Assembly: GCF_026559675.1 (NCBI RefSeq)
Contig: NZ_CP092891.1
Location: 806,001-870,000, forward strand
Source: Microbacterium oxydans
Lineage (GTDB): Bacteria > Actinomycetota > Actinomycetes > Actinomycetales > Microbacteriaceae
Direction: 5' to 3'
Length of the DNA stretch: 64,000 nucleotides
Positions 1 to 64,000 of this stretch are shown here, piece by piece. The position numbers and the translations under genes were made by a program. Below the pieces are notes generated by a model, which saw only the letters and a list, made by a program, of their open reading frames with translations, was not told where the DNA came from and searched no databases. Within the stretch, counting starts at the first letter, position 1; each line of letters begins with the position of its first letter.

Positions 1-9
1 CTCGTCTAG
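1..9 (+). CDS. Last two codons and stop of an upstream gene, possibly sbcD (partial)
   Basis: The codons CTC GTC TAG end directly against the ATG of the next gene. In bacteria sbcD normally lies immediately upstream of sbcC, so this is probably its tail. Only two codons are visible, so this is inference from gene order; no protein feature can be checked. Confidence 0.3.
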   Translation, partial: LV

Positions 10-3003
10 ATGCGTCTCCATCGCCTGGAGGTCGAGGGGTTCGGCCCGTTCCGCTCGCGGCAGATCGTCGACTTCGACGCCTTCGCCGACGACGGCATCT
101 TCCTCATCGCCGGTCGCACCGGTGCCGGCAAGTCGAGCATCCTCGACGCGGTGTGCTTCGGCCTCTACGGCGGGGTGCCGCGTTACGACGGCGGCGAGAA
201 GCGCCTCCGCAGCGACCACTGCGAACCGGACGACCCGTCCGAGGTGGTCGTGGAGTTCAGCACGCCGGCCGGGCGGTTCCGTGTGACCCGTTCGCCCGAG
301 TACCTCCGCCCCGCCAAGCGCGGCGGCGGCATGACGAAGCAGGCGTCCGCCGTGGCGCTCGACGAGTGGACGGATGGCGGGTGGGTCGGTCGCGCCGCGC
401 GGGCCGTCGACGTCGGCAACGAGCTCGACGAGATCCTGCAGCTCAGCCGCGAGCAGTTCCTCCAGGTGATCCTCCTCGCGCAGAACCGGTTCTCGGAGTT
501 CCTGCTCGCGGGGAGCAAGGATCGCCAGGCGCTGCTGCGGCGGCTGTTCGGCACGCAGCGCTTCGAAGACGTGCAGGCGCGGTTCGACGAACGTCGCCGC
601 GCGGCGGAGCAGGCCCTCGGTGCCCGACTCGCGACGGTCCACGCCCGCGTCGAGGAAGCCGAACGTCTCGTGACCGCCGGCGGGCTGTCCGGCGACGCGG
701 AGGGCGACATCGAGCCGCCGGCGGAGGCTCCATCGGCTCCGCTCCCGGTCGACGAAAGACTCGAGGAACTCCGGCGGGCGAAGGCACGCGCCGACTATCG
801 CGCGGAACGCCGTGGCTCGGAACAGGCCGATGCGGAGAAGCGGTCGGCGGCGGCGGACACGCAGCTGTCCGCGACGCGTGAGGAGCAGCGCGCCCAGCAC
901 GAACGCGACCGCGCCCGCGCCGCGCTCGAGCGGCTCGACGCGGAGACCCCGCTGATCGATGCGGCGAGAGCCGAGCTCGCGGCTGCTCGGGCGGCCGAGG
1001 CCCTGCGGTCGACGATCGCCGCCGCCACACGTGCTCGCACCGCGCTCGCCGACGCATCCGCGGACGAGCAGCGGGCGCGCGAGGGCTGGGAGGCCCGGGG
1101 GATCCCGGTCGACGGCGACCTCGAGACCTGGGCGGCCGAGCGCACCAGGGAGAGCGGTTCCTGGGAGCGGGCGCGCGAGCTCGAGGAGCAGGCGCCGGCG
1201 CTCGATGTCGCTCTGCAGTCCGCGGAACAGGCGGTCGTGGCCGCGACCGCGCGCGTCGACGCCGGAGAGGCGGAGCGGTCGTCGCTCCCTGCCGCGGCGG
1301 CCGACCTGACGGCGGAGCGCGACGAGACACGGCGCATCGCGGACCGTGCGGACGACCTCCGGGCGGCTGCAGATGCGGCAGCGGCCCGGCACGCGGCGGC
1401 ACGCGAGGAAGAGCGGCTGCGCGTCGCCCAGGCGGCCGCCGACCGCGATCTCACCGAGGCCACCGCCGCCCACGCCGCCGCGCAGACGGCGCTCGCCCAG
1501 CTGCGGCAGCGGCGGACCGACGGCATGGCCGGCGAACTGGCCTCGACCCTGCGCCCGGAGCACCCGTGCCCCGTCTGCGGTGCTCTCGAGCATCCGAGTC
1601 CCGCCACGCACGTCGATCCGGTCTCCTCGGACGACATCGCCGATGCCGAAGCCGTCCGCGACGCCGCGGCACAGCGGGAGCGTGAACTCGCCACGGTGTC
1701 CGCGAACCTGCTCGCGGAACTCGCGGCAGCCACCGCCCGCGCGGACGGACGGAGCGTCGAACGGGCCGAGCAGGAGCTCGCCGAGAGCACTGCAGCGCGC
1801 GCAGGCAGTCTCGCTGCGGCGGAACAGCTGAAGACCCTCGACGCACGGCTGGGCGAACTCGCCGCCCGCGTCGAACGGCTGGAGACGCAGAAGGCGGATG
1901 ACGCTGCGGCCCTCGCGGAGGCGCGGGAGCAGCACGCCCTGATGCGGCAGCGGAGCACGGAGGCACGCGAGCTGATCGCCGAGGCCCGCGGCGGCTTCGA
2001 CACCGTCGCCGCCCGCCTCGCCGATACGGCCGAGAAGATCGCCGCGGCGCGCACCCTCGCCGAGGCGATCGCGGAGCGCACCCGTCGCGCGCAGGTTCTC
2101 GCCGCGGCGGAGGCCGAGCAGGACGCGGCGCTCGCCGACTCCGCGTTCGACGACGCGTCGGCCGCCGAGGAGGCGCTGCGTTCGAGCGCAGCGCAGGACG
2201 CGCTCGACGCGCGGATCGTCCAGCACGCGGGGCAGCGGGAGAAAGAACGCGCCATCCTGTTCGACCTCGAGCTGCGCACGCTTCCCGAGGAGCCGATCGA
2301 CCTCGCCCCGGTGGAGGAAGCAGCGGCCGCCGCCCGCGCGGTCTGGACGGCCGCTGTCGACGAGGCCGCCCGCGCCGCGAGCGTCGCCGAGCGGCTCGGC
2401 GATCTGATCGAATCGGCCGCGACGGAGCATGCACGAACCGCCGCCGAGGCCACGGAGTTCGAGGTGCTGCAGAACCTCGCCGACACGATCGCCGGGCGCG
2501 GTGCGAACACCCGGAAGATGACGCTGGAGACCTTCGTCCTCGCCGCCGAGCTCGAGGAGATCGTCGAGGCGGCGAACCGCCGGCTGCACGACATGTCGAC
2601 GGGGCGCTACCAGCTGCAGCACTCCGACGCCCTCGCCGCCCGCGGTGCGGCCTCCGGCCTCGGCATCGTGGTCTCCGACGCCTTCACCGGGCAGACCCGC
2701 CCGCCGCAGTCACTGTCGGGCGGTGAGACCTTCCTCACGTCGCTCGCCCTCGCGCTCGGCCTCGCCGAGGTCGTGACGGCGCGAGCCGGGGGCATCCGCC
2801 TCGACACGCTCTTCATCGACGAGGGGTTCGGCTCTCTCGACGGCGACACGCTCGACGTCGCGATGCGCACACTCGACGAGCTGCGGCAGGGCGGCCGGAC
2901 GGTCGGGGTGATCAGCCACGTCGAGGCCATGCAGGAGCAGATCCCCGCTCAGCTCACGGTGCGCGCGCTGCCCAACGGGCCGAGTCTGATCGAGGCCCGC
3001 TGA
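10..3003 (+). CDS. sbcC: SbcC-type DNA repair exonuclease ATPase subunit (SMC/Rad50 family)
   Basis: ATPase subunit of the SbcCD (Mre11-Rad50-like) nuclease, which processes hairpins and broken DNA ends. The 997-residue protein has the full Rad50 plan. The Walker A motif GRTGAGKS is at residues 35-42 and is followed by long Ala/Glu/Arg-rich coiled coil. A zinc-hook CPVC lies at residues 520-523, near the middle, followed by a returning coiled coil. The C-terminal lobe has the ABC signature LSGGE near residue 902 and Walker B LFIDEGFGSLD near residue 937. The ATG abuts a TAG stop, indicating translational coupling to an upstream gene, probably sbcD. Length and order of motifs are typical for the family. 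Confidence 0.95.
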   Translation: MRLHRLEVEGFGPFRSRQIVDFDAFADDGIFLIAGRTGAGKSSILDAVCFGLYGGVPRYDGGEKRLRSDHCEPDDPSEVVVEFSTPAGRFRVTRSPEYLRPAKRGGGMTKQASAVALDEWTDGGWVGRAARAVDVGNELDEILQLSREQFLQVILLAQNRFSEFLLAGSKDRQALLRRLFGTQRFEDVQARFDERRRAAEQALGARLATVHARVEEAERLVTAGGLSGDAEGDIEPPAEAPSAPLPVDERLEELRRAKARADYRAERRGSEQADAEKRSAAADTQLSATREEQRAQHERDRARAALERLDAETPLIDAARAELAAARAAEALRSTIAAATRARTALADASADEQRAREGWEARGIPVDGDLETWAAERTRESGSWERARELEEQAPALDVALQSAEQAVVAATARVDAGEAERSSLPAAAADLTAERDETRRIADRADDLRAAADAAAARHAAAREEERLRVAQAAADRDLTEATAAHAAAQTALAQLRQRRTDGMAGELASTLRPEHPCPVCGALEHPSPATHVDPVSSDDIADAEAVRDAAAQRERELATVSANLLAELAAATARADGRSVERAEQELAESTAARAGSLAAAEQLKTLDARLGELAARVERLETQKADDAAALAEAREQHALMRQRSTEARELIAEARGGFDTVAARLADTAEKIAAARTLAEAIAERTRRAQVLAAAEAEQDAALADSAFDDASAAEEALRSSAAQDALDARIVQHAGQREKERAILFDLELRTLPEEPIDLAPVEEAAAAARAVWTAAVDEAARAASVAERLGDLIESAATEHARTAAEATEFEVLQNLADTIAGRGANTRKMTLETFVLAAELEEIVEAANRRLHDMSTGRYQLQHSDALAARGAASGLGIVVSDAFTGQTRPPQSLSGGETFLTSLALALGLAEVVTARAGGIRLDTLFIDEGFGSLDGDTLDVAMRTLDELRQGGRTVGVISHVEAMQEQIPAQLTVRALPNGPSLIEAR

Positions 3004-3033
3004 CGCGCGGAGCACAGCGCCGAGCGCCGCTGC

Positions 3034-3591
3034 TCAGACCCCGTACTCGTCGCGGATGAAGTCCCGCAGCTGCACGCTGCAGCGGGCGACGGCCTCGCGC
3101 CAGTCCGTGAGCGCGCCGTCCTCCGCCTGATCGGACACGGCCCGGAACACACGGATCGGCACACCGAACTGCTCGGCGACCCAGATGTAGGCGTAGGTCT
3201 CCATGTCGACCAGCGCGGCACCGGAGGGACGGATCACGGCGGTGACCTCGGCGTCCTCCACGAAGTGGTCGCCGGTCGCGATCAGCACGCCCTCGCGCCC
3301 GGTCGAGACCCGCGCCGGCAGCGAGACGTGCTGGCCGGCGACGCCGTCGAGGTCGGTGACGTCGTGCTGGAAAGCGGTGCCGACCTCGTGGACCGTGGCC
3401 TCGAGCTCGGGGTCGATCGCCCCGGCGGTGCCGACCACCACGATCTCGTCGTAGACCTTGGCGTCGAGCGCACGGGTGAGGGCGAACGTCGCCTGCAGCT
3501 TGCCCGGACCGCTCACGAGACGGTCGAAGCCCTCGAGCTCCTGGGGGAAGGCGGACAGTTCGGAGGCGAGAGCAGCGAGGAGGAGTTTCAC
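3034..3591 (-). CDS. 5'-methylthioadenosine/S-adenosylhomocysteine nucleosidase-like protein
   Basis: A 185-residue member of the purine nucleoside phosphorylase/nucleosidase superfamily (PNP_UDP_1 fold). Such enzymes cleave the N-glycosidic bond of methylthioadenosine, S-adenosylhomocysteine or related nucleosides. Visible family features are the N-terminal beta-strand MKLLLAALASEL, the VVVGTAGAID segment, ATGDHFV, and VDMETYA, which corresponds to the MExE-type ribose-binding motif of MTA/SAH nucleosidases. It is shorter than E. coli Pfs (about 230 residues), so the exact substrate is uncertain. The start is a GTG at 3589-3591. The gene converges with sbcC and is divergent from nadE. Confidence 0.8.
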   Translation of the reverse strand: MKLLLAALASELSAFPQELEGFDRLVSGPGKLQATFALTRALDAKVYDEIVVVGTAGAIDPELEATVHEVGTAFQHDVTDLDGVAGQHVSLPARVSTGREGVLIATGDHFVEDAEVTAVIRPSGAALVDMETYAYIWVAEQFGVPIRVFRAVSDQAEDGALTDWREAVARCSVQLRDFIRDEYGV

Positions 3592-3697
3592 TGCCCCATT
3601 CTCTCAGGTCCGACCTGACAGGATCGCACGCGCCGCGGCGTCACCCGCCCGTAACACGGAGGGGCGATACTGATTCGAGGACAAGACGGAGGATGAC

Positions 3698-4516
3698 ATG
3701 TCGTTGCAGCAGCAGATCTCTGAGGACCTCGGCGTCAATCCCGAGGTCGAACCCGAGGCCGAGGTCGAGCGCCGGGTCGGGTTCCTCGCCGACTACCTGC
3801 GCGCGACCGGCGCGAAGGGTTTCGTGCTCGGCATCTCCGGCGGACAGGACTCGACCCTCGCCGGACGTCTGGCGCAGCTCGCAGTCGAGCGGGTCCGCGC
3901 CGAGGGTGGCGAGGCGAAGTTCCTCGCTGTGCGGCTGCCCTACCGCGTGCAGCACGATGCCGCGGACGCCGAGGCGGCGCTGGAGTTCATCGCCCCGGAT
4001 GCGTCGGTCGAGGTCAACATCCAGAACGGCGTCGACGGGGTCGAAGAGGACATCGAGTTCGCGGTCACGAGCGACATCAGCGACTTCAACCGAGGCAACA
4101 TCAAGGCCCGCGTGCGCATGGTCACGCAGTACGCCCTGGCCGGCCACGACGGACTCCTCGTGATCGGCACCGATCACGCCGCCGAGGCGGTGACCGGCTT
4201 CTACACGAAGTTCGGCGACGGCGCGGCCGACATCCTCCCGCTGTCCGGGCTCAGCAAGCGGCAGGGCCGTGCGCTGCTGAAATTCCTCGACGCTCCGGAT
4301 CGATTGGCGTTCAAGGTGCCGACGGCCGACCTCCTGGACGGCCAGCCCGGCCGCGCCGACGAGGACGAGCTGGGCCTCACCTACGAGCAGATCGACGACT
4401 TCCTCGAGGGGCGGCCCGTCGACCCCGAGGTGGCCGGGCGCATCGAGGCGCGCTACCTCGCGACGCAGCACAAGCGGCACCTCCCGGTGACCCCCGACGA
4501 CTCCTGGTGGCGCTGA
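3698..4516 (+). CDS. nadE: Ammonia-dependent NAD+ synthetase
   Basis: Catalyses the last step of NAD biosynthesis: ATP-dependent amidation of nicotinic acid adenine dinucleotide with ammonia. The 272-residue length matches the short, ammonia-dependent class with no glutaminase domain. The PP-loop SGGQDS that binds ATP pyrophosphate is at residues 47-52. [23 protein letters not shown] and [19 protein letters not shown] are conserved segments of this enzyme. The ATG at 3698 follows GGAGG (GACGGAGGATGAC) at suitable spacing. It stands alone between the divergent nucleosidase gene and the downstream helicase gene. Confidence 0.95.
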
Positions 4517-4599
4517 CCCCACGGCCCCTGAGGAGCGTCGCTTTCGCCCGTGTCGGATGCCGCGGATAGTGTCGAAGCATCCGACAGAACGGGAGCATC

Positions 4600-7500
4600 G
4601 TGCGGATCGACACTCAGGCGCAGCGCGTCATCTGGAGCGCGAGCGACCTCAAGGCGGCCGCCGAGTGCGAGTTCGCGTGGTGTCGGGCGATCGACGCGAA
4701 GCTGGGGCGCGTCCCCGCGGTCGAGGAACCGGAGGACGCGACCCTCAAGCGCGCCGCCGAGCTCGGCGATGTGCACGAGCAGAACGTGCTCGCCCGCTAC
4801 ATCCACGACCTCGGCGACGCGGAGGTGCATCGCATCGAGAAGGTCTCCTCGGTCGACGCCGAGGCCCTTGCCGCAGCCGTCGACGAGACCGTGGCGGCAC
4901 TGCGCTCCGACGCGCTCGTGGTCTTCCAGGCGGCGTTCGCGACCGAGGAGTTCGTCGGCTTCGCCGACTTCCTGCGCAAGGACGACGACGGGCGCTGGCG
5001 GGTGCAGGACTCGAAGCTCGCGCGCAAGGCTCGTGTGACCGCGCTCATGCAGCTCGCGGCATATGTCGATCAGCTCGACCGGCTCGGCATCCCGCGCTCC
5101 GACGAGGTCGACCTGATCCTGGGCGACGGCACGCTCAGCACGCACGCCGTGGACGACCTCCTGCCGCTCTTCCAGGTGCGGAGAGCGCGACTGCGCGCGC
5201 TCATCGCCGACCGGCGCATCGCCGAGGGGTCGACCGGCGCGCCGCTCGCCTGGGGCGATGATCGGGGCGACCTGCAGGTCGTGGCCTGCGGTCGCTGCGC
5301 GACATGCGAGGAGCAGGTGCTGGCGCACCGCGACCTGCTGATGGTCGCGAGGATGCGCCCCGTGCAGCGTGCGCGTCTGCGTGCTTCGGGCATCGAGACG
5401 ATCGATGCGCTGGCTGCGGCCTCCGAGGCGCCGGAGGGGATGAACACCGACACCTTCGAGAACCTGCGTGCCCAGGCGCGGCTGCAGCTCCGTGCCGATG
5501 CGGAGGGCGCGCCGACCTACGACGTGCACTACGCCCAGGCGATCCACACGCTCCCGCTCCCCAGCCACGGCGACATCTTCTTCGACTTCGAGGGCGACCC
5601 GCTCTACACCGAGCCCGCCGCCGACGGCGAGGCGCACTGGGGGATCGACTACCTCTTCGGATGGGTCGACAACGCCGACCAGTACTCGGAGCTGTGGGCA
5701 CACACCTTCGCCGACGAGAAGCGGGCGCTGGAGACCTTCCTCGACTTCGTGAACCTGCGCAGAGCCGCGCACCCCGGCATGCACATCTACCACTACGCGC
5801 CGTATGAGACGTCGCACCTCGTGGCGATGGCGGCGCGGTACGGCGTGCGCGAAGGCGAGGTCGACCGGCTGCTGCGGGAAGGCGTGTTCGTCGACCTGTA
5901 CCCGCTGGTCCTGCGGACGGTGCGCGTCGGGTCGCGCTCGTATTCGATCAAGAAGCTCGAGCCGCTCTACATGGGCGACGACGTCCGCACCAGCGACGTG
6001 CAGAAGGGCGATGACTCGATCGTGCAGTACGTCGCCGCCCGCGAGCTCGCGGCGGCGGGGGAGCAGGCCGAGGCCGACGCCGTCCTGGCCGACCTCGCCG
6101 ACTACAACCGCTACGACTGCGTGTCGACGCGGCGGCTGCGCAACTGGCTCATCGACATCGCCCGGCAGAAGGGCGTGACCCCCGCGCCGCCCGACGACGC
6201 CGACGAGGTCATCTACGAGCCGTCGCCGCGGTCGGTCGCGTTGCTCGCCGACGCCGAGCGTGCCGTCGAGTCCGGCGGCGACGGGCTCGTGCACCGGATC
6301 GCCGCCGCCGCCATCGACTACTTCCCTCGCGAGGCGAAGAGCTTCTGGGTGTCGCACTTCCAGCGGCTGCGCGAGCCGGTGACGATGTGGGACGGCACGC
6401 GCGACGTCGTGCGGGTCGATCGTCCGTCCTCGGTCGTGCGCCGCGACTGGAGCGTCGGGGAGGGGCGCCGGGTCATGTCCCGCGACGTCGAGATCCGCGG
6501 CGAGGTGTCCCCGGGGACGACGCTCGGCGTCGGCGCGCAGCCGTTCGCGCTCTACGAGGTGCCGGCACCGTTCGACACCGAGGTGCCGTCGAGGGCGGTC
6601 CATGTGCCCCACACGGTCACCGTGGCCGAGGTCCTCGACGACGGCTACCTCGTCACCGAGTCGGCCGTGCAGGGGCAGACGTGGGATGAGCTCCCGCTCG
6701 CCCTCACCCCGGCCGCGCCCCCGCGCGTGGTCTCGCTGCAGGGCGCCATCGACGAATGGGCCGACGCCGTCCACGCGGCGGCCCCCGGCTTCCCGGAAGA
6801 CGCGGCGACCGACATCCTCCGCCGCATCCCCCCGCGCACGGTGTCGGGGAGCGCGCTGCCCGCCTCCGGCGACGACACCATCGACGCGATCGTGCGCGGC
6901 ATCCTCGACCTCGACCGCAGCTACCTCGCGGTGCAGGGCCCTCCGGGAACCGGCAAGACCTACACGGGGTCGCGGGTGATCGCGCGCCTGGTGAACGAGC
7001 ACGGGTTCAAGGTCGGTGTCGTCGCGCAGTCGCACGCGATCATCGAGACGCTCCTGGCGCGGGTCGTCGCCGACGGGGTCGCACCGTCGCAGGTGGCGAA
7101 GGCCCCGAAGGATCCTCACGCGGACCCGCCCTACACGGTGATCCCGAAGAGCGGCATGGCGTCCTTCCTCGGCGAGCACGCGGGCGAGGGGGCGGTGGTC
7201 GGCGGCACGGCCTGGGACTTCAGCAACACCCAGCGCGTCGAACGCGCCGGACTCGACCTCCTCGTGATCGACGAGGCCGGGCAGTTCTCGCTCGCCTCGA
7301 CCATCGCCGTCGCGGCCGGTGCGAAGCGGCTCCTTCTCCTCGGCGATCCGCAGCAGCTTCCGCAGGTGAGTCAGGGCGCCCATCCCGAGCCGGTGGACAC
7401 CTCGGCTCTCGGCTGGGTGATGGACGGCGATCCCGTCGTGCGGCCCGAGTACGGGTATTTCCTGGCGCGGTCGTGGCGGATGCACCCGTCCGTGGCCGCC

Positions 7501-8070
7501 CCGGTGTCGAAACTCGCCTACGCCGGACAGCTCGCGTCAGCACCCGGCACCGAGCTCCGATCGCTGGAGGGCATCGATCCCGGCCTGCATGTCGTGCCGC
7601 TCCGCCATCGCGGCAACGCCACCCAGTCGCCGGAGGAGGCGGCCGAGGTCGTGCGTCTCGTCCGCGATCTGCTCGGACGCACCTTCACCGACAACGATCC
7701 GGCCGCCTCGTCCCGTCCGCTCGGACAGGCCGACATCATCGTGGTGGCGCCCTACAACGCGCAGCGGCAGCTGATCCTCGACGCGCTCTCAGACGCCGGC
7801 TTCCCGGATGTCCCCGTCGGAACGGTCGACAACTTCCAGGGCAAGGAGGCCGTCGTCTCGATCACCTCACTCGCCGCATCCAGCGGGCGGGACGCGCCGC
7901 GTGGTCCGGAGTTCCTGCTGCTGCAGAATCGTCTGAACGTGGCGATATCGCGCGCGCAGGTCGTGGCGTATCTGATCCACTCGCCGGCGCTGCTCGACGA
8001 TCTGCCGTACACGCCGGAGGGCGTCGCCCGGCTCAGCGCGTTCGCCCGCCTCGTGGGGGCGGCGGACTGA
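4600..8070 (+). CDS. TM0106-type RecB-like nuclease fused to a superfamily 1 helicase
   Basis: An 1156-residue protein with a RecB/Cas4-like front half and an SF1 helicase rear half. Cysteines C23 and C28 near the N terminus and C230, C233, C236 (CGRCATC) resemble the cysteine clusters of Fe-S RecB-family nucleases. VQDSKLAR near residue 140 fits the RecB nuclease core. IFFDFEG at 326-332 supplies a DxE motif like the RNase H-like domain of YprB proteins. The helicase has Walker A GPPGTGKT (780-787), DEAG (891-894), LLLGDPQQLPQVS, NFQGKE (1078-1083) and LNVAISRAQ near the end. A role in DNA end processing or repair is inferred from the domains. The start is GTG, preceded by ACGGGAG. Confidence 0.85.
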   Translation: MRIDTQAQRVIWSASDLKAAAECEFAWCRAIDAKLGRVPAVEEPEDATLKRAAELGDVHEQNVLARYIHDLGDAEVHRIEKVSSVDAEALAAAVDETVAALRSDALVVFQAAFATEEFVGFADFLRKDDDGRWRVQDSKLARKARVTALMQLAAYVDQLDRLGIPRSDEVDLILGDGTLSTHAVDDLLPLFQVRRARLRALIADRRIAEGSTGAPLAWGDDRGDLQVVACGRCATCEEQVLAHRDLLMVARMRPVQRARLRASGIETIDALAAASEAPEGMNTDTFENLRAQARLQLRADAEGAPTYDVHYAQAIHTLPLPSHGDIFFDFEGDPLYTEPAADGEAHWGIDYLFGWVDNADQYSELWAHTFADEKRALETFLDFVNLRRAAHPGMHIYHYAPYETSHLVAMAARYGVREGEVDRLLREGVFVDLYPLVLRTVRVGSRSYSIKKLEPLYMGDDVRTSDVQKGDDSIVQYVAARELAAAGEQAEADAVLADLADYNRYDCVSTRRLRNWLIDIARQKGVTPAPPDDADEVIYEPSPRSVALLADAERAVESGGDGLVHRIAAAAIDYFPREAKSFWVSHFQRLREPVTMWDGTRDVVRVDRPSSVVRRDWSVGEGRRVMSRDVEIRGEVSPGTTLGVGAQPFALYEVPAPFDTEVPSRAVHVPHTVTVAEVLDDGYLVTESAVQGQTWDELPLALTPAAPPRVVSLQGAIDEWADAVHAAAPGFPEDAATDILRRIPPRTVSGSALPASGDDTIDAIVRGILDLDRSYLAVQGPPGTGKTYTGSRVIARLVNEHGFKVGVVAQSHAIIETLLARVVADGVAPSQVAKAPKDPHADPPYTVIPKSGMASFLGEHAGEGAVVGGTAWDFSNTQRVERAGLDLLVIDEAGQFSLASTIAVAAGAKRLLLLGDPQQLPQVSQGAHPEPVDTSALGWVMDGDPVVRPEYGYFLARSWRMHPSVAAPVSKLAYAGQLASAPGTELRSLEGIDPGLHVVPLRHRGNATQSPEEAAEVVRLVRDLLGRTFTDNDPAASSRPLGQADIIVVAPYNAQRQLILDALSDAGFPDVPVGTVDNFQGKEAVVSITSLAASSGRDAPRGPEFLLLQNRLNVAISRAQVVAYLIHSPALLDDLPYTPEGVARLSAFARLVGAAD

Positions 8071-8074
8071 CGGG

Positions 8075-8707
8075 TCAGACGGTGCCGTAGAGGCGGTCTC
8101 CGGCGTCACCGAGTCCGGGCACGATGTAGCCCTTCTCGTCGAGGCGCTCGTCGAGGGCGCCGAGCACGAGCGTGACGTCGCGGTCGCCGGCCATCGCCTC
8201 GATCGCCGCGACGCCCTCGGGCGTGCCCAGCAGGCAGATCGCGGTGACGTCCTTCGCCCCGCGGTCGAACAGGAACTGGATCGCCGCGGCGAGCGAGCCG
8301 CCGGTGGCGAGCATCGGGTCGATGGCGAAGCACTGGCGGTCGCTGAGGTCGTCGGGGAGGCGCTCGGCGTAGGTCGTGGGCTCGAAGGTCGTCTCGTCGC
8401 GGACCATGCCGAGGAATCCGACCTCGGCGGTCGGGAGCAGCTTGACGAGGCCCTCGAGCATGCCGAGACCGGCGCGCAGGATCGGCACCACGATCGGGCG
8501 GGGCTCCGAGATCTTCACGCCCATCGTCGTCGTCACGGGCGTCGTGATCTCGACGGGGCTGACCTTCACGTTGCGCGTCGCCTCGTACGCGAGCAGCGTG
8601 ACGAGCTCCTCCGTGAGCTGCCGGAAGACCGGCGACGGCGTGCGCGCGTCGCGCAGCACCGAGAGCTTGTGAGTGATGAGAGGGTGGTCGGCCACGTGAA
8701 CACGCAT
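8075..8707 (-). CDS. upp: Uracil phosphoribosyltransferase
   Basis: Pyrimidine salvage enzyme converting uracil and PRPP to UMP. The protein is 210 residues from the ATG at 8705-8707, beginning [16 protein letters not shown], the standard N terminus of bacterial Upp. Conserved segments include [26 protein letters not shown] and the PRPP-binding [13 protein letters not shown]. The C terminus [13 protein letters not shown] also matches the family. A longer in-frame start 11 codons upstream is possible, but its extra residues do not match the family, so the shorter start is used. It converges with the helicase gene (4 bp gap) and is divergent from tadA. Confidence 0.95.
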
Positions 8708-8787
8708 GGATACAGGGTAATGCGCCGTGCGGCCCGGCACGACATCGGCGCTCCTGCCGGGTTCGGCGGCTGTCGTAGGCTCGACCC

Positions 8788-9243
8788 ATGACCGCTGCCG
8801 ACGACCTCGCGATGCGGCGTGCGCTCGCGCTCGCGGCGGAGGCGGCGGAGGCGTCGGAGATCCCCGTCGGCGCGGTGGTCCTCGACGCCGACGGGCGCAT
8901 CATCGCCGAGGGTCGGAACACCCGCGAGGCCACGCACGATCCGACCGGTCATGCCGAGATCGAGGCGCTGCGGGCGGCCGCGCAGTCCCGCGGATCCTGG
9001 AACCTCGAGGGCCACACCCTCGTGGTCACCCTCGAACCCTGCATCATGTGCGCGGGGGCGATCCTGCAGGCGCGGATCGGCCGGGTGGTCTTCGGCGCCT
9101 GGGACGACAAGGCGGGAGCGGCCGGGTCGATGTACGACGTGCTACGCGACCGGCGCCTGCCCTATCGCGCCGAGGTCGTCGGCGGCATCGAGGCGGAGGC
9201 GGCGACGTCGCTGCTGCGCGCGTTCTTCGAGCAGCGGCGCTGA
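8788..9243 (+). CDS. tadA: tRNA-specific adenosine-34 deaminase
   Basis: Deaminates the wobble adenosine of tRNA-Arg(ACG) to inosine. The 151-residue protein has the zinc-binding deaminase signature: HAE (in [10 protein letters not shown]) with the catalytic glutamate, and PCIMC (in [11 protein letters not shown]). [13 protein letters not shown] and the C-terminal [10 protein letters not shown] are typical of TadA rather than other cytidine/deoxycytidylate deaminases. It starts with ATG about 80 bp from the divergent upp start. The pairing of upp and tadA is common in actinobacteria. Confidence 0.93.
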
Positions 9244-9259
9244 GGCCCGGTCGCCGGGA

Positions 9260-9679
9260 TCACCCCTCGACGGTCCACCACGCGACGGCCACGAGGCACG
9301 GGCCGTCATCCGTGTCCTGGTAGAAGACGTCACCGGGGAACTCCGCACCGGCGGCGACCTGCTTCTCCGCGAACGACAGGTTGATGCTCCAGTCCGGGTC
9401 GTGCTCGGTCATCTCCGGCCAGTACTCGGGGACGAAGCGCTCCGGCTCCTCGGCCGAAAGCCCTTCCCAGTCGGTCGGTTCGCGGAGCTCCGGTTCGTAT
9501 CCGGCGCACACGAACGAGTCGGCGTCGCCGGCAGCCGCAGCATCGATGAGTCTCTCGGTCGTCTGGATCACGCCGGCACCGTCCGCGCCCCAGATCACGG
9601 TGTCCAGCGAGCAGCCCGACATCGTGACGACGAGCGCCGCCGCTGCCGTGACACCGAGGAGCCGTCTCGGGGAACCCAC
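9260..9679 (-). CDS. Predicted secreted lipoprotein of unknown function
   Basis: A 139-residue protein with an N-terminal signal (RR, then a hydrophobic stretch AAAALVVTM) ending in lipobox residues MSGC, so it should be lipid-anchored to the outer face of the membrane. The remaining ~115 residues are acidic and include DGPCLVAVAWWTVEG at the C terminus. I recognise no domain. The GTG start lies 7 bp after the stop of the CDF transporter gene on the same strand, so the two are probably co-transcribed, but a role in metal handling would be speculation. Confidence 0.7.
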   Translation of the reverse strand: MGSPRRLLGVTAAAALVVTMSGCSLDTVIWGADGAGVIQTTERLIDAAAAGDADSFVCAGYEPELREPTDWEGLSAEEPERFVPEYWPEMTEHDPDWSINLSFAEKQVAAGAEFPGDVFYQDTDDGPCLVAVAWWTVEG

Positions 9680-9686
9680 GGCTTCC

Positions 9687-10658
9687 TCAGTCCGAGGACT
9701 TGAGCACGAAGACGTCGGTCGACGGCTCCGGGTCGATCGCCGGGCGGTACACGTCCGGCTCGATGTAGACGACGCGTGCGACCGGGACGGCCTCGCGGAT
9801 GCGCGCCTCGATCGCGTTGATGTCGTCGGCCGCCTCGCGCAGCGGCTTGTCGGCGTTGAGCGCGATCTTGGCCGCGACCATGAGCTCGTCCGGCCCGAGG
9901 TACAGGGTCTTCATGTGGATGATCTTCTCGATCTCGTCACCGGCGTTGATCGCGTCGACGATCCGGTCGTGATCGGCCTGGGTCGCGCCCTCGCCGACCA
10001 GCAGGCTCTTCGTCTCGACGCCCAGCACGATCGCGATGAGGACCAGCAGCACACCGATCATCACGGTGCCGAGCGCGTCGAACATCGGGTTTCCGGTGAT
10101 CAGGGTCAGACCGACCCCGAGGAGCGCGAACGTGAGGCCCGTCAGCGCGCCCACGTCCTCGAGCAGCACGACCGGCAGCTCCGGAGCCTTCGAGCGGCGC
10201 ACGAACGACACCCACGACTGGCCCTTCTCGCGCACGAGGTTGCTCTCGCGCACCGCGGTGCGCAGCGAGAACGACTCGAGTCCGATCGCGACGACGAGCA
10301 CCACCAGCGGCAGCCACCACCACGTCTTGTCGAGCTCGTGCGGGTTCGTGAGCTTCTCGACGCCCTCGTAGATCGCGAAGAGGCCACCGACGGAGAAGAG
10401 GATGATCGACACGACGAACGCGTACACGTAGCGCTCCCGGCCGTAGCCGAAGGGGTGCGCGCGGTCGGCCTCGCGGCGGGCCTTCCGTCCGCCGAGCATC
10501 AGCAGCAGCTGGTTGCCGGAGTCGGCGACCGAGTGGATCGCCTCCGCGAGCATCGACGCCGAGCCGGAGAGTGCCCAGGCGATGAACTTCGCGAGCGCGA
10601 TGCCCATGTTCGCCAGGAACGCCGCGACGATGGCCTTGTTGCCTCCGGATGCACTCAT
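9687..10658 (-). CDS. Cation diffusion facilitator family metal transporter
   Basis: A 323-residue CDF-type transporter, expected to export divalent cations such as Zn2+ across the cytoplasmic membrane in exchange for protons. The first half holds the transmembrane domain, with AEAIHSVADSGNQLLL carrying the HxxxD metal-site motif, followed by HPFGYGRERYVYAFV. The second half has the cytoplasmic ferredoxin-like domain (MKTLYLGPDELMVAAKIAL). The HPFGYGRERY motif places it nearer the ZnT9-like branch than E. coli FieF. Metal specificity cannot be read from sequence. It is divergent from proC and probably in an operon with the downstream lipoprotein gene. Confidence 0.88.
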   Translation of the reverse strand: MSASGGNKAIVAAFLANMGIALAKFIAWALSGSASMLAEAIHSVADSGNQLLLMLGGRKARREADRAHPFGYGRERYVYAFVVSIILFSVGGLFAIYEGVEKLTNPHELDKTWWWLPLVVLVVAIGLESFSLRTAVRESNLVREKGQSWVSFVRRSKAPELPVVLLEDVGALTGLTFALLGVGLTLITGNPMFDALGTVMIGVLLVLIAIVLGVETKSLLVGEGATQADHDRIVDAINAGDEIEKIIHMKTLYLGPDELMVAAKIALNADKPLREAADDINAIEARIREAVPVARVVYIEPDVYRPAIDPEPSTDVFVLKSSD

Positions 10659-10717
10659 GGGACGAGTCTAGAACCGCCTGCCCGGGGAAGTCGGAGTGCC
10701 CGCCGTAGGATGACGAC

Positions 10718-11557
10718 ATGGCTGACTCGCTTCCCTCCCTCGCTTTCCTCGGTGCCGGCTCGATGGGCGGTGCGATCCTCCGCGGGGTGGTCGCCTCGGG
10801 CATCCGGATCGACGGCGGGATCACCGCGACGAACCGCACGCCGGAGAAGGCGGCGGCGTTCTCGGGCCTCGACGGCGTCACGAGCATCGCGCTCGCCGAG
10901 CGTCCGGACGGCAATGCCGAGGCCGCGGCCGCAGCGCGCATCGTGCTGGTCGGGGTGAAGCCGGCGATGGTGCCCGACCTGCTCCGCGAGATCGCACCGC
11001 ACCTCGCCGCCGACGCGATCGTGGTGAGCGTCGCGGCCGGTGTCACGCTGCAGACCTTCGCCGAGGTGCTCGGCGCGGATGCCCGCGTGATCCGCTCCAT
11101 GCCCAACACGCCGTCGACCGTGCGAAAGGGGGTCACGGGCCTCGCCGCCGGTGCCGCCGTCTCGGACGATGATCTGGCGCTCGTCCGTCGCCTCTTCGAG
11201 ACCGTCGGCGCGGTCGTGGAGGTGCCGGAGTCGCAGATCGACGCACTCTCCACCATCTCGGGCTCGGGCCCCGCGTATGTCTACCTGCTGATCGAGGAGT
11301 TCACCAAGGCCGCCGTCGGCATGGGCTTCGACGAGGCGGATGCCCGGCTCATGGTCGAACAGACGTTCATCGGGGCCACCGCGCTGCTCGATGCCTCGGG
11401 GGAGGACCCGGCCGAGCTGCGTCGCCGTGTCACGAGCCCCAAGGGCACGACGGAGCGGGCGGTCGCCGTGCTGCAGGACGCGCACCTCGATCGCACGTTC
11501 GCCGATGCCGCGGCCGCCGCGCTCGCGCGTGCCAGGGAACTCGCTGCCGGAGCCTGA
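10718..11557 (+). CDS. proC: Pyrroline-5-carboxylate reductase
   Basis: Last enzyme of proline synthesis, reducing pyrroline-5-carboxylate with NAD(P)H. The 279-residue protein opens with FLGAGSMGGAIL, the Rossmann GxGxMG motif. It also contains VGVKPAMVPDLL, RSMPNTPSTVRKGVTG and the long family signature STISGSGPAYVYLLIEEF. The C terminus SPKGTTERAVAVL is the conserved P5CR dimer segment. In mycobacteria proC sits close to the HTH/bS22 gene pair; here that pair is about 9 kb downstream. Confidence 0.95.
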   Translation: MADSLPSLAFLGAGSMGGAILRGVVASGIRIDGGITATNRTPEKAAAFSGLDGVTSIALAERPDGNAEAAAAARIVLVGVKPAMVPDLLREIAPHLAADAIVVSVAAGVTLQTFAEVLGADARVIRSMPNTPSTVRKGVTGLAAGAAVSDDDLALVRRLFETVGAVVEVPESQIDALSTISGSGPAYVYLLIEEFTKAAVGMGFDEADARLMVEQTFIGATALLDASGEDPAELRRRVTSPKGTTERAVAVLQDAHLDRTFADAAAAALARARELAAGA

Positions 11558-11559
11558 CC

Positions 11560-11847
11560 ATGCGACTGCGCATCGAGGGCGAGATCTGGTACTGGCGCGG
11601 ACCCGCGCCGTTCCACTTCGTCACCGTGCCGCCGCCCGAGAGCGAGATGATCCACGAGGTCGCGTCGGTCGTCACCTACGGGTGGGGGATGATCCCGGCA
11701 TCCGTCACGATCGGATCGACCACGGTGACCACCGCGCTCTGGCCGAAGGACGGCGGGTACATCGTGCCGATCAAGAAGGTGCTGCAGGACCGGGAGGGCC
11801 TCGGCGTCGACGACGTGGTCGAGCTCGTCCTCGACATCGACGCCTGA
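11560..11847 (+). CDS. DUF1905 domain protein
   Basis: A 95-residue protein matching the DUF1905 pattern: an N-terminal GEIWYWRGPAPFHFVTVP, then WGMIPASVTIGSTTVTTALWPKDGGYIVPIKKVLQ, then a short tail. The domain is a small beta-barrel-like fold of unknown function. Its ATG lies 2 bp after the proC stop, so the two are probably translated from one mRNA. It converges with the ABC permease gene 10 bp downstream. Confidence 0.75.
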   Translation: MRLRIEGEIWYWRGPAPFHFVTVPPPESEMIHEVASVVTYGWGMIPASVTIGSTTVTTALWPKDGGYIVPIKKVLQDREGLGVDDVVELVLDIDA

Positions 11848-11857
11848 GGCTCGCCCG

Positions 11858-13450
11858 TCAGCTCTCGCTGGCGACCTCGGCGAGCACCTCGGGCCAGCGA
11901 CGGTTCAGGACGCTGCCGCCGAGTGCCGTGCCGCCCCACACTGCCAGGGCGCCGATGACGACACCGCACGCGAGGCTCACCCAGCCGAGGGCGGGGTTCC
12001 AGATCGCCGCGATGGCGAACCCGAGCGCCGGGGCACCGAGCACGAGGGTGATCGGACCGATGATGATCATCGCCAGCAGCGACTGCACCCCGCCGGACGA
12101 ACCGCGTCCGAACGGGTTGGCCTCCGGTGCGGGAGCGCGTCCCGGGAGGAAGCTGCCCACCCAGGCTCCGGCGCCCGCGGAGACCGCCGTCAGCCCGATG
12201 GCCGACCCGATGCTGGCGGGCAGCAGGTCCGGGCGCCCGGCGACCAGGCAGGTGGCCACGCACAGCGCGAGGGTCACGGGCACGGCGATCAGCCCGAAGC
12301 CGAGCAGCCTTCCCGCCCGATCCGCGGCTCCGCTCACGCCGCCCAGGATGTGGGCGGCGATCGCATCGTTGTCGTAGGCGATCGCCATCTGCATGATCGT
12401 GCCGGTGAGCAGGGCGTTGATGGAGGGGATCAGGGTGATCGCGGGCGCGAACCCGACCGATTCGTCCTGGAGACCGTTCATCAGCGCGAGCCCGATGAAG
12501 ATCGCCGGCAGCAGCAGGAGCATCACGATGTTCACGACCTGCCGAGGGTCGCGGCGGAAGTACCGCAGCGTGCGGGCGGCGATGGCTCCGACCGGGGTGG
12601 CGGGGAGCATCCGATCCAGGATGCCGCCCGAGCGGACCCGGCCGCCACCGCTGCTCTGGATCGGCGAGACGAGGCGTGCGGCCAGCAGGGCCTTCGACGC
12701 GAACCACAGGGCCGCGACCGTCGCGAGGGCGATCAGCAGACGGAGGGCCGCCGCGACCAGGTCGCCCTGAGCGACGGATGCGGGGACCCCGAACACGGCG
12801 CCGACCGGCGTCCACGCGGCGATGTCGGCGACTGCGGCGAAGGCTCCGCCCACATCGCCGACCCGGGTGAGGGCCCCGATGCCGAGATTGAGCAGCAGAC
12901 CCGACGACGCGGCGAGCACCACCCCGAGCGTCAGCACCAGGTCACGGGTGCTGCGCCGTGCCAGCCACCCGGCGAGGATCCCGCTCACGACGCGGGCGCC
13001 CAGCACGCAGGTGACGACAGCGACGGGGATCATGACCAGGGCGGTGAGCAGGGCGGGGAGGCTCACGGACCAGCCGAGGAGCATCAGCACCAGGGCGAAG
13101 GTCGTGCCGATGCCGCCGATCGTGGTGGTCCCCGCGACAGTGAGGCCCGGGAGCAGCGACCGGGCGGTGACCGGCAGCAGGGCGAACCGCTCGGGAGCCA
13201 GCGAGTCGTCACCGCTGACCAGGATCGAGCCGATCCACCAGCCCAGGACGATCACGGAGCCGGTCAGCACGATCGCCGTGACCGCGGCGTCGGGGGCGGC
13301 GAAGCGCAGCGCCACGAGTCCCGCGGTCAGGCCGGCGAGGAAGCCCAGGGCGATCATGCCGGTGATGATCAGCGTGACGATCATCCACGGGTTGCGCGAC
13401 AGCTGATGACGCAGCTGCCGCCAGCGCAGGCTTACGAGGAGCGCAACCAC
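11858..13450 (-). CDS. ABC-2 type exporter permease, multi-TM
   Basis: A roughly 530-residue integral membrane protein with many hydrophobic segments across its length. It is the membrane partner of the ATPase encoded just upstream. The start is taken as the GTG at 13448-13450 (VVALLVSLRWRQLRHQLSRNPW), which overlaps the ATPase 3' end by 19 bp. An ATG 46 codons further upstream would add an Arg/Ala-rich, non-membrane N terminus that is only a shadow of the ATPase gene. The architecture resembles the large ABC-2 exporter permeases of actinobacteria, two six-helix halves in one chain. The substrate is unknown. Confidence 0.78.
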   Translation of the reverse strand: MVALLVSLRWRQLRHQLSRNPWMIVTLIITGMIALGFLAGLTAGLVALRFAAPDAAVTAIVLTGSVIVLGWWIGSILVSGDDSLAPERFALLPVTARSLLPGLTVAGTTTIGGIGTTFALVLMLLGWSVSLPALLTALVMIPVAVVTCVLGARVVSGILAGWLARRSTRDLVLTLGVVLAASSGLLLNLGIGALTRVGDVGGAFAAVADIAAWTPVGAVFGVPASVAQGDLVAAALRLLIALATVAALWFASKALLAARLVSPIQSSGGGRVRSGGILDRMLPATPVGAIAARTLRYFRRDPRQVVNIVMLLLLPAIFIGLALMNGLQDESVGFAPAITLIPSINALLTGTIMQMAIAYDNDAIAAHILGGVSGAADRAGRLLGFGLIAVPVTLALCVATCLVAGRPDLLPASIGSAIGLTAVSAGAGAWVGSFLPGRAPAPEANPFGRGSSGGVQSLLAMIIIGPITLVLGAPALGFAIAAIWNPALGWVSLACGVVIGALAVWGGTALGGSVLNRRWPEVLAEVASES

Positions 13451-14208
13451 GCGAGCGTCTCCGTCCCGAGATCGTGTGCGCCCACCAGCGCGAGGAACCG
13501 CTGCTGCAGCGACAGGCCCGCCCGCACCTCGTCGAGGGGACCGTGCGCGAGCAGCCGCCCCTCGGCGACGATCGCGACCCGGTCGCACATCGACTCGACG
13601 AGTTCCATCACGTGGCTGGACAGCACCACCGTGCCGCCGCCCGCGACGAACGCCTTCAGGATCTGGCGGATCGTCTCGCCCGAGACCGGATCCACCGCCT
13701 CCAGCGGCTCATCGAGGATCAGCAGTCGCGGCGCGTGGATCAGCGCGCACGCCAGACCGATCTTCTTGCGCATGCCCGCCGAGTAGTCGACGACGAGCTT
13801 GTCGCTCGCATCGGCGAGTCCGAGCGCCACGAGGAGCTCTTCGCTGCGCGCCGTCACCTCCGCCTCGGCCATGCCCCGCAGCAGGCCCGTGTACCGCAGC
13901 AGCTCCGCCCCGCTGAGCCGGTCGAGCATGCGGATGCCGTCGGGGAGGACGCCCATGTGCGCCTTCGCGGCCGCGGGGTCCTGCCACACGTCCGCGCCGA
14001 GGACCCAGGCGGTTCCGGCGTCCGGGCGCAGCAGCCCCGTCGTCATGGCCAGAGTCGTGGTCTTGCCCGCGCCGTTCGGGCCGAGGAGACCCAGCATCGA
14101 TCCGGCCGGCACGTCGAGCGAGAGGCTGTCGACGGCGACTTTCGGCCCGAACTGCTTGCGGAGCCCGCGAAGGGCGAGGACGGGCGGAGCCGCGGTGGGG
14201 TCGGTCAT
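13432..14208 (-). CDS. ABC exporter ATP-binding subunit
   Basis: A 258-residue ABC ATPase that should energise the permease encoded downstream. It has Walker A GPNGAGKTT, signature YSAGMRKKIG (a variant of LSGGQ seen in ABC-2 exporters) and Walker B LLILDEPLEAVDP, followed by the switch histidine in VVLSSHVME. The ATG at 14208 (MTDPTAAPPVL) is preferred; an ATG 12 codons upstream would add a non-conserved extension. The 3' end overlaps the permease start by 19 bp, so the two are translationally coupled. Confidence 0.88.
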   Translation of the reverse strand: MTDPTAAPPVLALRGLRKQFGPKVAVDSLSLDVPAGSMLGLLGPNGAGKTTTLAMTTGLLRPDAGTAWVLGADVWQDPAAAKAHMGVLPDGIRMLDRLSGAELLRYTGLLRGMAEAEVTARSEELLVALGLADASDKLVVDYSAGMRKKIGLACALIHAPRLLILDEPLEAVDPVSGETIRQILKAFVAGGGTVVLSSHVMELVESMCDRVAIVAEGRLLAHGPLDEVRAGLSLQQRFLALVGAHDLGTETLAWLRSS

Positions 14209-14297
14209 GGCTCCATCCCACCACGCGGCCGGGGTGGAGGACATCCGCCGTGAGGGGGATTAGTCGATCCCGGAGCGGCCGGAGTCAGCGGGCGCGG

Positions 14298-14969
14298 TCA
14301 GCGGTCGAGGGCGGCGAAGCGCTCGATGTCGCTGTTGGTGCCCGACACGATGATGAGGTCGTGGTTCGTGACGATGGTGTTCGCCTCGGCGTAGCGGAAC
14401 GGCTTGCCGGGGCTCTTCACGCCGACGACGGTGACCTTGTACTTCGAGCGCACGCCCGACTCGTTCAGGCCCACGCCGCGGATGAACTTCGGCGGGTACA
14501 TCTTGGCCAGCACGAAGTCGTCGTCGAAGCGGATGAAGTCGAGCATCCGCCCGCTCACGAGGTGCGCGACGCGCTCTCCGGCCTCGCGCTCCGGGTAGAT
14601 GACGTGGTTCGCGCCGACGCGGGCGAGGATCTTGCCGTGCGACTGGGAGACGGCCTTGGCCCAGATCTGCGGCACCTTCAGGTCGACGAGGTTCGCGGTG
14701 ATCAGCACGGACGCCTCGATCGAGGAGCCGACCGCGACGACGGCGACCTGGAAATCCTGGGCGCCGATCTGGCGCAGGGCGTCGATGTTCTTCGCGTCGG
14801 CCTGCACGGTGTGCGTGACGCGGTCCGACCACTTCTGCACGAGCTCGAGGTTGTCGTCGATCGCGAGCACCTCGCGATCGAGGCGGTCGAGCTCCCCGGC
14901 ACAGGCGGCGCCGAATCGGCCGAGGCCGATGACGAGGACGGGCGCGTCGCCCCGGAGGACTTCAACCAA
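14298..14969 (-). CDS. TrkA/KtrA-type potassium uptake regulatory subunit
   Basis: A 223-residue cytoplasmic gating subunit of a Trk/Ktr K+ uptake system. The N-terminal RCK_N domain has the nucleotide-binding LVIGLGRFGAACAGEL (GxGxxG), followed by D38 and D39 in VLAIDDN for NAD/ATP ribose contact. The second half, after about residue 135, is an RCK_C domain. Its start codon lies inside the end of the trkH gene (8 bp overlap), so it is the second gene of a coupled pair. Confidence 0.88.
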   Translation of the reverse strand: MVEVLRGDAPVLVIGLGRFGAACAGELDRLDREVLAIDDNLELVQKWSDRVTHTVQADAKNIDALRQIGAQDFQVAVVAVGSSIEASVLITANLVDLKVPQIWAKAVSQSHGKILARVGANHVIYPEREAGERVAHLVSGRMLDFIRFDDDFVLAKMYPPKFIRGVGLNESGVRSKYKVTVVGVKSPGKPFRYAEANTIVTNHDLIIVSGTNSDIERFAALDR

Positions 14970-16392
14970 CGATCGGCCTTTCCACGGGCAGTGAGTAGTA
15001 CTGCGTTCGCGATGTCGCGGCGACTGCCGCGGCGAGAGTCACTGTACCAACGCGCCCCATGAAGATCGTGGCGGCGAGCACGTAGGAGCCGGCGTCCGGA
15101 AGCTCGGCGGTGAGACCCGTCGACAGGCCGACGGTCGCGAACGCGGAGATCACGTCGAACAGGACATGGCTGATGTCGTCTTTCGTGATCTGGGCGATGA
15201 CGATGGTGGACAGGGCGACGATCGTCGCTCCCCACGCGACGACGCTGAGCGCCACGCGCTGCACGTCGCTCGGGATGCGGCGACCGAACGCCTCGACCGA
15301 CTGACGGCCCTTCGCCTCCGACCACACGGCGATCGCCAGCACGGCGAGGGTCGTGACCTTGATGCCGCCCGCCGTGGAGGCGGAGCCGCCGCCGACGAAC
15401 ATCAGCATGCTGGCGGCGAGCAGGGACGAGCCGTTCAGGTCGTCCATCTCGATGACGTTGAATCCGCCGGATCGGGTCATGGCGGACAGGAAGAACGCCT
15501 GGAACGTGGTGTCGGCGGCGTCCATGGAGCCGAAGGTCTTCGGGTTGTCGAACTCGAGGATGACGAACACCGCGGCGCCCAGGATGAACAGCAGCACGGT
15601 GGTGACGATGGTGAGCTTGGAGTGCAGCGACCACCGCTTCACGTGCCAGACGTGCTTGGCGAGCGTGTAGATGACCGGGAAGCCGATGCTGCCGAGGAAC
15701 ACGCCCACCATGAGGAGCGAGAGCACGAGGTAGTCGTCGGCGAACACGGCGACGCCGCCGTCGTTCGGCGCGAAGCCGGTGTTCGTGAAGGCCATGGCCG
15801 CGAAGTACGGCGCCTCCCAGAGCGCGGCGATCGGATCGACCTTCGCCATCACCAGCGCGGGGTAGAGGAGGACGGCGAGGGAGGCCTCGATGATGAGCGC
15901 CGAGACGGCGACCGTGGTCAGCAGCTGGCCGACCTCGCCGAGACGGACCGTCTGGCTCTCGTTGACCACGCCGCCGTGTGCACGCAGCGGGTTCGTGTCG
16001 CCCGCGGCCATCAGCTTCGCGCGCAGGCCGAGGCGCTTGGAGATGAGCATGCCCATCAGCGACGCGAGGGTGAGCACGCCGAGAGCGCCGATGTTCACAC
16101 CGAGGAAGACCAGCACGTGTCCGAACGGCGACCAGTGGTTCGCCATGTCGACGGTCGACAGGCCGGTCACGCAGATCGTGGAGACGGCCGTGAACAGCGC
16201 GTCGCTCAGCGGGGTGACCGTCCCGCTCGCCGAGGCCATGGGCAGCGACAGCAGGACGGTGAAGACGAGGATCAGGAGGGCGAAGACGACGATCGCGAAG
16301 CGGGAGGGCGAGGAGGTGACGAGGTGCTTCACCCAGCCGGCGGCACTCTTGAGGCTCTGCCGTGGGGACGACGCCGAAACGATGCCCGACAT
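14962..16392 (-). CDS. trkH: TrkH/KtrB family potassium transporter, membrane subunit
   Basis: A 476-residue integral membrane K+ channel-like transporter subunit. It carries the four repeated pore regions of the family, including TAVSTICVTGLSTVD (first selectivity loop), AAMAFTNTGFAPND, AMTRSGGFNVIEM and ISAFATVGLSTGLTAE. Each has the glycine that lines the K+ filter. It overlaps the RCK-domain gene downstream and is divergent from an ArsR-type regulator gene 107 bp away. Confidence 0.92.
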   Translation of the reverse strand: MSGIVSASSPRQSLKSAAGWVKHLVTSSPSRFAIVVFALLILVFTVLLSLPMASASGTVTPLSDALFTAVSTICVTGLSTVDMANHWSPFGHVLVFLGVNIGALGVLTLASLMGMLISKRLGLRAKLMAAGDTNPLRAHGGVVNESQTVRLGEVGQLLTTVAVSALIIEASLAVLLYPALVMAKVDPIAALWEAPYFAAMAFTNTGFAPNDGGVAVFADDYLVLSLLMVGVFLGSIGFPVIYTLAKHVWHVKRWSLHSKLTIVTTVLLFILGAAVFVILEFDNPKTFGSMDAADTTFQAFFLSAMTRSGGFNVIEMDDLNGSSLLAASMLMFVGGGSASTAGGIKVTTLAVLAIAVWSEAKGRQSVEAFGRRIPSDVQRVALSVVAWGATIVALSTIVIAQITKDDISHVLFDVISAFATVGLSTGLTAELPDAGSYVLAATIFMGRVGTVTLAAAVAATSRTQYYSLPVERPIVG

Positions 16393-16499
16393 CGCTTCCC
16401 CCTTCTCGTTTCTGCCTCACCCGCGCAACGCGGTCTCACGACGTCTGCCGCAGAGCCTTCGTCATGGTACTCCGTGCCGGGGACGACTACCCTGATCTC

Positions 16500-16910
16500 A
16501 TGACGGACATCTTCGACGTGATCGCAGACGGTACGAGGCGAGACATCCTCCAGCTCCTGCTGCGACGCACGGCCGAAGGTGAGACCGGCACCAGCGTCAG
16601 CCAGATCGTCGCCGATCTGGGCATCAGCCAGCCCACGGTCTCCAAGCATCTGAAGGTGCTGCGCGACGCCGAGCTCGTCACGGTGCGTGAAGACGGACAG
16701 CGCCGCTTCTACAGCCTCGCGGTCGAACCGCTCGAGGTCGTGGACGACTGGCTGGTGCCCTTCCTGGTCGACGCCTACGGCGACAGTGCGCCGGACATCG
16801 ACTACCACGCGGTGCCCGACAGTGCCGCGCATGCCGCCGAGGTCGTGGGCCGCGCGGCCGCCTCCGCGAAGCACGTCGTCGCGAACGCGCTCAAGCGTCT
16901 CGGGGCCTGA
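16500..16910 (+). CDS. ArsR-family winged-helix transcriptional regulator
   Basis: A 136-residue DNA-binding protein. MTDIFDVIADGTRRDILQLLL is a typical ArsR N terminus. The recognition helix region is IVADLGISQPTVSKHLKVL and the wing is VTVREDGQRRFYSL. No cysteine metal-site motif is visible, so a metal-sensing role is not supported. The start is the ATG at 16500; TACCCT ends about six bases upstream and no Shine-Dalgarno is seen, so the mRNA may be leaderless. It is divergent from trkH and 68 bp upstream of the DUF2071 gene on the same strand; either could be a target. Confidence 0.82.
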   Translation: MTDIFDVIADGTRRDILQLLLRRTAEGETGTSVSQIVADLGISQPTVSKHLKVLRDAELVTVREDGQRRFYSLAVEPLEVVDDWLVPFLVDAYGDSAPDIDYHAVPDSAAHAAEVVGRAAASAKHVVANALKRLGA

Positions 16911-16978
16911 CCCTCGCCCGCGGGCGCAGCATACGGTTTGCCATTGCAGCTACTTAGCTAAGGTGCTAATTTCGGGGC

Positions 16979-17746
16979 ATGACCGATTCCCGAGTGATGC
17001 GCCCCTCGTCCGTCGACGCCCCGGATGTCGTCCGGTCCGCGGCCGGCCTCGACACCCTCCGCGGCCGCATGCGGCGCCGTCTCCTGCTGACGTACCGCGT
17101 CGATCCCGACGTGGCCCGCGCGATCATCCCCGCCCCGTTCCGGCCGCAGTTGGTGGACGGCAGTGCCGTGGCGGGGATCTGCCTGATCGCGCTGACCCGG
17201 CTCCGGCCCGGATGGTTCCGGCCCGAGATCGGCATCTCCACGGAGAACACCGCGCACCGGTTCGCCGTCGAATGGGATGAGGATGGCACCACGCGCACCG
17301 GGGTGTACGTGACCGAGCGCCACAGCTCCGGCATGATCCCGGTCCTCGGCGGGGGACGGCTGTTCCCCGGGATGCAGCACCGAGCGCGGTTCGATGTCGA
17401 GGAGAGCGACACGCGCTTCCGGGTGCGGATGCGTGCCGACGACGCTGCGGTCACCGCCGATCTCGAGGTCGCCGACCGATGGGACAGCACGCTGTTCCCC
17501 ACCGTGCAGGAGGCCTCCGACTTCTACCGGTCGGGGGCGATCGGCTGGTCGCCGCGGCGTGGTGGCGGGGCGGCGGAGGGTGTGGAGCTGACCGCGTCGC
17601 GCTGGGCCGTGCAGGCCGTACGCGTCAACGAGGTGGCCTCGTCGTTCTTCGACGGCCTGCCGCCGGGGTCCGCGGTGTTCGACAGCGCGCTCGTCATGCG
17701 CGACCTCCCCGTGGTCTGGCGTCGGCCGGATGCACCTCGCCCCTGA
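16979..17746 (+). CDS. DUF2071 family protein
   Basis: A 255-residue protein fitting DUF2071 (YqjF-like, acetoacetate-decarboxylase-like fold): RMRRRLLLTYRVDPDVARAIIPAPFRP near the N terminus, then TENTAHRFAV and GVYVTERHSSG in the middle, with no membrane or secretion signal. The function of the family is unknown. The upstream region contains the palindrome CTTAGCTAAG at 16953-16962, close to the start, possibly an operator for the ArsR-type regulator encoded just upstream (inference). Confidence 0.7.
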   Translation: MTDSRVMRPSSVDAPDVVRSAAGLDTLRGRMRRRLLLTYRVDPDVARAIIPAPFRPQLVDGSAVAGICLIALTRLRPGWFRPEIGISTENTAHRFAVEWDEDGTTRTGVYVTERHSSGMIPVLGGGRLFPGMQHRARFDVEESDTRFRVRMRADDAAVTADLEVADRWDSTLFPTVQEASDFYRSGAIGWSPRRGGGAAEGVELTASRWAVQAVRVNEVASSFFDGLPPGSAVFDSALVMRDLPVVWRRPDAPRP

Positions 17747-17770
17747 CGACAGGGGGCGTGTCGTCAGGGG
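17740..17770. terminator. Perfect 12-bp hairpin at the DUF2071 gene end
   Basis: CCCCTGACGACA and TGTCGTCAGGGG pair perfectly around a 7-base loop. The hairpin overlaps the TGA stop of the DUF2071 gene. There is no clear T-run, so it may act as a bidirectional or factor-assisted end between convergent genes. Confidence 0.6.
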
Positions 17771-17902
17771 CGATTCGCGGATCCCCAGACCCGCGCGGAC
17801 TCGGCGGTGCCGCACGAGTCCTGGGAACACACTGTCAGTCTCGGCTGGGCGAACGTCGGAGAATGCCTGTGCCTCGGCTGAGATCGGGTGCGGTCGGGGG
17901 GA

Positions 17903-18730
17903 TCAGCGGCGCCCTGCCTTGCGGCGGAAGAGCCAGGCGCCCCAGACGACCGCCACCAGGAGGATGGCCAGGCACCAGCCGATCGCCCACCACGCCTCGC
18001 CTTGTGTCGGTGCATCGGTCAGCAGCCCGCGGATCGTCTCGACGATGGGTGTGATCGGCTGGTTGGCGGCCACCGGCTGCAGCCAGTCGGGCATGCTCGC
18101 CACCGGGACGAAGGCGCTGGACAGGTAGGGGAGGAAGAGCAGCACGAAGCCGTAGCCGTTCGCGCCCTCGGGGCTCCTGGCCGCGAGACCGATCGCGGCG
18201 AACAGGTACGTGATCGCGAGGATGTACAGCGCGATCAAGCCCGCGAGCGCGATCCACTCCCCGGCGTTCGCGTCGGGGCGGAATCCGACGAGGACGCCCA
18301 CGCCGATCACGATCGCCGTGGCGATGAGGTTGCGCAGCACACTCGCGACGACATGGCCCGTCAGCACCGCACCCGACCGCACCGGCATGGTGCGGAAGCG
18401 GTCGATGATGCCGGTGCGCATGTCGTTCGCGACATACACCGCCGTCGAGGAGGCCCCGAAGCCGGCGCAGGTGAGGATGATGCCCGGGACGACGTAGTCG
18501 ACGTAGGCGCCCGAGGGATCGATCGCCCCGCCGAACACCCACGTGAACATGAGCATGAGCATCACGGGCAGCATGATCGCCATGAGCAGTGATTCGCCGT
18601 CGCGCAGGGAATGGCGCAGGCTGCGGCCGACGAACACCGCCTCAGCGGTGATGCCACGCAGGCGGGGGCGCGGAGAGGGAGTCGGAAGGGCGGGCCCCGT
18701 GGTCCGAGGCGCGGCGAGCGTGATGTTCAT
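17903..18730 (-). CDS. DrrB-type ABC-2 exporter permease
   Basis: A 275-residue permease like DrrB, the membrane subunit of the daunorubicin-type exporters. It has about six transmembrane helices; FVGRSLRHSLRDGESLLMAIMLPVMLMLMF and RTGIIDRFRTMPVRSGAVLTG are characteristic of the family. The ATG overlaps the TGA of the upstream ATPase gene (ATGA at 18727-18730). Such pairs usually export hydrophobic drugs or lipids; the substrate here is unknown. Confidence 0.85.
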   Translation of the reverse strand: MNITLAAPRTTGPALPTPSPRPRLRGITAEAVFVGRSLRHSLRDGESLLMAIMLPVMLMLMFTWVFGGAIDPSGAYVDYVVPGIILTCAGFGASSTAVYVANDMRTGIIDRFRTMPVRSGAVLTGHVVASVLRNLIATAIVIGVGVLVGFRPDANAGEWIALAGLIALYILAITYLFAAIGLAARSPEGANGYGFVLLFLPYLSSAFVPVASMPDWLQPVAANQPITPIVETIRGLLTDAPTQGEAWWAIGWCLAILLVAVVWGAWLFRRKAGRR

Positions 18731-19620
18731 GCGGGCTCCTTCACAGTGCGGGTGCTGTCGTCGGGGGAGGTGACGGCGAGGAACACGTCGTCGAGAGTGG
18801 GGCGCCGCAGCGTGACCAGGCCGTCCTCCCCCTCTTCGTCGAGCAGATCCAGCGCTCGCCGCAGATCGGCCACGGTGCCGTCGGTGGGGATCTCCCGGCG
18901 GAGCCGCCCCCGACCGTCATGGAGCTCGACGGTGTCGCCGCCCACGCGCGCCTTGAGCTCGGCGGGGGTGCCGAGCGCAGCGATCCTGCCGTCGTGCAGC
19001 ACCGCGATCCGGTCCGCGAGCTGATCTGCCTCCTCCAGGTACTGCGTGGTGAGGAAGACCGTGGTGCCCGCACTCGCGAGCATCCGGATGATGTCCCAGA
19101 GCGCACGACGACTGCGGGTGTCGAGGCCCGTGGTCGGCTCGTCCAGGAAGAGCACCTCGGGGGTCACCACGAAGCTGAGGGCCAGGTCGAGTCGGCGACG
19201 CATGCCGCCCGAGAACGTGCGGACCACGCGAGACGCGGCATCCGTCAGATCGAACTGGGTGATGAGGTCCGCGGCCCGACGCTTCGCCGCGGCCCGGCCG
19301 AGACCGGCGAGCCGCGCGAACATGGCGACGTTCTCTGTCGCGGTGAGGGCGTCGTCGACAGCCGCGGCCTGACCGGTGAGGCTGATCCGCCGCTGGATCT
19401 CGATCGCCTGGGTGCGCACGTCCCACCCCGCGACCGTCGCCGAGCCGGCATCCGCAGCGGAGAGGGTGGTGAGGATGTTGATCGTCGTCGTCTTGCCCGC
19501 GCCGTTCGGCCCGAGCAGCGCGAAGACCTCACCGCGGGCGACGGTGAAGTCGAGTCCGTCGACGACGTTCTTCTTCTGGAAGGCCTTGCGCAGACCCTGC
19601 ACCTCGATGGCTGTCTCCAT
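18727..19620 (-). CDS. DrrA-type ABC exporter ATPase
   Basis: A 297-residue ATPase with the DrrA plan: the ABC core with Walker A GPNGAGKTT, signature TFSGGMRRRLDLALS and Walker B VLFLDEPTTGLD, then the C-terminal DrrA-associated domain (LYS/ARG-rich, ends TLDDVFLAVT). The start is the ATG at 19618-19620 with AAAGGAG at good spacing; a longer frame upstream would swallow the operator region and lacks family match. It overlaps the permease by 4 bp. The divergent TetR gene and two palindromes between them suggest substrate-induced expression. Confidence 0.88.
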   Translation of the reverse strand: METAIEVQGLRKAFQKKNVVDGLDFTVARGEVFALLGPNGAGKTTTINILTTLSAADAGSATVAGWDVRTQAIEIQRRISLTGQAAAVDDALTATENVAMFARLAGLGRAAAKRRAADLITQFDLTDAASRVVRTFSGGMRRRLDLALSFVVTPEVLFLDEPTTGLDTRSRRALWDIIRMLASAGTTVFLTTQYLEEADQLADRIAVLHDGRIAALGTPAELKARVGGDTVELHDGRGRLRREIPTDGTVADLRRALDLLDEEGEDGLVTLRRPTLDDVFLAVTSPDDSTRTVKEPA

Positions 19621-19633
19621 CAGGCGCTCCTTT

Positions 19634-19652
19634 CTGTGTAGGTAGAAAACTG
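19634..19652. promoter_or_regulatory. Operator-like site 1, near the drrA-like gene start
   Basis: CTGTGTAGGTAGAAAACTG matches operator-like site 2 at 15 of 19 positions. It lies just upstream of the ATPase Shine-Dalgarno. Overlapping and adjacent to it, AACTGTGTAYGAC is repeated at 19648-19660 and 19667-19679. The likely ligand is the divergent TetR-type regulator (inference). Confidence 0.5.
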
Positions 19653-19688
19653 TGTACGACCAACGCAACTGTGTATGACGGTAACACA

Positions 19689-19707
19689 CTGTTTAGGTAA
19701 TAAACAG
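19689..19707. promoter_or_regulatory. Operator-like site 2, perfect palindrome upstream of the TetR gene
   Basis: CTGTTTA-GGTAA-TAAACAG is a perfect 7-5-7 inverted repeat, 16 bp upstream of the TetR ATG. Its size and position fit a TetR operator that could control both divergent units. Confidence 0.6.
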
Positions 19708-19722
19708 AAGTAGGATGAGCGC

Positions 19723-20655
19723 ATGACTGACACCGAGCCGCCGGAGCTGCCACGGGGGATCGCGCTCGCCTGGGGCGTCGCCGCGAATCCGCAGCGTGGG
19801 CCGAAACGCGAGATGAGCGTCGAGAAGATCGTCGACGCCGCGGTCGAGCTGGCGGATGCCGAGGGGATCGGGGCGGTGTCGATGGCCGCGGTCGCCGCCC
19901 GCCTGGGCTTCACGCCGATGTCGCTGTACCGCTATGTCACCGCGAAGGACGATCTCCTGCTGCTGATGCAGGAGGAGGCGACCGGGCTCCCGCCTGCCAG
20001 CCACCTCGAGGCCGAGGGCTGGCGCGAGCGGCTGCTCTCCCTCTACGAGGAGCAGGTCGTCCTGTACCTCCGCCATCCGTGGATGCTGTCCCTGCCGATC
20101 ACCGGATCGCCGATCACGCCGCACAGCTCGGCGTGGCTGGACGCGAGTCTCGCCGCGCTCGAGGGCACCCCGCTGACGGCGGAGGAGCGGTTGGCGGTCG
20201 CGCTTGCGGTCACCGGTCACGCCCGATGGTGCGGGATCGTCCAGGCCGGATACACCGAGCAGTCCCGCGGCAGCGGCCTCACCCCCGACGAGGTGGCGGC
20301 GCGCGAAGCGGCGCTGTTCGACCGGGTGATCACCGCCGAGGAGTTCCCGGCGCTCCGACGCGCGATCGAGGACGACGTGTTCCTCTCGACGGCCGACCCG
20401 TTCCGCTTCGCCGTGGAGCGGACGCTCGACGGCGTCGCCTCGTACATGGCGGGCCTCGACCGCGGCGACGCGCATGCCGAGGCGACCGAGTGGATCGACC
20501 TCGATCCGGCCGAGCTGGCGGGTGACCGACGGCTCAAGGAAGCGCAGAAGGCGGTGCGTGAGGCGGAGAAGGCGCTGCGCGCGGCGCACAAGATCGAGCG
20601 GCAGACGCTGCGCGAGGCGCGCGACCGTCTGGCGAAGGCCAAGAAGTCGGGCTGA
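19723..20655 (+). CDS. TetR-family regulator, likely repressor of the adjacent DrrAB-type exporter
   Basis: A 310-residue TetR protein with an extended N terminus. The HTH domain spans about residues 28-80: MSVEKIVDAAVELADAEG, then SMAAVAARLGFTPMSLYRYVTAKDDLL. The following ligand-binding domain (to about 250) resembles the TetR_C class of actinobacterial drug regulators. The last ~60 residues are a charged alpha-helical tail rich in Ala/Lys/Arg/Glu, unusual in length for TetR proteins. It is divergent from the exporter genes, and two related operator-like sites lie in the 102-bp gap. Confidence 0.87.
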   Translation: MTDTEPPELPRGIALAWGVAANPQRGPKREMSVEKIVDAAVELADAEGIGAVSMAAVAARLGFTPMSLYRYVTAKDDLLLLMQEEATGLPPASHLEAEGWRERLLSLYEEQVVLYLRHPWMLSLPITGSPITPHSSAWLDASLAALEGTPLTAEERLAVALAVTGHARWCGIVQAGYTEQSRGSGLTPDEVAAREAALFDRVITAEEFPALRRAIEDDVFLSTADPFRFAVERTLDGVASYMAGLDRGDAHAEATEWIDLDPAELAGDRRLKEAQKAVREAEKALRAAHKIERQTLREARDRLAKAKKSG

Positions 20656-20772
20656 CCGCTCTCGATGCGCGCGTTCTCGGCGCTCGCGCCCCACTGATCA
20701 CATGGGTCACACGGGTTTACACGCGTCCCAGCTACCCCATAGAGTGTGCACATCGAGAAAGGGGTACGTGGG

Positions 20773-20964
20773 ATGCCCGAGGTTCCAGACGTCCGATTCC
20801 TCACGGTGGCCGAGGTCGCCGAGCTCATGCGCGTGTCCAAGATGACCGTGTATCGGCTGGTCCATGCGGGGGAGCTGCCTGCCGTCCGATTCGGACGGAG
20901 CTATCGCGTACCGGAGTCGGCCGTCGCCGACGCCCTGCAGCGACCGATCGCCGACGTGGGCTGA
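20773..20964 (+). CDS. Excisionase-like (MerR-type) helix-turn-helix protein
   Basis: A 63-residue DNA-binding protein: FLTVAEVAELMRVSKMTVYRLVHAGELPAVRFGRSYRVPESAV is the HTH_17/excisionase-family fold. The start is the ATG at 20773, preceded by GAAAGGGG at 8 bases. An in-frame GTG nine codons upstream is less likely. The gene sits just before bS22, the same order as mycobacterial Rv0500A-Rv0500B (established gene order, from memory). It is probably a chromosomal regulator rather than a phage excisionase. Confidence 0.82.
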   Translation: MPEVPDVRFLTVAEVAELMRVSKMTVYRLVHAGELPAVRFGRSYRVPESAVADALQRPIADVG

Positions 20965-21006
20965 GTCCCGAGCGGACGACAGCGCACAGAGCGGGCCGTC
21001 GGGTTT

Positions 21007-21014
21007 GCTAGACT
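21007..21014 (+). promoter_or_regulatory. Extended -10 element ahead of the bS22 gene
   Basis: TGCTAGACT around 21006-21014 gives TAGACT with an upstream TG, an extended -10 box. The transcript would have a leader of about 70 bases that includes a 7-bp hairpin (GGGTGTC/GACACCC) before the start codon. No strong -35 is seen. Confidence 0.45.
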
Positions 21015-21091
21015 GACCCGAGGCATTTTCCGTGCCCGTACCCGGGTGTCCGATTTCGGCGACACCCAGCCACTGACTTAGTGAGGTTTCC

Positions 21092-21190
21092 GTGGGTTCT
21101 GTCATCAAGAAGCGCCGCAAGCGCATGGCGAAGAAGAAGCACCGCAAGCTGCTTCGCAAGACTCGCCACCAGCGTCGCAACAAGAAGTAA
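21092..21190 (+). CDS. Small ribosomal subunit protein bS22 (AURKAIP1/COX24 domain)
   Basis: A 32-residue, extremely basic protein starting MGSVIKKRRKRMAKKKHRK and ending RHQRRNKK. It matches mycobacterial bS22, a small actinobacterial protein bound to the 30S subunit and identified in ribosome structures. The GTG start follows GTGAGG at suitable spacing. It is flanked by an extended -10 box and a clear terminator, so it is its own transcription unit. It is easily missed because of its size. Confidence 0.9.
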   Translation: MGSVIKKRRKRMAKKKHRKLLRKTRHQRRNKK

Positions 21191-21203
21191 GCGACCAGAC
21201 ACG

Positions 21204-21227
21204 AGCGCCTGTCTTCGGACGGGCGCT
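21204..21227 (+). terminator. Terminator hairpin after bS22
   Basis: AGCGCCTGTC and GACGGGCGCT pair over 10 bp (one T-G) around a stable TTCG loop, followed by TTTG. The hairpin lies 14 bp after the bS22 stop. Confidence 0.8.
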
Positions 21228-21268
21228 TTGTGTCTCCGGCCGCATCTCCGCACCGCCGAGAGGATGTC

Positions 21269-21571
21269 ATGAAGTCGATCACCGTCACCGAGCTCGCCGA
21301 GCGATCCGGTGTCCCGCTCATCGATGTGCGGGAGGTGGACGAGTTCGCCGCCGGCCACGTGCCCGGCGCCGTCAACATCCCGATGTCCGAGATCGGCGAC
21401 AGGCTCGAAGAACTGCCGGCAGAGGCGTTCGATGTGATCTGCCAGGCGGGCGGGCGATCGGCCCGCGTCGTCGAAGCGCTCGAGGCCCGGGGCTTCGACG
21501 CCACGAACGTCGAGGGCGGGACCGGCGAATGGATCTCGCAGGGGCGCGCCGTCGAGGTACCGTCCGCGTGA
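21269..21571 (+). CDS. Rhodanese-like domain protein
   Basis: A 100-residue single-domain rhodanese. It has LIDVREVDEFAAGHVPGAVNIP (the CH2A-like motif) and the active-site cysteine in VICQAGGRSARV. Such proteins transfer sulfane sulfur or act in redox sensing. The ATG at 21269 gives the natural domain start. The TGA stop overlaps the GTG of the glutaredoxin-like gene, making a three-gene coupled chain with it and the Dabb protein. Confidence 0.88.
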   Translation: MKSITVTELAERSGVPLIDVREVDEFAAGHVPGAVNIPMSEIGDRLEELPAEAFDVICQAGGRSARVVEALEARGFDATNVEGGTGEWISQGRAVEVPSA

Positions 21572-21864
21572 CCACGCTGACCCTCATCGGCAAGCCCGAC
21601 TGTCACCTGTGCGACGTGGCGTCCGACGTGATCGACGCCGTCGTCGCAGAGCTGCCCGACGCCGCGGCGGAGCAGATCGAGATCGTCGAGGCGTCGATCC
21701 AGGACGACCCCGCGCTGTACGAGCTGTGGTGGGAGAAGATCCCGGTCGTGCTGATCGACGGCGAGCTGCACGCCCACTGGCGGGTGGCGCCCGACCGGCT
21801 CCGCGAAGCCCTCGAGGACTCCGTCCGCGACACCGCGGCCACCCGAACGAAGGAATCCCTGTGA
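21568..21864 (+). CDS. Glutaredoxin-like (DUF836) thiol-redox protein
   Basis: A 98-residue thioredoxin-fold protein with an N-terminal CxxC: LIGKPDCHLCDVA. The DCHLCD active site and the VVLIDGE cis-proline-region equivalent (KIPVVLID) fit the DUF836 glutaredoxin-like family. The GTG start overlaps the rhodanese stop (GTGA) and the stop overlaps the next GTG, so all three are coupled. The context suggests thiol or sulfur chemistry (inference). Confidence 0.85.
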   Translation: MTTLTLIGKPDCHLCDVASDVIDAVVAELPDAAAEQIEIVEASIQDDPALYELWWEKIPVVLIDGELHAHWRVAPDRLREALEDSVRDTAATRTKESL

Positions 21865-22163
21865 CCATCCGCCACGTCGTGACCTGGAAGCTCGCCGCCG
21901 AAGATGCGGCCGAGCGCGGAGCGCAGGCCGCCGAGGTCGCCCGTCGCCTCAATGCCCTCGACGGCGTGGTGCCGCAGCTTCTCTCGATCTCCGCCGGTGC
22001 GAACGCCGCCTACCCGGACACGAACTGGGACGTGACGTTGGTCGCCGACTTCGCCTCCGTCGCCGCGATCGACGAGTACCAGGTGCACCCCGCGCACGAG
22101 GAGGTCGCCGCGTACATCCGCTCGGTGGTCGCCTCGCGCGTCGCCGTCGACTTCGAGGTCTGA
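21861..22163 (+). CDS. Stress-responsive alpha/beta-barrel (Dabb) domain protein
   Basis: A 100-residue Dabb-domain protein starting VTIRHVVTWKL, with WDVTLVADFASVAAIDEYQVHPAHEEVAAYI, the typical second strand and helix. These dimeric ferredoxin-like barrels are of largely unknown function in bacteria. The GTG start at 21861 overlaps the preceding stop by 4 bp. Confidence 0.87.
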   Translation: MTIRHVVTWKLAAEDAAERGAQAAEVARRLNALDGVVPQLLSISAGANAAYPDTNWDVTLVADFASVAAIDEYQVHPAHEEVAAYIRSVVASRVAVDFEV

Positions 22164-22330
22164 GACCGCATCGCACGTCGTGCGGCACCGAATCCCACGG
22201 TGTGATCGAAGTGGCCGTGAAACACAAACGTGATACGTCTGTCATCTGATGTCATTGGTCACGTGACGAGCCGCATGTTTAGATGATCTCCTACCCGCCT
22301 GGGCCCTGCCCTCGTATCACAGGAGCTGAC

Positions 22331-23149
22331 ATGCCTCGTCGTAACCTCATCGCCGGTCTCGCCCTCGTGGCGACGGCCACCCTCGCCCTCGCCGGCTGTG
22401 CGACCGGATCGAACGACGCGGGAAGCAGTGACGCTCCCGCCGCGGGCGACAAGTACGGTCTGGTCGAGCCGGGCGTTCTGACCGTGTGCTCGGACGTGCC
22501 CTACCCGCCGTTCGAGGTGGAGGACCCGTCGAGCGACATCGAGTACTCCGGCTTCGACATCGACCTGCTCGCCGCCATGGCGGCGAAGCTCGACCTCAAG
22601 CTCTCCGTGCAGGACGTGGGCTTCGACGCCCTCCAGTCGGGAACGACGCTCGCCGCCGGACAGTGCGACATCGGCGCATCCGCCATGACGATCACCGACG
22701 AGCGCAAGGCCAACATCGACTTCTCCGACCCGTACGTCGAGTCGCTGCAGTCGCTCCTCGTACGTGCCGACTCGGGCATCAAGTCGATCGACGACCTCGA
22801 CGGCAAGAACGTCGGTGTGCAGCAGGGCACGACCGGAGAGACCTACGCGGGCGAGAACGCTCCGGGCGCGCAGCTCGTGCAGTACCCCTCGGACGGTGAG
22901 CTGTGGCCGGCCATGCAGGCCGGTCAGATCGATGCGATCCTGCAGGACCAGCCGGTCAACTACGTCCACGAGCAGGACGACCCCGCGTACAAGATCGTCG
23001 AGACCTACCCGACTGACGAGACGTACGGCTTCGCCTTCGCCAAGGGGGAGAAGGACGAGCTGCGCGAGGCCCTGAACAAGGCGCTCAAGGAGCTTCAGGA
23101 CGACGGCGGCTACCAGAAGATCTACGACGAGTACCTCGCGGCCAAGTGA
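22331..23149 (+). CDS. Polar amino acid ABC importer, lipid-anchored binding protein
   Basis: A 272-residue SBP_bac_3-type binding protein. The signal ends in lipobox LALAGC; the mature protein has LTVCSDVPYPPFEV, YSGFDIDLLAAMA and GTTLAAGQCDIGASAMTITDERK, all standard for polar amino acid binding proteins. ATG at 22331 follows AGGAG. The 167-bp upstream gap has the palindrome GTCACGTGAC at 22258-22267, of unknown role. It is followed by permease and ATPase genes to make a complete importer. The exact amino acid cannot be told. Confidence 0.9.
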   Translation: MPRRNLIAGLALVATATLALAGCATGSNDAGSSDAPAAGDKYGLVEPGVLTVCSDVPYPPFEVEDPSSDIEYSGFDIDLLAAMAAKLDLKLSVQDVGFDALQSGTTLAAGQCDIGASAMTITDERKANIDFSDPYVESLQSLLVRADSGIKSIDDLDGKNVGVQQGTTGETYAGENAPGAQLVQYPSDGELWPAMQAGQIDAILQDQPVNYVHEQDDPAYKIVETYPTDETYGFAFAKGEKDELREALNKALKELQDDGGYQKIYDEYLAAK

Positions 23150-23183
23150 CCGGCGGCGTCGGTAGAGCGGGAGGACCTCGACG

Positions 23184-23977
23184 ATGGCGTTGAGGCGTAC
23201 GACCAAGAGCAAGCTGTATAGGTATTCGGTCTACGCGGTGCTGATCGCGATCGCCGTCTGGGTGATCGTGAGCACCGACTGGGCCAGGATCGCACAGCTG
23301 TACTTCAACCCCGAGGTCGCGGTGAAGATGCTCCCGGGCATCATCACCACGGCACTCGTGAACACCTTGTGGTTCACAGCGGTGGCGTTCGTGGGCGGCC
23401 TGCTGCTCGGTGTTCTCCTGGCCCTGATGAAGCTGTCGGCGATCGGACCGTTCCGGTGGATCGCGACGTGCTGGATCGAGCTGTTCCGCGGGCTTCCCGC
23501 GATCCTCACGATCTTCGCGATCGCGTTCATCCTGCCGATCGGGCTCGGAGTGCCGGCCACGAAGCTCGGCGGACCGGTCGTCCTCGGGCTCATCGGTCTG
23601 ATCCTGGTCGCCTCGGCCTACATGGCGGAGACGATCCGCGCCGGCATCCAGGCTGTTCCGAAGGGGCAGACGGAGGCGGCGCGCTCCCTGGGCATGTCGC
23701 CCATGAAGACGACGTTCTGGATCGTCGTGCCGCAGGGGTTCCGGATCATCATCCCGCCGTTGACCAACGAGTTCGTCCTCCTGTTGAAGGACACGTCGCT
23801 GCTCTTCGTGGCGGGTTCCTTCATCTGGTCGAAGGAGCTCACGAACTTCGCCCGTGACGCGAGCACCCAGAACGCGAACGGAACGCCGCTGATCATGGCG
23901 GCGATCCTCTATCTGATCGTGACGATCCCGCTCACGCGCTTCAGCGCATGGCTGGAGCGTCGGATGGCGAGGCAGCG

Positions 23978-23981
<4 letters not shown>
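23184..23981 (+). CDS. Polar amino acid ABC importer permease
   Basis: A 265-residue His/Glu/Gln/Arg-type permease. It has an N-terminal membrane anchor, then a five-helix core with the EAA loop [33 protein letters not shown]. Near the C terminus KDTSLLF is another family hallmark. It lies between the binding protein and ATPase genes; its TGA overlaps the ATPase ATG. Confidence 0.9.
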
Positions 23982-24733
<752 letters not shown>

Positions 24734-24770
24734 CTCCGCGTCCGGTCGCACCGCGACCCTCGCGAATGCC

Positions 24771-24808
24771 GAGACCCCCTGCCGCAGACATCTGCGACAG
24801 GGGGTCTC
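24771..24808. terminator. Bidirectional terminator between convergent genes
   Basis: GAGACCCCCTG pairs perfectly with CAGGGGGTCTC, with a second inner stem CGCAG/CTGCG around ACAT. It lies between the amino acid importer ATPase (+) and the DUF1508 gene (-), serving both ends. Confidence 0.8.
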
Positions 24809-24828
24809 GACGTGAAGCGTGGGGGAGG

Positions 24829-25005
24829 TCAGGCCTCGACGACCTCGGCATCGGCGGCGTTGCGACGGACGGAGTCGATGCCGTTCAGCGCCGCGGACTT
24901 AGACGAGTAGCCCTCGCTGATCGCGATGACCTCGCCGTTGCCGGCCTTGAGGCGGAACCGGTACTCGCCGGCCTTGTCGGTGTACAGCTCGAACGTGCCT
25001 GCCAT
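24829..25005 (-). CDS. DUF1508 (YegP-like) small protein
   Basis: A 58-residue protein beginning MAGTFELYTDKAGEYRFRLK and containing NGEVIAISEGYSSKSAALNGI, the DUF1508 repeat unit that E. coli YegP carries twice. Function unknown. The start has AAAGGAAG at a good distance, and codon use looks coding. It is a monocistronic gene ended by the shared hairpin at 24771-24808. Confidence 0.88.
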   Translation of the reverse strand: MAGTFELYTDKAGEYRFRLKAGNGEVIAISEGYSSKSAALNGIDSVRRNAADAEVVEA

Positions 25006-25091
25006 GAGGCTTCCTTTCTCTCGGATGAAGGGAACCCCGCCCCTCGGGCCTCACGCTAGCGCGCGGAGCCGGGCCGGGGGAAGAGCGACGA

Positions 25092-26183
25092 TCAGCCCCG
25101 CGGGTGCACGGCGACAGGCTCGGGTGCGACCGCGATGCGCACGCGATCGCCGAACGTCGGATGGATGCCCGGCGCGTGCTGCACGCGAACCAGCTCCCCG
25201 GATTCGGTGCGGACGAGCGTGCGGCGCATGCTGCCGAGGAAGGTGCTCTCCTCGACCAGGGCGTCGGTCGCGGCATCCGCCTCCGAGGCGAAGTACACGT
25301 TCTCCGGTCGCACGTACACATCGACCGGGCCGTCCGCCGGGGACTGCAGCGGGAGGCGCTGCCCCCACACCGTCACGTGATCGCCGTCGGCGACGCCGGA
25401 CACGATGCTGGACAGGCCCACGAACGCCGCGACTCCGGCGGTCGACGGCATCGTGTACAGCTGCTCCGGCGAGCCGATCTGCTCGATGCGCCCGGCGTTC
25501 ATCACGGCGATCCGGTCGGAGACGGCCAGCGCCTCCTCCTGGTCGTGCGTGACGAAGACCGTGGTGATGCCGAGGCGCAGCTGGATGCGGCGGATCTCGT
25601 CGCGCAACTGCACGCGCACCTTCGCATCGAGCGCCGACAGCGGCTCGTCGAGCAGGAGCACCTTGGGCTCGGTGACCAGCGCACGCGCGAGCGCGACACG
25701 CTGCTGTTGACCTCCGGAGAGCTGATGCGGGAACCGGTCGGCGAAGTCGGCGAGCCCGACCAGTGCGAGGGCATCCACGGCCCGACGCGCGGCCTCCGCC
25801 TTGCCGACTCCCCGACGGCGCAGGCCGAAGGCGGTGTTCTCGGCCACCCGCAGGTGCGGGAACAGGGAGTACGACTGGAAGACCATGCCGATGTCGCGCT
25901 TGTTGGTCGGCACGCGCGAGACGTCGCCGCCGCCGAGCAGCACGGCGCCCTCGTCAGCGCCCTCGAGACCGGCGAGCACCCGGAGCAGCGTGGTCTTCCC
26001 GCAGCCGGACGGGCCGAGGAGGGAGACGAACTCACCGGGAGCGATGTCGAGGTCGACGCCGTGCAGCACCCTGTTGCCGGCGTAGCTCTTGACGATGCCC
26101 TGCAGCTCGACGCGGGTGCCCTCGCCGGCCTGGGCGAGCAGCAGGTTGTCCTTGGTGCGCGGCAGCGCGTGGTCGATGGTCAT
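25092..26183 (-). CDS. ABC importer ATPase, polyamine/iron/phosphonate type
   Basis: A 363-residue ATPase of the PotA/FbpC/CysA class. It has Walker A GPSGCGKTT, FQSYSLFPHLRVAEN, signature LSGGQQQR, Walker B VLLLDEPLSALDAK and VTHDQEEALAVSDR, then a C-terminal TOBE-like regulatory domain from about residue 270. It is the last gene of a coupled four-gene importer operon; its ATG overlaps the second permease stop by 4 bp. Confidence 0.88.
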   Translation of the reverse strand: MTIDHALPRTKDNLLLAQAGEGTRVELQGIVKSYAGNRVLHGVDLDIAPGEFVSLLGPSGCGKTTLLRVLAGLEGADEGAVLLGGGDVSRVPTNKRDIGMVFQSYSLFPHLRVAENTAFGLRRRGVGKAEAARRAVDALALVGLADFADRFPHQLSGGQQQRVALARALVTEPKVLLLDEPLSALDAKVRVQLRDEIRRIQLRLGITTVFVTHDQEEALAVSDRIAVMNAGRIEQIGSPEQLYTMPSTAGVAAFVGLSSIVSGVADGDHVTVWGQRLPLQSPADGPVDVYVRPENVYFASEADAATDALVEESTFLGSMRRTLVRTESGELVRVQHAPGIHPTFGDRVRIAVAPEPVAVHPRG

Positions 26184-26974
26184 GAGCGGGCCTTTCCGGA
26201 GCCGCGGGCGACGCGACCGATGACGAGGAGCAGGAGGAAGACGAGCAGCAGGGCGAGCAGGGTGAAGATCGCCGGTGCATACGGGTCCTGTTTGTTCACG
26301 ACGACCATGGCGGTCTGGAACACCTGACGGTTCAGGAGCGAGGCGATCGTGAACTCGCCCAGCACCACGGCGATCGAGATGAGTGAAGCCGCGAGGAGGC
26401 CCTGGCGCAGGTTCGGTGCGAGCACCTTCAGCACGACCGTCGGCCAGCTCGCTCCGAGCGATCGCGCCGCCTCGGAGAGGGTCAGCAGATCGGCCGCGTC
26501 GATCGACGCCTGGATCGAGCGGAACGCGAACGGCAGCACGGTGATCCCGTACGCGAAGGCGAGGGTCCAGGTGCCGGTCCCGAAGGCGCGGCCGATCTGC
26601 AGGTAGATCGGTGCGAGGCCGACGACGAGCACGATCGCGGGGATCGAGATCGGCAGCAGCACCGCGAACTCGAAGGCCGGCTTGAGCTTCGGGAAGCGCA
26701 GGTTCACCAGGATCATGGTCGGTGCGAGCAGGAGCAGCACGATGGCGACCGTGACGACCGCGAGGATCAGGGAGTTGCCCAGGCCCGTCCAGATGGGCTT
26801 GAGCGTGGCCGCGGCCGCGGGGTCGAACAATGCGGCCCAGCGAGCGAACGACAGTCCGCCTTCGGGATCGCGCAGCGTGAAGAGGAACGTCGACAGCAGC
26901 GGGACCGCGAAGAACGCGCCGACCAGGATGCCGATGACCCAGCGGGTGGCGAGGGAGGGACCGAGCCGGTTCAC
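26180..26974 (-). CDS. ABC importer permease 2 (PotC/FbpB type)
   Basis: A 264-residue permease with about six helices and an EAA loop: SEAARSLGASWPTVVLKVLAPNLRQGLLAASLIS. The GTG start at 26974 (VNRLGPSLATRWVIG) overlaps the first permease stop (GTGA); the longer frame upstream lies inside that gene. The stop overlaps the ATPase ATG. Confidence 0.87.
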   Translation of the reverse strand: MNRLGPSLATRWVIGILVGAFFAVPLLSTFLFTLRDPEGGLSFARWAALFDPAAAATLKPIWTGLGNSLILAVVTVAIVLLLLAPTMILVNLRFPKLKPAFEFAVLLPISIPAIVLVVGLAPIYLQIGRAFGTGTWTLAFAYGITVLPFAFRSIQASIDAADLLTLSEAARSLGASWPTVVLKVLAPNLRQGLLAASLISIAVVLGEFTIASLLNRQVFQTAMVVVNKQDPYAPAIFTLLALLLVFLLLLVIGRVARGSGKARS

Positions 26975-27909
26975 GACTGCCACCTCGCCGCGCGTCGCTG
27001 CACCAGGGAGTACAGGGCCATCACGACCCCGACGATCACGATCATGCCGAGCGCGAGGGCGCCGGCGAGGTTCTCGCGACCGAGCACCGTCTCGCTCGTG
27101 AGAGCCGTGCGGATCTGCAGCGGCACGATCTGCGCACCCTGGCTCGCGAGCGCGGCGGCCGTGGCGTAGGAGGAGAAGGCGTTCGCGAACAGCAGCAGCA
27201 GGCTGGCGAGGAACGAGGGCGCGAGCACGGGGATGCCCACGCGCAGCCAGAAGCTCGCCCTGGTGCCGCCGAGTGTGAGGTTGGCCTCGGCCCACTGCGG
27301 CTTGAGCGCGGCGAGGGCGGGCATGAAGGTGATGACCATCAGCGGGATCTGGAAGTAGAAGTAGGGGAGGATGAGGCCGGGCAGCTCGTACAGCCAGGTG
27401 CCGTTCTCGAAGATGTTGACGCCGAACGTGTCCTTCAGGAACACGGTGATCACGCCCTGGATGCCGATCGTGGCGATGAAGGCGAATGCCAGCATGACGC
27501 CGCCGAACTGCGCGAGCACACCGGCGGCGGCGTCCACGGCGGAGCGGGTCCGGCCCTCGGGGTCCATGCCGAGCAGCGCGTAGCAGACGAGCGCACCGAT
27601 CAGCGCGCCGACGACGGCGGTGAGCAGTGAGAGGCCGGCCGAGTTGCCGAAGGTGTTCAGCACGACGGGATCGGCGAGGGCGGACACGTTCGCCCAGGTG
27701 AACGTGCCGTCCTTCGTGAAGAAGCCGGATCCGATCGACAGGATCGTCGGCACCGCGAGGAACAGCACCACGTAGGCGGCGAAGGGGACGAGCCCCAGCC
27801 AGGCGAAGGACGGAGCGGACCGCCGGGCCCTCGCATCCTGCGAAGGCCCGGCGGGGGTGACGGGGGCGGACGCCGTGGCATCCGCCCCCGTTGCGGTGAG
27901 GGTCGTCAC
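26971..27909 (-). CDS. ABC importer permease 1 (PotB type)
   Basis: A 312-residue permease. The first ~40 residues form an unusual Ala/Thr/Pro-rich cytoplasmic tail, then SFAWLGLVPFAAYVVLFLAVPTILSIG begins the membrane domain. The EAA loop is the LTLGGTRASFWLRVGIPVLAPSF region. The GTG at 27909 overlaps the binding protein stop (GTGA). Confidence 0.86.
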   Translation of the reverse strand: MTTLTATGADATASAPVTPAGPSQDARARRSAPSFAWLGLVPFAAYVVLFLAVPTILSIGSGFFTKDGTFTWANVSALADPVVLNTFGNSAGLSLLTAVVGALIGALVCYALLGMDPEGRTRSAVDAAAGVLAQFGGVMLAFAFIATIGIQGVITVFLKDTFGVNIFENGTWLYELPGLILPYFYFQIPLMVITFMPALAALKPQWAEANLTLGGTRASFWLRVGIPVLAPSFLASLLLLFANAFSSYATAAALASQGAQIVPLQIRTALTSETVLGRENLAGALALGMIVIVGVVMALYSLVQRRAARWQS

Positions 27910-29045
27910 TGGACCGCCGCAGCCCACTTCTCGCCGAGCAGCTTGCCGGCGTTCGTCGACTGCTCCTCGGTCGGGACCACGGTCTCCTCCGGGGCCTCGG
28001 GGAGTGCGGCGGCGAGGTCGGCGTCGATCGTGCCGGCGTCCGTCATGGCCTCCATGCGCACCGGGCGGGCGCCACCCTTCAGCCACAGGTTCTGCACGTC
28101 GTCGCTGTAGAGGAACTCCTGCCACAGGCGAGCCGCAGCGGGGTGCGGCGCCTCGGCGTTGATGGCCTGGTTGTAGTAGCCGGCATAACCGGTGCCGTCG
28201 AACACGACGACCTTCCAGTCCTTGTTGTCGGCCACGTGCGAGGCGTTCAGGTAGTCCCAGTCGAACACGACGGGGGTCTCGCCGCTCGCGATGGTCGCCG
28301 TGGTCACGTCGACCTTGAGCAGGTTCCCGGCCTTCTGCAGGTCGGAGAAGAAGTCGATGCCGGGCTGGAAGTCGTCGAGCGTCCCATCGGACTGCACGGT
28401 GGCCAGACCGACGGCGGCGAACGCGGCACCGGCCTGCGTCGGGTCGCCGTTGATCGCGACGGCACCCTTGTAGTCGGCCGAGAGCAGGTCGCTCAGCTCC
28501 GCCGGCGCAGGGAACTTCGAGGAGTCGTAGCCGATCGACATGTACCCGCCGTAGTCGCCTACGAACAGGCCGGTCGGCTCCTTCAGCTCGTCGGGGATGT
28601 CGTCCCAGGTCTGCACCTTGTAGGGAGCGAAGACGTCGGTGTTCTGCAGCGCGACCGTGAGGCCGAGGTCGAACACGTCGGGAGCCGTGTCGAGTCCCTC
28701 GTTCGTCTTCGCGGCTTGGATCTCCTCGGCGCTCGACACGTCGGGGGAAGCCTCGTTGATCGTGATCTCCGGGTACTTCTCGGCGAACAGGTCGAGGATC
28801 TCGCCGTAGTTCGCCCAGTCGCGCGGCAGCGCGATGACGTTGAGCGATCCCTCGGCCTTGGCGGCGGCCTCGAGGTCGGCGAACGTGCCGAAGTCGGCGA
28901 CCGACGTCGCGGCGGAGGCGTCGACGTCGGAGTTGCCTCCGTCGGTCGCGTCGGCTGCGCCAGAGCAGGCCGTGAGTGCGAGTGCGGCCGTGGTGGCCAG
29001 GGCGATGCCGGCGCCGATGCGCGCGCGGCGGGTGAAGCGAGCCAT
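27906..29045 (-). CDS. ABC importer binding lipoprotein (polyamine/iron-type)
   Basis: A 379-residue extracellular solute-binding protein. The signal MARFTRRARIGAGIALATTA ends in lipobox LALTAC. The mature part has LNVIALPRDWANYGEILDLFAEKYPEI and VVFDWDYLNASHVADN, as in family 1/PotD-like proteins. It is first in the four-gene operon with two permeases and an ATPase. The ligand (polyamine, iron or phosphonate) cannot be assigned from sequence. Confidence 0.85.
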   Translation of the reverse strand: MARFTRRARIGAGIALATTAALALTACSGAADATDGGNSDVDASAATSVADFGTFADLEAAAKAEGSLNVIALPRDWANYGEILDLFAEKYPEITINEASPDVSSAEEIQAAKTNEGLDTAPDVFDLGLTVALQNTDVFAPYKVQTWDDIPDELKEPTGLFVGDYGGYMSIGYDSSKFPAPAELSDLLSADYKGAVAINGDPTQAGAAFAAVGLATVQSDGTLDDFQPGIDFFSDLQKAGNLLKVDVTTATIASGETPVVFDWDYLNASHVADNKDWKVVVFDGTGYAGYYNQAINAEAPHPAAARLWQEFLYSDDVQNLWLKGGARPVRMEAMTDAGTIDADLAAALPEAPEETVVPTEEQSTNAGKLLGEKWAAAVQ

Positions 29046-29192
29046 GAGTGTCCTCTCGGTGTCCGGCGCTGTGAGCCGGTTTCGGGTTGCGAGAGGACAC
29101 TATGAGGCGGAGGTTGCCGCCCGTCGCGGGTCTGGTGAACGGACGGTGGCGGGCCGGTGGCCGGTCGGGTTGCCGGCCAGGTGCTGCGCGGT

Positions 29193-29708
29193 TCAGCCCT
29201 GCGGAACCGCGTACTTGAAGCCGCGATGGGAGCCCACGTACCCCAGGCGCTCGTAGAACCGGTGGGCGTCGGTGCGCGCCGCATCCGACGTGAGCTGCAC
29301 CATGGTGGCGCCCACCGCGGGGGCCGCGGCCTCGCCGACCCAGCGCATGACCGCCGAGCCGATGCCCGACGAGCGCAGGCTGCTCTGCACGCGCACGGCC
29401 TCGACGAGCAGCCGCCGTGCCCCGCGTCGTGCCATCCCGGGAATCGAGGTGAGCTGGAGCGTGCCGACGATCCGGCCGTCGAGTTCGACGACGAGCAGGT
29501 CGTTCGACGGATCGGCCAGGATCTCCAGTAGTCCCCGCTCGTATGCCGGACGGTCCTCCTCGGAGGCCACGTCGCCGCGCGCCGCGCTGATCGGGTCGTC
29601 CGCGAGCAGGGCGATCACCGGATCCGTGTCCTCCGCCGTCGCTCGGCGGAGGAGGGCGGTTCCGATGCGCGATTCGAACGGGTGGGGCAGCGGCAGGGCG
29701 TCGAGCAT
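29193..29708 (-). CDS. GNAT-family N-acetyltransferase
   Basis: A 171-residue acetyltransferase. LLRRATAEDTDPVIALLADD is the N-terminal strand-helix; VQSSLRSSGIGSAVMRWVGEAA is the acetyl-CoA pyrophosphate-binding motif (R/QxxGxG/A); AHRFYERLGYVGSHRGFKY is the C-terminal signature. The ATG at 29708 gives a complete domain; longer in-frame translation upstream is a shadow of the TauE gene on the other strand. Substrate unknown. Confidence 0.87.
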   Translation of the reverse strand: MLDALPLPHPFESRIGTALLRRATAEDTDPVIALLADDPISAARGDVASEEDRPAYERGLLEILADPSNDLLVVELDGRIVGTLQLTSIPGMARRGARRLLVEAVRVQSSLRSSGIGSAVMRWVGEAAAPAVGATMVQLTSDAARTDAHRFYERLGYVGSHRGFKYAVPQG

Positions 29709-29786
29709 GGCACCAGTCTGCCAGCGTGCGCGGCGGGTGTCGGAGCGGATGCGAGCGCGGCGCCGACTCTCTGGAATCATGGCCGG

Positions 29787-30617
29787 GTGGATATCGGCGC
29801 CGTGCTCGGACTGGAGCAGCTCACCTGGGGGATGCTGCTCCTCATCGTGATCGCCGCGTTCTGCGCCGGCTGGATCGACGCGGTCGTCGGTGGCGGAGGG
29901 CTCCTGCAGCTCCCCGCACTGCTGCTGATCCCCGGCATCTCGCCTGTGCAGGCGCTCGCCACGAACAAGCTCGCCTCGGTCTTCGGCACCGCGACCAGCA
30001 GTGTCACCTACTACCGTCGCGCGAAACCCGACATCCGCACGGCCCTGCCGATGGCGGCCGTCGCGCTGATCGGCTCGTTCGGGGGCGCCGCCGTCGCGAC
30101 GGTGCTTCCGCCCGCCGCGTTCAAGCCCATCATCGTGATCGCCCTGCTCGTGGTGGCGCTGTTCACCGCGTTCCGGCCGCAGATGGGCGCGGCGACGCAG
30201 CTGCGCTTCCACGGCCACAAGCACCACATCATGGCCGGTGCCGCGGGGCTCGGGATCGGCTTCTACGACGGGATGATCGGGCCGGGGACCGGAACGTTCC
30301 TCGTGATCACCCTGGTCGCGCTGCTCGGCTACGACTTCCTGCAGGCCAGCGCCAAGGCGAAGATCGTGAACCTCGCCACGAACGCCGGCGCTCTGATGCT
30401 GTTCATCCCGCACGGTGCGGTGCTCTGGCTGCTCGGCGGCATCCTCGCGGTCGCGAACGTCGCGGGCAGCTACCTGGGGTCGCGGATGGCGATCTCGCGC
30501 GGGACCACTTTCATCCGCGTGGTGTTCCTCGTGGTCGTGATCGCCCTGATCGCGAAGCTCGGTGTCGACGTGTGGAACGAGAACATCGTCCCCGCGCTCG
30601 CGCCGATCGGCGGCTGA
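29787..30617 (+). CDS. TauE/SafE family sulfite/anion exporter-like permease
   Basis: A 276-residue membrane protein with about eight helices. AGWIDAVVGGGGLLQLPALLLIPGISPVQALATNKLASVFGT is the first conserved repeat of the TauE/SafE family, and GIGFYDGMIGPGTGTFLVI begins the second. Members export sulfite, sulfoacetate or related anions; the substrate is not known here. The GTG at 29787 (VDIGAVLGLEQLTWG) is chosen. It is divergent from the GNAT gene and convergent with aspS. Confidence 0.88.
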   Translation: MDIGAVLGLEQLTWGMLLLIVIAAFCAGWIDAVVGGGGLLQLPALLLIPGISPVQALATNKLASVFGTATSSVTYYRRAKPDIRTALPMAAVALIGSFGGAAVATVLPPAAFKPIIVIALLVVALFTAFRPQMGAATQLRFHGHKHHIMAGAAGLGIGFYDGMIGPGTGTFLVITLVALLGYDFLQASAKAKIVNLATNAGALMLFIPHGAVLWLLGGILAVANVAGSYLGSRMAISRGTTFIRVVFLVVVIALIAKLGVDVWNENIVPALAPIGG

Positions 30618-30618
30618 G

Positions 30619-30705
30619 GCGTTTCGTCTCGTCGCTGCGCTCCTCGCTCAACGACCGGGATGCGCGGTGCGTCGGCCGTTGAGCGAGCGGAGCGAGACGA
30701 AACGC
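30619..30705. repeat. Palindromic intergenic repeat, copy 1
   Basis: Two long imperfect inverted arms lie directly after the TauE-like stop: bases 30620-30658 and about 30675-30705. The left arm is identical over 39 bases, in reverse orientation, to bases 33777-33815 of copy 2. Arms share the core GTTGAGCGAG and GACGAAACG. It lies between convergent genes. Confidence 0.8.
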
Positions 30706-30720
30706 CCGCGAGGACAGCAA

Positions 30721-30763
30721 CGCCGGATCAGGCAGGTCCCTCGCGGAACCGCCTGATCCGGCG
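30721..30763. terminator. 13-bp perfect hairpin between TauE-like and aspS genes
   Basis: CGCCGGATCAGGC and GCCTGATCCGGCG pair perfectly across a 17-base loop. It lies 32 bp beyond the aspS stop and is probably the aspS terminator, perhaps bidirectional. Confidence 0.75.
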
Positions 30764-30794
30764 TGTGTGCGTCTGCCGCGCGTGGCGGCGGGCG

Positions 30795-32576
30795 TCAGGC
30801 CTCGTCGTCCTCGGGCTCGTAGTCGACGCCGGCCTCGGCGCGCTGCGCGTCGGTGATGGGCGCCGGAGCGGAGGTGAGCGGGTCGAAGCCGTTGCCGGAC
30901 TTCGGGAACGCGATGACCTCGCGGATCGACTCGGTCTTGGTCAGGTGCTGCAGCACGCGGTCCATGCCGAGCGCGATCCCGCCGTGGGGCGGGGCGCCGA
31001 ACTTGAACGCGTCGAGGAGGAAGCCGAACTGCTCGTCGGCCTGCTCGTCGCTGATGCCCATGACCTCGAACACGCGCTTCTGCACGTCTTCGCGGTGGAT
31101 GCGGATCGAGCCGCCGCCGAGCTCGGAGCCGTTGCAGACGATGTCGTACGCGTAGGCGAGAGCGGATCCGGGGTCGGTGTCGAACGTGTCCTGGAACTCC
31201 GGCTTGGGACCCGTGAACGCGTGGTGCACGGCCGTCCAGGCTCCCGCGCCGACGGCCACGTCGCCCGAGGCCACGGCGTCGGCCGCAGGCTCGAACATCG
31301 GAGCGTCGACGACCCAGGTGAAGGCGAACTCGTCGGGGTTCAGGTAGCCGAGGCGACGGCCGATCTCGACGCGGGCGGCACCGAGCAGCGCACGGCTCTC
31401 CTTGGTGGAACCGGCGGCGAAGAAGACGCAGTCGCCGGCTTCGGCGCCCACGAGTTCCGCCAGCCCGGCCTGCTCGGCCTCCGACAGGTTCTTCGCGGCG
31501 GGACCGCCGAGCGAGCCGTCCTCGTTGAACAGGACGTAGGCGAGGCCGCGGGCGCCGCGCTGCTTGGCCCAGTCCTGCCATGCGTCGAGCTGCTTGCGCG
31601 GCTGCGAGGCACCACCGGGCATGCGCACCGCACCGACGTACTCGGCCTGGAAGACGCGGAACGGGGTGTCCTGGAAGTACTCGGTCGCCTCGACGAGCTC
31701 GAGACCGAAGCGCAGGTCGGGCTTGTCGGAGCCGTACTTGGCCATGGCCTCGGCGTAGGTCATGCGCGGCAGGGGCGTGGCCACCTCGACGCCGATCGTC
31801 GCCCACATCGCGACGATGAGCGACTCCATGAGCGCGATCACGTCTTCCTGGTCGACGAAGCTCATCTCGATGTCGAGCTGCGTGAACTCCGGCTGGCGGT
31901 CGGCGCGGAAGTCCTCGTCGCGGTAGCAGCGGGCGATCTGGAAGTACTTCTCCACGCCGCCGACCATCAGCAGCTGCTTGAACAGCTGCGGCGACTGCGG
32001 CAGGGCGTACCAGCTGCCGGGGCTCAGACGAGCGGGCACCAGGAAGTCCCGGGCGCCCTCAGGGGTCGAGCGGGTGAGGGTCGGCGTCTCCACCTCGGTG
32101 AAGTCGTCGGCGTGCAGCACGTCGCGGATCGCCTTGTAGACGTTCGAGCGCAGGCGGAGAGCTGCGGCCGGCGACGGGCGACGAAGGTCGAGGTAGCGGT
32201 ACTTGAGGCGCGCCTCCTCGCCGACGGTCTCGGTGTCGGCGAGAGCCGTGGAGACCTGGAAGGGGAGCGGAGCGGACTCGTTCAGCACCTCGACGTCGGT
32301 CGCGATGAGCTCGATCTCGCCGGTCGGCAGGTTCGGGTTCGCGTTGCCCTCGGGGCGCTTCGAGACCTCGCCGGTCACCTTCAGCACGAATTCGTTGCGC
32401 AGCGGGTGCGCGATCTCCTCGTCGCGGATGACGACCTGGGCGATGCCCGAGGCATCCCGCAGATCGATGAAAGCGACTCCTCCGTGGTCACGACGGCGAT
32501 CGACCCAACCCGAGAGGGTGACGGTCTGACCGATGTGCTCGGCTCGCAGAGAGCCTGCCGAGTGGGTGCGAAGCAC
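30795..32576 (-). CDS. aspS: Aspartate--tRNA ligase
   Basis: A 593-residue class II aminoacyl-tRNA synthetase of the bacterial AspRS type. The N-terminal OB-fold ([23 protein letters not shown]) binds the anticodon, then RYLDLRR, motif 2 [19 protein letters not shown], and the bacterial GAD insertion domain in the middle. Motif 3 is [14 protein letters not shown] near the C terminus. Whether it also charges tRNA-Asn cannot be told here. Confidence 0.96.
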
Positions 32577-32707
32577 GGAGTATTCCTTCTGATCTGGGAA
32601 ATGGGGAACTCGCCCATTCTACGGGGGCGGTTGACCGGTCATCGGCCCCGTCGGCGGCGCAGGAGTCGCCGGATCAGTAGGATCGCCACGACGAAAGGCA
32701 GACCCCC

Positions 32708-33091
32708 ATGAACATCTCCGACGGCAACGGCCTCCCCGATCTCTTCGGGGCGATCTTCTCCGGTACCACCGGCCTGATCGCCCTCGTCTTCTACATTCTC
32801 GTCGCGATCGGCCTGTGGAAGGTGTTCACGAAGGCCGGGTACGCCGGCATCTGGGCCATCATCCCGATCGTGAACGTCGTGCTCCTGGTGCGCATCGCCG
32901 GCCTGTCGGCCTGGTTCGCGCTGCTGTACCTCATCCCGCTGGCGAACCTGATCCTCGCGATCATCGTCGCGTTCAAGCTCGGCGAGCGCTTCAACAAGGG
33001 CGGGGTCTTCTCGTTCTTCCTGCTGTTCCTCTTCCCGTACATCGGGTACCTGATCCTCGGCTTCGGGGACGCGCGCTACAGCAAGGCGTGA
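32708..33091 (+). CDS. DUF5684 small membrane protein
   Basis: A 127-residue protein with about four hydrophobic segments. GLWKVFTKAGYAGIWAIIPIVNVVLLVRIAGLSAWFALLYLIPLANL is the DUF5684 signature, often found near signal peptidase genes; function unknown. ATG follows GAAAGG. Its stop is 1 bp from the start of the phosphatase gene, so the two are co-transcribed. Confidence 0.8.
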   Translation: MNISDGNGLPDLFGAIFSGTTGLIALVFYILVAIGLWKVFTKAGYAGIWAIIPIVNVVLLVRIAGLSAWFALLYLIPLANLILAIIVAFKLGERFNKGGVFSFFLLFLFPYIGYLILGFGDARYSKA

Positions 33092-33092
33092 C

Positions 33093-33722
33093 ATGACGGC
33101 GTCTCGGCTGCACCTGGTCCGACACGGCGAGGTGCACAACCCGGCTCGCGTGCTCTACGGTCGGCTGCCCGACTATCACCTGAGCACGGCGGGCCGGGAG
33201 ATGGCGGCAGCGGCAGCCGATCATGTGGCTTCCCTCGACCGATCGGTCGCCGCGCTGTACGCTTCCCCGCTCGAGCGCGCACAGGAGTCGGCCGAACCCT
33301 TCGCCGCGCGCTTCGACCTGGTGCCCGAGGTCGACATCCGCCTGATCGAGCCGACGAACGTGTTCGAGGGCGCCCAGATGCGCCGGTCGCTGATGAACCC
33401 CCTCAACTGGTGGCATCTGCGCCAGCCGTCGCTGCCGAGTTGGGGCGAGCCGTACTCCTCCATCGCGGAGCGGATGCTGGGCGTGATGGATGAGGCATGG
33501 GATGCCGCCCCCGAGGGCGACGTCGTGATGGTCTCGCATCAGGCGCCGATTTGGATCACGCACCTGCGAGTGGCGGGTCTGCCGCTGCGGCACGACCCGC
33601 GTACGCGGCGCTGCGCCCTGTCGAGCGTGACCTCGTTCGAGCGCGTCGGCGACGTCTGGCGCGAGGTCGCCTACGCGGAGCCCGCCGCCACGGGCGGCGC
33701 GGTGGACGTCGGCGCCGTCTGA
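33093..33722 (+). CDS. Histidine phosphatase (phosphoglycerate mutase-like) protein
   Basis: A 209-residue member of the RHG histidine phosphatase superfamily. LHLVRHGEVHNPARVLYGRLPDYHLSTAGR contains the catalytic RHG near residue 10; LYASPLERAQESAEP supplies the second conserved arginine; MVSHQAPIWI carries the second histidine. Substrate specificity is unknown. It starts 1 bp after the DUF5684 gene and ends against palindromic repeat copy 2. Confidence 0.9.
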   Translation: MTASRLHLVRHGEVHNPARVLYGRLPDYHLSTAGREMAAAAADHVASLDRSVAALYASPLERAQESAEPFAARFDLVPEVDIRLIEPTNVFEGAQMRRSLMNPLNWWHLRQPSLPSWGEPYSSIAERMLGVMDEAWDAAPEGDVVMVSHQAPIWITHLRVAGLPLRHDPRTRRCALSSVTSFERVGDVWREVAYAEPAATGGAVDVGAV

Positions 33723-33731
33723 CGCCCGCGC

Positions 33732-33816
33732 GGGCGTCTCGTCTCGCTGCGCTCGCTCGACGACCGGGGGCGGAGACCGGTCGTTGAGCGAGGAGCGCAG
33801 CGACGAGACGAAACGG
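33732..33816. repeat. Palindromic intergenic repeat, copy 2
   Basis: Lies between the convergent phosphatase and flavoprotein genes. Left arm (about 33732-33767) and right arm (33777-33815) are imperfect inverted copies; the right arm equals 39 bases of copy 1 on the opposite strand. Arms contain GTTGAGCGAGGAGCGC and GACGAGACGAAACG. Confidence 0.8.
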
Positions 33817-33821
33817 CCCGC

Positions 33822-34715
33822 TCAGGCGAGCGACTGGATGATCCCGATCGCCGCCAGCTGACCGGCGGCCGCGGCCAGCAGCACCGAGGCCATCGGACCC
33901 GGCAGCGTCGCTCGGTGCGCGAGGTCCCCGGCCGCGAAGACGCCGGGGAGCGAGGTGCGGCCGAACTCGTCGATCTCGATGCACCCGGACTCGAGCACGC
34001 GCAGTCCGAGGCCTGCGGCGAACGGTGCCCGCTGACGCATCGTCCCCGACGCGACGAAGACCCCGGCGACCGCGGCCTCGCCGTCCGCGGTACGCACCCG
34101 CACCTCGTCGTCGTCCTTCTCGACGGATGCGACCGGCGCACCGCTCACGCGGGCGCCCTTCGCCTCGAGCAGCCGCCGATCCTCGTCTGAGAACGGCTCG
34201 CTCGTCGGGAACACGGTGATGTCCCCGACGATCCTGCCGAGCAGACCGATGAGGTGCTCGGCCCGCGGGGCGGCGCCGAGGATGCCGATCGACTTCCCGG
34301 CGTGCTCGTGCCCGTCGCAGAACGGGCAGCTGAACGCGACGGTTCCCCAGAGGTCCTGCAGTCCGGGAACGGCGGGGAGGTCGTCGACGACGCCGGTGGC
34401 GAGGACGACCCGGCGCCCTTCGACAGCTGAGCCGTCGGCGAGGTCCACCCGGAAGGCGTCGTCGGCACCCGAGATGCTCGTCGCCGCGGCGTCGCGGATC
34501 TCCACGTCGCCGTAGGCGGCGAGTTCCTGACGGGCGTCCGAGCGGAACTCCGCGGGCGGAGTGCCGTCCGCACCGATCATGTTGTGCATGTGCAGGACGG
34601 TGCCGTTGCGGTACTCACCCGAGTCCAGCAGGAGGGTCGAGCGGTGCATGCGTCCGAGGGTCAGGGCGGCCTGCAGCCCTGCCGGTCCTGCGCCGATCAC
34701 GATCGCGTCGTACAT
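33822..34715 (-). CDS. Thioredoxin-reductase-like NAD(P)/FAD-dependent oxidoreductase
   Basis: A 297-residue flavoprotein of the thioredoxin reductase superfamily. AIVIGAGPAGLQAAL (GxGxxG, residues 8-13) binds FAD; CPFCDGHE (C130, C133) corresponds to the redox CxxC of TrxR; GIFVAAGDLAH-like LPGVFAAGDLAHRATLPG binds the FAD ribityl. The NADPH loop SIGILGAAPRAEHLIGL lacks the classical GxGxxA form, so nucleotide use is uncertain. It is divergent from the host MerR gene, with a MerR-like operator between. Confidence 0.88.
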   Translation of the reverse strand: MYDAIVIGAGPAGLQAALTLGRMHRSTLLLDSGEYRNGTVLHMHNMIGADGTPPAEFRSDARQELAAYGDVEIRDAAATSISGADDAFRVDLADGSAVEGRRVVLATGVVDDLPAVPGLQDLWGTVAFSCPFCDGHEHAGKSIGILGAAPRAEHLIGLLGRIVGDITVFPTSEPFSDEDRRLLEAKGARVSGAPVASVEKDDDEVRVRTADGEAAVAGVFVASGTMRQRAPFAAGLGLRVLESGCIEIDEFGRTSLPGVFAAGDLAHRATLPGPMASVLLAAAAGQLAAIGIIQSLA

Positions 34716-34756
34716 GGTGGTCCTTCCGGTGGGATGTTGCGTTCTCGGCCAGTCTG

Positions 34757-34780
34757 TGACTTCATGTCAACATGAAGTCA
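34757..34780. promoter_or_regulatory. MerR-type operator/promoter for the flavoprotein gene
   Basis: TGACTTCATGT-CA-ACATGAAGTCA is a perfect inverted repeat of 11 bp arms. On the minus strand TTGACT and CAGACT lie 19 bp apart with the palindrome in the spacer, the signature of MerR-activated promoters. It overlaps the ATG of the divergent MerR gene. Confidence 0.65.
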
Positions 34781-34831
34781 AGCGAGGAGCATCCCTGGTC
34801 CGTCGGCGACGTCGCCACCCGCTTCGAGCTG
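34772..34831 (+). pseudogene. MerR-family regulator, 5' fragment (first 20 codons), split by an island
   Basis: Codes MKSSEEHPWSVGDVATRFEL, the first 20 residues of a MerR regulator, ending in the CGAGCTG repeat where the island joins. The remaining 114 codons, starting with PTNVLRHWE, continue at 38510. Joined, they give a 134-residue MerR protein. After the junction the frame stays open for 43 foreign codons and stops at TAA 34961-34963, overlapping the GTG of the next gene by 8 bp. Its ATG lies within the operator palindrome, so the mRNA is probably leaderless. Confidence 0.88.
34825..34831. repeat. Left direct repeat CGAGCTG (attL-like core)
   Basis: CGAGCTG joins host MerR codons to the island. 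The first island bases extend it to the arm TGTCATTCGTC (34830-34840). It is repeated at 38503-38509. Confidence 0.7.
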
Positions 34832-34912
34832 TCATTCGTCACGCGACCTGGGGTTTTGATACCTCCAATCTGCACCGGTCGAAGTGACATGACCCGACGC
34901 AACCTAGTTGAC

Positions 34913-34928
34913 CCGCGGAATTCCGCGG
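34913..34928. promoter_or_regulatory. 16-bp perfect palindrome upstream of the XRE-type gene
   Basis: CCGCGGAATTCCGCGG lies 3 bp after a TTGACC box and 28 bp before the GTG of the XRE gene. It may be an operator bound by the island's own regulators (inference). Confidence 0.45.
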
Positions 34929-34955
34929 TTTCGGTGGTTACCGAGGGAGAGTCTT

Positions 34956-35246
34956 GTGCCTAAGCCCCCGCGCCCGTCGCCTGCTGATCTGACCGACTCT
35001 TGGCCGAACACGCCTTCGTTGGACCCTGCTGGTGAGACCGCCCGCCTCCTGGCCGTCAATCTACGTCGGTCTATCGGCATGGCGAGCGTACGATCCGTCG
35101 CTGACGATGCGGGTCTCGATGAGGGGACGATTCGCAACCTCCTGTCCGGTGCGCGTTGGTCGGACGTGCGAACGATTGCGCGGTTGGAGGATGCGTTGGG
35201 CGTCGCGCTTTGGCCTGTGTACGCGGAGCGAGGGGGTTTGTGGTGA
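34956..35246 (+). CDS. XRE-type helix-turn-helix regulator of the island
   Basis: A 96-residue protein. The last ~60 residues form a HTH_3-like fold: NLRRSIGMASVRSVADDAGLDEGTIRNLLSGARWSDVRTIARLEDAL. The first 35 residues are Pro-rich and probably disordered. GTG follows GAGGGAGAG, a strong Shine-Dalgarno, and overlaps the truncated host frame's stop. A TTG at 34908 in the same frame is a weaker alternative. The stop overlaps the MerR-type gene GTG (GTGA), so expression of both is coupled. Confidence 0.8.
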   Translation: MPKPPRPSPADLTDSWPNTPSLDPAGETARLLAVNLRRSIGMASVRSVADDAGLDEGTIRNLLSGARWSDVRTIARLEDALGVALWPVYAERGGLW

Positions 35247-35632
35247 AACTTCTGAGCATCGGTGACGTCGCGCGGGAGATGTCCTTGCCGACCAATGTCC
35301 TCCGTCACTGGGAGACCGTTGGCTTGTTGTCGCCCGGCCGTGACTCCGGCGGTCGGCGGAAGTACGACGAGGACCAGATCGTCCGAATCGCTGTCATCCA
35401 GCGCAGCAAGAGTGCCGGCATGACATTGGAGCAGATCGGGGTGATGCTCGACGATGGGGCGAGAGAGCGTCATCAGGTACTCCAGCAGCACCTCGACGAT
35501 ATAGACCGGCGCATGGAAGACATGCGACGCTCACGAGAGATGACTGAGCACGCGATGAACTGTCGGTCGCACGATATCGCTACCTGTCCGCGCTTCCGTA
35601 CTGGCGTCGCAGACGTGATGTCCCGCTTCTAA
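35243..35632 (+). CDS. Island-borne MerR-family regulator replacing the split host gene
   Basis: A 129-residue MerR protein: LSIGDVAREMSLPTNVLRHWETVGLL is the HTH and GRRKYDEDQIVRIAVIQRSK the wing region, followed by a coiled helix (QVLQQHLDDIDRRMEDMRRSREMTEHA) and HDIATCPRF at the C-terminal end with a conserved cysteine. By hand alignment about 90 of 114 residues match the 3' host fragment at 38510. GTG start overlaps the XRE stop. It is predicted to take over control of the divergent flavoprotein gene, because the HTH recognition residues are nearly unchanged (inference). Confidence 0.85.
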   Translation: MKLLSIGDVAREMSLPTNVLRHWETVGLLSPGRDSGGRRKYDEDQIVRIAVIQRSKSAGMTLEQIGVMLDDGARERHQVLQQHLDDIDRRMEDMRRSREMTEHAMNCRSHDIATCPRFRTGVADVMSRF

Positions 35633-35802
35633 TCTCGACGGCCGATGAGGCGGAGGAGGGGATCCCGTATGCAGCGATCCTCACGATTGCGGACCCGAAG
35701 GGGCAGGCTCCGGTGTTCACTCACATGCGCCAGAACCTCAACGCCGTGAACGAGCAAACCGATGACATCAGGACGAGCATCCGCACCCGCGCGACCACGT
35801 AG
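35632..35802 (+). pseudogene. Remnant coding segment without a start
   Basis: A 56-codon open stretch directly after the MerR-type stop reads IPYAAILTIADPKGQAPVF and then TDDIRTSIRTRATT before TAG. It has protein-like composition and codon usage but no start codon or Shine-Dalgarno, so it appears to be the tail of a larger gene that was lost. The parent family is not recognised. Confidence 0.4.
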
Positions 35803-35846
35803 CGCGAGGCTCGGGTCCAGAGGCAATCGAGCGGCGGTTGTGCTCG

Positions 35847-36239
35847 CTACGCTTCGCGTCGTCGACGTGGATGGTCGTACTCGAAGCGGAGTCCGCCGCC
35901 GGTGGTGTGCACGGCATCCGCGTTCGCACGCTCCTCGAACCAGCAGTGTTTGATGATCTCCTCGACGCCGATGCCCGGCACGAGCTTGTCGATGCCGACG
36001 ACTTCGAGCCCCGCGAAGGTCGTGGCATTGTCCTGCCGGCTGTCGTAGCAGTAGAGCGGCGCCTCGTCGAGGAGGAAGAGGAGAACGGGGCCATGTTCAA
36101 TGCGGTCATGGTGTCTCGATCTTGGGTTCGCACTTGACGAGGCCCCGCACCACGCGAGTAAAGGGGGCCGAGTCCTGCCACAATGCGGGCACGTGACCGT
36201 GAAGACGCGGGATTTCGCGGTCTCCAGGTGGAAGGAGCG
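35847..36239 (-). pseudogene. Start-less coding remnant with a zinc-ribbon-like CPHC
   Basis: A 130-codon open frame on the minus strand with no usable start, beginning directly after the lipoprotein stop in the same frame. It reads FHLETAKSRVFTVTCPHCGR, later APLYCYDSRQDNATTFAGLE and VPGIGVEEIIKHCWFEERAN, and ends in an Arg-rich tail. The stretch between CPHCGR and the second half looks out of frame, and a neighbouring frame gives RVVRGLVKCEPKIETP, suggesting a frameshift. Family unknown; likely decayed. Confidence 0.45.
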
Positions 36240-36653
36240 CTACCCGTTGGTCTCGGCGATCTGGTCAACCGAAACAGTGCCTTCTACGCCATCTACGTCG
36301 CAACCCTCGACGTTGGTCCCGTAGCCGCCTCCGCCGCGGATGGTGTCGCCTACCTCGATAGTTCCAAACTGATCGTTCTCTACGGAAACGGCGTCAGCGC
36401 CAAGAATGGTGCCGTACGGCCATTCGATGAGCCAATTGCCAGCGGTGGAGGCCAGGACGAAGCAGCCGTCTCGGAGTTCTACGACACCGTCCACTTCCGC
36501 TTCTCGTAGGGCCGAAGGAGCAGAATCCGGAACAAGCACGACTGGGTTCTCGTCGTCGGGCGTATTGCCAGCCCTGTCTGCCGCTGTTGCGCAAGAACTC
36601 AGACTGAGGGCGACCAGAACAATTGCGACGAGAGTGGGGAGGATCTTCCTCAT
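36240..36653 (-). CDS. Island lipoprotein of unknown function
   Basis: A 137-residue protein: MRKILPTLVAIVLVALSLSSC is a lipoprotein signal with lipobox LSSC. The mature part is acidic and beta-rich, containing DGCFVLASTAGNWLIEWPYGTILG, IEVGDTIRGGGGYGTNVEGC and GCDVDG. Two further cysteines in the mature part may form a disulfide. It is divergent from the secreted protease gene, 73 bp apart, so it could be a partner or protector, but nothing proves this. No convincing Shine-Dalgarno; no domain recognised. Confidence 0.72.
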   Translation of the reverse strand: MRKILPTLVAIVLVALSLSSCATAADRAGNTPDDENPVVLVPDSAPSALREAEVDGVVELRDGCFVLASTAGNWLIEWPYGTILGADAVSVENDQFGTIEVGDTIRGGGGYGTNVEGCDVDGVEGTVSVDQIAETNG

Positions 36654-36663
36654 GTGCTGATGA

Positions 36664-36692
36664 TTGCATACATATGGGTGAGCCCCTAGGCT
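36664..36692 (+). promoter_or_regulatory. Candidate promoter for the secreted protease gene
   Basis: TTGCAT (36664-36669) and TAGGCT (36687-36692) are separated by 17 bases, 34 bp upstream of the protease ATG. It lies in the divergent gap shared with the lipoprotein gene. Confidence 0.45.
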
Positions 36693-36726
36693 CTGGGCAC
36701 CTTGTACATAGGCGTCAGAAGAATCA

Positions 36727-37959
36727 ATGAAGATTTCAAAGTACAGATCCATAGCCCTGGGTGCATGCGTTGCACTTGTGGCGGCGGCGGTCGGTGTCGC
36801 ACCGGCGATGGCAGACGAGACGGCCGGTGGTGAAGACGCCACGGTGGTCGTTGGAGGCTCTTCAGCGGCGTCGGCATCGCGGTTGCTGCCGGAGGATGCG
36901 AAGGCGCTCGCCGAGGACCTGAAGATCAGCGAAGAGGCTGCTCAACGTCAGTTTGCCGGCCAGCAAGAGTTCCTCGAGGCGCTGACGAAAGCGATAGAGA
37001 GTGTCCCCGACAGATATGCCAGCTCCGAGTGGGGAGCTGTCGGTGAAAGCTCCGCATGGGTCTCGTTCACGGGCGCGGAAGACAGCAAGGTTGCCGACTT
37101 ATTCGCGGACCTTCCCGTCAAAGTAGAAGTCCGGTTCGGGGCAAAGCTCTCCGAGGCCGAAGCAGAGGAGATTCGCCATGAAGCGATGTCCGAGCTCCTG
37201 GCTACGGGCACCTTCTCGCAGCTCGTTGGCGAGACGGACCCGACGGCAGGCAGCGTCCGCATTCAATACGAGCTTAAGGATGGAGAGGTAGCCGACTCAG
37301 TCATCGCTCGCGCAGTCAGCGCTGTTGTGAAATCCAGCGAGAAGGCCGAAATTGATGTCGTGGAGGCGACCGAAGACATCTCCACCGACCCGGAGCTCAT
37401 CCGCGGCGGCACGAGCATCTCCGGCTGCACCGCAGGCTTCAACATTCGGATCCTCGGAAGCCCTCAATACAAGGGCTTCGTGACCGCTGCCCACTGTCCC
37501 AACGCGGCAGGGACACCGTCTGGCAGCACCTACGGCACGGTCCACCGTGGACAGCACGCGGGCGCTTACGGAGAGGTGCAAAAGCACTCCTCGTCTGATC
37601 CTTTGATCGGAAACACGATCATCATCGCCCCCTCCTCCTACCGGTCGATCACGAGCGTGGTCTATCCGTCTGCAGGGCAGTCGATCTGCAACTACGGGAA
37701 GACTCGCTCCGCCCATTCATGCACAACGGTCCGGCAGGTCGGGCTTGCGTTCTATGCCAACATTGACGGAACCTCCACCTACATCAGCAGGATGGTGCAG
37801 TCCAACGGTGCATTCACCAACCCCGGAGACAGTGGCGGACCCTGGTTCGTTAACAACTCTGCCGTCGGGATTCACTACGGGAAGTTCGGGGGATACTCAA
37901 CCTTCAGCCAGGCAGGATTCGCTCAGTCCGTCCTAAGTATCGCAATCATCACAGGCTAG
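36727..37959 (+). CDS. Secreted streptogrisin-like serine protease (S1 family) with pro-region
   Basis: A 410-residue secreted trypsin-fold protease of the alpha-lytic/streptogrisin type. The signal peptide covers residues 1-29 (cut after AMA). An ~200-residue pro-region follows, ending around ISTDPELIRGGTSIS. The mature domain begins GCTAGFNI; catalytic His256 is in TAAHC, Asp291 (in SSSDPLIGN) is the best acid candidate, and Ser369 is in GDSGGPW. CTAGF with TAAHC and SICNYG with HSCTT look like the usual disulfide pairs. It lies in the island and is less GC-rich than neighbours. Substrate unknown. Confidence 0.88.
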   Translation: MKISKYRSIALGACVALVAAAVGVAPAMADETAGGEDATVVVGGSSAASASRLLPEDAKALAEDLKISEEAAQRQFAGQQEFLEALTKAIESVPDRYASSEWGAVGESSAWVSFTGAEDSKVADLFADLPVKVEVRFGAKLSEAEAEEIRHEAMSELLATGTFSQLVGETDPTAGSVRIQYELKDGEVADSVIARAVSAVVKSSEKAEIDVVEATEDISTDPELIRGGTSISGCTAGFNIRILGSPQYKGFVTAAHCPNAAGTPSGSTYGTVHRGQHAGAYGEVQKHSSSDPLIGNTIIIAPSSYRSITSVVYPSAGQSICNYGKTRSAHSCTTVRQVGLAFYANIDGTSTYISRMVQSNGAFTNPGDSGGPWFVNNSAVGIHYGKFGGYSTFSQAGFAQSVLSIAIITG

Positions 37960-38156
37960 GGGCCGCGCCGCTCGTTCCTCCCCAGGGCGCTCCGGGCTGT
38001 CGATGATGGAAAGCGACCCCGCAGCGCATCGTCATCATCCGCACGCCGTTCGCGCACGCAGCGCACCAGCGGAGAGCGGAGGTGTCTGCTGAAGATGGGC
38101 ATAATCCAAAGATTGTGGCGCGCTGTGGGTTGGTCTACTTGTCATCGCTTCCCATG

Positions 38157-38243
38157 ATGTATCGGGTGAGCACAGACGTTCTTCTTGATCCACTCGCTCG
38201 TCGCGGCGTGCTTGAGGGACTCGATGCTGAACTGACGAGCTAG
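38157..38243 (+). CDS. 28-codon ORF of unknown function before the island-end terminator
   Basis: Codes MYRVSTDVLLDPLARRGVLE plus eight more residues ending ELTS, then TAG. It is the only short frame in the 38.0-38.5 kb gap followed directly by a strong hairpin (14 bp later). It may be a small peptide or the tail of a lost gene; no Shine-Dalgarno is obvious. The rest of 37.96-38.50 kb shows no gene I can support. Confidence 0.25.
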   Translation: MYRVSTDVLLDPLARRGVLEGLDAELTS

Positions 38244-38256
38244 GGAAGATGCCCAC

Positions 38257-38286
38257 GCGGAGGGCCGGGAGATCCCGGCCCTCCGC
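38257..38286. terminator. Strong hairpin near the right end of the island
   Basis: GCGGAGGGCCGGGA and TCCCGGCCCTCCGC pair over 14 bp with a 2-base loop, then CTCTTCG. It should end transcription coming from the protease gene or the short ORF. Confidence 0.75.
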
Positions 38287-38502
38287 CTCTTCGTGCGAGC
38301 GAAAATTCACTCGCACCGGACCAGCTGGTCGTACACTGCGGCGCGCAGAAAGCGCTTGCAAGATGCCCTCGCTCATCGCCAATGGTCTGTGCAAGAACGG
38401 ATCAACTGTTACGACGAAAGAGTCGGTGCGACTCGGCCATGCGCCGCGTGTTTTCGCGGGTCAGGTGTGTCAGGCGCGAGCCAGGGCGGTCGACGATTGA
38501 CA

Positions 38503-38509
38503 CGAGCTG
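38503..38509. repeat. Right direct repeat CGAGCTG (attR-like core)
   Basis: CGAGCTG precedes the resumed MerR codons (CCG ACC AAC). Directly to its left is GACGATTGACA (38492-38502), the inverted partner of the left arm. In the resumed frame TGA (38498-38500) closes translation from the island. Confidence 0.7.
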
Positions 38510-38854
38510 CCGACCAACGTCCTGCGGCACTGGGAGTCCGTCGGTCTGCTCCGGCCGCCGCGGGACGGTGCGGGGCGGCGGCGCTACGGCGAGGACGAGG
38601 TCGTGCGCATCGCCGTCATCCAGCGCAGCAAGGCCGCCGGGATGACGGTCGAGCAGATCGCGGTGCTGCTCGACGACGGGAGTGCGGGGCGGCATCAGGT
38701 GCTCCAGCAGCACCTCGACGACCTCGACCGGCGCATGGAGGAGATGCGTCGATCGCGCGAGATGACCGAGCATGCGATGGGCTGCCGTGCGCACGACATC
38801 GCGACCTGCCCGCGTTTCCGGGCGGGGGTCGACGACGTCCTGGCGCGCTTCTGA
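38510..38854 (+). pseudogene. MerR-family regulator, 3' fragment (114 codons)
   Basis: Encodes PTNVLRHWESVGLLRPPRDG through HDIATCPRFRAGVDDVLARF, the rest of the host MerR regulator. It lacks the first helix and has no start before a GTG at 38603, which would omit the HTH, so it is inactive. Coding quality is intact, suggesting a recent insertion. It lies 62 bp upstream of the ccs operon. Confidence 0.88.
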
Positions 38855-38916
38855 GACCCCGGCGGAGGGTCCCGTTTCCGGCTCGTGCATAGGAAGCTCT
38901 GCGTAAACTCGGAGTC

Positions 38917-39567
38917 GTGCCAAGCGATTCGACGGTCCGTCCGATCCGCAGCGGCCGCTCCTCCCGCACCCGGCGTTCGCGTCGTGCGGTCGGTGCCGCG
39001 CTCGCTGCGGTGCTCGCCATCGGTCTGAGCGCCTGCGCTCCCGATCCGGTCAGCGAATCCTTCCTCAACGGGGAGAACACCGGCTATGTCGCGGCCGACG
39101 GCGCGATCGTCGAGATCCCCGTCGCCGAGCGCGGCGAGCCCGTCGAGTTCAGCGGCGTGACCGAGGCTGGCGAGAAATTCGACAGCGCCGACATCGCCGG
39201 CGACGTCACGGTCGTCAACTTCTGGTACGCCGGATGCGCGCCGTGCCGCCTCGAGGCCGCCGACCTGGAAGCCGTCTGGCAGGACTACAGCGACCAGGAC
39301 GTCACGTTCATCGGTATCAACACCCGTGACCAGGCCGACACCGCGGTCGCCTTCGCCTACGAGTACGACGTGACCTACCCGAGCCTGATCGACGTGGACA
39401 CCGCCCAGGCCAAGCTCGCCTTCGCGAAGGTGACCCCGATCGCCGCGACGCCGACCACGCTCGTGCTCGACAAGCAGGGCCGGGTCGCCGCGCGCATCAT
39501 CGGACCGATCGACGGGAAGTCGATCCTCTCCACGCTCGTCAAGGACGCACTCGCGGAGAAGTCGTGA
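38917..39567 (+). CDS. TlpA/ResA-type thiol-disulfide lipoprotein of the ccs operon
   Basis: A 216-residue membrane-anchored thioredoxin-fold protein. The signal ends in lipobox GLSAC (C40). The active site CAPC is at C107-C110 in VVNFWYAGCAPCRLEA. It should keep apocytochrome c cysteines reduced outside the cytoplasm, fed with electrons by CcdA. GTG start at 38917; TAAACT (38904-38909) lies seven bases before it, so the mRNA may be leaderless. It is first in a four-gene operon. Confidence 0.9.
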   Translation: MPSDSTVRPIRSGRSSRTRRSRRAVGAALAAVLAIGLSACAPDPVSESFLNGENTGYVAADGAIVEIPVAERGEPVEFSGVTEAGEKFDSADIAGDVTVVNFWYAGCAPCRLEAADLEAVWQDYSDQDVTFIGINTRDQADTAVAFAYEYDVTYPSLIDVDTAQAKLAFAKVTPIAATPTTLVLDKQGRVAARIIGPIDGKSILSTLVKDALAEKS

Positions 39568-39583
39568 TCACTGAGGGAGCGTC

Positions 39584-40363
39584 GTGAACCCTGAAGCGAT
39601 CATCGGCTCGGGGGCCCTCTGGATCGCGATCCCCGTCGCGATGCTGGCGGGACTCATCTCGTTCCTGTCGCCGTGCGTGCTCCCGCTCGTGCCGGGCTAT
39701 CTCGGCTTCCTCGGCGGAACGGTCGCGCCGCGCACGGCGTCCGTCTCCGGGGCGGGCTCGCAGGGCCCGGCGACCCAGACGGCGACGCGTGGCCGGCTCG
39801 TCCTCGGCGTGCTGCTGTTCATCCTCGGCTTCAGCCTGGTGTTCGTCTCGATCACGGCACTGGGCGGAATCGCCAACGTCTTCCTGCTGGAGTGGGGCGA
39901 GCTCATCACCCGCATCCTGGGCGTGGTCATCATCGTCATGGGCCTGGTCTTCCTCGGCCTGTTCGGCTTCGCGCAGCGCGAGCTCCGCTTCCACGTCGAC
40001 TCCAAGGCCGGCATCATCGGCGCTCCGCTGCTCGGCATCGCCCTCGGCATCGGGTGGGCACCGTGCCTCGGCCCCACGCTCACGGCGATCTTCGCCCTCT
40101 CCTTCAACGCGGGTGACCCGGTGCGGGCGGGCTCCCTCGGGCTGGCATACTCCCTCGGGCTCGGCATCCCGTTCCTGCTCGTCGCACTCGGCTTCGGCTG
40201 GGCGACGAAGGCGATCGGCTTCCTGCGCCGCCACATCCGCGTCGTCAACGTCATCGGCGGCGTGCTGCTCATCCTGCTCGGGATCCTGATGGTCACCGGG
40301 CTCTGGACCGACATCATGTCGCGGCTGACGGCGGTGATGGGCAGTGTCATCCTCCCGCTCTGA
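39584..40363 (+). CDS. ccdA: CcdA-type thiol-disulfide transmembrane electron carrier
   Basis: A 259-residue membrane protein with about six helices that moves electrons across the membrane for cytochrome c maturation. LSPCVLPLVPGYLGFLGG holds the first functional cysteine and GIGWAPCLGPTL the second, as in CcdA. GTG start with GGGAG just upstream. It lies between the TlpA-like and resB genes. Confidence 0.92.
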   Translation: MNPEAIIGSGALWIAIPVAMLAGLISFLSPCVLPLVPGYLGFLGGTVAPRTASVSGAGSQGPATQTATRGRLVLGVLLFILGFSLVFVSITALGGIANVFLLEWGELITRILGVVIIVMGLVFLGLFGFAQRELRFHVDSKAGIIGAPLLGIALGIGWAPCLGPTLTAIFALSFNAGDPVRAGSLGLAYSLGLGIPFLLVALGFGWATKAIGFLRRHIRVVNVIGGVLLILLGILMVTGLWTDIMSRLTAVMGSVILPL

Positions 40364-40397
40364 CCGTTCAGAGAAGTCCGCTCCCTCCGAGAAGACC

Positions 40398-42176
40398 ATG
40401 ACGAAGAACAAGAGTGCCGTGAACAGCGACTCCAGCGATCCGCTCCGCCCGTCCGACCACGTCGACGGCGACGACTCGATCACCCAGCCGCGGCTCGGCC
40501 TCGTCGGCTGGCTGCGTTGGGGATGGCGCCAGCTGACCTCGATGCGCACGGCACTCGTCCTGCTGCTGGTGCTCGCGATCGCGGCCATCCCCGGCTCGAT
40601 CTTCCCGCAGCGGATGGCCGACCCGAACGGCGTCACGCAGTGGGAGCGCGACAACCCCGACCTCTTCCCGGTGCTCGACGGACTCAAGATGTTCGACGTG
40701 TACCTGTCGCCGTGGTTCTCGGCGATCTACCTGCTGCTCTTCGCCTCGCTGGTCGGCTGCGTGATCCCGCGCATCAAGCACCACGCCAAGGCCCTCCGCG
40801 CCCGTCCGCCGCGCACGCCCGCGCGCCTGCAGCGCCTCGAGGACTACCGCGCCGTCACTCGCGACCCGTCGGCCGACACCGGCACGAAGACCGGTGACGC
40901 CGAGGCCGAGGCCGCCGCGTCGATCGACGTCGCCACGAAACAGCTCAAGGCGCTCGGCTATCGGGTGGAGCGCTACGACCGCGGGCGCACGTTCTCGGTC
41001 TCCGCGGAGCGCGGCTACTGGCGCGAGACCGGCAACCTGCTCTTCCACCTCGCGCTCGTCGGCGTGCTGGTCACGGTCGGCGTGGGCGGCGGGTTCTCGT
41101 ACACCGGACAGCGCGTGCTGGTCGAGGGGGAGACCTTCGCGAACACCCTGCTCGACTACGACTCCATGAACCGCGGCCGCTTCGTGGGGGATGACGCGTT
41201 CTCGCCCTACTCGATGCGTCTCGACTCCTTCGATGTGACCTACCAGCCGTTCGGCGAGCCGGGCTCCGGTCAGGCCGGCAACTTCTCCGCCAACGTCACC
41301 GTGCAGGAGGACGGCGAGGAGCGCGAGGGATCCGTCAAGGTCAACGAGCCGCTCGCCGTGGCCGACGACGACGTGTTCCTGCTGGGCAATGGCTACGCGC
41401 CGACCGTCACGGTGAGCGATCCTGAGGGCAACGTCGTGTTCACGAACAGCACGCCGTTCCTCCCGCAGGACAACAACATGACCTCGCTCGGCGTGCTCAA
41501 GATCCCGGATGGTCTGGCCGAGCAGGTGGGCCTCGTCGGGTTCTTCTACCCGACCACCGGCGTGCTCGACACGGGCGCGTTCTTCTCCGCCTACGGCGAT
41601 CTCACGAACCCGACGCTCACGCTCGACGTGTACACGGGCGACCTGGGCATCAACGAGGGCGTGCCGCGCTCGGTCTACGTGCTCGACACGACCGGGATGA
41701 CCAAGCTCACCGGCCGCACCACGAACGTCGAGTCGATCGAGCTCACGCCCGGCCAGACCGCGCAGCTGCCAAACGGGCTCGGCTCCGTGACCTTCGAGGA
41801 TGAGTCGCCCGCGGGCGCGACCGACGCCTCGAAGTCCGTGAAGCGCTTCGCCTCGCTGCAGATCCACCGCGACGAGTCGGGTGTGTGGGTGCTCGGCTTC
41901 GCGCTGCTGGCCCTCGGCGGTCTCATGATCGCCCTGTTCGTGCCGCGCCGACGCGTGTGGGTCAAGGCGACCGCGCACGACGGCGAGGTGGCGCTCGAGT
42001 ACGCCGCACTCGCTCGAGGCGAGGACCCGACCCTCGCCGCCGCCGTCGACGACCTCGTCGCCGGCCACGCACGACTCCTCGACGCCGCGGGCGGCACGAC
42101 GGCTCGCCCCACCATCGACGACACCGCGGACGAGTCCGCGCAGCCGGAGGCCCCGGCGACCGACACCCGAAAGTAG
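40398..42176 (+). CDS. resB: ResB/Ccs1-type cytochrome c biogenesis membrane protein
   Basis: A 592-residue protein of the type II cytochrome c assembly system. It has N-terminal helices (TSMRTALVLLLVLAIAAIPGS), DVYLSPWFSAIYLLLFASLVGCV, a third helix before the long extracytoplasmic domain, and a last helix (LLALGGLMIALF). It partners CcsB to pass haem to apocytochrome. The ATG at 40398 is preferred; a GTG at 40344 would overlap ccdA. Confidence 0.9.
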   Translation: MTKNKSAVNSDSSDPLRPSDHVDGDDSITQPRLGLVGWLRWGWRQLTSMRTALVLLLVLAIAAIPGSIFPQRMADPNGVTQWERDNPDLFPVLDGLKMFDVYLSPWFSAIYLLLFASLVGCVIPRIKHHAKALRARPPRTPARLQRLEDYRAVTRDPSADTGTKTGDAEAEAAASIDVATKQLKALGYRVERYDRGRTFSVSAERGYWRETGNLLFHLALVGVLVTVGVGGGFSYTGQRVLVEGETFANTLLDYDSMNRGRFVGDDAFSPYSMRLDSFDVTYQPFGEPGSGQAGNFSANVTVQEDGEEREGSVKVNEPLAVADDDVFLLGNGYAPTVTVSDPEGNVVFTNSTPFLPQDNNMTSLGVLKIPDGLAEQVGLVGFFYPTTGVLDTGAFFSAYGDLTNPTLTLDVYTGDLGINEGVPRSVYVLDTTGMTKLTGRTTNVESIELTPGQTAQLPNGLGSVTFEDESPAGATDASKSVKRFASLQIHRDESGVWVLGFALLALGGLMIALFVPRRRVWVKATAHDGEVALEYAALARGEDPTLAAAVDDLVAGHARLLDAAGGTTARPTIDDTADESAQPEAPATDTRK

Positions 42177-42185
42177 ACTGACACC

Positions 42186-43160
42186 ATGCTCGAGCTCAAC
42201 GTGATCTCGCCGGTCCTGCTCTGGACGGCGATCGCGATCTATGCGGCGGCCTTCGTGGCCTATGCCTTCGATCTCGCGCGGCGCTCGCAGGCGACGGCCG
42301 ACGCGCAGACGGTCCGGGAAGCGGTCCTCGTCGGAGCAGGCGGGGGCACCGCCACGGCGTCCTCCGGCGCGCCTGGCAAGGACGCCGCTCCGCAGCGCTT
42401 CGTGATGGCCCGGATCGGCACCTCGCTGACGGTCCTCGGCTTCCTCTTCCACCTCGCGGCGACCGTCACCCGCGGCCTCGCCGCCGGTCGGGTGCCGTGG
42501 GCCAACCTCTACGAGTTCGCGATGATGGGCACGCTGCTCATCATCGCGGTGTACCTCGTGGTGCTCACGCGCCTCGACCTGCGCTTCCTCGGCACGTTCA
42601 TCACCGGCCTGGTCGTGGTGCTGCTGGGCCTCGGAGCGACGAACTTCTACGTCGAGGTCTCCCCGCTGATGGACCCGCTGAAGAGCGTCTGGCTGGTCAT
42701 CCACGTGTTCGTCGCCTCGCTGGCTACCGCGTTCTTCGCGCTCGCGTTCGCCCTCTCGGTGATCCAGCTGATGCAGTCGCGCCGGGAGCGGCTCGTCGCA
42801 GAAGGGGCCGCGAAGACCGGGCCCGGCTTCCTCCGCACCTTCCCGCCGTCCGTGCGCCTGGAGAGCCTGGCGTACATGTTCACGATCATCGGCTTCATCC
42901 TGTGGACCTTCACGCTCATCGCGGGGTCGATCTGGGCGTACTACGCCTGGAGCCGCTTCTGGGGCTTCGATGTGAAGGAGACCTGGACGTTCGTGATCTG
43001 GGTGCTCTACGCCGGCTACATCCACGCTCGGGCGACGCGCGGCTGGCGCGGCAACCCCTCCGCGTGGCTGGCGATCGTCGGCTTCTCGGCCGTGATCTTC
43101 AACTTCACGATCGTCAACGTCTTCTTCAAGGGTCTGCACGCCTACTCCGGCCTGAGCTGA
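42186..43160 (+). CDS. ccsB: CcsA/CcsB-type cytochrome c assembly protein
   Basis: A 324-residue membrane protein with about eight helices. It holds the haem-handling tryptophan-rich segment YYAWSRFWGFDVKETWTFVIW, and likely haem-ligand histidines in FHLAATVT, VIHVFVASL and YIHARATRGW. It forms the haem-exporting synthase with ResB. Last gene of the operon; followed by two hairpins. Confidence 0.92.
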   Translation: MLELNVISPVLLWTAIAIYAAAFVAYAFDLARRSQATADAQTVREAVLVGAGGGTATASSGAPGKDAAPQRFVMARIGTSLTVLGFLFHLAATVTRGLAAGRVPWANLYEFAMMGTLLIIAVYLVVLTRLDLRFLGTFITGLVVVLLGLGATNFYVEVSPLMDPLKSVWLVIHVFVASLATAFFALAFALSVIQLMQSRRERLVAEGAAKTGPGFLRTFPPSVRLESLAYMFTIIGFILWTFTLIAGSIWAYYAWSRFWGFDVKETWTFVIWVLYAGYIHARATRGWRGNPSAWLAIVGFSAVIFNFTIVNVFFKGLHAYSGLS

Positions 43161-43178
43161 CCCTCGTCGGGTGACACC

Positions 43179-43214
43179 GAGACCCGTCCGCGCTGACCTG
43201 CGCGGGCGGGTCTC
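43179..43214 (+). terminator. Terminator of the ccs operon
   Basis: GAGACCCGTCCGCGC pairs with GCGCGGGCGGGTCTC over 15 bp (one T-G) around a 6-base loop, 18 bp after the ccsB stop. Confidence 0.8.
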
Positions 43215-43289
43215 GTGCGTCCGGGCGCTGCGGCTTGGACTGTGAGGGACCATGGCTGAGGCGGGGCGGTGCCGAAACCCAGAGAGAAA

Positions 43290-43334
43290 GCCCTCGGCCC
43301 GGCGCGTCGTGTGCTGACGCGCCGGGCCGAGGGC
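43290..43334 (-). terminator. 19-bp perfect hairpin ending the YhgE/MMPL unit
   Basis: GCCCTCGGCCCGGCGCGTC and GACGCGCCGGGCCGAGGGC pair perfectly across a 7-base loop. It lies 33 bp beyond the stop of the YhgE-type gene on the minus strand, followed by the ccs hairpin on the other side. Confidence 0.8.
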
Positions 43335-43367
43335 GGATGCTCTCCGTTCTGGCCGGAGAGGTGCGGG

Positions 43368-45341
43368 TCAGGCGGTGGCGAGCACCGCCTTGGCCGAGGT
43401 CGTGCGACGCATGGTCACGGCGAGCGTGGTGGCCACGAGGGACAGCACGCCCCAGACCACCAGCGCCGCCACTGCGGAGCCGCTCCCGGCGATCAGGCCC
43501 GCGAACGCGGGGGCCGTCGGCAGTGCCGCGCCGATGCCGGCCAGCCAGTCGGGCACGGTCGAGATCAGCCCGGTCGCGACGGCCAGCACGCCGATGAGGG
43601 CGGAGATCCATCGTCCGACACCACCGAACAGCGCGACCAGCGCCTGGTTCACCGCGGCGAAGACCACGCCGGCCAGCACGGCCGTTCCCGCGAAGGCCCA
43701 CCAGGTTCCCGCGTCATAGCTCGCCACGATCTGCACGATGAGCGACACCAGCAGACCCTGTCCGGCGCCGATCAGTGCCGCCGGCGCGAACGCCCGCAGC
43801 GTGAGCGTCGCGGACGAGCGACGGGAGGTCAGGGTGCGCGCCGTGTGGGCGCGCATCACGACGAACGTCGCGAGCCCGCCGAACCACAGCACGACGGCCG
43901 CGAGAAGGGGGATGGCGGTCGGCCCGAAGATCGCGTTCATCGACGAGTTCGACGACACCGGGTCGGCGATCACCGTGGCGAGGGACTTCGAGTCGCTGTC
44001 GCTGAACGAGGGGAGCGAGTCGGATGCCGTGCGCAGCCCACCCGCGAGGTCACCCGTTCCGGTCGCCAGGGTGTCGAGCCCGGTCGCGAGCTCGGTCGTG
44101 CCGTCGGCGAGAGCGGTGGCGCCCTCGGACAGCTGGGTCGCACCGGAGGCGAGGCCGCGAGCGCCGGTCGCGGATGCGCCGATGCCCTGGTCGGCGAGCT
44201 GGGTGAGGCCGCCCGCGAGCTGCGTGGCCCCGGCCCCGGCCTGGGTCATGCTCGATGCCAGCGTGGTGAACGTGCCCGGGAGGGCGCCGACGCCGCCGGC
44301 GACCTTCGGGTCGTTGAGGATTCCGGATGCGGTCCCGGCGTTCGTCGCCACGGCGCCCGCATCGTCTCGGAGGGAGGTGAGCAGATCGCACTGCGCCTGG
44401 TCCGTCACCGGAGTGGCGCATGCGGTAGCCGCCAGTCCGGCCAGTTTCTGCGCGAGCGCGGCCGAGCCCGATGCCGCCGACTTCGCGGATGCCGAGGCCC
44501 CCTGAATTCCGCCCACGAGCTTCTGCACGTCGGCGACGCTTCCCTGCAGCTTCGTTCCCCCGGCGGTCAGCCCGGACCCGATCTGCGCCGCACCATCCGC
44601 GGCCTCGCGGGTCTTGCCCGCGATCGTGTCGAGCCCGGTCGCGAGCGACGAGGCGCCCGTCCCGAGCTGTCCTGCGCCGGAGGCCAGCTTGGTGGCGCCG
44701 TCCGGGATCTCGGCCGCGCCGGTCGCGGCATCCCGCGCGCCGTTCGCGAGCTTGAGGGCACCGTCCGCCGCATCGCCGATCTGGTCGCCGATCGTGGTGA
44801 ACCCGACGAGGATGTTCTCGGTCGTCGCCTCGGTGAGCATGGTGCCCATGGTCGAGGCGGCGACGTCGGCGATCTGCCCCGTGATGAGGTCGTCCGCGAC
44901 GAGTCCGTCGTCCGGGGTGGTCACGGTGATGGTCGCCTTCTCGGCCTTGCCGCCACCGTCGGAGATCGCCTGACCGGCCGAGGTCGCCGCCGCGGAGAAG
45001 TCCTCCGGGATCGTGATGACGGCCTGGTACGAGCCGTCGGCGAGTCCGTCGGCGGCGTCGTCCTTGTTGGAGATCACCCACGTGAGGTTGGAATCCAGGT
45101 CGTCCGAGCCCTCCACGAGTCCGGAGGCGAGCTGACGTCCGAGCGGGGTCATCTGCCCGTCGATGGTCACGGGCTCGTCGAGGTTGACGATGGCCGCGGT
45201 CATCGAGTCCAGGCGCTCGGTCGGGTTCTGCAGGGCCGCGACCAGGATGCCGCCGACCGCCGCCGGCAGCAGCAGCACGCCGAGGATGGTCAGCCACGTG
45301 ATGGGCTTGCGGGAGCGCGCGCGCTCGATGGGGAGGGTCAT
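43368..45341 (-). CDS. YhgE/Pip-domain membrane protein
   Basis: A 657-residue membrane protein. The N-terminal helix (ITWLTILGVLLLPAAVGGILVAAL) is followed by a long extracytoplasmic region with repeated small-residue units such as GAGQLGTGASSLATGLDTIAG, and ends in about five helices (from IPLLAAVVLWFGG). This is the YhgE/Pip plan; relatives include phage receptors and ESX-associated EsaA-like proteins. The ATG at 45339-45341 overlaps the MMPL stop (ATGA), so it is translated with it. Confidence 0.87.
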   Translation of the reverse strand: MTLPIERARSRKPITWLTILGVLLLPAAVGGILVAALQNPTERLDSMTAAIVNLDEPVTIDGQMTPLGRQLASGLVEGSDDLDSNLTWVISNKDDAADGLADGSYQAVITIPEDFSAAATSAGQAISDGGGKAEKATITVTTPDDGLVADDLITGQIADVAASTMGTMLTEATTENILVGFTTIGDQIGDAADGALKLANGARDAATGAAEIPDGATKLASGAGQLGTGASSLATGLDTIAGKTREAADGAAQIGSGLTAGGTKLQGSVADVQKLVGGIQGASASAKSAASGSAALAQKLAGLAATACATPVTDQAQCDLLTSLRDDAGAVATNAGTASGILNDPKVAGGVGALPGTFTTLASSMTQAGAGATQLAGGLTQLADQGIGASATGARGLASGATQLSEGATALADGTTELATGLDTLATGTGDLAGGLRTASDSLPSFSDSDSKSLATVIADPVSSNSSMNAIFGPTAIPLLAAVVLWFGGLATFVVMRAHTARTLTSRRSSATLTLRAFAPAALIGAGQGLLVSLIVQIVASYDAGTWWAFAGTAVLAGVVFAAVNQALVALFGGVGRWISALIGVLAVATGLISTVPDWLAGIGAALPTAPAFAGLIAGSGSAVAALVVWGVLSLVATTLAVTMRRTTSAKAVLATA

Positions 45342-48133
45342 GCCGTCACCTCGGTGGATTCTGCGGTGCTCCGGCGAGGAGCGCGCGTGTCGAGAGTCTG
45401 TGCGTCGGGCCAGCCGGCCTCGGCGAGAGTGGTCCGTGCCGAGTCGGCGTCGGAGGCGGTGGCGAACACCGCGAGCGATCGGGAGGCTGCGGCATCTCGC
45501 AGCATCGCCGTCGCCTGGTCGCGCTGGCCACCCGAGAAGCGGTCGAGGCCGTCGATCACGACGATCTGCGACTTCCCGCGCAGGGCCTCGGCCAGGTCGG
45601 CGAGTGCGGCATCCGCGTCGTCGACCAGGACGCAGCCGACGTGCGATCGCACCCAGGCGGCGCGTCCGGGGAGCAGGTGGCCCGCGACGCGGAGCCGTCC
45701 GTCCGTGGGCGTCAGGCGTCCCGCGATCGTGAGGGCCAGAGCCCGACGCGTCCGTAGGTCGCCGCCGGTCGCGATGACCGCGCCGCCGTTCGGGATGCGC
45801 ATCGTCAGATCCTCGACGAGGGGCGCATCCGCGCTGATCTCGAGGCTGTCGGCGGCGACCACGGACCCGTCGCCCGGCCACTCGGCCAGATGGCGTTCGC
45901 GCTCCACGGCCTCGCCTTCGACGTCGACGCGGGGAAGGATCTTCTCCAGCCAGCGCGGGAGCTCCCAGGCGCGCTCGCCGAGGATCGCCATGAGGGCGGG
46001 GATGAGCGTCATCCGCACGAGGAAGGCGTCGATCGCGATACCGGCGGCGAGTCCGAGCGCGATGGGTTTCAGGGACGAGTCACCCTCAGGGACGAAGGCC
46101 ACGAACACCGCGAACATGATGAGACCCGCCGCGGTGACGACCTTGGCCGAGCCGGTGAACCCGCTGCGCACGGTGCGCAGGGCTGCGGCGCGGCGCTTCG
46201 CGCGATCCGGGCTCTTCGAATCCGGGTCGTGCACGAAATCCTCACGCATGCGGGAGACGAGGAACACCTGGTAGTCCATCGCGAGCCCGAACAGCACGCC
46301 CATCAGGATGATCGGCATGAAGCTGATGATCGGTCCGACCTTGGCGACGTGCAGCAGGTCGGCGAACCAGCCCCACTCGAACACGGCACCGACCACACCG
46401 AAGGCGGCGACGATCGAGAGCAGGTATCCGGCGGCCGCGGTGATCGGCACCCAGAGCGAGCGGAACACGATGGTCAGCAGGATCAGCGAGAGGCCGATGA
46501 CGAAGATGCCGAACGGCAGCAGTGCGTGGCCGAGCTGATCGGAGATGTCGATGCCGACGGCCGTGAATCCGGTGACCTTGAGATCGATGCCGAACTCTTC
46601 GAGCCACTCGTCGTGGTGGCTCCTCAGCTCGCGCACGAGGTCGGCGGTCGCCGGGTCGTCCGGGGCGGTCTCCGGGATGATCTGCACGATGCCGGTGTCC
46701 GCGGTCTCGTTCGGGGTCGCGAGTGCGACCTCCTTCACGCCGGGGATCTTCTCGACGGCATCCCCGAGGTCTTCCATCAGGGTGAGCGGGTCGGTGGAGG
46801 TGACGATCGTTCCGGTGAGGATCAGTGGTCCGTTGAACCCGGGGCCGAACTGCTCGCCCACGAGGTCGTAGGTCTGCCGTGCCTCGGAGTCCTTCGGGAG
46901 CACGCCGGCGTTGGGGAGCGCGAGGTTCAGGCTCAGCGCGGGGACGGCCACGATGCCGAGGCCGATCACGACCGCGAGCGACACCAGGATCGGGCGCTTG
47001 GTGACGCCGTTCACCCAGCGGGTGCTGCCCGCGACGCGGACCGGAGCGGCGGGCGCGTCCCCGGAGCCGTCCTTCGCGCTCTTCTTCTTCGCCTTCGGGG
47101 CGCGCTTCGGTCGGCCCACGACCCGGCCCTTCACGAAGCCGAGGAGCGCCGGGGTGAGCGTGACGGCGATCGCGACGGCGACGGCCACGGCGACGGAGGC
47201 CGCGATGCCCATCGTGGTGAGGAACGGGATGCCCGCGAACCCGAGGCCGATGAGCGCGATGAGCACGGTGACGCCGGCGAAGACCACGGCGGACCCTGCG
47301 GTGCCGACTGCGCGAGCAGCGGATTCCTCCGGATCGACCCCCTCGCGGACCTGGTCCTGATGTCGGGCCATGATGAACAGCGCGTAGTCGATGCCGACGG
47401 CGAGGCCGAGCATGAGCGCCAGCAGCGGGGTGGTCGAGGAGACCGTGGCGAACGCGGTCGCGGTGAAGATGCCGGCCATCGAGATGCCGACGCCGAGGAT
47501 GGCGGTGAGCAGCGGGAGTCCTGCCACGACGAAGGAGCGGAACGTGACGATCAGGACGAGGAGCGCGATCAGCAGTCCGACGGCCTCGGTGAGCGTGACA
47601 CCGGGGATCGAGATCGCGAACAGGTCGCCGCCGAGCGAGGTCTGCGAACCCGCGGGGAGCTCGGAGTCGAGGTCGCTGACGACGGTGCGCAGTGCGTCTT
47701 TCGTGTCGTCGGAGACGTCGGTGGACTCGCCGTCGAACTGCACGCGGACGATCGCCGCGGTGTCGTCCTCGTTGATCATGCCGCTGACCATCTCGTCGTA
47801 CGGCGAGGTGGCTGCGAGCACGCCGTCGAGGTCACCCAGCTCGTCGACGGCATCCTCGATGTGATCGCGGTAGTCGTCATCCGTGATCTTGTCGCCGTCG
47901 GCGGCCACCACGATGAACTGCGCGTTCGTCCCGCTCACCTGCGGGAAGGAGCGGGAGAGCTGCTCGAGTCCGGCCTGCGATTCGGTGCCGGGGATGGAGA
48001 AGGTGTTGTCGGTGCCCGCCCCCAGCACGAGTGCTCCGGCGCCGGCGATGCCGAGCGCGAGCAGCCAGGACACGAGGACTCGCCAGGGGTGCCGGAAGGA
48101 CCAGCGTCCGAGCGAGGACAGGAGTGTGGACAC
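45338..48133 (-). CDS. MMPL/RND-family transporter with ATPase-like C-terminal tail
   Basis: A 931-residue transporter. The first ~750 residues hold two copies of the MMPL repeat, each one helix, a large external domain and five helices, with GLAVGIDYALFIMARH and GLAMDYQVFLVSRMRED the family signatures. The last ~175 residues resemble an ABC ATPase in strand order (ITIAGRLTPTDGRLRVAGHLLP, IVVIDGLD) but the phosphate loop is ATGGDLRTRR, without a Lys of Walker A, so it is likely non-catalytic. GTG follows GGAGG. It is divergent from a TetR gene with two operators between. Confidence 0.87.
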   Translation of the reverse strand: MSTLLSSLGRWSFRHPWRVLVSWLLALGIAGAGALVLGAGTDNTFSIPGTESQAGLEQLSRSFPQVSGTNAQFIVVAADGDKITDDDYRDHIEDAVDELGDLDGVLAATSPYDEMVSGMINEDDTAAIVRVQFDGESTDVSDDTKDALRTVVSDLDSELPAGSQTSLGGDLFAISIPGVTLTEAVGLLIALLVLIVTFRSFVVAGLPLLTAILGVGISMAGIFTATAFATVSSTTPLLALMLGLAVGIDYALFIMARHQDQVREGVDPEESAARAVGTAGSAVVFAGVTVLIALIGLGFAGIPFLTTMGIAASVAVAVAVAIAVTLTPALLGFVKGRVVGRPKRAPKAKKKSAKDGSGDAPAAPVRVAGSTRWVNGVTKRPILVSLAVVIGLGIVAVPALSLNLALPNAGVLPKDSEARQTYDLVGEQFGPGFNGPLILTGTIVTSTDPLTLMEDLGDAVEKIPGVKEVALATPNETADTGIVQIIPETAPDDPATADLVRELRSHHDEWLEEFGIDLKVTGFTAVGIDISDQLGHALLPFGIFVIGLSLILLTIVFRSLWVPITAAAGYLLSIVAAFGVVGAVFEWGWFADLLHVAKVGPIISFMPIILMGVLFGLAMDYQVFLVSRMREDFVHDPDSKSPDRAKRRAAALRTVRSGFTGSAKVVTAAGLIMFAVFVAFVPEGDSSLKPIALGLAAGIAIDAFLVRMTLIPALMAILGERAWELPRWLEKILPRVDVEGEAVERERHLAEWPGDGSVVAADSLEISADAPLVEDLTMRIPNGGAVIATGGDLRTRRALALTIAGRLTPTDGRLRVAGHLLPGRAAWVRSHVGCVLVDDADAALADLAEALRGKSQIVVIDGLDRFSGGQRDQATAMLRDAAASRSLAVFATASDADSARTTLAEAGWPDAQTLDTRAPRRSTAESTEVTA

Positions 48134-48157
48134 GCGTTCCTCCGAGGGGTACGAGGT

Positions 48158-48175
48158 GGATACACAGGTGTATCC
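48158..48175. promoter_or_regulatory. Operator-like palindrome A upstream of the MMPL gene
   Basis: GGATACAC-AG-GTGTATCC is a perfect inverted repeat, 24 bp upstream of the MMPL GTG. It shares ATACAyAGrTGTAT with the next palindrome, 17 bp centre to centre, as for tandem TetR operators. Confidence 0.65.
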
Positions 48176-48176
48176 A

Positions 48177-48190
48177 ATACATAGATGTAT
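48177..48190. promoter_or_regulatory. Operator-like palindrome B
   Basis: ATACAT-AG-ATGTAT, a perfect 14-bp palindrome next to palindrome A and 74 bp upstream of the TetR ATG. Confidence 0.6.
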
Positions 48191-48264
48191 CGTAAGGTGA
48201 CCCGCCCGGCTCAGCCTGTGTGCGGGGTGTGAATCATGCGAGAGTGAGGGGTCAGGAGGTTTCG

Positions 48265-48888
48265 ATGTCGATACCCGCAACCCGCAGCCGAGAGAACACG
48301 CGGGCCCGCCTGCTCGAAGCGGCGGCCCAGGTCTTCGCCGAGGTCGGCCTCGACGGCGCGTCCGTCGAGGCGGTGTGCGAGCGCGCCGGCTTCACCCGTG
48401 GCGCGTTCTACTCCAATTTCGAATCCAAGGACGAGCTGTTCCTCATGCTCGCCGCGAGCGTCTCCGAGGTGCGCGTGAGCGCGGTGCGCCAGCGCGTCGA
48501 GGAGCTGACGGCCGCCGGTGCCCTGGTCGAGGGGTGTGATCCGATCGACCTCGTGCAGCAGATCATGGAGCTCGGCGGAGACGACCGTCTCGGTGTCATG
48601 CTGCTCAGCGAGATCCGCATCCGTGCGCTGCGCGACGCGAAGTTCGGCGAGGCCTACCTCATGCAGGAGCGCGAGATGGTCTCGAGTATTGCGCAGATCG
48701 TCGACGACATCGTCACTGCCGGCCTGCTGCGCCTTCGCCTTCCGGCCGAGACGGCTGCTCGCATGCTCATGATCATCTGGGAGGGCATGACGGTGCGCGG
48801 CGCCATGGCCGGCCAGGACGATGCGCAGCTGCGGCACTCCGGTGGCGAAGAGCTCGGCCGTCTGGTGCAACTGCTCATCGAGCCGTAG
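48265..48888 (+). CDS. TetR-family regulator divergent from the MMPL transporter
   Basis: A 207-residue TetR protein. ARLLEAAAQVFAEVGLDGASVEAVCERAGFTRGAFYSNFESKDELF is the HTH domain. The remaining helical domain would bind the effector. ATG at 48265 follows a perfect AGGAGG. It is probably a repressor of the MMPL/YhgE unit and of itself through the two palindromes upstream. It converges with menC. Confidence 0.9.
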   Translation: MSIPATRSRENTRARLLEAAAQVFAEVGLDGASVEAVCERAGFTRGAFYSNFESKDELFLMLAASVSEVRVSAVRQRVEELTAAGALVEGCDPIDLVQQIMELGGDDRLGVMLLSEIRIRALRDAKFGEAYLMQEREMVSSIAQIVDDIVTAGLLRLRLPAETAARMLMIIWEGMTVRGAMAGQDDAQLRHSGGEELGRLVQLLIEP

Positions 48889-48929
48889 TCCGCAAGATCG
48901 CCGGGTGGAGGGCGGAGAGGTCCACCGGC

Positions 48930-49913
48930 TCAGTTCGCGGCGGCCGCCAGTTCGTAGTGGCAGCGGGCGAGTCGGGCGATCCACCATTCACGGCGCTCGT
49001 CGGATGCGGCCAGGCGGGTGAGGGCATCCGCGTCCGGCGTCACCCGGCCGACCGGGATCGAGCCGTCGACCGGGCGCCGGTCGGCCACGTCGTCGAGGAA
49101 GAGTGACGCCGTTCCGAGTCCGCAGTCGTAGTCGAGCGTCGGGAGCGCGGCAGCGAGAGCGGCGCCCTGGGACAGTCCGATCGCGGTGTCCAGTGCGCTC
49201 GACACGACGACCGGGAGTCCCGCGGCCGTGACGATCTGCAGTGCGTGCGTGACACCGCCGAGCGGCTGAGCCTTGACGACGAGGAGGTCGGCTGCGCCCG
49301 CGCGGGCCACGGCGAGCGGATCGGACGACTTGCGCACGCTCTCGTCGGCGGCCACCGGGATGCCCATGTGCTTCACGCGCCGACGCAGATCGGCGAGCTC
49401 CGGCACCGTCGCGCACGGCTGCTCCACGTACTCCAGGTCGTATTCGCCCAGGGCGTGCACCGCGTGCTCGGCCTCGTCGACGTTCCAGGCGCCGTTCGCA
49501 TCGACGCGGATGCGCCCCTCCGGGCCCATCGCCTCGCGCACCGCACGGACGCGGGCGACGTCGTCGGCGAGCGTCTGCCCCGGCTCGGCGACCTTGACCT
49601 TGGCCGTGCGGCACCCCGCGAACCGCGCCAGCAGCTCGGGGACCCGTGCGGCATCGATCGCCGGGACCGTCGCATTCACGCCGATCCGGTCACGCAGCGG
49701 CGCCGGCTGCGGACACCACGCGTAGTCGATCGCCGCGGCGAGCCAGGTGGCGGCCTCGGCGTCTTCGTATTCCGTGAACGGGGAGAACTCCGCCCACCCC
49801 TCCGGCCCCTCGAAGAGGAGCGCCTCCCGCACGTCGACGCCGCGGAAGCGACTGTGCATCGGGAGGGCGACGACCCTGGCCGAGTCGAGCAGGTCTGCGA
49901 GCGGCGGGATCAT
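48930..49913 (-). CDS. menC: o-Succinylbenzoate synthase
   Basis: A 327-residue enolase-superfamily enzyme of menaquinone synthesis, dehydrating SHCHC to o-succinylbenzoate. The catalytic KVKV (in TAKVKVAEPG) carries the KxK lysine, RVDANGAW and EYVEQPC supply the metal ligands D and E, AADESV the third, and VVKAQPLGG the second catalytic lysine. The ATG at 49911-49913 is preferred over one 23 codons upstream inside the Fic gene. It starts 1 bp after the Fic stop. Confidence 0.93.
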   Translation of the reverse strand: MIPPLADLLDSARVVALPMHSRFRGVDVREALLFEGPEGWAEFSPFTEYEDAEAATWLAAAIDYAWCPQPAPLRDRIGVNATVPAIDAARVPELLARFAGCRTAKVKVAEPGQTLADDVARVRAVREAMGPEGRIRVDANGAWNVDEAEHAVHALGEYDLEYVEQPCATVPELADLRRRVKHMGIPVAADESVRKSSDPLAVARAGAADLLVVKAQPLGGVTHALQIVTAAGLPVVVSSALDTAIGLSQGAALAAALPTLDYDCGLGTASLFLDDVADRRPVDGSIPVGRVTPDADALTRLAASDERREWWIARLARCHYELAAAAN

Positions 49914-49914
49914 G

Positions 49915-51051
49915 TCAATCGTTCTCCAGGATCTTGGGGAGGTGCCCCAGTTCGTTGAGGCGTCGGATGAGACGTGAGGCAAGGGGCCCCCGGCTCAAGG
50001 AGAGCAGATAGAAGCGGGGGCCGTCCTCCGCCTGGCGGAGCAGACCGCGATCGAGGAGCGCCCGGATGACCCGGGATCGTTGTGAGGCGGTGCCGGGGAT
50101 CACCGATTCGAGATCGCCGGCCTTCACGACTCCTGCCGCGAGAACCGCGCGAAGCACCGTCTCGTCTGCGCGGCTGATGACCCCGTCCCGCGTCAGCTGC
50201 GCCAGCGCGGGGCCGACGAGGACGGACTCGACGAATTCATGGTCCTGCAACTGGACGAGTCGGGCGAGGTCGTCGCGGATGCCCCGCGCGAAGAACGTGA
50301 CCCAGGAGACGGTGCCCTCTTCGTCCAGAGCGTCGGCGGATTCGAGGGCGGCGATGTACGCCGACCGATCGTTGCCGAAGACCGCTGCAGGATTCAGCGC
50401 GTTGTACCCACGCGTGGCGAAAACCGTCTTGCGGAGCATCGCGTACGTGAAGAGGCGGGACACGCGTCCGTTGCCGTTGCGGAATGGGTGGATCCACACG
50501 AAGCGGTGATGTGCGAGTGCGATCTGCATCATCTGCTCGTGCATCGGTCGCTCGGCGTTCGCGAAGTCGAGCAGGTCCGACATCTCCGCGTGCACGGTGA
50601 CCCAGGAGGGTGGGACGTGGGCGGAGCCGGCGATCGCGACCTCCTGATCGCGATAGGCCCCGGGCGTCGGATCCCCTTCGCGGACGAGACCGTCGACGGT
50701 CCTCGTGTGCAGGTCTCGGAGGAGACGGTGGGTGAGTGGGTGGCGAGGATCGAGAGAGTCGAGGTGACGTACGGCCTCGACGATGTTGGAGATCTCGCTG
50801 AGATGGTCGGCGAGGTTTCGCGTTCCCGCTTCGCCCAAGGCCTCGACGGCCTCGTACACGGTCGTGTGGTTGCCTTCGATGCGGGCGGAGATCACGCTCA
50901 TCACGGTGTCGAAGAGCAGATGCAGCTCCGAGACGATCTCGCGGTGCGCCGTACCGACGCCGACGTCGGCGCGAAGACGCTCGATCTCGAAGAGCAACGG
51001 GACGAGTTCGGAATCGAACGCGGGCTGCGGCAGCCGGTACAGGTCGGTCAT
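49915..51051 (-). CDS. Fic-domain protein, probable AMP transferase with self-inhibitory motif
   Basis: A 378-residue Fic protein. The active site HPFRNGNGR is at residues 188-196. The N-terminal motif SARIEGN (S55, E59, G60) matches the (S/T)xxxE(G/N) autoinhibitory motif of class II Fic proteins. Residues ~290-378 form a winged-helix-like C-terminal domain (LESVIPGTASQRSRVIRALLDRGLL). Its stop is 1 bp before the menC start, so the two are probably co-transcribed. Targets are unknown. Confidence 0.9.
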   Translation of the reverse strand: MTDLYRLPQPAFDSELVPLLFEIERLRADVGVGTAHREIVSELHLLFDTVMSVISARIEGNHTTVYEAVEALGEAGTRNLADHLSEISNIVEAVRHLDSLDPRHPLTHRLLRDLHTRTVDGLVREGDPTPGAYRDQEVAIAGSAHVPPSWVTVHAEMSDLLDFANAERPMHEQMMQIALAHHRFVWIHPFRNGNGRVSRLFTYAMLRKTVFATRGYNALNPAAVFGNDRSAYIAALESADALDEEGTVSWVTFFARGIRDDLARLVQLQDHEFVESVLVGPALAQLTRDGVISRADETVLRAVLAAGVVKAGDLESVIPGTASQRSRVIRALLDRGLLRQAEDGPRFYLLSLSRGPLASRLIRRLNELGHLPKILEND

Positions 51052-51223
51052 CGAGACTTCTCCGATCCGTCGCGGGAACTTTCTCTGATTCTGTCAGACT
51101 TCTTGCCGGAAGTGCAGGTGGATCCCTTGTTTCATGCGGAACTTGCGCTTTTGCGCGCCGTGAAGAATTTGCTCGGGCGGTGAGCGTTTCTTGCGCCCGC
51201 CGGGCGGGTGAGTCGTCGGACGC

Positions 51224-52243
51224 TCAGCCTAGGCGCTTCTGCAGTTCGCCCATCCGCTCGGTCGGCACGAACCCGAGCAGCGTGTTCACGGCGAGCATGT
51301 GCGCATTGGATTCGGCGTTGCAGGTGTACACCGCCGGGACCTGCGGGGCCTCGTGCTGCAGCAGTCGGAGGTTCGCGAGCTTGACGGCGGTGCCGAGCCG
51401 GTGGCCGCGGTCGGACGTGCGCACGAGCGTGCCCCATTGGTACGCGTTGCCGTCGTCACCGGAGATCACCAGCTGCGTGTAGGCGGCGGCCTCGCCCTTC
51501 GGCGTGACGGCGACCGTGCCGATCGACGTCCGATGCTGCCGGCCCAGGAGCTCCTCCTGTTCCCGGATGGCGGCGACGTCGGGCTTCGCGGGTTCGATGT
51601 CGAGGTCGCCGCTGGGGGCTTCCGTCTCGACCGAGGCGTCGAGGATCGCCCAGCCTTCCACCACGTCGTCCGGAACCGGGCCGATCCAGCTGCGGAGCTC
51701 GTATCCGCCGGTCGCGGCGGCGATGTCCGCCTCGACGCGGTCGAGCAGTGCAAGGTCGACGGGGAGGGTGAGACGGTTCTGCACGTCCCCGAGTGCGAGC
51801 GCGTATCCGTGTCGGCGGGCGAACTCGCGGCCGGGGGCCCCGGCGCCGTCCGTGCCGAGTTCGTAGCGCCAGGAGGTGCTCCCCTGCAGGGTGGTGCGCC
51901 CGTCGGCCGTCGCCTCCTGCTCGAGGAAGGCGAGGGCTGCGGATCCGATGCCGCGCCGACGATGCTCGGGCGGCACGTCGATCGCGAGGTGCGCGATGTG
52001 GGTGTTGTCCTTCTGGGGGAGTGCGAGCGACGCCGATCCCACGACGACCTCGCCGTCGCGCACCAGGAACGCGCGGCGCTCGACGACCTGCGACTCCTGC
52101 TGCAACTCGCTGCGGCTCTCCTCCCGCGTCCAGACGGGAGTGTCCTGCCCGCGGTCCGCGCGCTCGGCGGCGGCATAGGCGTCCCACCAGGCGTCCACGG
52201 CGTCGGCGTCGAAGGGATCGATGCGCGTGGTCTCGATCGTCAT
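51224..52243 (-). CDS. Two-domain GNAT acetyltransferase-like protein
   Basis: A 339-residue protein with two tandem GNAT folds, as in mycothiol-synthase-like actinobacterial proteins. The first has VPPEHRRRGIGSAALAFLEQEA (acetyl-CoA loop R/GxGxxA near residue 95); the second has GTLVRTSDRGHRLGTAVKLANL, then a C-terminal NAESNAHMLAVNTLLGFVPTERM. Only one domain may be active. The substrate is unknown. It is divergent from the PadR gene. Confidence 0.85.
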   Translation of the reverse strand: MTIETTRIDPFDADAVDAWWDAYAAAERADRGQDTPVWTREESRSELQQESQVVERRAFLVRDGEVVVGSASLALPQKDNTHIAHLAIDVPPEHRRRGIGSAALAFLEQEATADGRTTLQGSTSWRYELGTDGAGAPGREFARRHGYALALGDVQNRLTLPVDLALLDRVEADIAAATGGYELRSWIGPVPDDVVEGWAILDASVETEAPSGDLDIEPAKPDVAAIREQEELLGRQHRTSIGTVAVTPKGEAAAYTQLVISGDDGNAYQWGTLVRTSDRGHRLGTAVKLANLRLLQHEAPQVPAVYTCNAESNAHMLAVNTLLGFVPTERMGELQKRLG

Positions 52244-52292
52244 GTCTCCACGCTACGCCGTCGGATTTCGGGAGTCACCCATCGACGTGTGA

Positions 52293-52322
52293 TTGACAAT
52301 GGTGTGTGACGCACAGTAATGT
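52293..52322 (+). promoter_or_regulatory. Promoter of the PadR operon, leaderless
   Basis: TTGACA (52293-52298) and TAATGT (52317-52322) are spaced by 18 bases, and the PadR ATG begins 8 bases after the -10 box with no Shine-Dalgarno between. TGTG-TGACG-CACA (about 52303-52315) in the spacer could be a PadR operator. Confidence 0.7.
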
Positions 52323-52329
52323 GACGAAC

Positions 52330-52662
52330 ATGAACGAAGCCCTCGACACGCACCTGCAGGAACTGCGCCGCGGCACCGTGGTGCTCGCGTGTCTGCAGCT
52401 GCTGCGCACGCCGGGCTACGGCTACGGGCTGCTCGAGCAGTTGGAGCAGCGCGGCTTCGCGACCGACGCGAACACGCTGTATCCGCTGCTTCGCCGGCTA
52501 GAGAAGCAGGAGTACCTCACGAGCGAGTGGAACACCGACGAGGCCCGACCCCGCAAGTTCTACCGCACCTCGGATGCCGGCATCCGCCTCGCCGACACCC
52601 TCACCGACGAATGGCGATCCCTCACCACGGCGATCGCGACCCTCACCTCCGAGGAGATCTGA
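52330..52662 (+). CDS. PadR-family transcriptional regulator
   Basis: A 110-residue PadR protein. LRRGTVVLACLQLLRTPGYGYGLLEQLEQRGFATDANTLYPLLRRLEKQEYL is the winged-helix HTH typical of PadR. It is followed directly (1 bp gap) by a HAAS-domain membrane protein gene, the usual partner. Starting at ATG 52330; transcription likely begins at that codon. Self-repression through the promoter palindrome is likely (inference). Confidence 0.9.
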   Translation: MNEALDTHLQELRRGTVVLACLQLLRTPGYGYGLLEQLEQRGFATDANTLYPLLRRLEKQEYLTSEWNTDEARPRKFYRTSDAGIRLADTLTDEWRSLTTAIATLTSEEI

Positions 52663-52663
52663 C

Positions 52664-53623
52664 ATGACGACGACGACTTCGCTCACGGAGCGATACATCA
52701 GCGCGACGATCCGCAGCCTCCGCCCCACCGCTCAGGCCGACGTCCGCGCCGAACTCGAAGCCTCCATCGCCGACGCGATCGAGGCACGGGTCGAGCAGGG
52801 CGAGGCACCCGAGACCGCCGAGCGTGCGGTCCTGACGGAGCTCGGCGACCCCGGCATCCTCGCTGCGGGCTACGCCGATCGCCCGCTGCACCTGCTCGGA
52901 CCCCGCTATTACCTGATCTGGTGGCGGCTGCTGAAGCTGCTGCTGATCATCGTTCCGGCCTGCGCCGCGTTCGGCGTCGCAATCGCGAAGCTCATCGAGG
53001 GCGCGACCGTCGGAGAGGTGATCGGGACGATCGTCGCCGTCACCATCTCGGTCGTCGTGCACGTGTGCTTCTGGGTGACCCTGGTCTTCGTCGTGCTGGA
53101 GCGCACCGGCGCCGACACGGGGGAGAAGTGGGACGTCGACCAGCTGCCCACGCCGACCGAGAACGGAGCCGCGCGCAGCGACATGATCGCTTCGCTCGTG
53201 TTCGTGGGCATCCTCATCGCCGCGGTGCTGTGGGACGCGACGCGCGGCTTCTTCCCGACCGGCGGCGACCCGATCCCGGTTCTGAACCCCGGGCTCTGGC
53301 CGTGGGGGATGATCGTGCTCCTCGGGATCATGGTCGCCGATGCTCTCCTGGCCGTCGCCGTGTACGTCCGCCGGAGGTGGACGGTCGGACTCGCCGTCGT
53401 CAACACCGCGCTCTCGATCGCCTTCGCCGTCTGGGCGGTGACGCTGCTGGTGCAGGGCGAGCTGCTGAACCCGGAGTTCGTGCAGTTCGCGTTCTCCGAC
53501 AACGGTGTGGAGGCCGACACGCTGCGCGTCCTCGCGGTGATCACCGGCGTCGGCATCGTCGCCGTCCAGGTGTGGACCATCGTCGACGGGTGGATGAAGA
53601 CCTGGCGCGCCCGTCGCATCTGA
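52664..53623 (+). CDS. HAAS/DUF1700-type membrane protein, PadR partner
   Basis: A 319-residue protein. The first ~75 residues (RYISATIRSLRPTAQADVRAELEASIADAIEARVEQGEAPETAERAVLTELGDPGILAAGY) form a HAAS (permease prefix) domain, followed by about six transmembrane helices. Proteins of this type are encoded with PadR regulators and are thought to sense or transduce envelope conditions. The ATG at 52664 follows GAGGAG. Confidence 0.85.
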   Translation: MTTTTSLTERYISATIRSLRPTAQADVRAELEASIADAIEARVEQGEAPETAERAVLTELGDPGILAAGYADRPLHLLGPRYYLIWWRLLKLLLIIVPACAAFGVAIAKLIEGATVGEVIGTIVAVTISVVVHVCFWVTLVFVVLERTGADTGEKWDVDQLPTPTENGAARSDMIASLVFVGILIAAVLWDATRGFFPTGGDPIPVLNPGLWPWGMIVLLGIMVADALLAVAVYVRRRWTVGLAVVNTALSIAFAVWAVTLLVQGELLNPEFVQFAFSDNGVEADTLRVLAVITGVGIVAVQVWTIVDGWMKTWRARRI

Positions 53624-53674
53624 CGGCGGCGCGTGCCGTGTGCCGGGGAGACCGCGAGGAATAGGCTGGATGCC

Positions 53675-54595
53675 GTGACCGATGCCTTCGTCTCCGACCT
53701 GTTCGACCCGGCCGAGTGGGTGCTCGCGCCCGGTGCCGAGGACTACACCGACATCACCGCGCACGTCTCGCGCGACGGCGGGGTCGCGCGCATCGCGTTC
53801 CACCGTCCGGAGGTGCGCAACGCGTTCCGGCCGCACACGGTGGACGAGCTCTATCGCGCGCTCGACATCGCCCGCCAGGACGCCCGCATCGGCGCCGTGC
53901 TGCTCACCGGCAACGGCCCGAGCCCGAAGGACGGCGGCTGGGCGTTCTGCTCCGGCGGCGACCAGCGCATCCGGGGTCGCGACGGGTACAAGTACTCCGA
54001 TGCCGAGACGGCGATCGTCGACGGAGCGAGCCGCGCGGCGGTCGGCCGCCTCCACATCCTCGAGGTGCAGCGCCTCATCCGCTTCATGCCCAAGGTCGTC
54101 ATCGCCGTGGTGCCGGGGTGGGCGGCCGGTGGCGGGCACTCCCTGCACGTGGTGTGCGACCTCACGATCGCGTCGGCGGAGGAGGCCCGCTTCAAGCAGA
54201 CGGATGCCGACGTGGGCAGCTTCGACGCCGGATACGGCTCCGCGTACATGGCCCGCCAGACCGGACAGAAGTTCGCGCGCGAGGTCTTCTTCCTCGCCGA
54301 GGAGTACTCCGCCCAGCGCGCCTACGAGATGGGCGCCGTCAACCGCGTGGTACCGCACGCCGAGCTCGAGCGCGAGGCCCTGAAGATGGCCCGCACCGTG
54401 CTGACCAAGTCGCCCACCGCGATCCGCATGCTGAAGTTCGCCTTCAACGCGGTCGACGACGGGCTGGTCGGCCAGCAGGTCTTCGCGGGGGAGGCCACCC
54501 GCCTCGCCTACGGCACCGACGAGGCCGTCGAGGGCCGCGACTCGTTCCTCGAGAAGCGCGACCCCGACTGGTCCTCCTTCCCCTGGCACTACTGA
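53675..54595 (+). CDS. menB: 1,4-Dihydroxy-2-naphthoyl-CoA synthase
   Basis: A 306-residue crotonase-fold enzyme converting o-succinylbenzoyl-CoA to DHNA-CoA. HRPEVRNAFRPHTVDELYRALDIARQD, FCSGGDQRIRG (oxyanion loop) and VPGWAAGGGHSLHVVCDLTIAS are diagnostic of MenB, and KQTDADVGSFDAGYGSAYMARQTG holds the active-site lid. GTG start at 53675. It leads the menB-menE pair. Confidence 0.95.
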   Translation: MTDAFVSDLFDPAEWVLAPGAEDYTDITAHVSRDGGVARIAFHRPEVRNAFRPHTVDELYRALDIARQDARIGAVLLTGNGPSPKDGGWAFCSGGDQRIRGRDGYKYSDAETAIVDGASRAAVGRLHILEVQRLIRFMPKVVIAVVPGWAAGGGHSLHVVCDLTIASAEEARFKQTDADVGSFDAGYGSAYMARQTGQKFAREVFFLAEEYSAQRAYEMGAVNRVVPHAELEREALKMARTVLTKSPTAIRMLKFAFNAVDDGLVGQQVFAGEATRLAYGTDEAVEGRDSFLEKRDPDWSSFPWHY

Positions 54596-54626
54596 ACCCC
54601 TCGGGCACACGGAGTCGGAGACGCGC

Positions 54627-55781
54627 ATGACCGCCCTGATCCCCACGGATGCCGAAGATCCGGCGCAGCTCCGCGACGCGTTGCAGCGTGCACTCGACGG
54701 CGGCCCGGCCCTCGGCCTCGGCATGCTGGCGGGGGCTCCGGCGAACGTGGCGGACGGCATCGCGGCCGTGATCGCGACCTCGGGGTCGAGCGGCATCCCG
54801 AAGCGGGTGGCCCTGAGCGGCGAGGCGCTGCGGGCGAGCGCCGAGGCCACGGCGGCACGGATCGGCACCGGACGCTGGCTGCTCGCCCTCCCCGCGGGCT
54901 ACGTCGCGGGGCTGCAGGTCGTGGTGCGCTCGATCCTGGCGGGCACGGAGCCCGCGCAGCTGGACGGCCGGTTCTCCCCGATGTCCTTCGCCGAGGCGAC
55001 GCTCGCGATGCTGCGGCCGTCGGCGGGCGCGGGCGTACCGGAGCTCTTCACCTCGCTCGTCCCCGCTCAGGTGGCGACCCTGCTCGACGCGGCGGACGAC
55101 ACCGCGGTGCGGGCCGCGCTCCGGGCGTATCGGGCGATCCTCGTGGGTGGGCAGTCGCTCCCCGAACCGCTGCGGGAGCGGGCGGCCGACCTCGGTGCGC
55201 GGCTGGTCCGCACCTATGGCTCGACCGAGACCAGCGGCGGCTGCGTCTACGACGGGGTGCCGCTCGACACGGTCGGAGTGCGCACCGTCGACGGTGAGCT
55301 GCGCATCGCCGGCCCGATGCTCGCCGAGGGGTATCTCGGTGACGGGTCGCTGACCGCGCGCACCTTCGTCCGTGACGAGCACGGCATCCGCTGGTACCGC
55401 ACCGGCGACCTCGGGATCGTCGAGGACGGCGTGGTGCGGGTGCACGGCCGGGCCGACAACGTGATCGTCTCCGGGGGGATCAACATCTCGCTGGACCGGG
55501 TGGAGCGCATCGTCCGGCGGATCGCGGGGCTGCACGAGGCGGTCGTGGTCGGGGTGGACGACGAGCGCTGGGGCGAGGCCTCCGTGATCGTCGCCGCGCG
55601 GGGCGAGGTGCTCCGCCGCAGCGAATCCGAGCAGCTCGCCCACGCGCGCGAGGCCGTGGAGGACGAGCTCGGCAGGCATGCGCGCCCGTCGCGCCTGATC
55701 ATGGTGGACGAGATCGAGGTGCTGTCCTCCGGCAAGCCCGACCGCGATGCGATCCGTCGCATGGTCGCCGAGCTGCACTGA
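54627..55781 (+). CDS. menE: o-Succinylbenzoate--CoA ligase
   Basis: A 384-residue adenylate-forming enzyme, shorter than MenE of Bacillus (about 485), as is usual in actinobacteria. The P-loop-like ATSGSSGIPKRVALSG (core A3 motif) binds ATP; TYGSTETSGGCVYDG is the A5 motif; YRTGDLGIVEDGVVRVHGRADNVIVSGGINISLDRVE covers A7-A8; the C-terminal GKPDRDAI supplies the catalytic Lys. It follows menB by 31 bp. Confidence 0.92.
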   Translation: MTALIPTDAEDPAQLRDALQRALDGGPALGLGMLAGAPANVADGIAAVIATSGSSGIPKRVALSGEALRASAEATAARIGTGRWLLALPAGYVAGLQVVVRSILAGTEPAQLDGRFSPMSFAEATLAMLRPSAGAGVPELFTSLVPAQVATLLDAADDTAVRAALRAYRAILVGGQSLPEPLRERAADLGARLVRTYGSTETSGGCVYDGVPLDTVGVRTVDGELRIAGPMLAEGYLGDGSLTARTFVRDEHGIRWYRTGDLGIVEDGVVRVHGRADNVIVSGGINISLDRVERIVRRIAGLHEAVVVGVDDERWGEASVIVAARGEVLRRSESEQLAHAREAVEDELGRHARPSRLIMVDEIEVLSSGKPDRDAIRRMVAELH

Positions 55782-55795
55782 GCGCTCCTGCCAGA

Positions 55796-56596
55796 ATGAA
55801 GCGCATGGCCTCGTACACGCATGGACACCACGAATCCGTCCTCCGGTCGCACAACGTGCGCGACATCGCGAACTCCGCAGAGTACCTCCGCCCGCACCTC
55901 ACGGCCACGACGCGACTTCTCGACGTCGGTGCGGGCCCCGGCAGCATCACGGTCGACTTCGCCGGCATCGTGGGGCATGTGACGGCCACCGAGATCGACG
56001 AGAACGCCCTGTCGCTGTCCCGGTCCCTCGCGGCGGACCGCGGCCTCACGAACCTCGCCTTCTCGGTCGAGGACGTGCATGCGCTGAGCTTCCCCGACGA
56101 CTCCTTCGACGTCGTCCACACGCACCAGGTGCTCCAGCACGTCGGCGACCCGGTGCAGGCGCTCCGCGAGATGCGTCGCGTCACCGCTCCCGGAGGCATC
56201 GTCGCCGCGCGCGACGCGGACTACGCGGGCTTCCTCTGGTTCCCGGTGCTCCCCGAGCTCGACCGCTGGCTCGCCCTCTACCGTGCGGCCGCACGGGCCA
56301 ACGGCGGAGAGCCGGATGCCGGACGCCGGCTGCTGTCCTGGGCACGTGCTGCGGGCTTCGAGGACGTCACGGCGACGGCCTCCACCTGGTGCTACGCCTC
56401 CCCGGAGGAGCGCGCGTGGTGGGGCGGGATGTGGGCGGACCGCATCCTGGAGTCGGCGCTCGCGCGGCAGCTCGTCGACAGCGACATGGCGACCCGTGCC
56501 GATCTGGAGGAGATCAGCGAGGCGTGGAAGCGCTGGGCCGACGACGGAGACGGGTGGTACCTGGTGCCGCACGGCGAGATCATCGCCCGCGCCTGA
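55796..56596 (+). CDS. SAM-dependent class I methyltransferase
   Basis: A 266-residue methyltransferase. LLDVGAGPGSITVDFA is SAM motif I and DDSFDVVHTHQVLQHVGDPVQALREMRRV the motif II/III region of UbiE/COQ5-like enzymes, but the C-terminal half (WYLVPHGEIIARA) differs from MenG. It follows menE by 14 bp and is probably in the same unit; a role in quinone methylation is possible but not shown. Confidence 0.82.
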   Translation: MKRMASYTHGHHESVLRSHNVRDIANSAEYLRPHLTATTRLLDVGAGPGSITVDFAGIVGHVTATEIDENALSLSRSLAADRGLTNLAFSVEDVHALSFPDDSFDVVHTHQVLQHVGDPVQALREMRRVTAPGGIVAARDADYAGFLWFPVLPELDRWLALYRAAARANGGEPDAGRRLLSWARAAGFEDVTATASTWCYASPEERAWWGGMWADRILESALARQLVDSDMATRADLEEISEAWKRWADDGDGWYLVPHGEIIARA

Positions 56597-56603
56597 CCCC
56601 GAT

Positions 56604-56615
56604 GGGATACATCCC
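56604..56615. promoter_or_regulatory. Palindrome upstream of the kinase gene
   Basis: GGGAT-AC-ATCCC, a perfect 12-bp palindrome 42 bp ahead of the histidine kinase GTG. GGGATCATCC, similar in sequence, occurs after the response regulator gene. Confidence 0.35.
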
Positions 56616-56657
56616 GCGACGGATGCCCGCGGCGGAGCGCTCGCGTAGCGTGGGGGA

Positions 56658-57836
56658 GTGATCCGCCCGCTCTCCCGCACGGCGCTGATCCTCGACATCG
56701 TCGGGGCGGCGCTGCTCTTCCTCGTCCTCACGCCGATGTCGCTCGTGTTCTACGGGCCGGGGACGGGGAACACCGCGATCGGCGGCGTCGCGGTCGGCGG
56801 TGTCGTGATCGCGAGTGTCCTGATGTTCGGCGGCGTCGCGATCGGGCGGCTCGCGCCGGGCCTGTCGCTCGCCGCCGCCTGGGCGGGCGCCGTGCTGCAG
56901 ATGCTGGCCGGTTTCGGGCCGCTCCCGATCGACGTCGCGATCCTGCTCGTGCTCTACGCCACCGCGGCCTGGGGCACGCGGCGGGTGCTCTGGTGGGGAT
57001 TCGTGTCCGCGCTCTTCGGCGGACTCATCGCGGCCGTGTACATGGTCATCGTGAACGGTGTCGCGTTCGGCACGGGCACCGGGTGGGAGAAGGTCACCAC
57101 CGGCACGCTCCTGCTCGCGATCTCCGTCATGGCGCTCGGATTCGCGTGGGTGTGCGGGTTGCTGTGGCGCGTCGTGCTGCGCGCCCGGAGTACCCGCACG
57201 GCTCAGCTGCAGGCCGAGTCGCTCGCCGCCGAGGAGCAGGAGCGGGTGCGCATCGCCCGGGACATGCACGACATCGTCGCCCATTCCCTCGCCGTCGTGA
57301 TCGCCCAGGCCGACGGCGCCCGATACGCGGCCGCCGCGAAGCCCGAGGTCGCGACCGAGGCGCTCGGCACCATCGCGCAGACCGCGCGCGGGGCGCTGAG
57401 CGATGTGCGGATGCTGCTCACCCAGCTCCGGCACCGGCAGGGCGACGGCCCGCAGCCGACGCTCGCCGATCTCGAGGCCCTGTTCGCGCAGGTGCGCCAG
57501 GCGGGGATCGAGCCGCGCGTCACGGTCGACCCCATGCCACCGGGCGAGCCGCCCGGGGCCATCCAGCTCGCGGTGTACCGCATCCTCCAGGAGGCGCTCA
57601 CGAACGCCATCCGGCACGGCGACGGGACCGTCGACGTGCACCTCGCCTGGCTCCCGGACCGGGTCGACATCGACGTGCGGAACACGCTCGCGCACGATGC
57701 GGAGACCGCCCCCGGCGGCCACGGCCTGATCGGCATGCGCGAGCGGGCGCAGCTGGTCGGCGGTAGTCTGCAAGCCGAGCGCCGAGGGGCGCAGTTCGTG
57801 GTCCACGCCTCTCTCCCGATCGGAGCCTCCGCATGA
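56658..57836 (+). CDS. Sensor histidine kinase (NarX/DesK type)
   Basis: A 392-residue kinase with about five or six N-terminal helices and no large extracytoplasmic domain, suggesting membrane-embedded sensing. The HisKA_3 dimerisation helix ERVRIARDMHDIVAHSLAVV carries the phospho-accepting His204; the HATPase has the N-box EALTNAIRHG and G-box GGHGLIGMRERA. GTG start. The stop overlaps the response regulator ATG (ATGA). Confidence 0.9.
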   Translation: MIRPLSRTALILDIVGAALLFLVLTPMSLVFYGPGTGNTAIGGVAVGGVVIASVLMFGGVAIGRLAPGLSLAAAWAGAVLQMLAGFGPLPIDVAILLVLYATAAWGTRRVLWWGFVSALFGGLIAAVYMVIVNGVAFGTGTGWEKVTTGTLLLAISVMALGFAWVCGLLWRVVLRARSTRTAQLQAESLAAEEQERVRIARDMHDIVAHSLAVVIAQADGARYAAAAKPEVATEALGTIAQTARGALSDVRMLLTQLRHRQGDGPQPTLADLEALFAQVRQAGIEPRVTVDPMPPGEPPGAIQLAVYRILQEALTNAIRHGDGTVDVHLAWLPDRVDIDVRNTLAHDAETAPGGHGLIGMRERAQLVGGSLQAERRGAQFVVHASLPIGASA

Positions 57837-58468
57837 TCAGAGTCGTGCTCGTCGACGACCAGGCGCTGTTCCGCGCCGGCATCCGGATGCTCGTCGCCTC
57901 GCAGCCCGACCTCTACGTGGTGGGGGAGGCCGGCGACGGCAGGGAGGCGCTCGACGTCATCGGTGCGACCCGTCCCGATGTGGTGCTGATGGACATCCGG
58001 ATGCCGGTCATGGACGGGCTCACGGCGACCGCCGAGATCCTCGCCCGGCCGGAGCCGCCGCGCATCGTGATGCTCACGACCTTCGACCTCGACGAGGCCG
58101 CGGCCCGCGCGATCCGGCAGGGTGCGAGCGGCTTCCTCCTGAAGGACGCCGACCCCGAGTTCCTGCTCGCCGCGATCCGCACCGTGCACTCCGGGTCGAG
58201 TGTGATCGCCGCATCCGCCACCCGCGACCTGTTCGCGCACTTCGCCGAGGCGCCCAAGCCGGTGCCGCCGCAGTACGTCACGCTCACCGACCGCGAGAAG
58301 GAGATCTTCGCGCTGGCCGCCCGCGGCCTCTCGAACGCCGAGATCGCCGGCCGCGAGTACCTGAGCGAGGCGACCGTGAAGACGCACATCAGTCGCATCC
58401 TCACCAAGCTCGCGCTGCGCGATCGGGTGCAGCTGGTCGTCTTCGCGTTCGAGCACGGTCTGGCCTGA
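57833..58468 (+). CDS. NarL/LuxR-type response regulator
   Basis: A 211-residue regulator. The receiver domain has Asp54 in DVVLMDIRMPVMDG as phosphorylation site and LKDADPE near the loop Lys. The C-terminal GerE-type HTH is LTDREKEIFALAARGLSNAEIAGREYLSEATVKTHISRILTKLALRDR. Overlaps the kinase gene; 87 bp upstream of the MacB-like ABC genes it probably controls. Confidence 0.92.
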   Translation: MIRVVLVDDQALFRAGIRMLVASQPDLYVVGEAGDGREALDVIGATRPDVVLMDIRMPVMDGLTATAEILARPEPPRIVMLTTFDLDEAAARAIRQGASGFLLKDADPEFLLAAIRTVHSGSSVIAASATRDLFAHFAEAPKPVPPQYVTLTDREKEIFALAARGLSNAEIAGREYLSEATVKTHISRILTKLALRDRVQLVVFAFEHGLA

Positions 58469-58478
58469 CCCGCAGCCG

Positions 58479-58509
58479 GGATCATCCTTGCGATGTACGC
58501 GGATGATCC
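58479..58509. promoter_or_regulatory. Inverted repeat between response regulator and ABC genes
   Basis: GGATCATCC and GGATGATCC are perfect 9-bp arms with a 13-base spacer, in the 87-bp gap. It may be a response regulator binding site for the ABC genes or a hairpin. Confidence 0.45.
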
Positions 58510-58555
58510 GGATGGGCGATGACGCCGACATGCCTCGGAAAATAGCGTCGAAGGC

Positions 58556-59317
58556 ATGGAGATCACGACCACCGACCTCGGGCTCGCCGCCCGCGTCCAG
58601 CACCTGAAGAAGACCTACGGCTCGGGCGAGGGCACCGTCCACGCGCTCGACGACGTCAGCGTGGGCATCCGCCGCGGCCAGTTCACCGCGATCATGGGCC
58701 CCTCCGGCTCGGGCAAGTCCACGCTCATGCACATCATGGCGGGGCTCGACAGCCCGACCGAGGGGCGCGCGTGGATCGGCGACACCGAGATCACCGGCCT
58801 CGGTGACATCGACATGACGATCCTGCGCCGCCGTCGCGTGGGGTTCATCTTCCAGGCCTTCAACCTCGTGCCGACGCTCGACGCGCTGGGCAACATCATG
58901 CTGCCGTTCGAGCTCGACGGCCGTCGCCCGAGTGCGCTCGAGCGGGCCCGCATCGACGGCCTCATCGAGACGCTCGGGCTCGGTTCGCGCCTGAGCCATC
59001 GGCCGCATCAGCTGTCCGGCGGTCAGCAGCAGCGCGTCGCGATCGCCCGCGCCCTGGCCACCGCTCCCGACCTCGTGTTCGCCGACGAGCCCACCGGCAA
59101 CCTCGACTCGAAGACCGGGCGCGAGGTGCTGGGCCTGCTCGCGGCCGCGAGCCGCGAGCACGGCCAGTCCATCGCGATGGTCACGCACGACGCGATCGCG
59201 GCGAGCCACGCCGACCGGGTGCTCTACCTGGGCGATGGCCGGATCGTCGCGGACCACCCGCGTCAGACCGCCGAGCAGATCTCCGCGTACATGCTCGCCG
59301 CGGAGGTGGCGGCATGA
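58556..59317 (+). CDS. MacB/LolD-type ABC ATPase
   Basis: A 253-residue ATPase: Walker [30 protein letters not shown], signature LSGGQQQR, Walker [15 protein letters not shown] and switch MVTHDAIAA. The NLDSKTG region is typical of MacB/LolD. It pairs with the FtsX-like permease downstream (ATGA overlap) and the two-component system upstream, like antibiotic-sensing Bce-type modules. Confidence 0.9.
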
Positions 59318-60774
59318 CCGCGCTCGCCACGGTCGTCCCCGAGACGAGGGCGACCGGACCCCGGCTGGGCTGGCTGCGCGATCGCGGCATGGGCGCCAGC
59401 ATCCTGGTCGCGGCGCTGTCGGCCGCGTTCGGGGTGCTGCTCGTCGAGATCACCGCGTACATCGGCGCCGTGCTGCAGGCCGATCCCTTCATCGGAGACA
59501 GCGAGACGCTCGCCTTCGTCGTCGCGCTGCTCTCGGTCCTGCTGACCGTCGTCGCGATGTACGTCGCCGCGATCGTCACCGCGAACACGTTCTCGACCAT
59601 CATCGCCGGCCGCACGCGCCAGATCGCGCTCCTGCGACTGATCGGGGCGACGGCGCGCTCGCAGCGGGCGCAGGTCGGGAAGCAGGGACTCGTGGTCGGC
59701 CTCCTCGGGGCGGCGATCGGTCTGCTCGCCGGCCTCGTGCTCTCGATGGTGGGGGTGCAGATCGGCGCGCAGCTGATCGCGAACGCCCCCTCCGACTTCT
59801 CGCTCGCCCAGCCTTTCATCGCGCTGCCGGCGATCGGTGTCGCCCTCACCACGTGGGCGGCGGCGTGGGCAGGATCCCGGCGTGTGCTCTCGGTCACCCC
59901 GCTGCAGGCGCTGGGCGGATCGGTCGAGCGCACGCACGACGAGGTCTCCGGCAAGCCCGGCCGTCACGTGGGCGCCTGGGTGCTGCTGATCGCGGGGGCC
60001 GTGCTCCTCGCGGGCGGTGTGCTCATCGGTCTCGTGACCCCGCTCGGCGTCGTGGTCGCATTCTTCGGCGGTGTGCTCTCGTTCACGGGACTCGCCCTCG
60101 GGTCGGTGCTGTTCATGCCCCCGGTGCTGCGCCTGGTGGGTCGCATGTTCGGGTCGAGTGCGACCTCGCGTCTGGCAGCCGAGAACGCGCTGCGCTACCC
60201 GGAGCGCTCGTCCCGGATGGCGATCGGCGTGGTGATGGGGGTGACCCTGGTGACGTTGTTCGCCGTGGCGCTCGAGTCGGCCAAGCGTCTGATGATGAGC
60301 CAGGTCACGGGGGAGGTCCCCGAGGAGTTCTTCGCGCCGATGGACGCCTTCGCAGGCGTGATGATGGTGCTGGTCGCCGTCTCCGCCGTGATCGCCGCGG
60401 TCGGGCTGGTGAACCTGCTCACGATCGGTGTGGTGCAGCGTCGCCGCGAGCTGGGACTGCTGCGGTCGATCGGCCTGTCCAACCGCCAGGTGCGTCGGAT
60501 GGTCCTGCTCGAGGCCACGCACATCACGGTGGCGGCGACACTCACGGGACTCGTGCTGGGGGTCGTGTACGGCTGGATCGCGGCGCAGTCGCTGCTCGGC
60601 TCGGTGCCGACTCTGCCGGACTTCATCCCGGCGGGGCTCGTGGCTCCGCAGATCCCGTGGATCCCGGTGGCGATCATCGTCGTCGCCACGGCCGTGCTCA
60701 CGCTGGTGGCGGCCGCGACGCCCACCCGCCTGGCGACGAGGGTGGCCCCGGTCGAGGCGCTCGCCGCGGACTGA
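59314..60774 (+). CDS. FtsX-like ABC permease
   Basis: A 486-residue permease with four conserved terminal helices of the FtsX domain: from AYIGAVLQADPFI and the helix VVALLSVLLTVVAMYVAAIVTANTFSTII, through FVTRQIALLRLIGATARS, to the last FtsX-like half (LVNLLTIGVVQRRRELGLLRSIGLSNRQVRRMVLLEA). It lacks the very long external domain of BceB, so it is nearer the short LolE/MacB-like permeases. ATG overlaps the ATPase TGA. Confidence 0.9.
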   Translation: MTALATVVPETRATGPRLGWLRDRGMGASILVAALSAAFGVLLVEITAYIGAVLQADPFIGDSETLAFVVALLSVLLTVVAMYVAAIVTANTFSTIIAGRTRQIALLRLIGATARSQRAQVGKQGLVVGLLGAAIGLLAGLVLSMVGVQIGAQLIANAPSDFSLAQPFIALPAIGVALTTWAAAWAGSRRVLSVTPLQALGGSVERTHDEVSGKPGRHVGAWVLLIAGAVLLAGGVLIGLVTPLGVVVAFFGGVLSFTGLALGSVLFMPPVLRLVGRMFGSSATSRLAAENALRYPERSSRMAIGVVMGVTLVTLFAVALESAKRLMMSQVTGEVPEEFFAPMDAFAGVMMVLVAVSAVIAAVGLVNLLTIGVVQRRRELGLLRSIGLSNRQVRRMVLLEATHITVAATLTGLVLGVVYGWIAAQSLLGSVPTLPDFIPAGLVAPQIPWIPVAIIVVATAVLTLVAAATPTRLATRVAPVEALAAD

Positions 60775-60792
60775 CGCCTCTAGGCTGGTCGG

Positions 60793-61452
60793 ATGCCGTC
60801 GCCGTTCGATCAGTCCACGTATCAGGTCCGTCTCGACTGGGGCACCGCGGGGCTCGCCCGCCTCGCACCCGCCGACATCGTCGTGGTCGTGGACGTGCTG
60901 CGGTTCTCGTCCACGGTCATCGACGCGGTCGACTCCGGCGCCGATGTGAGCCTGGAGGCGTCCGCGTCATGGTCGCGGAACGGCGCGGCCGTGGCCCTTG
61001 CCGCCGCTCCGGACGCGACCGTGCTGGTCGGGGGCATCCGCAACGCGGCCGCGGTGGCCCGAGCCGTTCAGACGATCCAGGAGCGTCGACAGGAGCGTAC
61101 CTCGGTCGCGGTCATCGCCGCCGGTGAGCTCGACGCCGACGGGACGCTGCGGTTCGCGGTCGAGGATCAGCTCGGCGCGGGAGCGATCGTGCTGGCACTG
61201 TCGGATCGGGGCATCGACCACACTGCTCCCGATGCGGCCGTCGCCGCCGAGGGGTTCCGCGCCCTGCGCGGTGCGCTGCGACACATGATCGGTGCGAGCG
61301 GATCCGGGCGCGAGCTCGCCGTCGGCGTCGCTTCGACCGCTCGCATCGAGGAGTCCGGGCTGGTGCCGACGTCGACCGCGGATGCCGCCGTGCTCGACGC
61401 CACCGACGTCGTGCCGGTTCGCGACGAGGGCTCGTTCATCCGCTTCGAGTGA
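60793..61452 (+). CDS. 2-Phosphosulfolactate phosphatase family (ComB-like) protein
   Basis: A 219-residue protein with the ComB fold: VVVVDVLRFSSTVIDAVDSGAD is the family's N-terminal motif, VLVGGIRNAAAVARAV and VIAAGELDADGTLRFAVEDQLGAGAIV lie mid-chain. Methanogen ComB makes sulfolactate for coenzyme M; actinobacterial relatives are of unknown function. Starts 18 bp after the permease stop. Confidence 0.8.
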   Translation: MPSPFDQSTYQVRLDWGTAGLARLAPADIVVVVDVLRFSSTVIDAVDSGADVSLEASASWSRNGAAVALAAAPDATVLVGGIRNAAAVARAVQTIQERRQERTSVAVIAAGELDADGTLRFAVEDQLGAGAIVLALSDRGIDHTAPDAAVAAEGFRALRGALRHMIGASGSGRELAVGVASTARIEESGLVPTSTADAAVLDATDVVPVRDEGSFIRFE

Positions 61453-61538
61453 GTGGTGCCGTCCGTTCCGGCACGGAGATCTCGGCCGGATGCCGCGGGG
61501 CAGGGGCTCGTGCGGCTCGGGACACGTAGGGTCGTGGC

Positions 61539-62018
61539 ATGAGGTACCTCCCCGCAGTCATCGTCGACGTCGTGCTCGTGCTGATCTTCGCCGCGATCGG
61601 ACGTGCGTCGCACGACGAGAACCCCGCCGGCTTCCTGCTCACCGCCTGGCCCTTCCTGATCGCACTGCTCCTCGGGCATCTCCTCGCCGCTTTGCTCCCC
61701 GGTCGCCCGCGCCGGCCGTGGTCGCTGCTGTGGGGCGCGGTCGTGTGGGTCGTGACGGTCGCGGGCGGCATGCTCATCCGCGTGCTCAGCGGTGACACCG
61801 CCGAGGTGCCGTTCATCATCGTGGCGACGATCGTGCTCGGGGTGTTCCTCGTCGGCTGGCGCGCGATCACGGCCCTGCTGCGCCGCCGCCGCGCTGCGGG
61901 CACGTCGGACGCCGGCATCGCCGCGGACGTGTCGGACGCCGCGGACGTGTCAGACGACACCGTGTCGGACGCCGACGTCACCACGACGCACGACGACCCG
62001 GAGGATCAGGCGCGCTGA
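61539..62018 (+). CDS. DUF3054 membrane protein
   Basis: A 159-residue protein with four hydrophobic helices in the first ~115 residues, matching DUF3054 (AVIVDVVLVLIFAAIGRASH, then NPAGFLLTAWPFLIALLLGH, WSLLWGAVVWVVTVAGGMLIR, VPFIIVATIVLGVFLVGWRA). The tail is acidic with repeated DAADVS-like units encoded by a nearly exact 18-bp DNA repeat (61920-61955). Function unknown. Confidence 0.75.
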   Translation: MRYLPAVIVDVVLVLIFAAIGRASHDENPAGFLLTAWPFLIALLLGHLLAALLPGRPRRPWSLLWGAVVWVVTVAGGMLIRVLSGDTAEVPFIIVATIVLGVFLVGWRAITALLRRRRAAGTSDAGIAADVSDAADVSDDTVSDADVTTTHDDPEDQAR

Positions 62019-62025
62019 CGGGCTG

Positions 62026-62514
62026 TCAGCGCGGCATCTGGGCGGCGAGGCGCGCGTCGGTCGAGATCTCGCGGCGCGTCCAGGCGAACAGATGTCTGGC
62101 ATCGAATGTGCGTGAACAGCGTGCGCACGACGTGGCCCTCGAGGGGCGACGGTGCCGGTACGTCACGTGCCCTGCGGGGCACCGGCCGACCCACGGCGCG
62201 AGCTCCACGGCGGTCTCCCCGCGATGCGTCGTCCCACCCACGTAGCCGAGCTCATGCGCGACGCGCTTCCACGCCGGACCGTGCGCGGCGGCGTGCCCGG
62301 CGAGCGCGTGCGCGACCTCGTGCAGCAGCACCTGATGGATCTCGTCGTCGTCGAAGCGCGCGGCGAGGTAGCGCGACACCGTGATGCGCTTCTTCGTGTA
62401 GTCGCACTGCCCGGCCCGACGCTTCGCATGATCGAATCCGAAGGACCAGCTGTCATCGAGATGCAGCGTGATCAGTGCCTCGCCCCAGACGCGCACACGG
62501 TCAAGTTCCGCCAT
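62026..62514 (-). CDS. SprT-like zinc metalloprotease-fold protein
   Basis: A 162-residue SprT-domain protein. HEVAHALAGHAAAHG contains HExxH, the zinc/catalytic motif, preceded by ITVSRYLAARFDDDEIHQVLLHEV. A C-terminal zinc ribbon holds CPAGH and CARCSRTF. Relatives cleave DNA-protein crosslinks (SPRTN), but bacterial function is unknown. It converges with the DUF3054 gene. Confidence 0.85.
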   Translation of the reverse strand: MAELDRVRVWGEALITLHLDDSWSFGFDHAKRRAGQCDYTKKRITVSRYLAARFDDDEIHQVLLHEVAHALAGHAAAHGPAWKRVAHELGYVGGTTHRGETAVELAPWVGRCPAGHVTYRHRRPSRATSCARCSRTFDARHLFAWTRREISTDARLAAQMPR

Positions 62515-62560
62515 GCGCTCAGGCTAAGCCATGCGACCGACATCGCGGTCGACGACAGGC

Positions 62561-63088
62561 TCAGCCCGCGACGAGCTGCGAGGGACGACGCCGCTCGGCG
62601 GCCTCGATCGCGAGCAGCGCTGTCTCGAGCTCACTGTCTTCCGCACCGCCCTCGCGGCGCAGGAACAGCGACTGCTTGAAGCTCTCCCGAGCCGTCTCGA
62701 AGTCGCCGGCGTCATACGCGTTCTTGCCATGGTGCTGATAGGCGAAGGCCGCGATCGACAGCCATCGCTGCCCCTCGGCCTCGGTCGCACAGGTGTCCAG
62801 CTCCTGCTCGGCGGCGGCGTGCGCTCCCCGGTACTGCAGGATCGTCGCGTGCAGCACTCGTGCGCGCAGCACGTCCTTGCGGGTGCCGGCCATGCGCGCC
62901 TGGCGCACCGTCTCGTCGGCCAGCGTGAGCGCCTCGTCCAGGCGGTCGAGCACCTTCAGCAGCCAGACCCGTTCCAGCAGAGCGGGCAGGCTGCGCTGCG
63001 ACTCGATCTCTGCGAGACGCGTCGCGCACTCGTGCAGATCGACCACTTCGCGGAGGGTCTCCTGGTCGTATCCCCGGATGAAACTCAT
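62561..63088 (-). CDS. Tetratricopeptide-repeat-like protein
   Basis: A 175-residue helical protein with TPR-like repeats (LLERVWLLKVLDRLDEALTLADETVRQA, ILQYRGAHAAAEQELDTCATEAE, HHGKNAYDAGDFETARESFKQSLFLRRE). It has no signal or membrane segment. It is probably a scaffold or regulatory protein; no specific role can be assigned. Confidence 0.75.
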   Translation of the reverse strand: MSFIRGYDQETLREVVDLHECATRLAEIESQRSLPALLERVWLLKVLDRLDEALTLADETVRQARMAGTRKDVLRARVLHATILQYRGAHAAAEQELDTCATEAEGQRWLSIAAFAYQHHGKNAYDAGDFETARESFKQSLFLRREGGAEDSELETALLAIEAAERRRPSQLVAG

Positions 63089-63232
63089 TGCTCTCCTTCC
63101 GCAGCGTCCCCGTCCAGTGTGCCTTCCGGTCGCACCGTCTGCGGGGCGGCGCGCCCTGGTCTGCGCATCCCGTCTCCGACACGCCGAGGGCGCCCGGGAG
63201 CTCGACTCCGAAGCGGACGGATCGGGTGGGGA

Positions 63233-64000
63233 TCAGCGCAGGAAAAGGGAGGCGTCGGGCCGCGGCGAGGCCACGGCGTCGGCGTCGGTGACGACCCGTG
63301 CGCCCTGGATGAAGGCCACCACCTCGGCGCCCTGTGCGATCTTGGCGGGATGCGGACCGGCAGCCAGAATCCGCGGCAGCCACTCGGTCGGCAGGGGAGC
63401 GGCGGATGCGGCGATCACGAGGTTCCCGAACCGACGCCCTTTGAGCACCTGGGTGTCGGCGAGGACGGCGACCTCGGGGAGCACCTCGGCGATCGTCGCG
63501 GCCTGACGGCGGGCGAAGGCGAGCCCCGGGCCGTCGGCGACGTTGACGAGCAGCACTCCCCCCGGCGCGAGCAGTTCGGCGAGTTCGCGGTAGAACTCGA
63601 CGCTGGTGAGGTGCGCGGGCGTCTGGGCACCGGAGTACACGTCCGACACGACGAGGTCGCAGCTCGCCTGCAGGGCGCTGGGCAGCTTGCGGACGCCGTC
63701 GCGCGCATCGCCGATCCGGATGCGGATCGCGGAGCCCTTCGGCAGCGGCAGGTGCTCGCGCACGAGCTGGGCGAGCGGCGCTTCGAGCTCGATGACCTGT
63801 TGGCGGGAACCGGGGCGGGTGGCGTCGACGTACCGGGGGATCGTGAGCGCACCGGCACCGAGGTGCACGGCCGTCAGCGGTCCCGGCGAGAGCTGGTCGA
63901 TGACCGCGCCCATGCGCACGATGTACTCGAAGTGCAGGTGGGTGGGATCGTCGAGGTCGACGTGCGATTGCGGGGTGCCGTCGACGATCAGCTCGAAGCC
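63233..64000 (-). CDS. Spermidine-synthase-like protein (5'-truncated by the window edge)
   Basis: The C-terminal 255 codons of a gene that begins beyond 64000. The visible part opens with FELIVDGTPQSHVDLDDPTHLHFEYIVRMGA, a typical spermidine synthase N-half segment, then VHLGAGALTIPRYV (SAM-binding-like motif I with GxGAxxxPR), VIELEAPLAQLVRE, RIGDARDGVRKL and DLVVSDVYSGAQTPAHLTS. It lacks the DxxD-type active-site aspartates I would expect in a true aminopropyltransferase, so the function is uncertain. Confidence 0.78.
   Translation of the reverse strand, partial: GFELIVDGTPQSHVDLDDPTHLHFEYIVRMGAVIDQLSPGPLTAVHLGAGALTIPRYVDATRPGSRQQVIELEAPLAQLVREHLPLPKGSAIRIRIGDARDGVRKLPSALQASCDLVVSDVYSGAQTPAHLTSVEFYRELAELLAPGGVLLVNVADGPGLAFARRQAATIAEVLPEVAVLADTQVLKGRRFGNLVIAASAAPLPTEWLPRILAAGPHPAKIAQGAEVVAFIQGARVVTDADAVASPRPDASLFLR

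Follow-up and report, generated by a model that had tools for sequence, protein, structure and literature searches.

What splits the merR gene in the window (the whole stretch of 64,000 nucleotides of Microbacterium oxydans DNA that was analysed), and what becomes of the regulator that it encoded? The first-pass annotation had read merR codons 1-20 (34772-34831) and 114 further codons with the stop (38510-38854) as one frame that rejoins at CGAGCTG, divided by a precise, site-specific insertion of 3.67 kb. This reading was borne out, and the junctions could be resolved to the base. CGAGCTG consists of a 5-bp target-site duplication, CGAGC, followed by TG; the TG after the left CGAGC opens the element and happens to match the two bases that come next in the target. 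The element thus extends over 3,673 bp and enters merR at codons 18-20. Its ends, TGTCATTCGTC and TGTCAATCGTC (- strand), form terminal inverted repeats with 10 of 11 positions equal. Among 2,000,000 random pairs of window positions 0.5-4.9 kb apart, none combined a perfect 5-bp repeat with directly adjoining inverted repeats that match at 10/11 positions or more. The G+C content was about 0.7 in the flanks versus 0.57-0.64 inside the element, and a tRNA search of the window found none. The features of the locus are listed in Table 1.

Table 1. Features of the interrupted merR locus, in window coordinates.
Feature	Position	Strand	Basis
Divergent FAD/NAD(P) oxidoreductase gene (thioredoxin-reductase-like)	33822..34715	-	Pfam PF07992 1.2e-25; TIGR01292 3e-25, below its cut-off
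Operator-like palindrome overlapping merR start	34758..34779	.	20/22 positions self-complementary
Broken merR (host target), 5' fragment	34772..34824	+	Reading frame; intact merR in relatives
Target-site duplication CGAGC, left	34825..34829	.	Repeat sequence
Tn7-like transposon remnant, 3,673 bp	34830..38502	.	Ends, duplication, comparison with relatives
Terminal inverted repeat, left, TGTCATTCGTC	34830..34840	+	End comparison
Subterminal inverted repeat, left arm (partner 38444-38463)	34909..34928	+	Pair I11, 80% complementary
Small HTH gene, 96 aa, left end	34956..35246	+	HTH_3 0.0005, below cut-off
Intact element-borne merR, 129 aa, spare copy	35243..35632	+	MerR_1 1.7e-18; start overlaps HTH stop
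Tail of deleted IetS-like S8 peptidase gene	35655..35802	+	86% DNA identity to C5A9 cargo
Cargo gene fragment, same transposon family	35877..36120	-	83% DNA identity to C5A9
Small lipoprotein-like cargo gene	36240..36653	-	ORF; weak lipobox match, LPAM_1 0.8
Secreted trypsin-like (streptogrisin-type) serine protease cargo gene	36727..37959	+	Trypsin 5.1e-07; streptogrisin-type structures from 1e-06
Subterminal inverted repeat, right arm	38444..38463	-	Pair I11
Terminal inverted repeat, right, TGTCAATCGTC on - strand	38492..38502	-	End comparison
Target-site duplication CGAGC, right	38503..38507	.	Repeat sequence
Broken merR, 3' fragment (114 codons from 38510)	38508..38854	+	MerR_1 3e-14
TlpA-like thioredoxin gene, host flank	38917..39567	+	AhpC-TSA 2.6e-18

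The neighbouring flavoprotein gene was used to collect 47 loci, 46 from Microbacterium and one from Nocardioides, for a survey of empty sites. The uninterrupted merR beside the same flavoprotein that the annotation anticipated in related genomes was present in 44 of the 47, where the divergent merR starts with MKS and stays in frame through the insertion point; the Nocardioides gene (L079) has an apparent frameshift further downstream of that point. These intact genes exclude both of the outcomes that would have spoken against the annotation, namely a split gene without an island in relatives and halves that are nowhere adjacent. The three exceptions, strains MYb66, C5A9 and BEL4b, carry related insertions. 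The break falls at the same point of this merR in MYb66 and C5A9, where an HTH gene and then a second merR come next; in BEL4b, a deletion fuses merR codon 13 to an HTH remnant, after which a second merR again stands. Two other arrangements were seen in the course of this survey. In Microbacterium sp. MYb62, the intact merR is followed directly by 2.75 kb (L036, 1530-4281) that contain a long open frame and close with the merR 3' end repeated exactly over 57 bp. This stretch has the look of a separate element whose site is the merR 3' end. In Microbacterium galbinum (L065, ~4770-6010), a gene that we take to be MarR-like and a further copy of the promoter palindrome lie between the flavoprotein gene and an intact merR.

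A search of the genus with the HTH protein of the window matched 73 of 366 genomes and added insertions in three more, G155, G328 and G220, so that the family at this merR comprises seven genomes of different species. Both junctions are present in four elements (window, C5A9, G328 and G155); their positions agree to within 1 bp and all four point the same way, which upholds the site specificity first proposed from the window alone. The duplications are exact in the window (CGAGC), C5A9 (TCGAT) and G328 (TCGAT), and in G155 the two sides, TCGAT and TCCAT, agree at four of five bases. Relative to the merR ATG, the duplications occupy +53..57 in C5A9, G328 and G155 and +54..58 in the window. The sizes range widely, with 3.7 kb in the window, 56.6 kb in C5A9, and 15.5 and 12.5 kb in G328 and G155, respectively. 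All eight ends of these four elements start with TGT; the left end in MYb66 reads TAT, and its right junction has been lost together with part of the 3' merR half. A right half was not found in BEL4b or G220.

The fullest member, 56.6 kb in Microbacterium sp. C5A9 (L080-L082, L110; G122 contig 11, 364030-420657), reveals the nature of the family. It carries genes for TnsA (NF033179 3e-46, above cut-off), TnsB (Mu-transpos_C 1e-11; TnsB structures 2e-14), TnsC (TniB 1.3e-15) and a TniQ-like protein in a row, and because of these four genes we assign the insertions to the Tn7-like transposons. The TniQ-like protein (L110, 6127-8409) ends in a C-terminal array of DUF4379 treble-clef fingers, with six DUF4379 stretches. 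Among solved structures, a profile of TniQ-like proteins matched zinc-ribbon proteins and not TniQ. For P0003, a relative of this protein, a Foldseek search with the predicted structure gave no TniQ among the 50 matches listed, and weak TniQ matches appeared only in a second look. The DUF4379 array of such proteins could be a modular DNA-reading domain. The cargo of the C5A9 element includes IetAS and GajAB and also a large block of dehydrogenases and transporters, which is presumably metabolic. No integrase was found among five proteins of the window element compared with Pfam, nor among the genes at the right end of the C5A9 element. Since this is a Tn7-like (DDE) transposon and not an integrase island, excised circles are not expected; Tn7-type cut-and-paste transposition is not known to produce them.

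The window copy is a remnant, as it lacks the transposition genes: TnsA, TnsB and TnsC are not present in it, and no TnsB match was obtained anywhere in the window genome. It has kept both ends and the HTH-merR pair and has lost most of its cargo as well. The C5A9 counterpart of its S8 peptidase tail is a PADLOC match to IetS. The subterminal inverted repeat is a possible TnsB binding site.

The HTH gene of the window is common to Tn7-like elements at other sites. Insertion sites were classified for 30 fetched HTH loci, the best match of each of 30 genomes out of the 73 matching ones; BEL4b lies outside these 30 and was counted apart. Six loci are in the merR interior, 11 after the stop of nrdF, 11 after that of an acyltransferase gene (2-oxoacid dehydrogenase acyltransferase) and two after an acyl-CoA dehydrogenase gene, with a Pfam check on one upstream gene per non-merR class; the nrdF label of L124 is based on its last residues only. 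Within flanks of about 1.5 kb, a merR follows the HTH gene in 6/6 loci at the merR site versus 0/24 at the others. The spare gene is thus found with the one site at which the target is broken, which weakens the case for a general transposon regulator. A family-wide HTH search at 1e-10 matched 47 of 398 genomes. Among the 28 newly fetched loci, two (L196, L201) have an nrdF-like tail upstream, and no merR copy occurs in the flank read of any. A comparison of upstream ORFs with downstream DNA, designed to detect copies of the target, flagged L193 and L194 from other genera. It is uninformative for insertions close to a 5' end: with no more than about 19 codons left of the insertion, the six known merR cases escaped it.

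Some further relatives were noted during these searches. In other Microbacterium genomes, relatives of this transposon (L118-L143) lie directly after the stops of nrdF, the 2-oxoacid dehydrogenase acyltransferase gene and the acyl-CoA dehydrogenase gene, three more attachment sites for a single Tn7-like family. In other genera of Microbacteriaceae (L193, L194, L200, L202, L203 and others), HTH relatives adjoin repeated open frames, which we assume to be recombinase-like. A 57-aa HTH protein piece in Microbacterium aurugineum (P0051) is perhaps another remnant of the transposon family.

An intact merR is present in all seven insertion genomes, and its start overlaps the end of the HTH frame, or of what remains of that frame; in BEL4b and G220, the stop in question belongs to a fused HTH frame. 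In the window, the spare and broken genes share 96 of 125 aligned residues. A DNA tree was built from 54 merR genes (7 copies, 4 broken targets and 43 host genes), leaving out the partial target half of MYb66 and the Nocardioides merR. The seven copies form one clade (100/100), and the four placeable broken targets fall among host genes of different species. These placements indicate one capture and later spread into different hosts. In agreement with the tree, a close merR was found at 1e-40 in 149 of 366 genomes of the genus, and the seven best matches (83-99% identity) are exactly the seven copies, the next reaching 80%. The copies differ from each other mainly at silent sites, with a median dN/dS of 0.07 (20 of 21 pairs, one saturated pair being omitted) versus 0.12 for 903 host pairs, and they are under strong purifying selection. 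The spare gene persists even in eroded elements in which almost nothing else is left, as in BEL4b. At the insertion point it reads EMSL instead of the RFEL of the target, a difference that may protect it from insertion.

The end of the element with the HTH gene and the spare merR faces the captured merR promoter. The palindrome at the merR start, a putative operator, is retained in 7/7 insertion loci. What remains of the broken merR frame overlaps the HTH start by a few bases in the window and MYb66, continues into the HTH frame as a fusion in G220 and BEL4b, and stops earlier in C5A9, G155 and G328. The overlap or fusion in the former four would favour coupled translation. The divergent flavoprotein gene is probably a regulatory target of its merR neighbour.

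We propose the following course of events. A Tn7-like transposon enters the conserved Microbacterium merR about 55 bp in, in one orientation and with a 5-bp duplication, at a site presumably picked by the TniQ-like protein with its zinc-finger array. The host promoter and palindrome remain intact and now lead into the HTH gene and the overlapping merR of the element. Transcripts from the host promoter would then read into both genes, and the product of the spare would take over regulation of the locus, including the flavoprotein gene. A targeted Tn7-like transposon that breaks the host merR and replaces it with its own intact copy is the best explanation of the locus, and we regard it as likely. 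Its structure is shown; the functional part, in which the spare would stand in for the broken gene, is suggested by the link of the spare to this one site, its close kinship to the target and its survival in eroded elements. We lean, with less assurance, towards a wider reading: the lineage moved from safe sites after stop codons into a regulator gene, a complete and selected spare under a captured promoter offsets the damage, and the spare outlasts decay of the element (BEL4b, G220), leaving a lasting foreign replacement of a host gene.

The main rival holds that the element merR regulates chiefly the transposon itself, as CvkR does, its likeness to the broken gene being incidental or a relic. 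MerR-type regulators of Tn7-like elements do exist, according to the available part of one report (PMC9938897), and the spare adjoins a second regulator, the HTH gene, at the element end. Yet the HTH gene recurs in sister elements at three other kinds of site with no merR there in any of the 24 loci, the spare is closely related to the very gene that was broken, and it is retained where the element is nearly gone. We therefore consider this rival unlikely as a full account, and self-control and host replacement are not mutually exclusive.

Two other accounts are far less probable than self-control. Tyrosine-integrase islands in tRNA genes typically insert at a specific site and restore the target that they split (PMC4383910), features that would suit an integrase-driven genomic island with merR as its attachment site. 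The junctions contradict such an island, having 5-bp duplications and TGT...ACA inverted ends; moreover, the complete relative encodes tnsABC, and the spare is a whole gene of another clade and not a fragment of an attachment site. The integrase island was rejected as highly improbable. Two merR genes that are 3.2 kb apart and 77% alike could also suggest a local duplication followed by an unrelated insertion, or an error of assembly. The window copy, however, groups with the copies of six other genomes and not with its neighbour, several genomes show this arrangement, and the genome of the window is a single contig. Duplication was rejected on the tree and artefact on the recurrence, and we give hardly any weight to either.

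Tn7-like transposons are described as settling at safe sites, with the attachment site kept whole (PMC8649781). Targeted elements of this kind are described as avoiding harm by landing beside genes; the merR family appears to break a gene and supply a substitute. The seven genomes of different species and four kinds of site, with and without the spare, form a naturally replicated case, which could serve the study of target change by TniQ-type proteins, of damage limitation by transposons and of the replacement of host genes by mobile versions. With its DUF4379 zinc-finger array, the TniQ-like protein is a candidate for a new kind of DNA-reading target selector.

The elements resemble Tn7 and Tn7-like transposons with TnsD/TniQ homing in the row of tnsABC and a TniQ-like gene, the 5-bp duplication, the single site and orientation, and the defence cargo. 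They differ in splitting their target and bringing a substitute for it: the attachment gene is not intact at merR, whereas it is in the relatives after the nrdF, acyltransferase and acyl-CoA dehydrogenase stops. An intact attachment gene is typical of Tn7 and not strictly defining, because relatives that target comM split it. Those relatives, Tn6022 and Tsy, are Tn7-like and insert inside comM, a protein-coding gene, guided by TnsF (PMC10293859, available in part). There, comM is disrupted, TnsF is the selector, and the available text mentions no replacement copy. Literature drawn largely from papers readable without subscription yielded no account of a Tn7-like element that splits a gene and carries a complete stand-in for it. 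CvkR, in the available text of PMC9938897, is a MerR-type repressor of the core genes of a type V-K CAST; it shares with our case a MerR-type gene within a Tn7-like element. It represses transposon core genes, whereas here the gene is a close relative of the broken one and the sister elements are without a copy. Breaking a gene and substituting it is a strategy already known for the tyrosine-integrase islands that split tRNA genes and restore them with island sequence (PMC4383910, as far as its text was available). The likeness lies in the split target restored from the island; the difference is that a short attachment fragment does so there, and a whole gene of another lineage, borne on a DDE transposon, would do so here.
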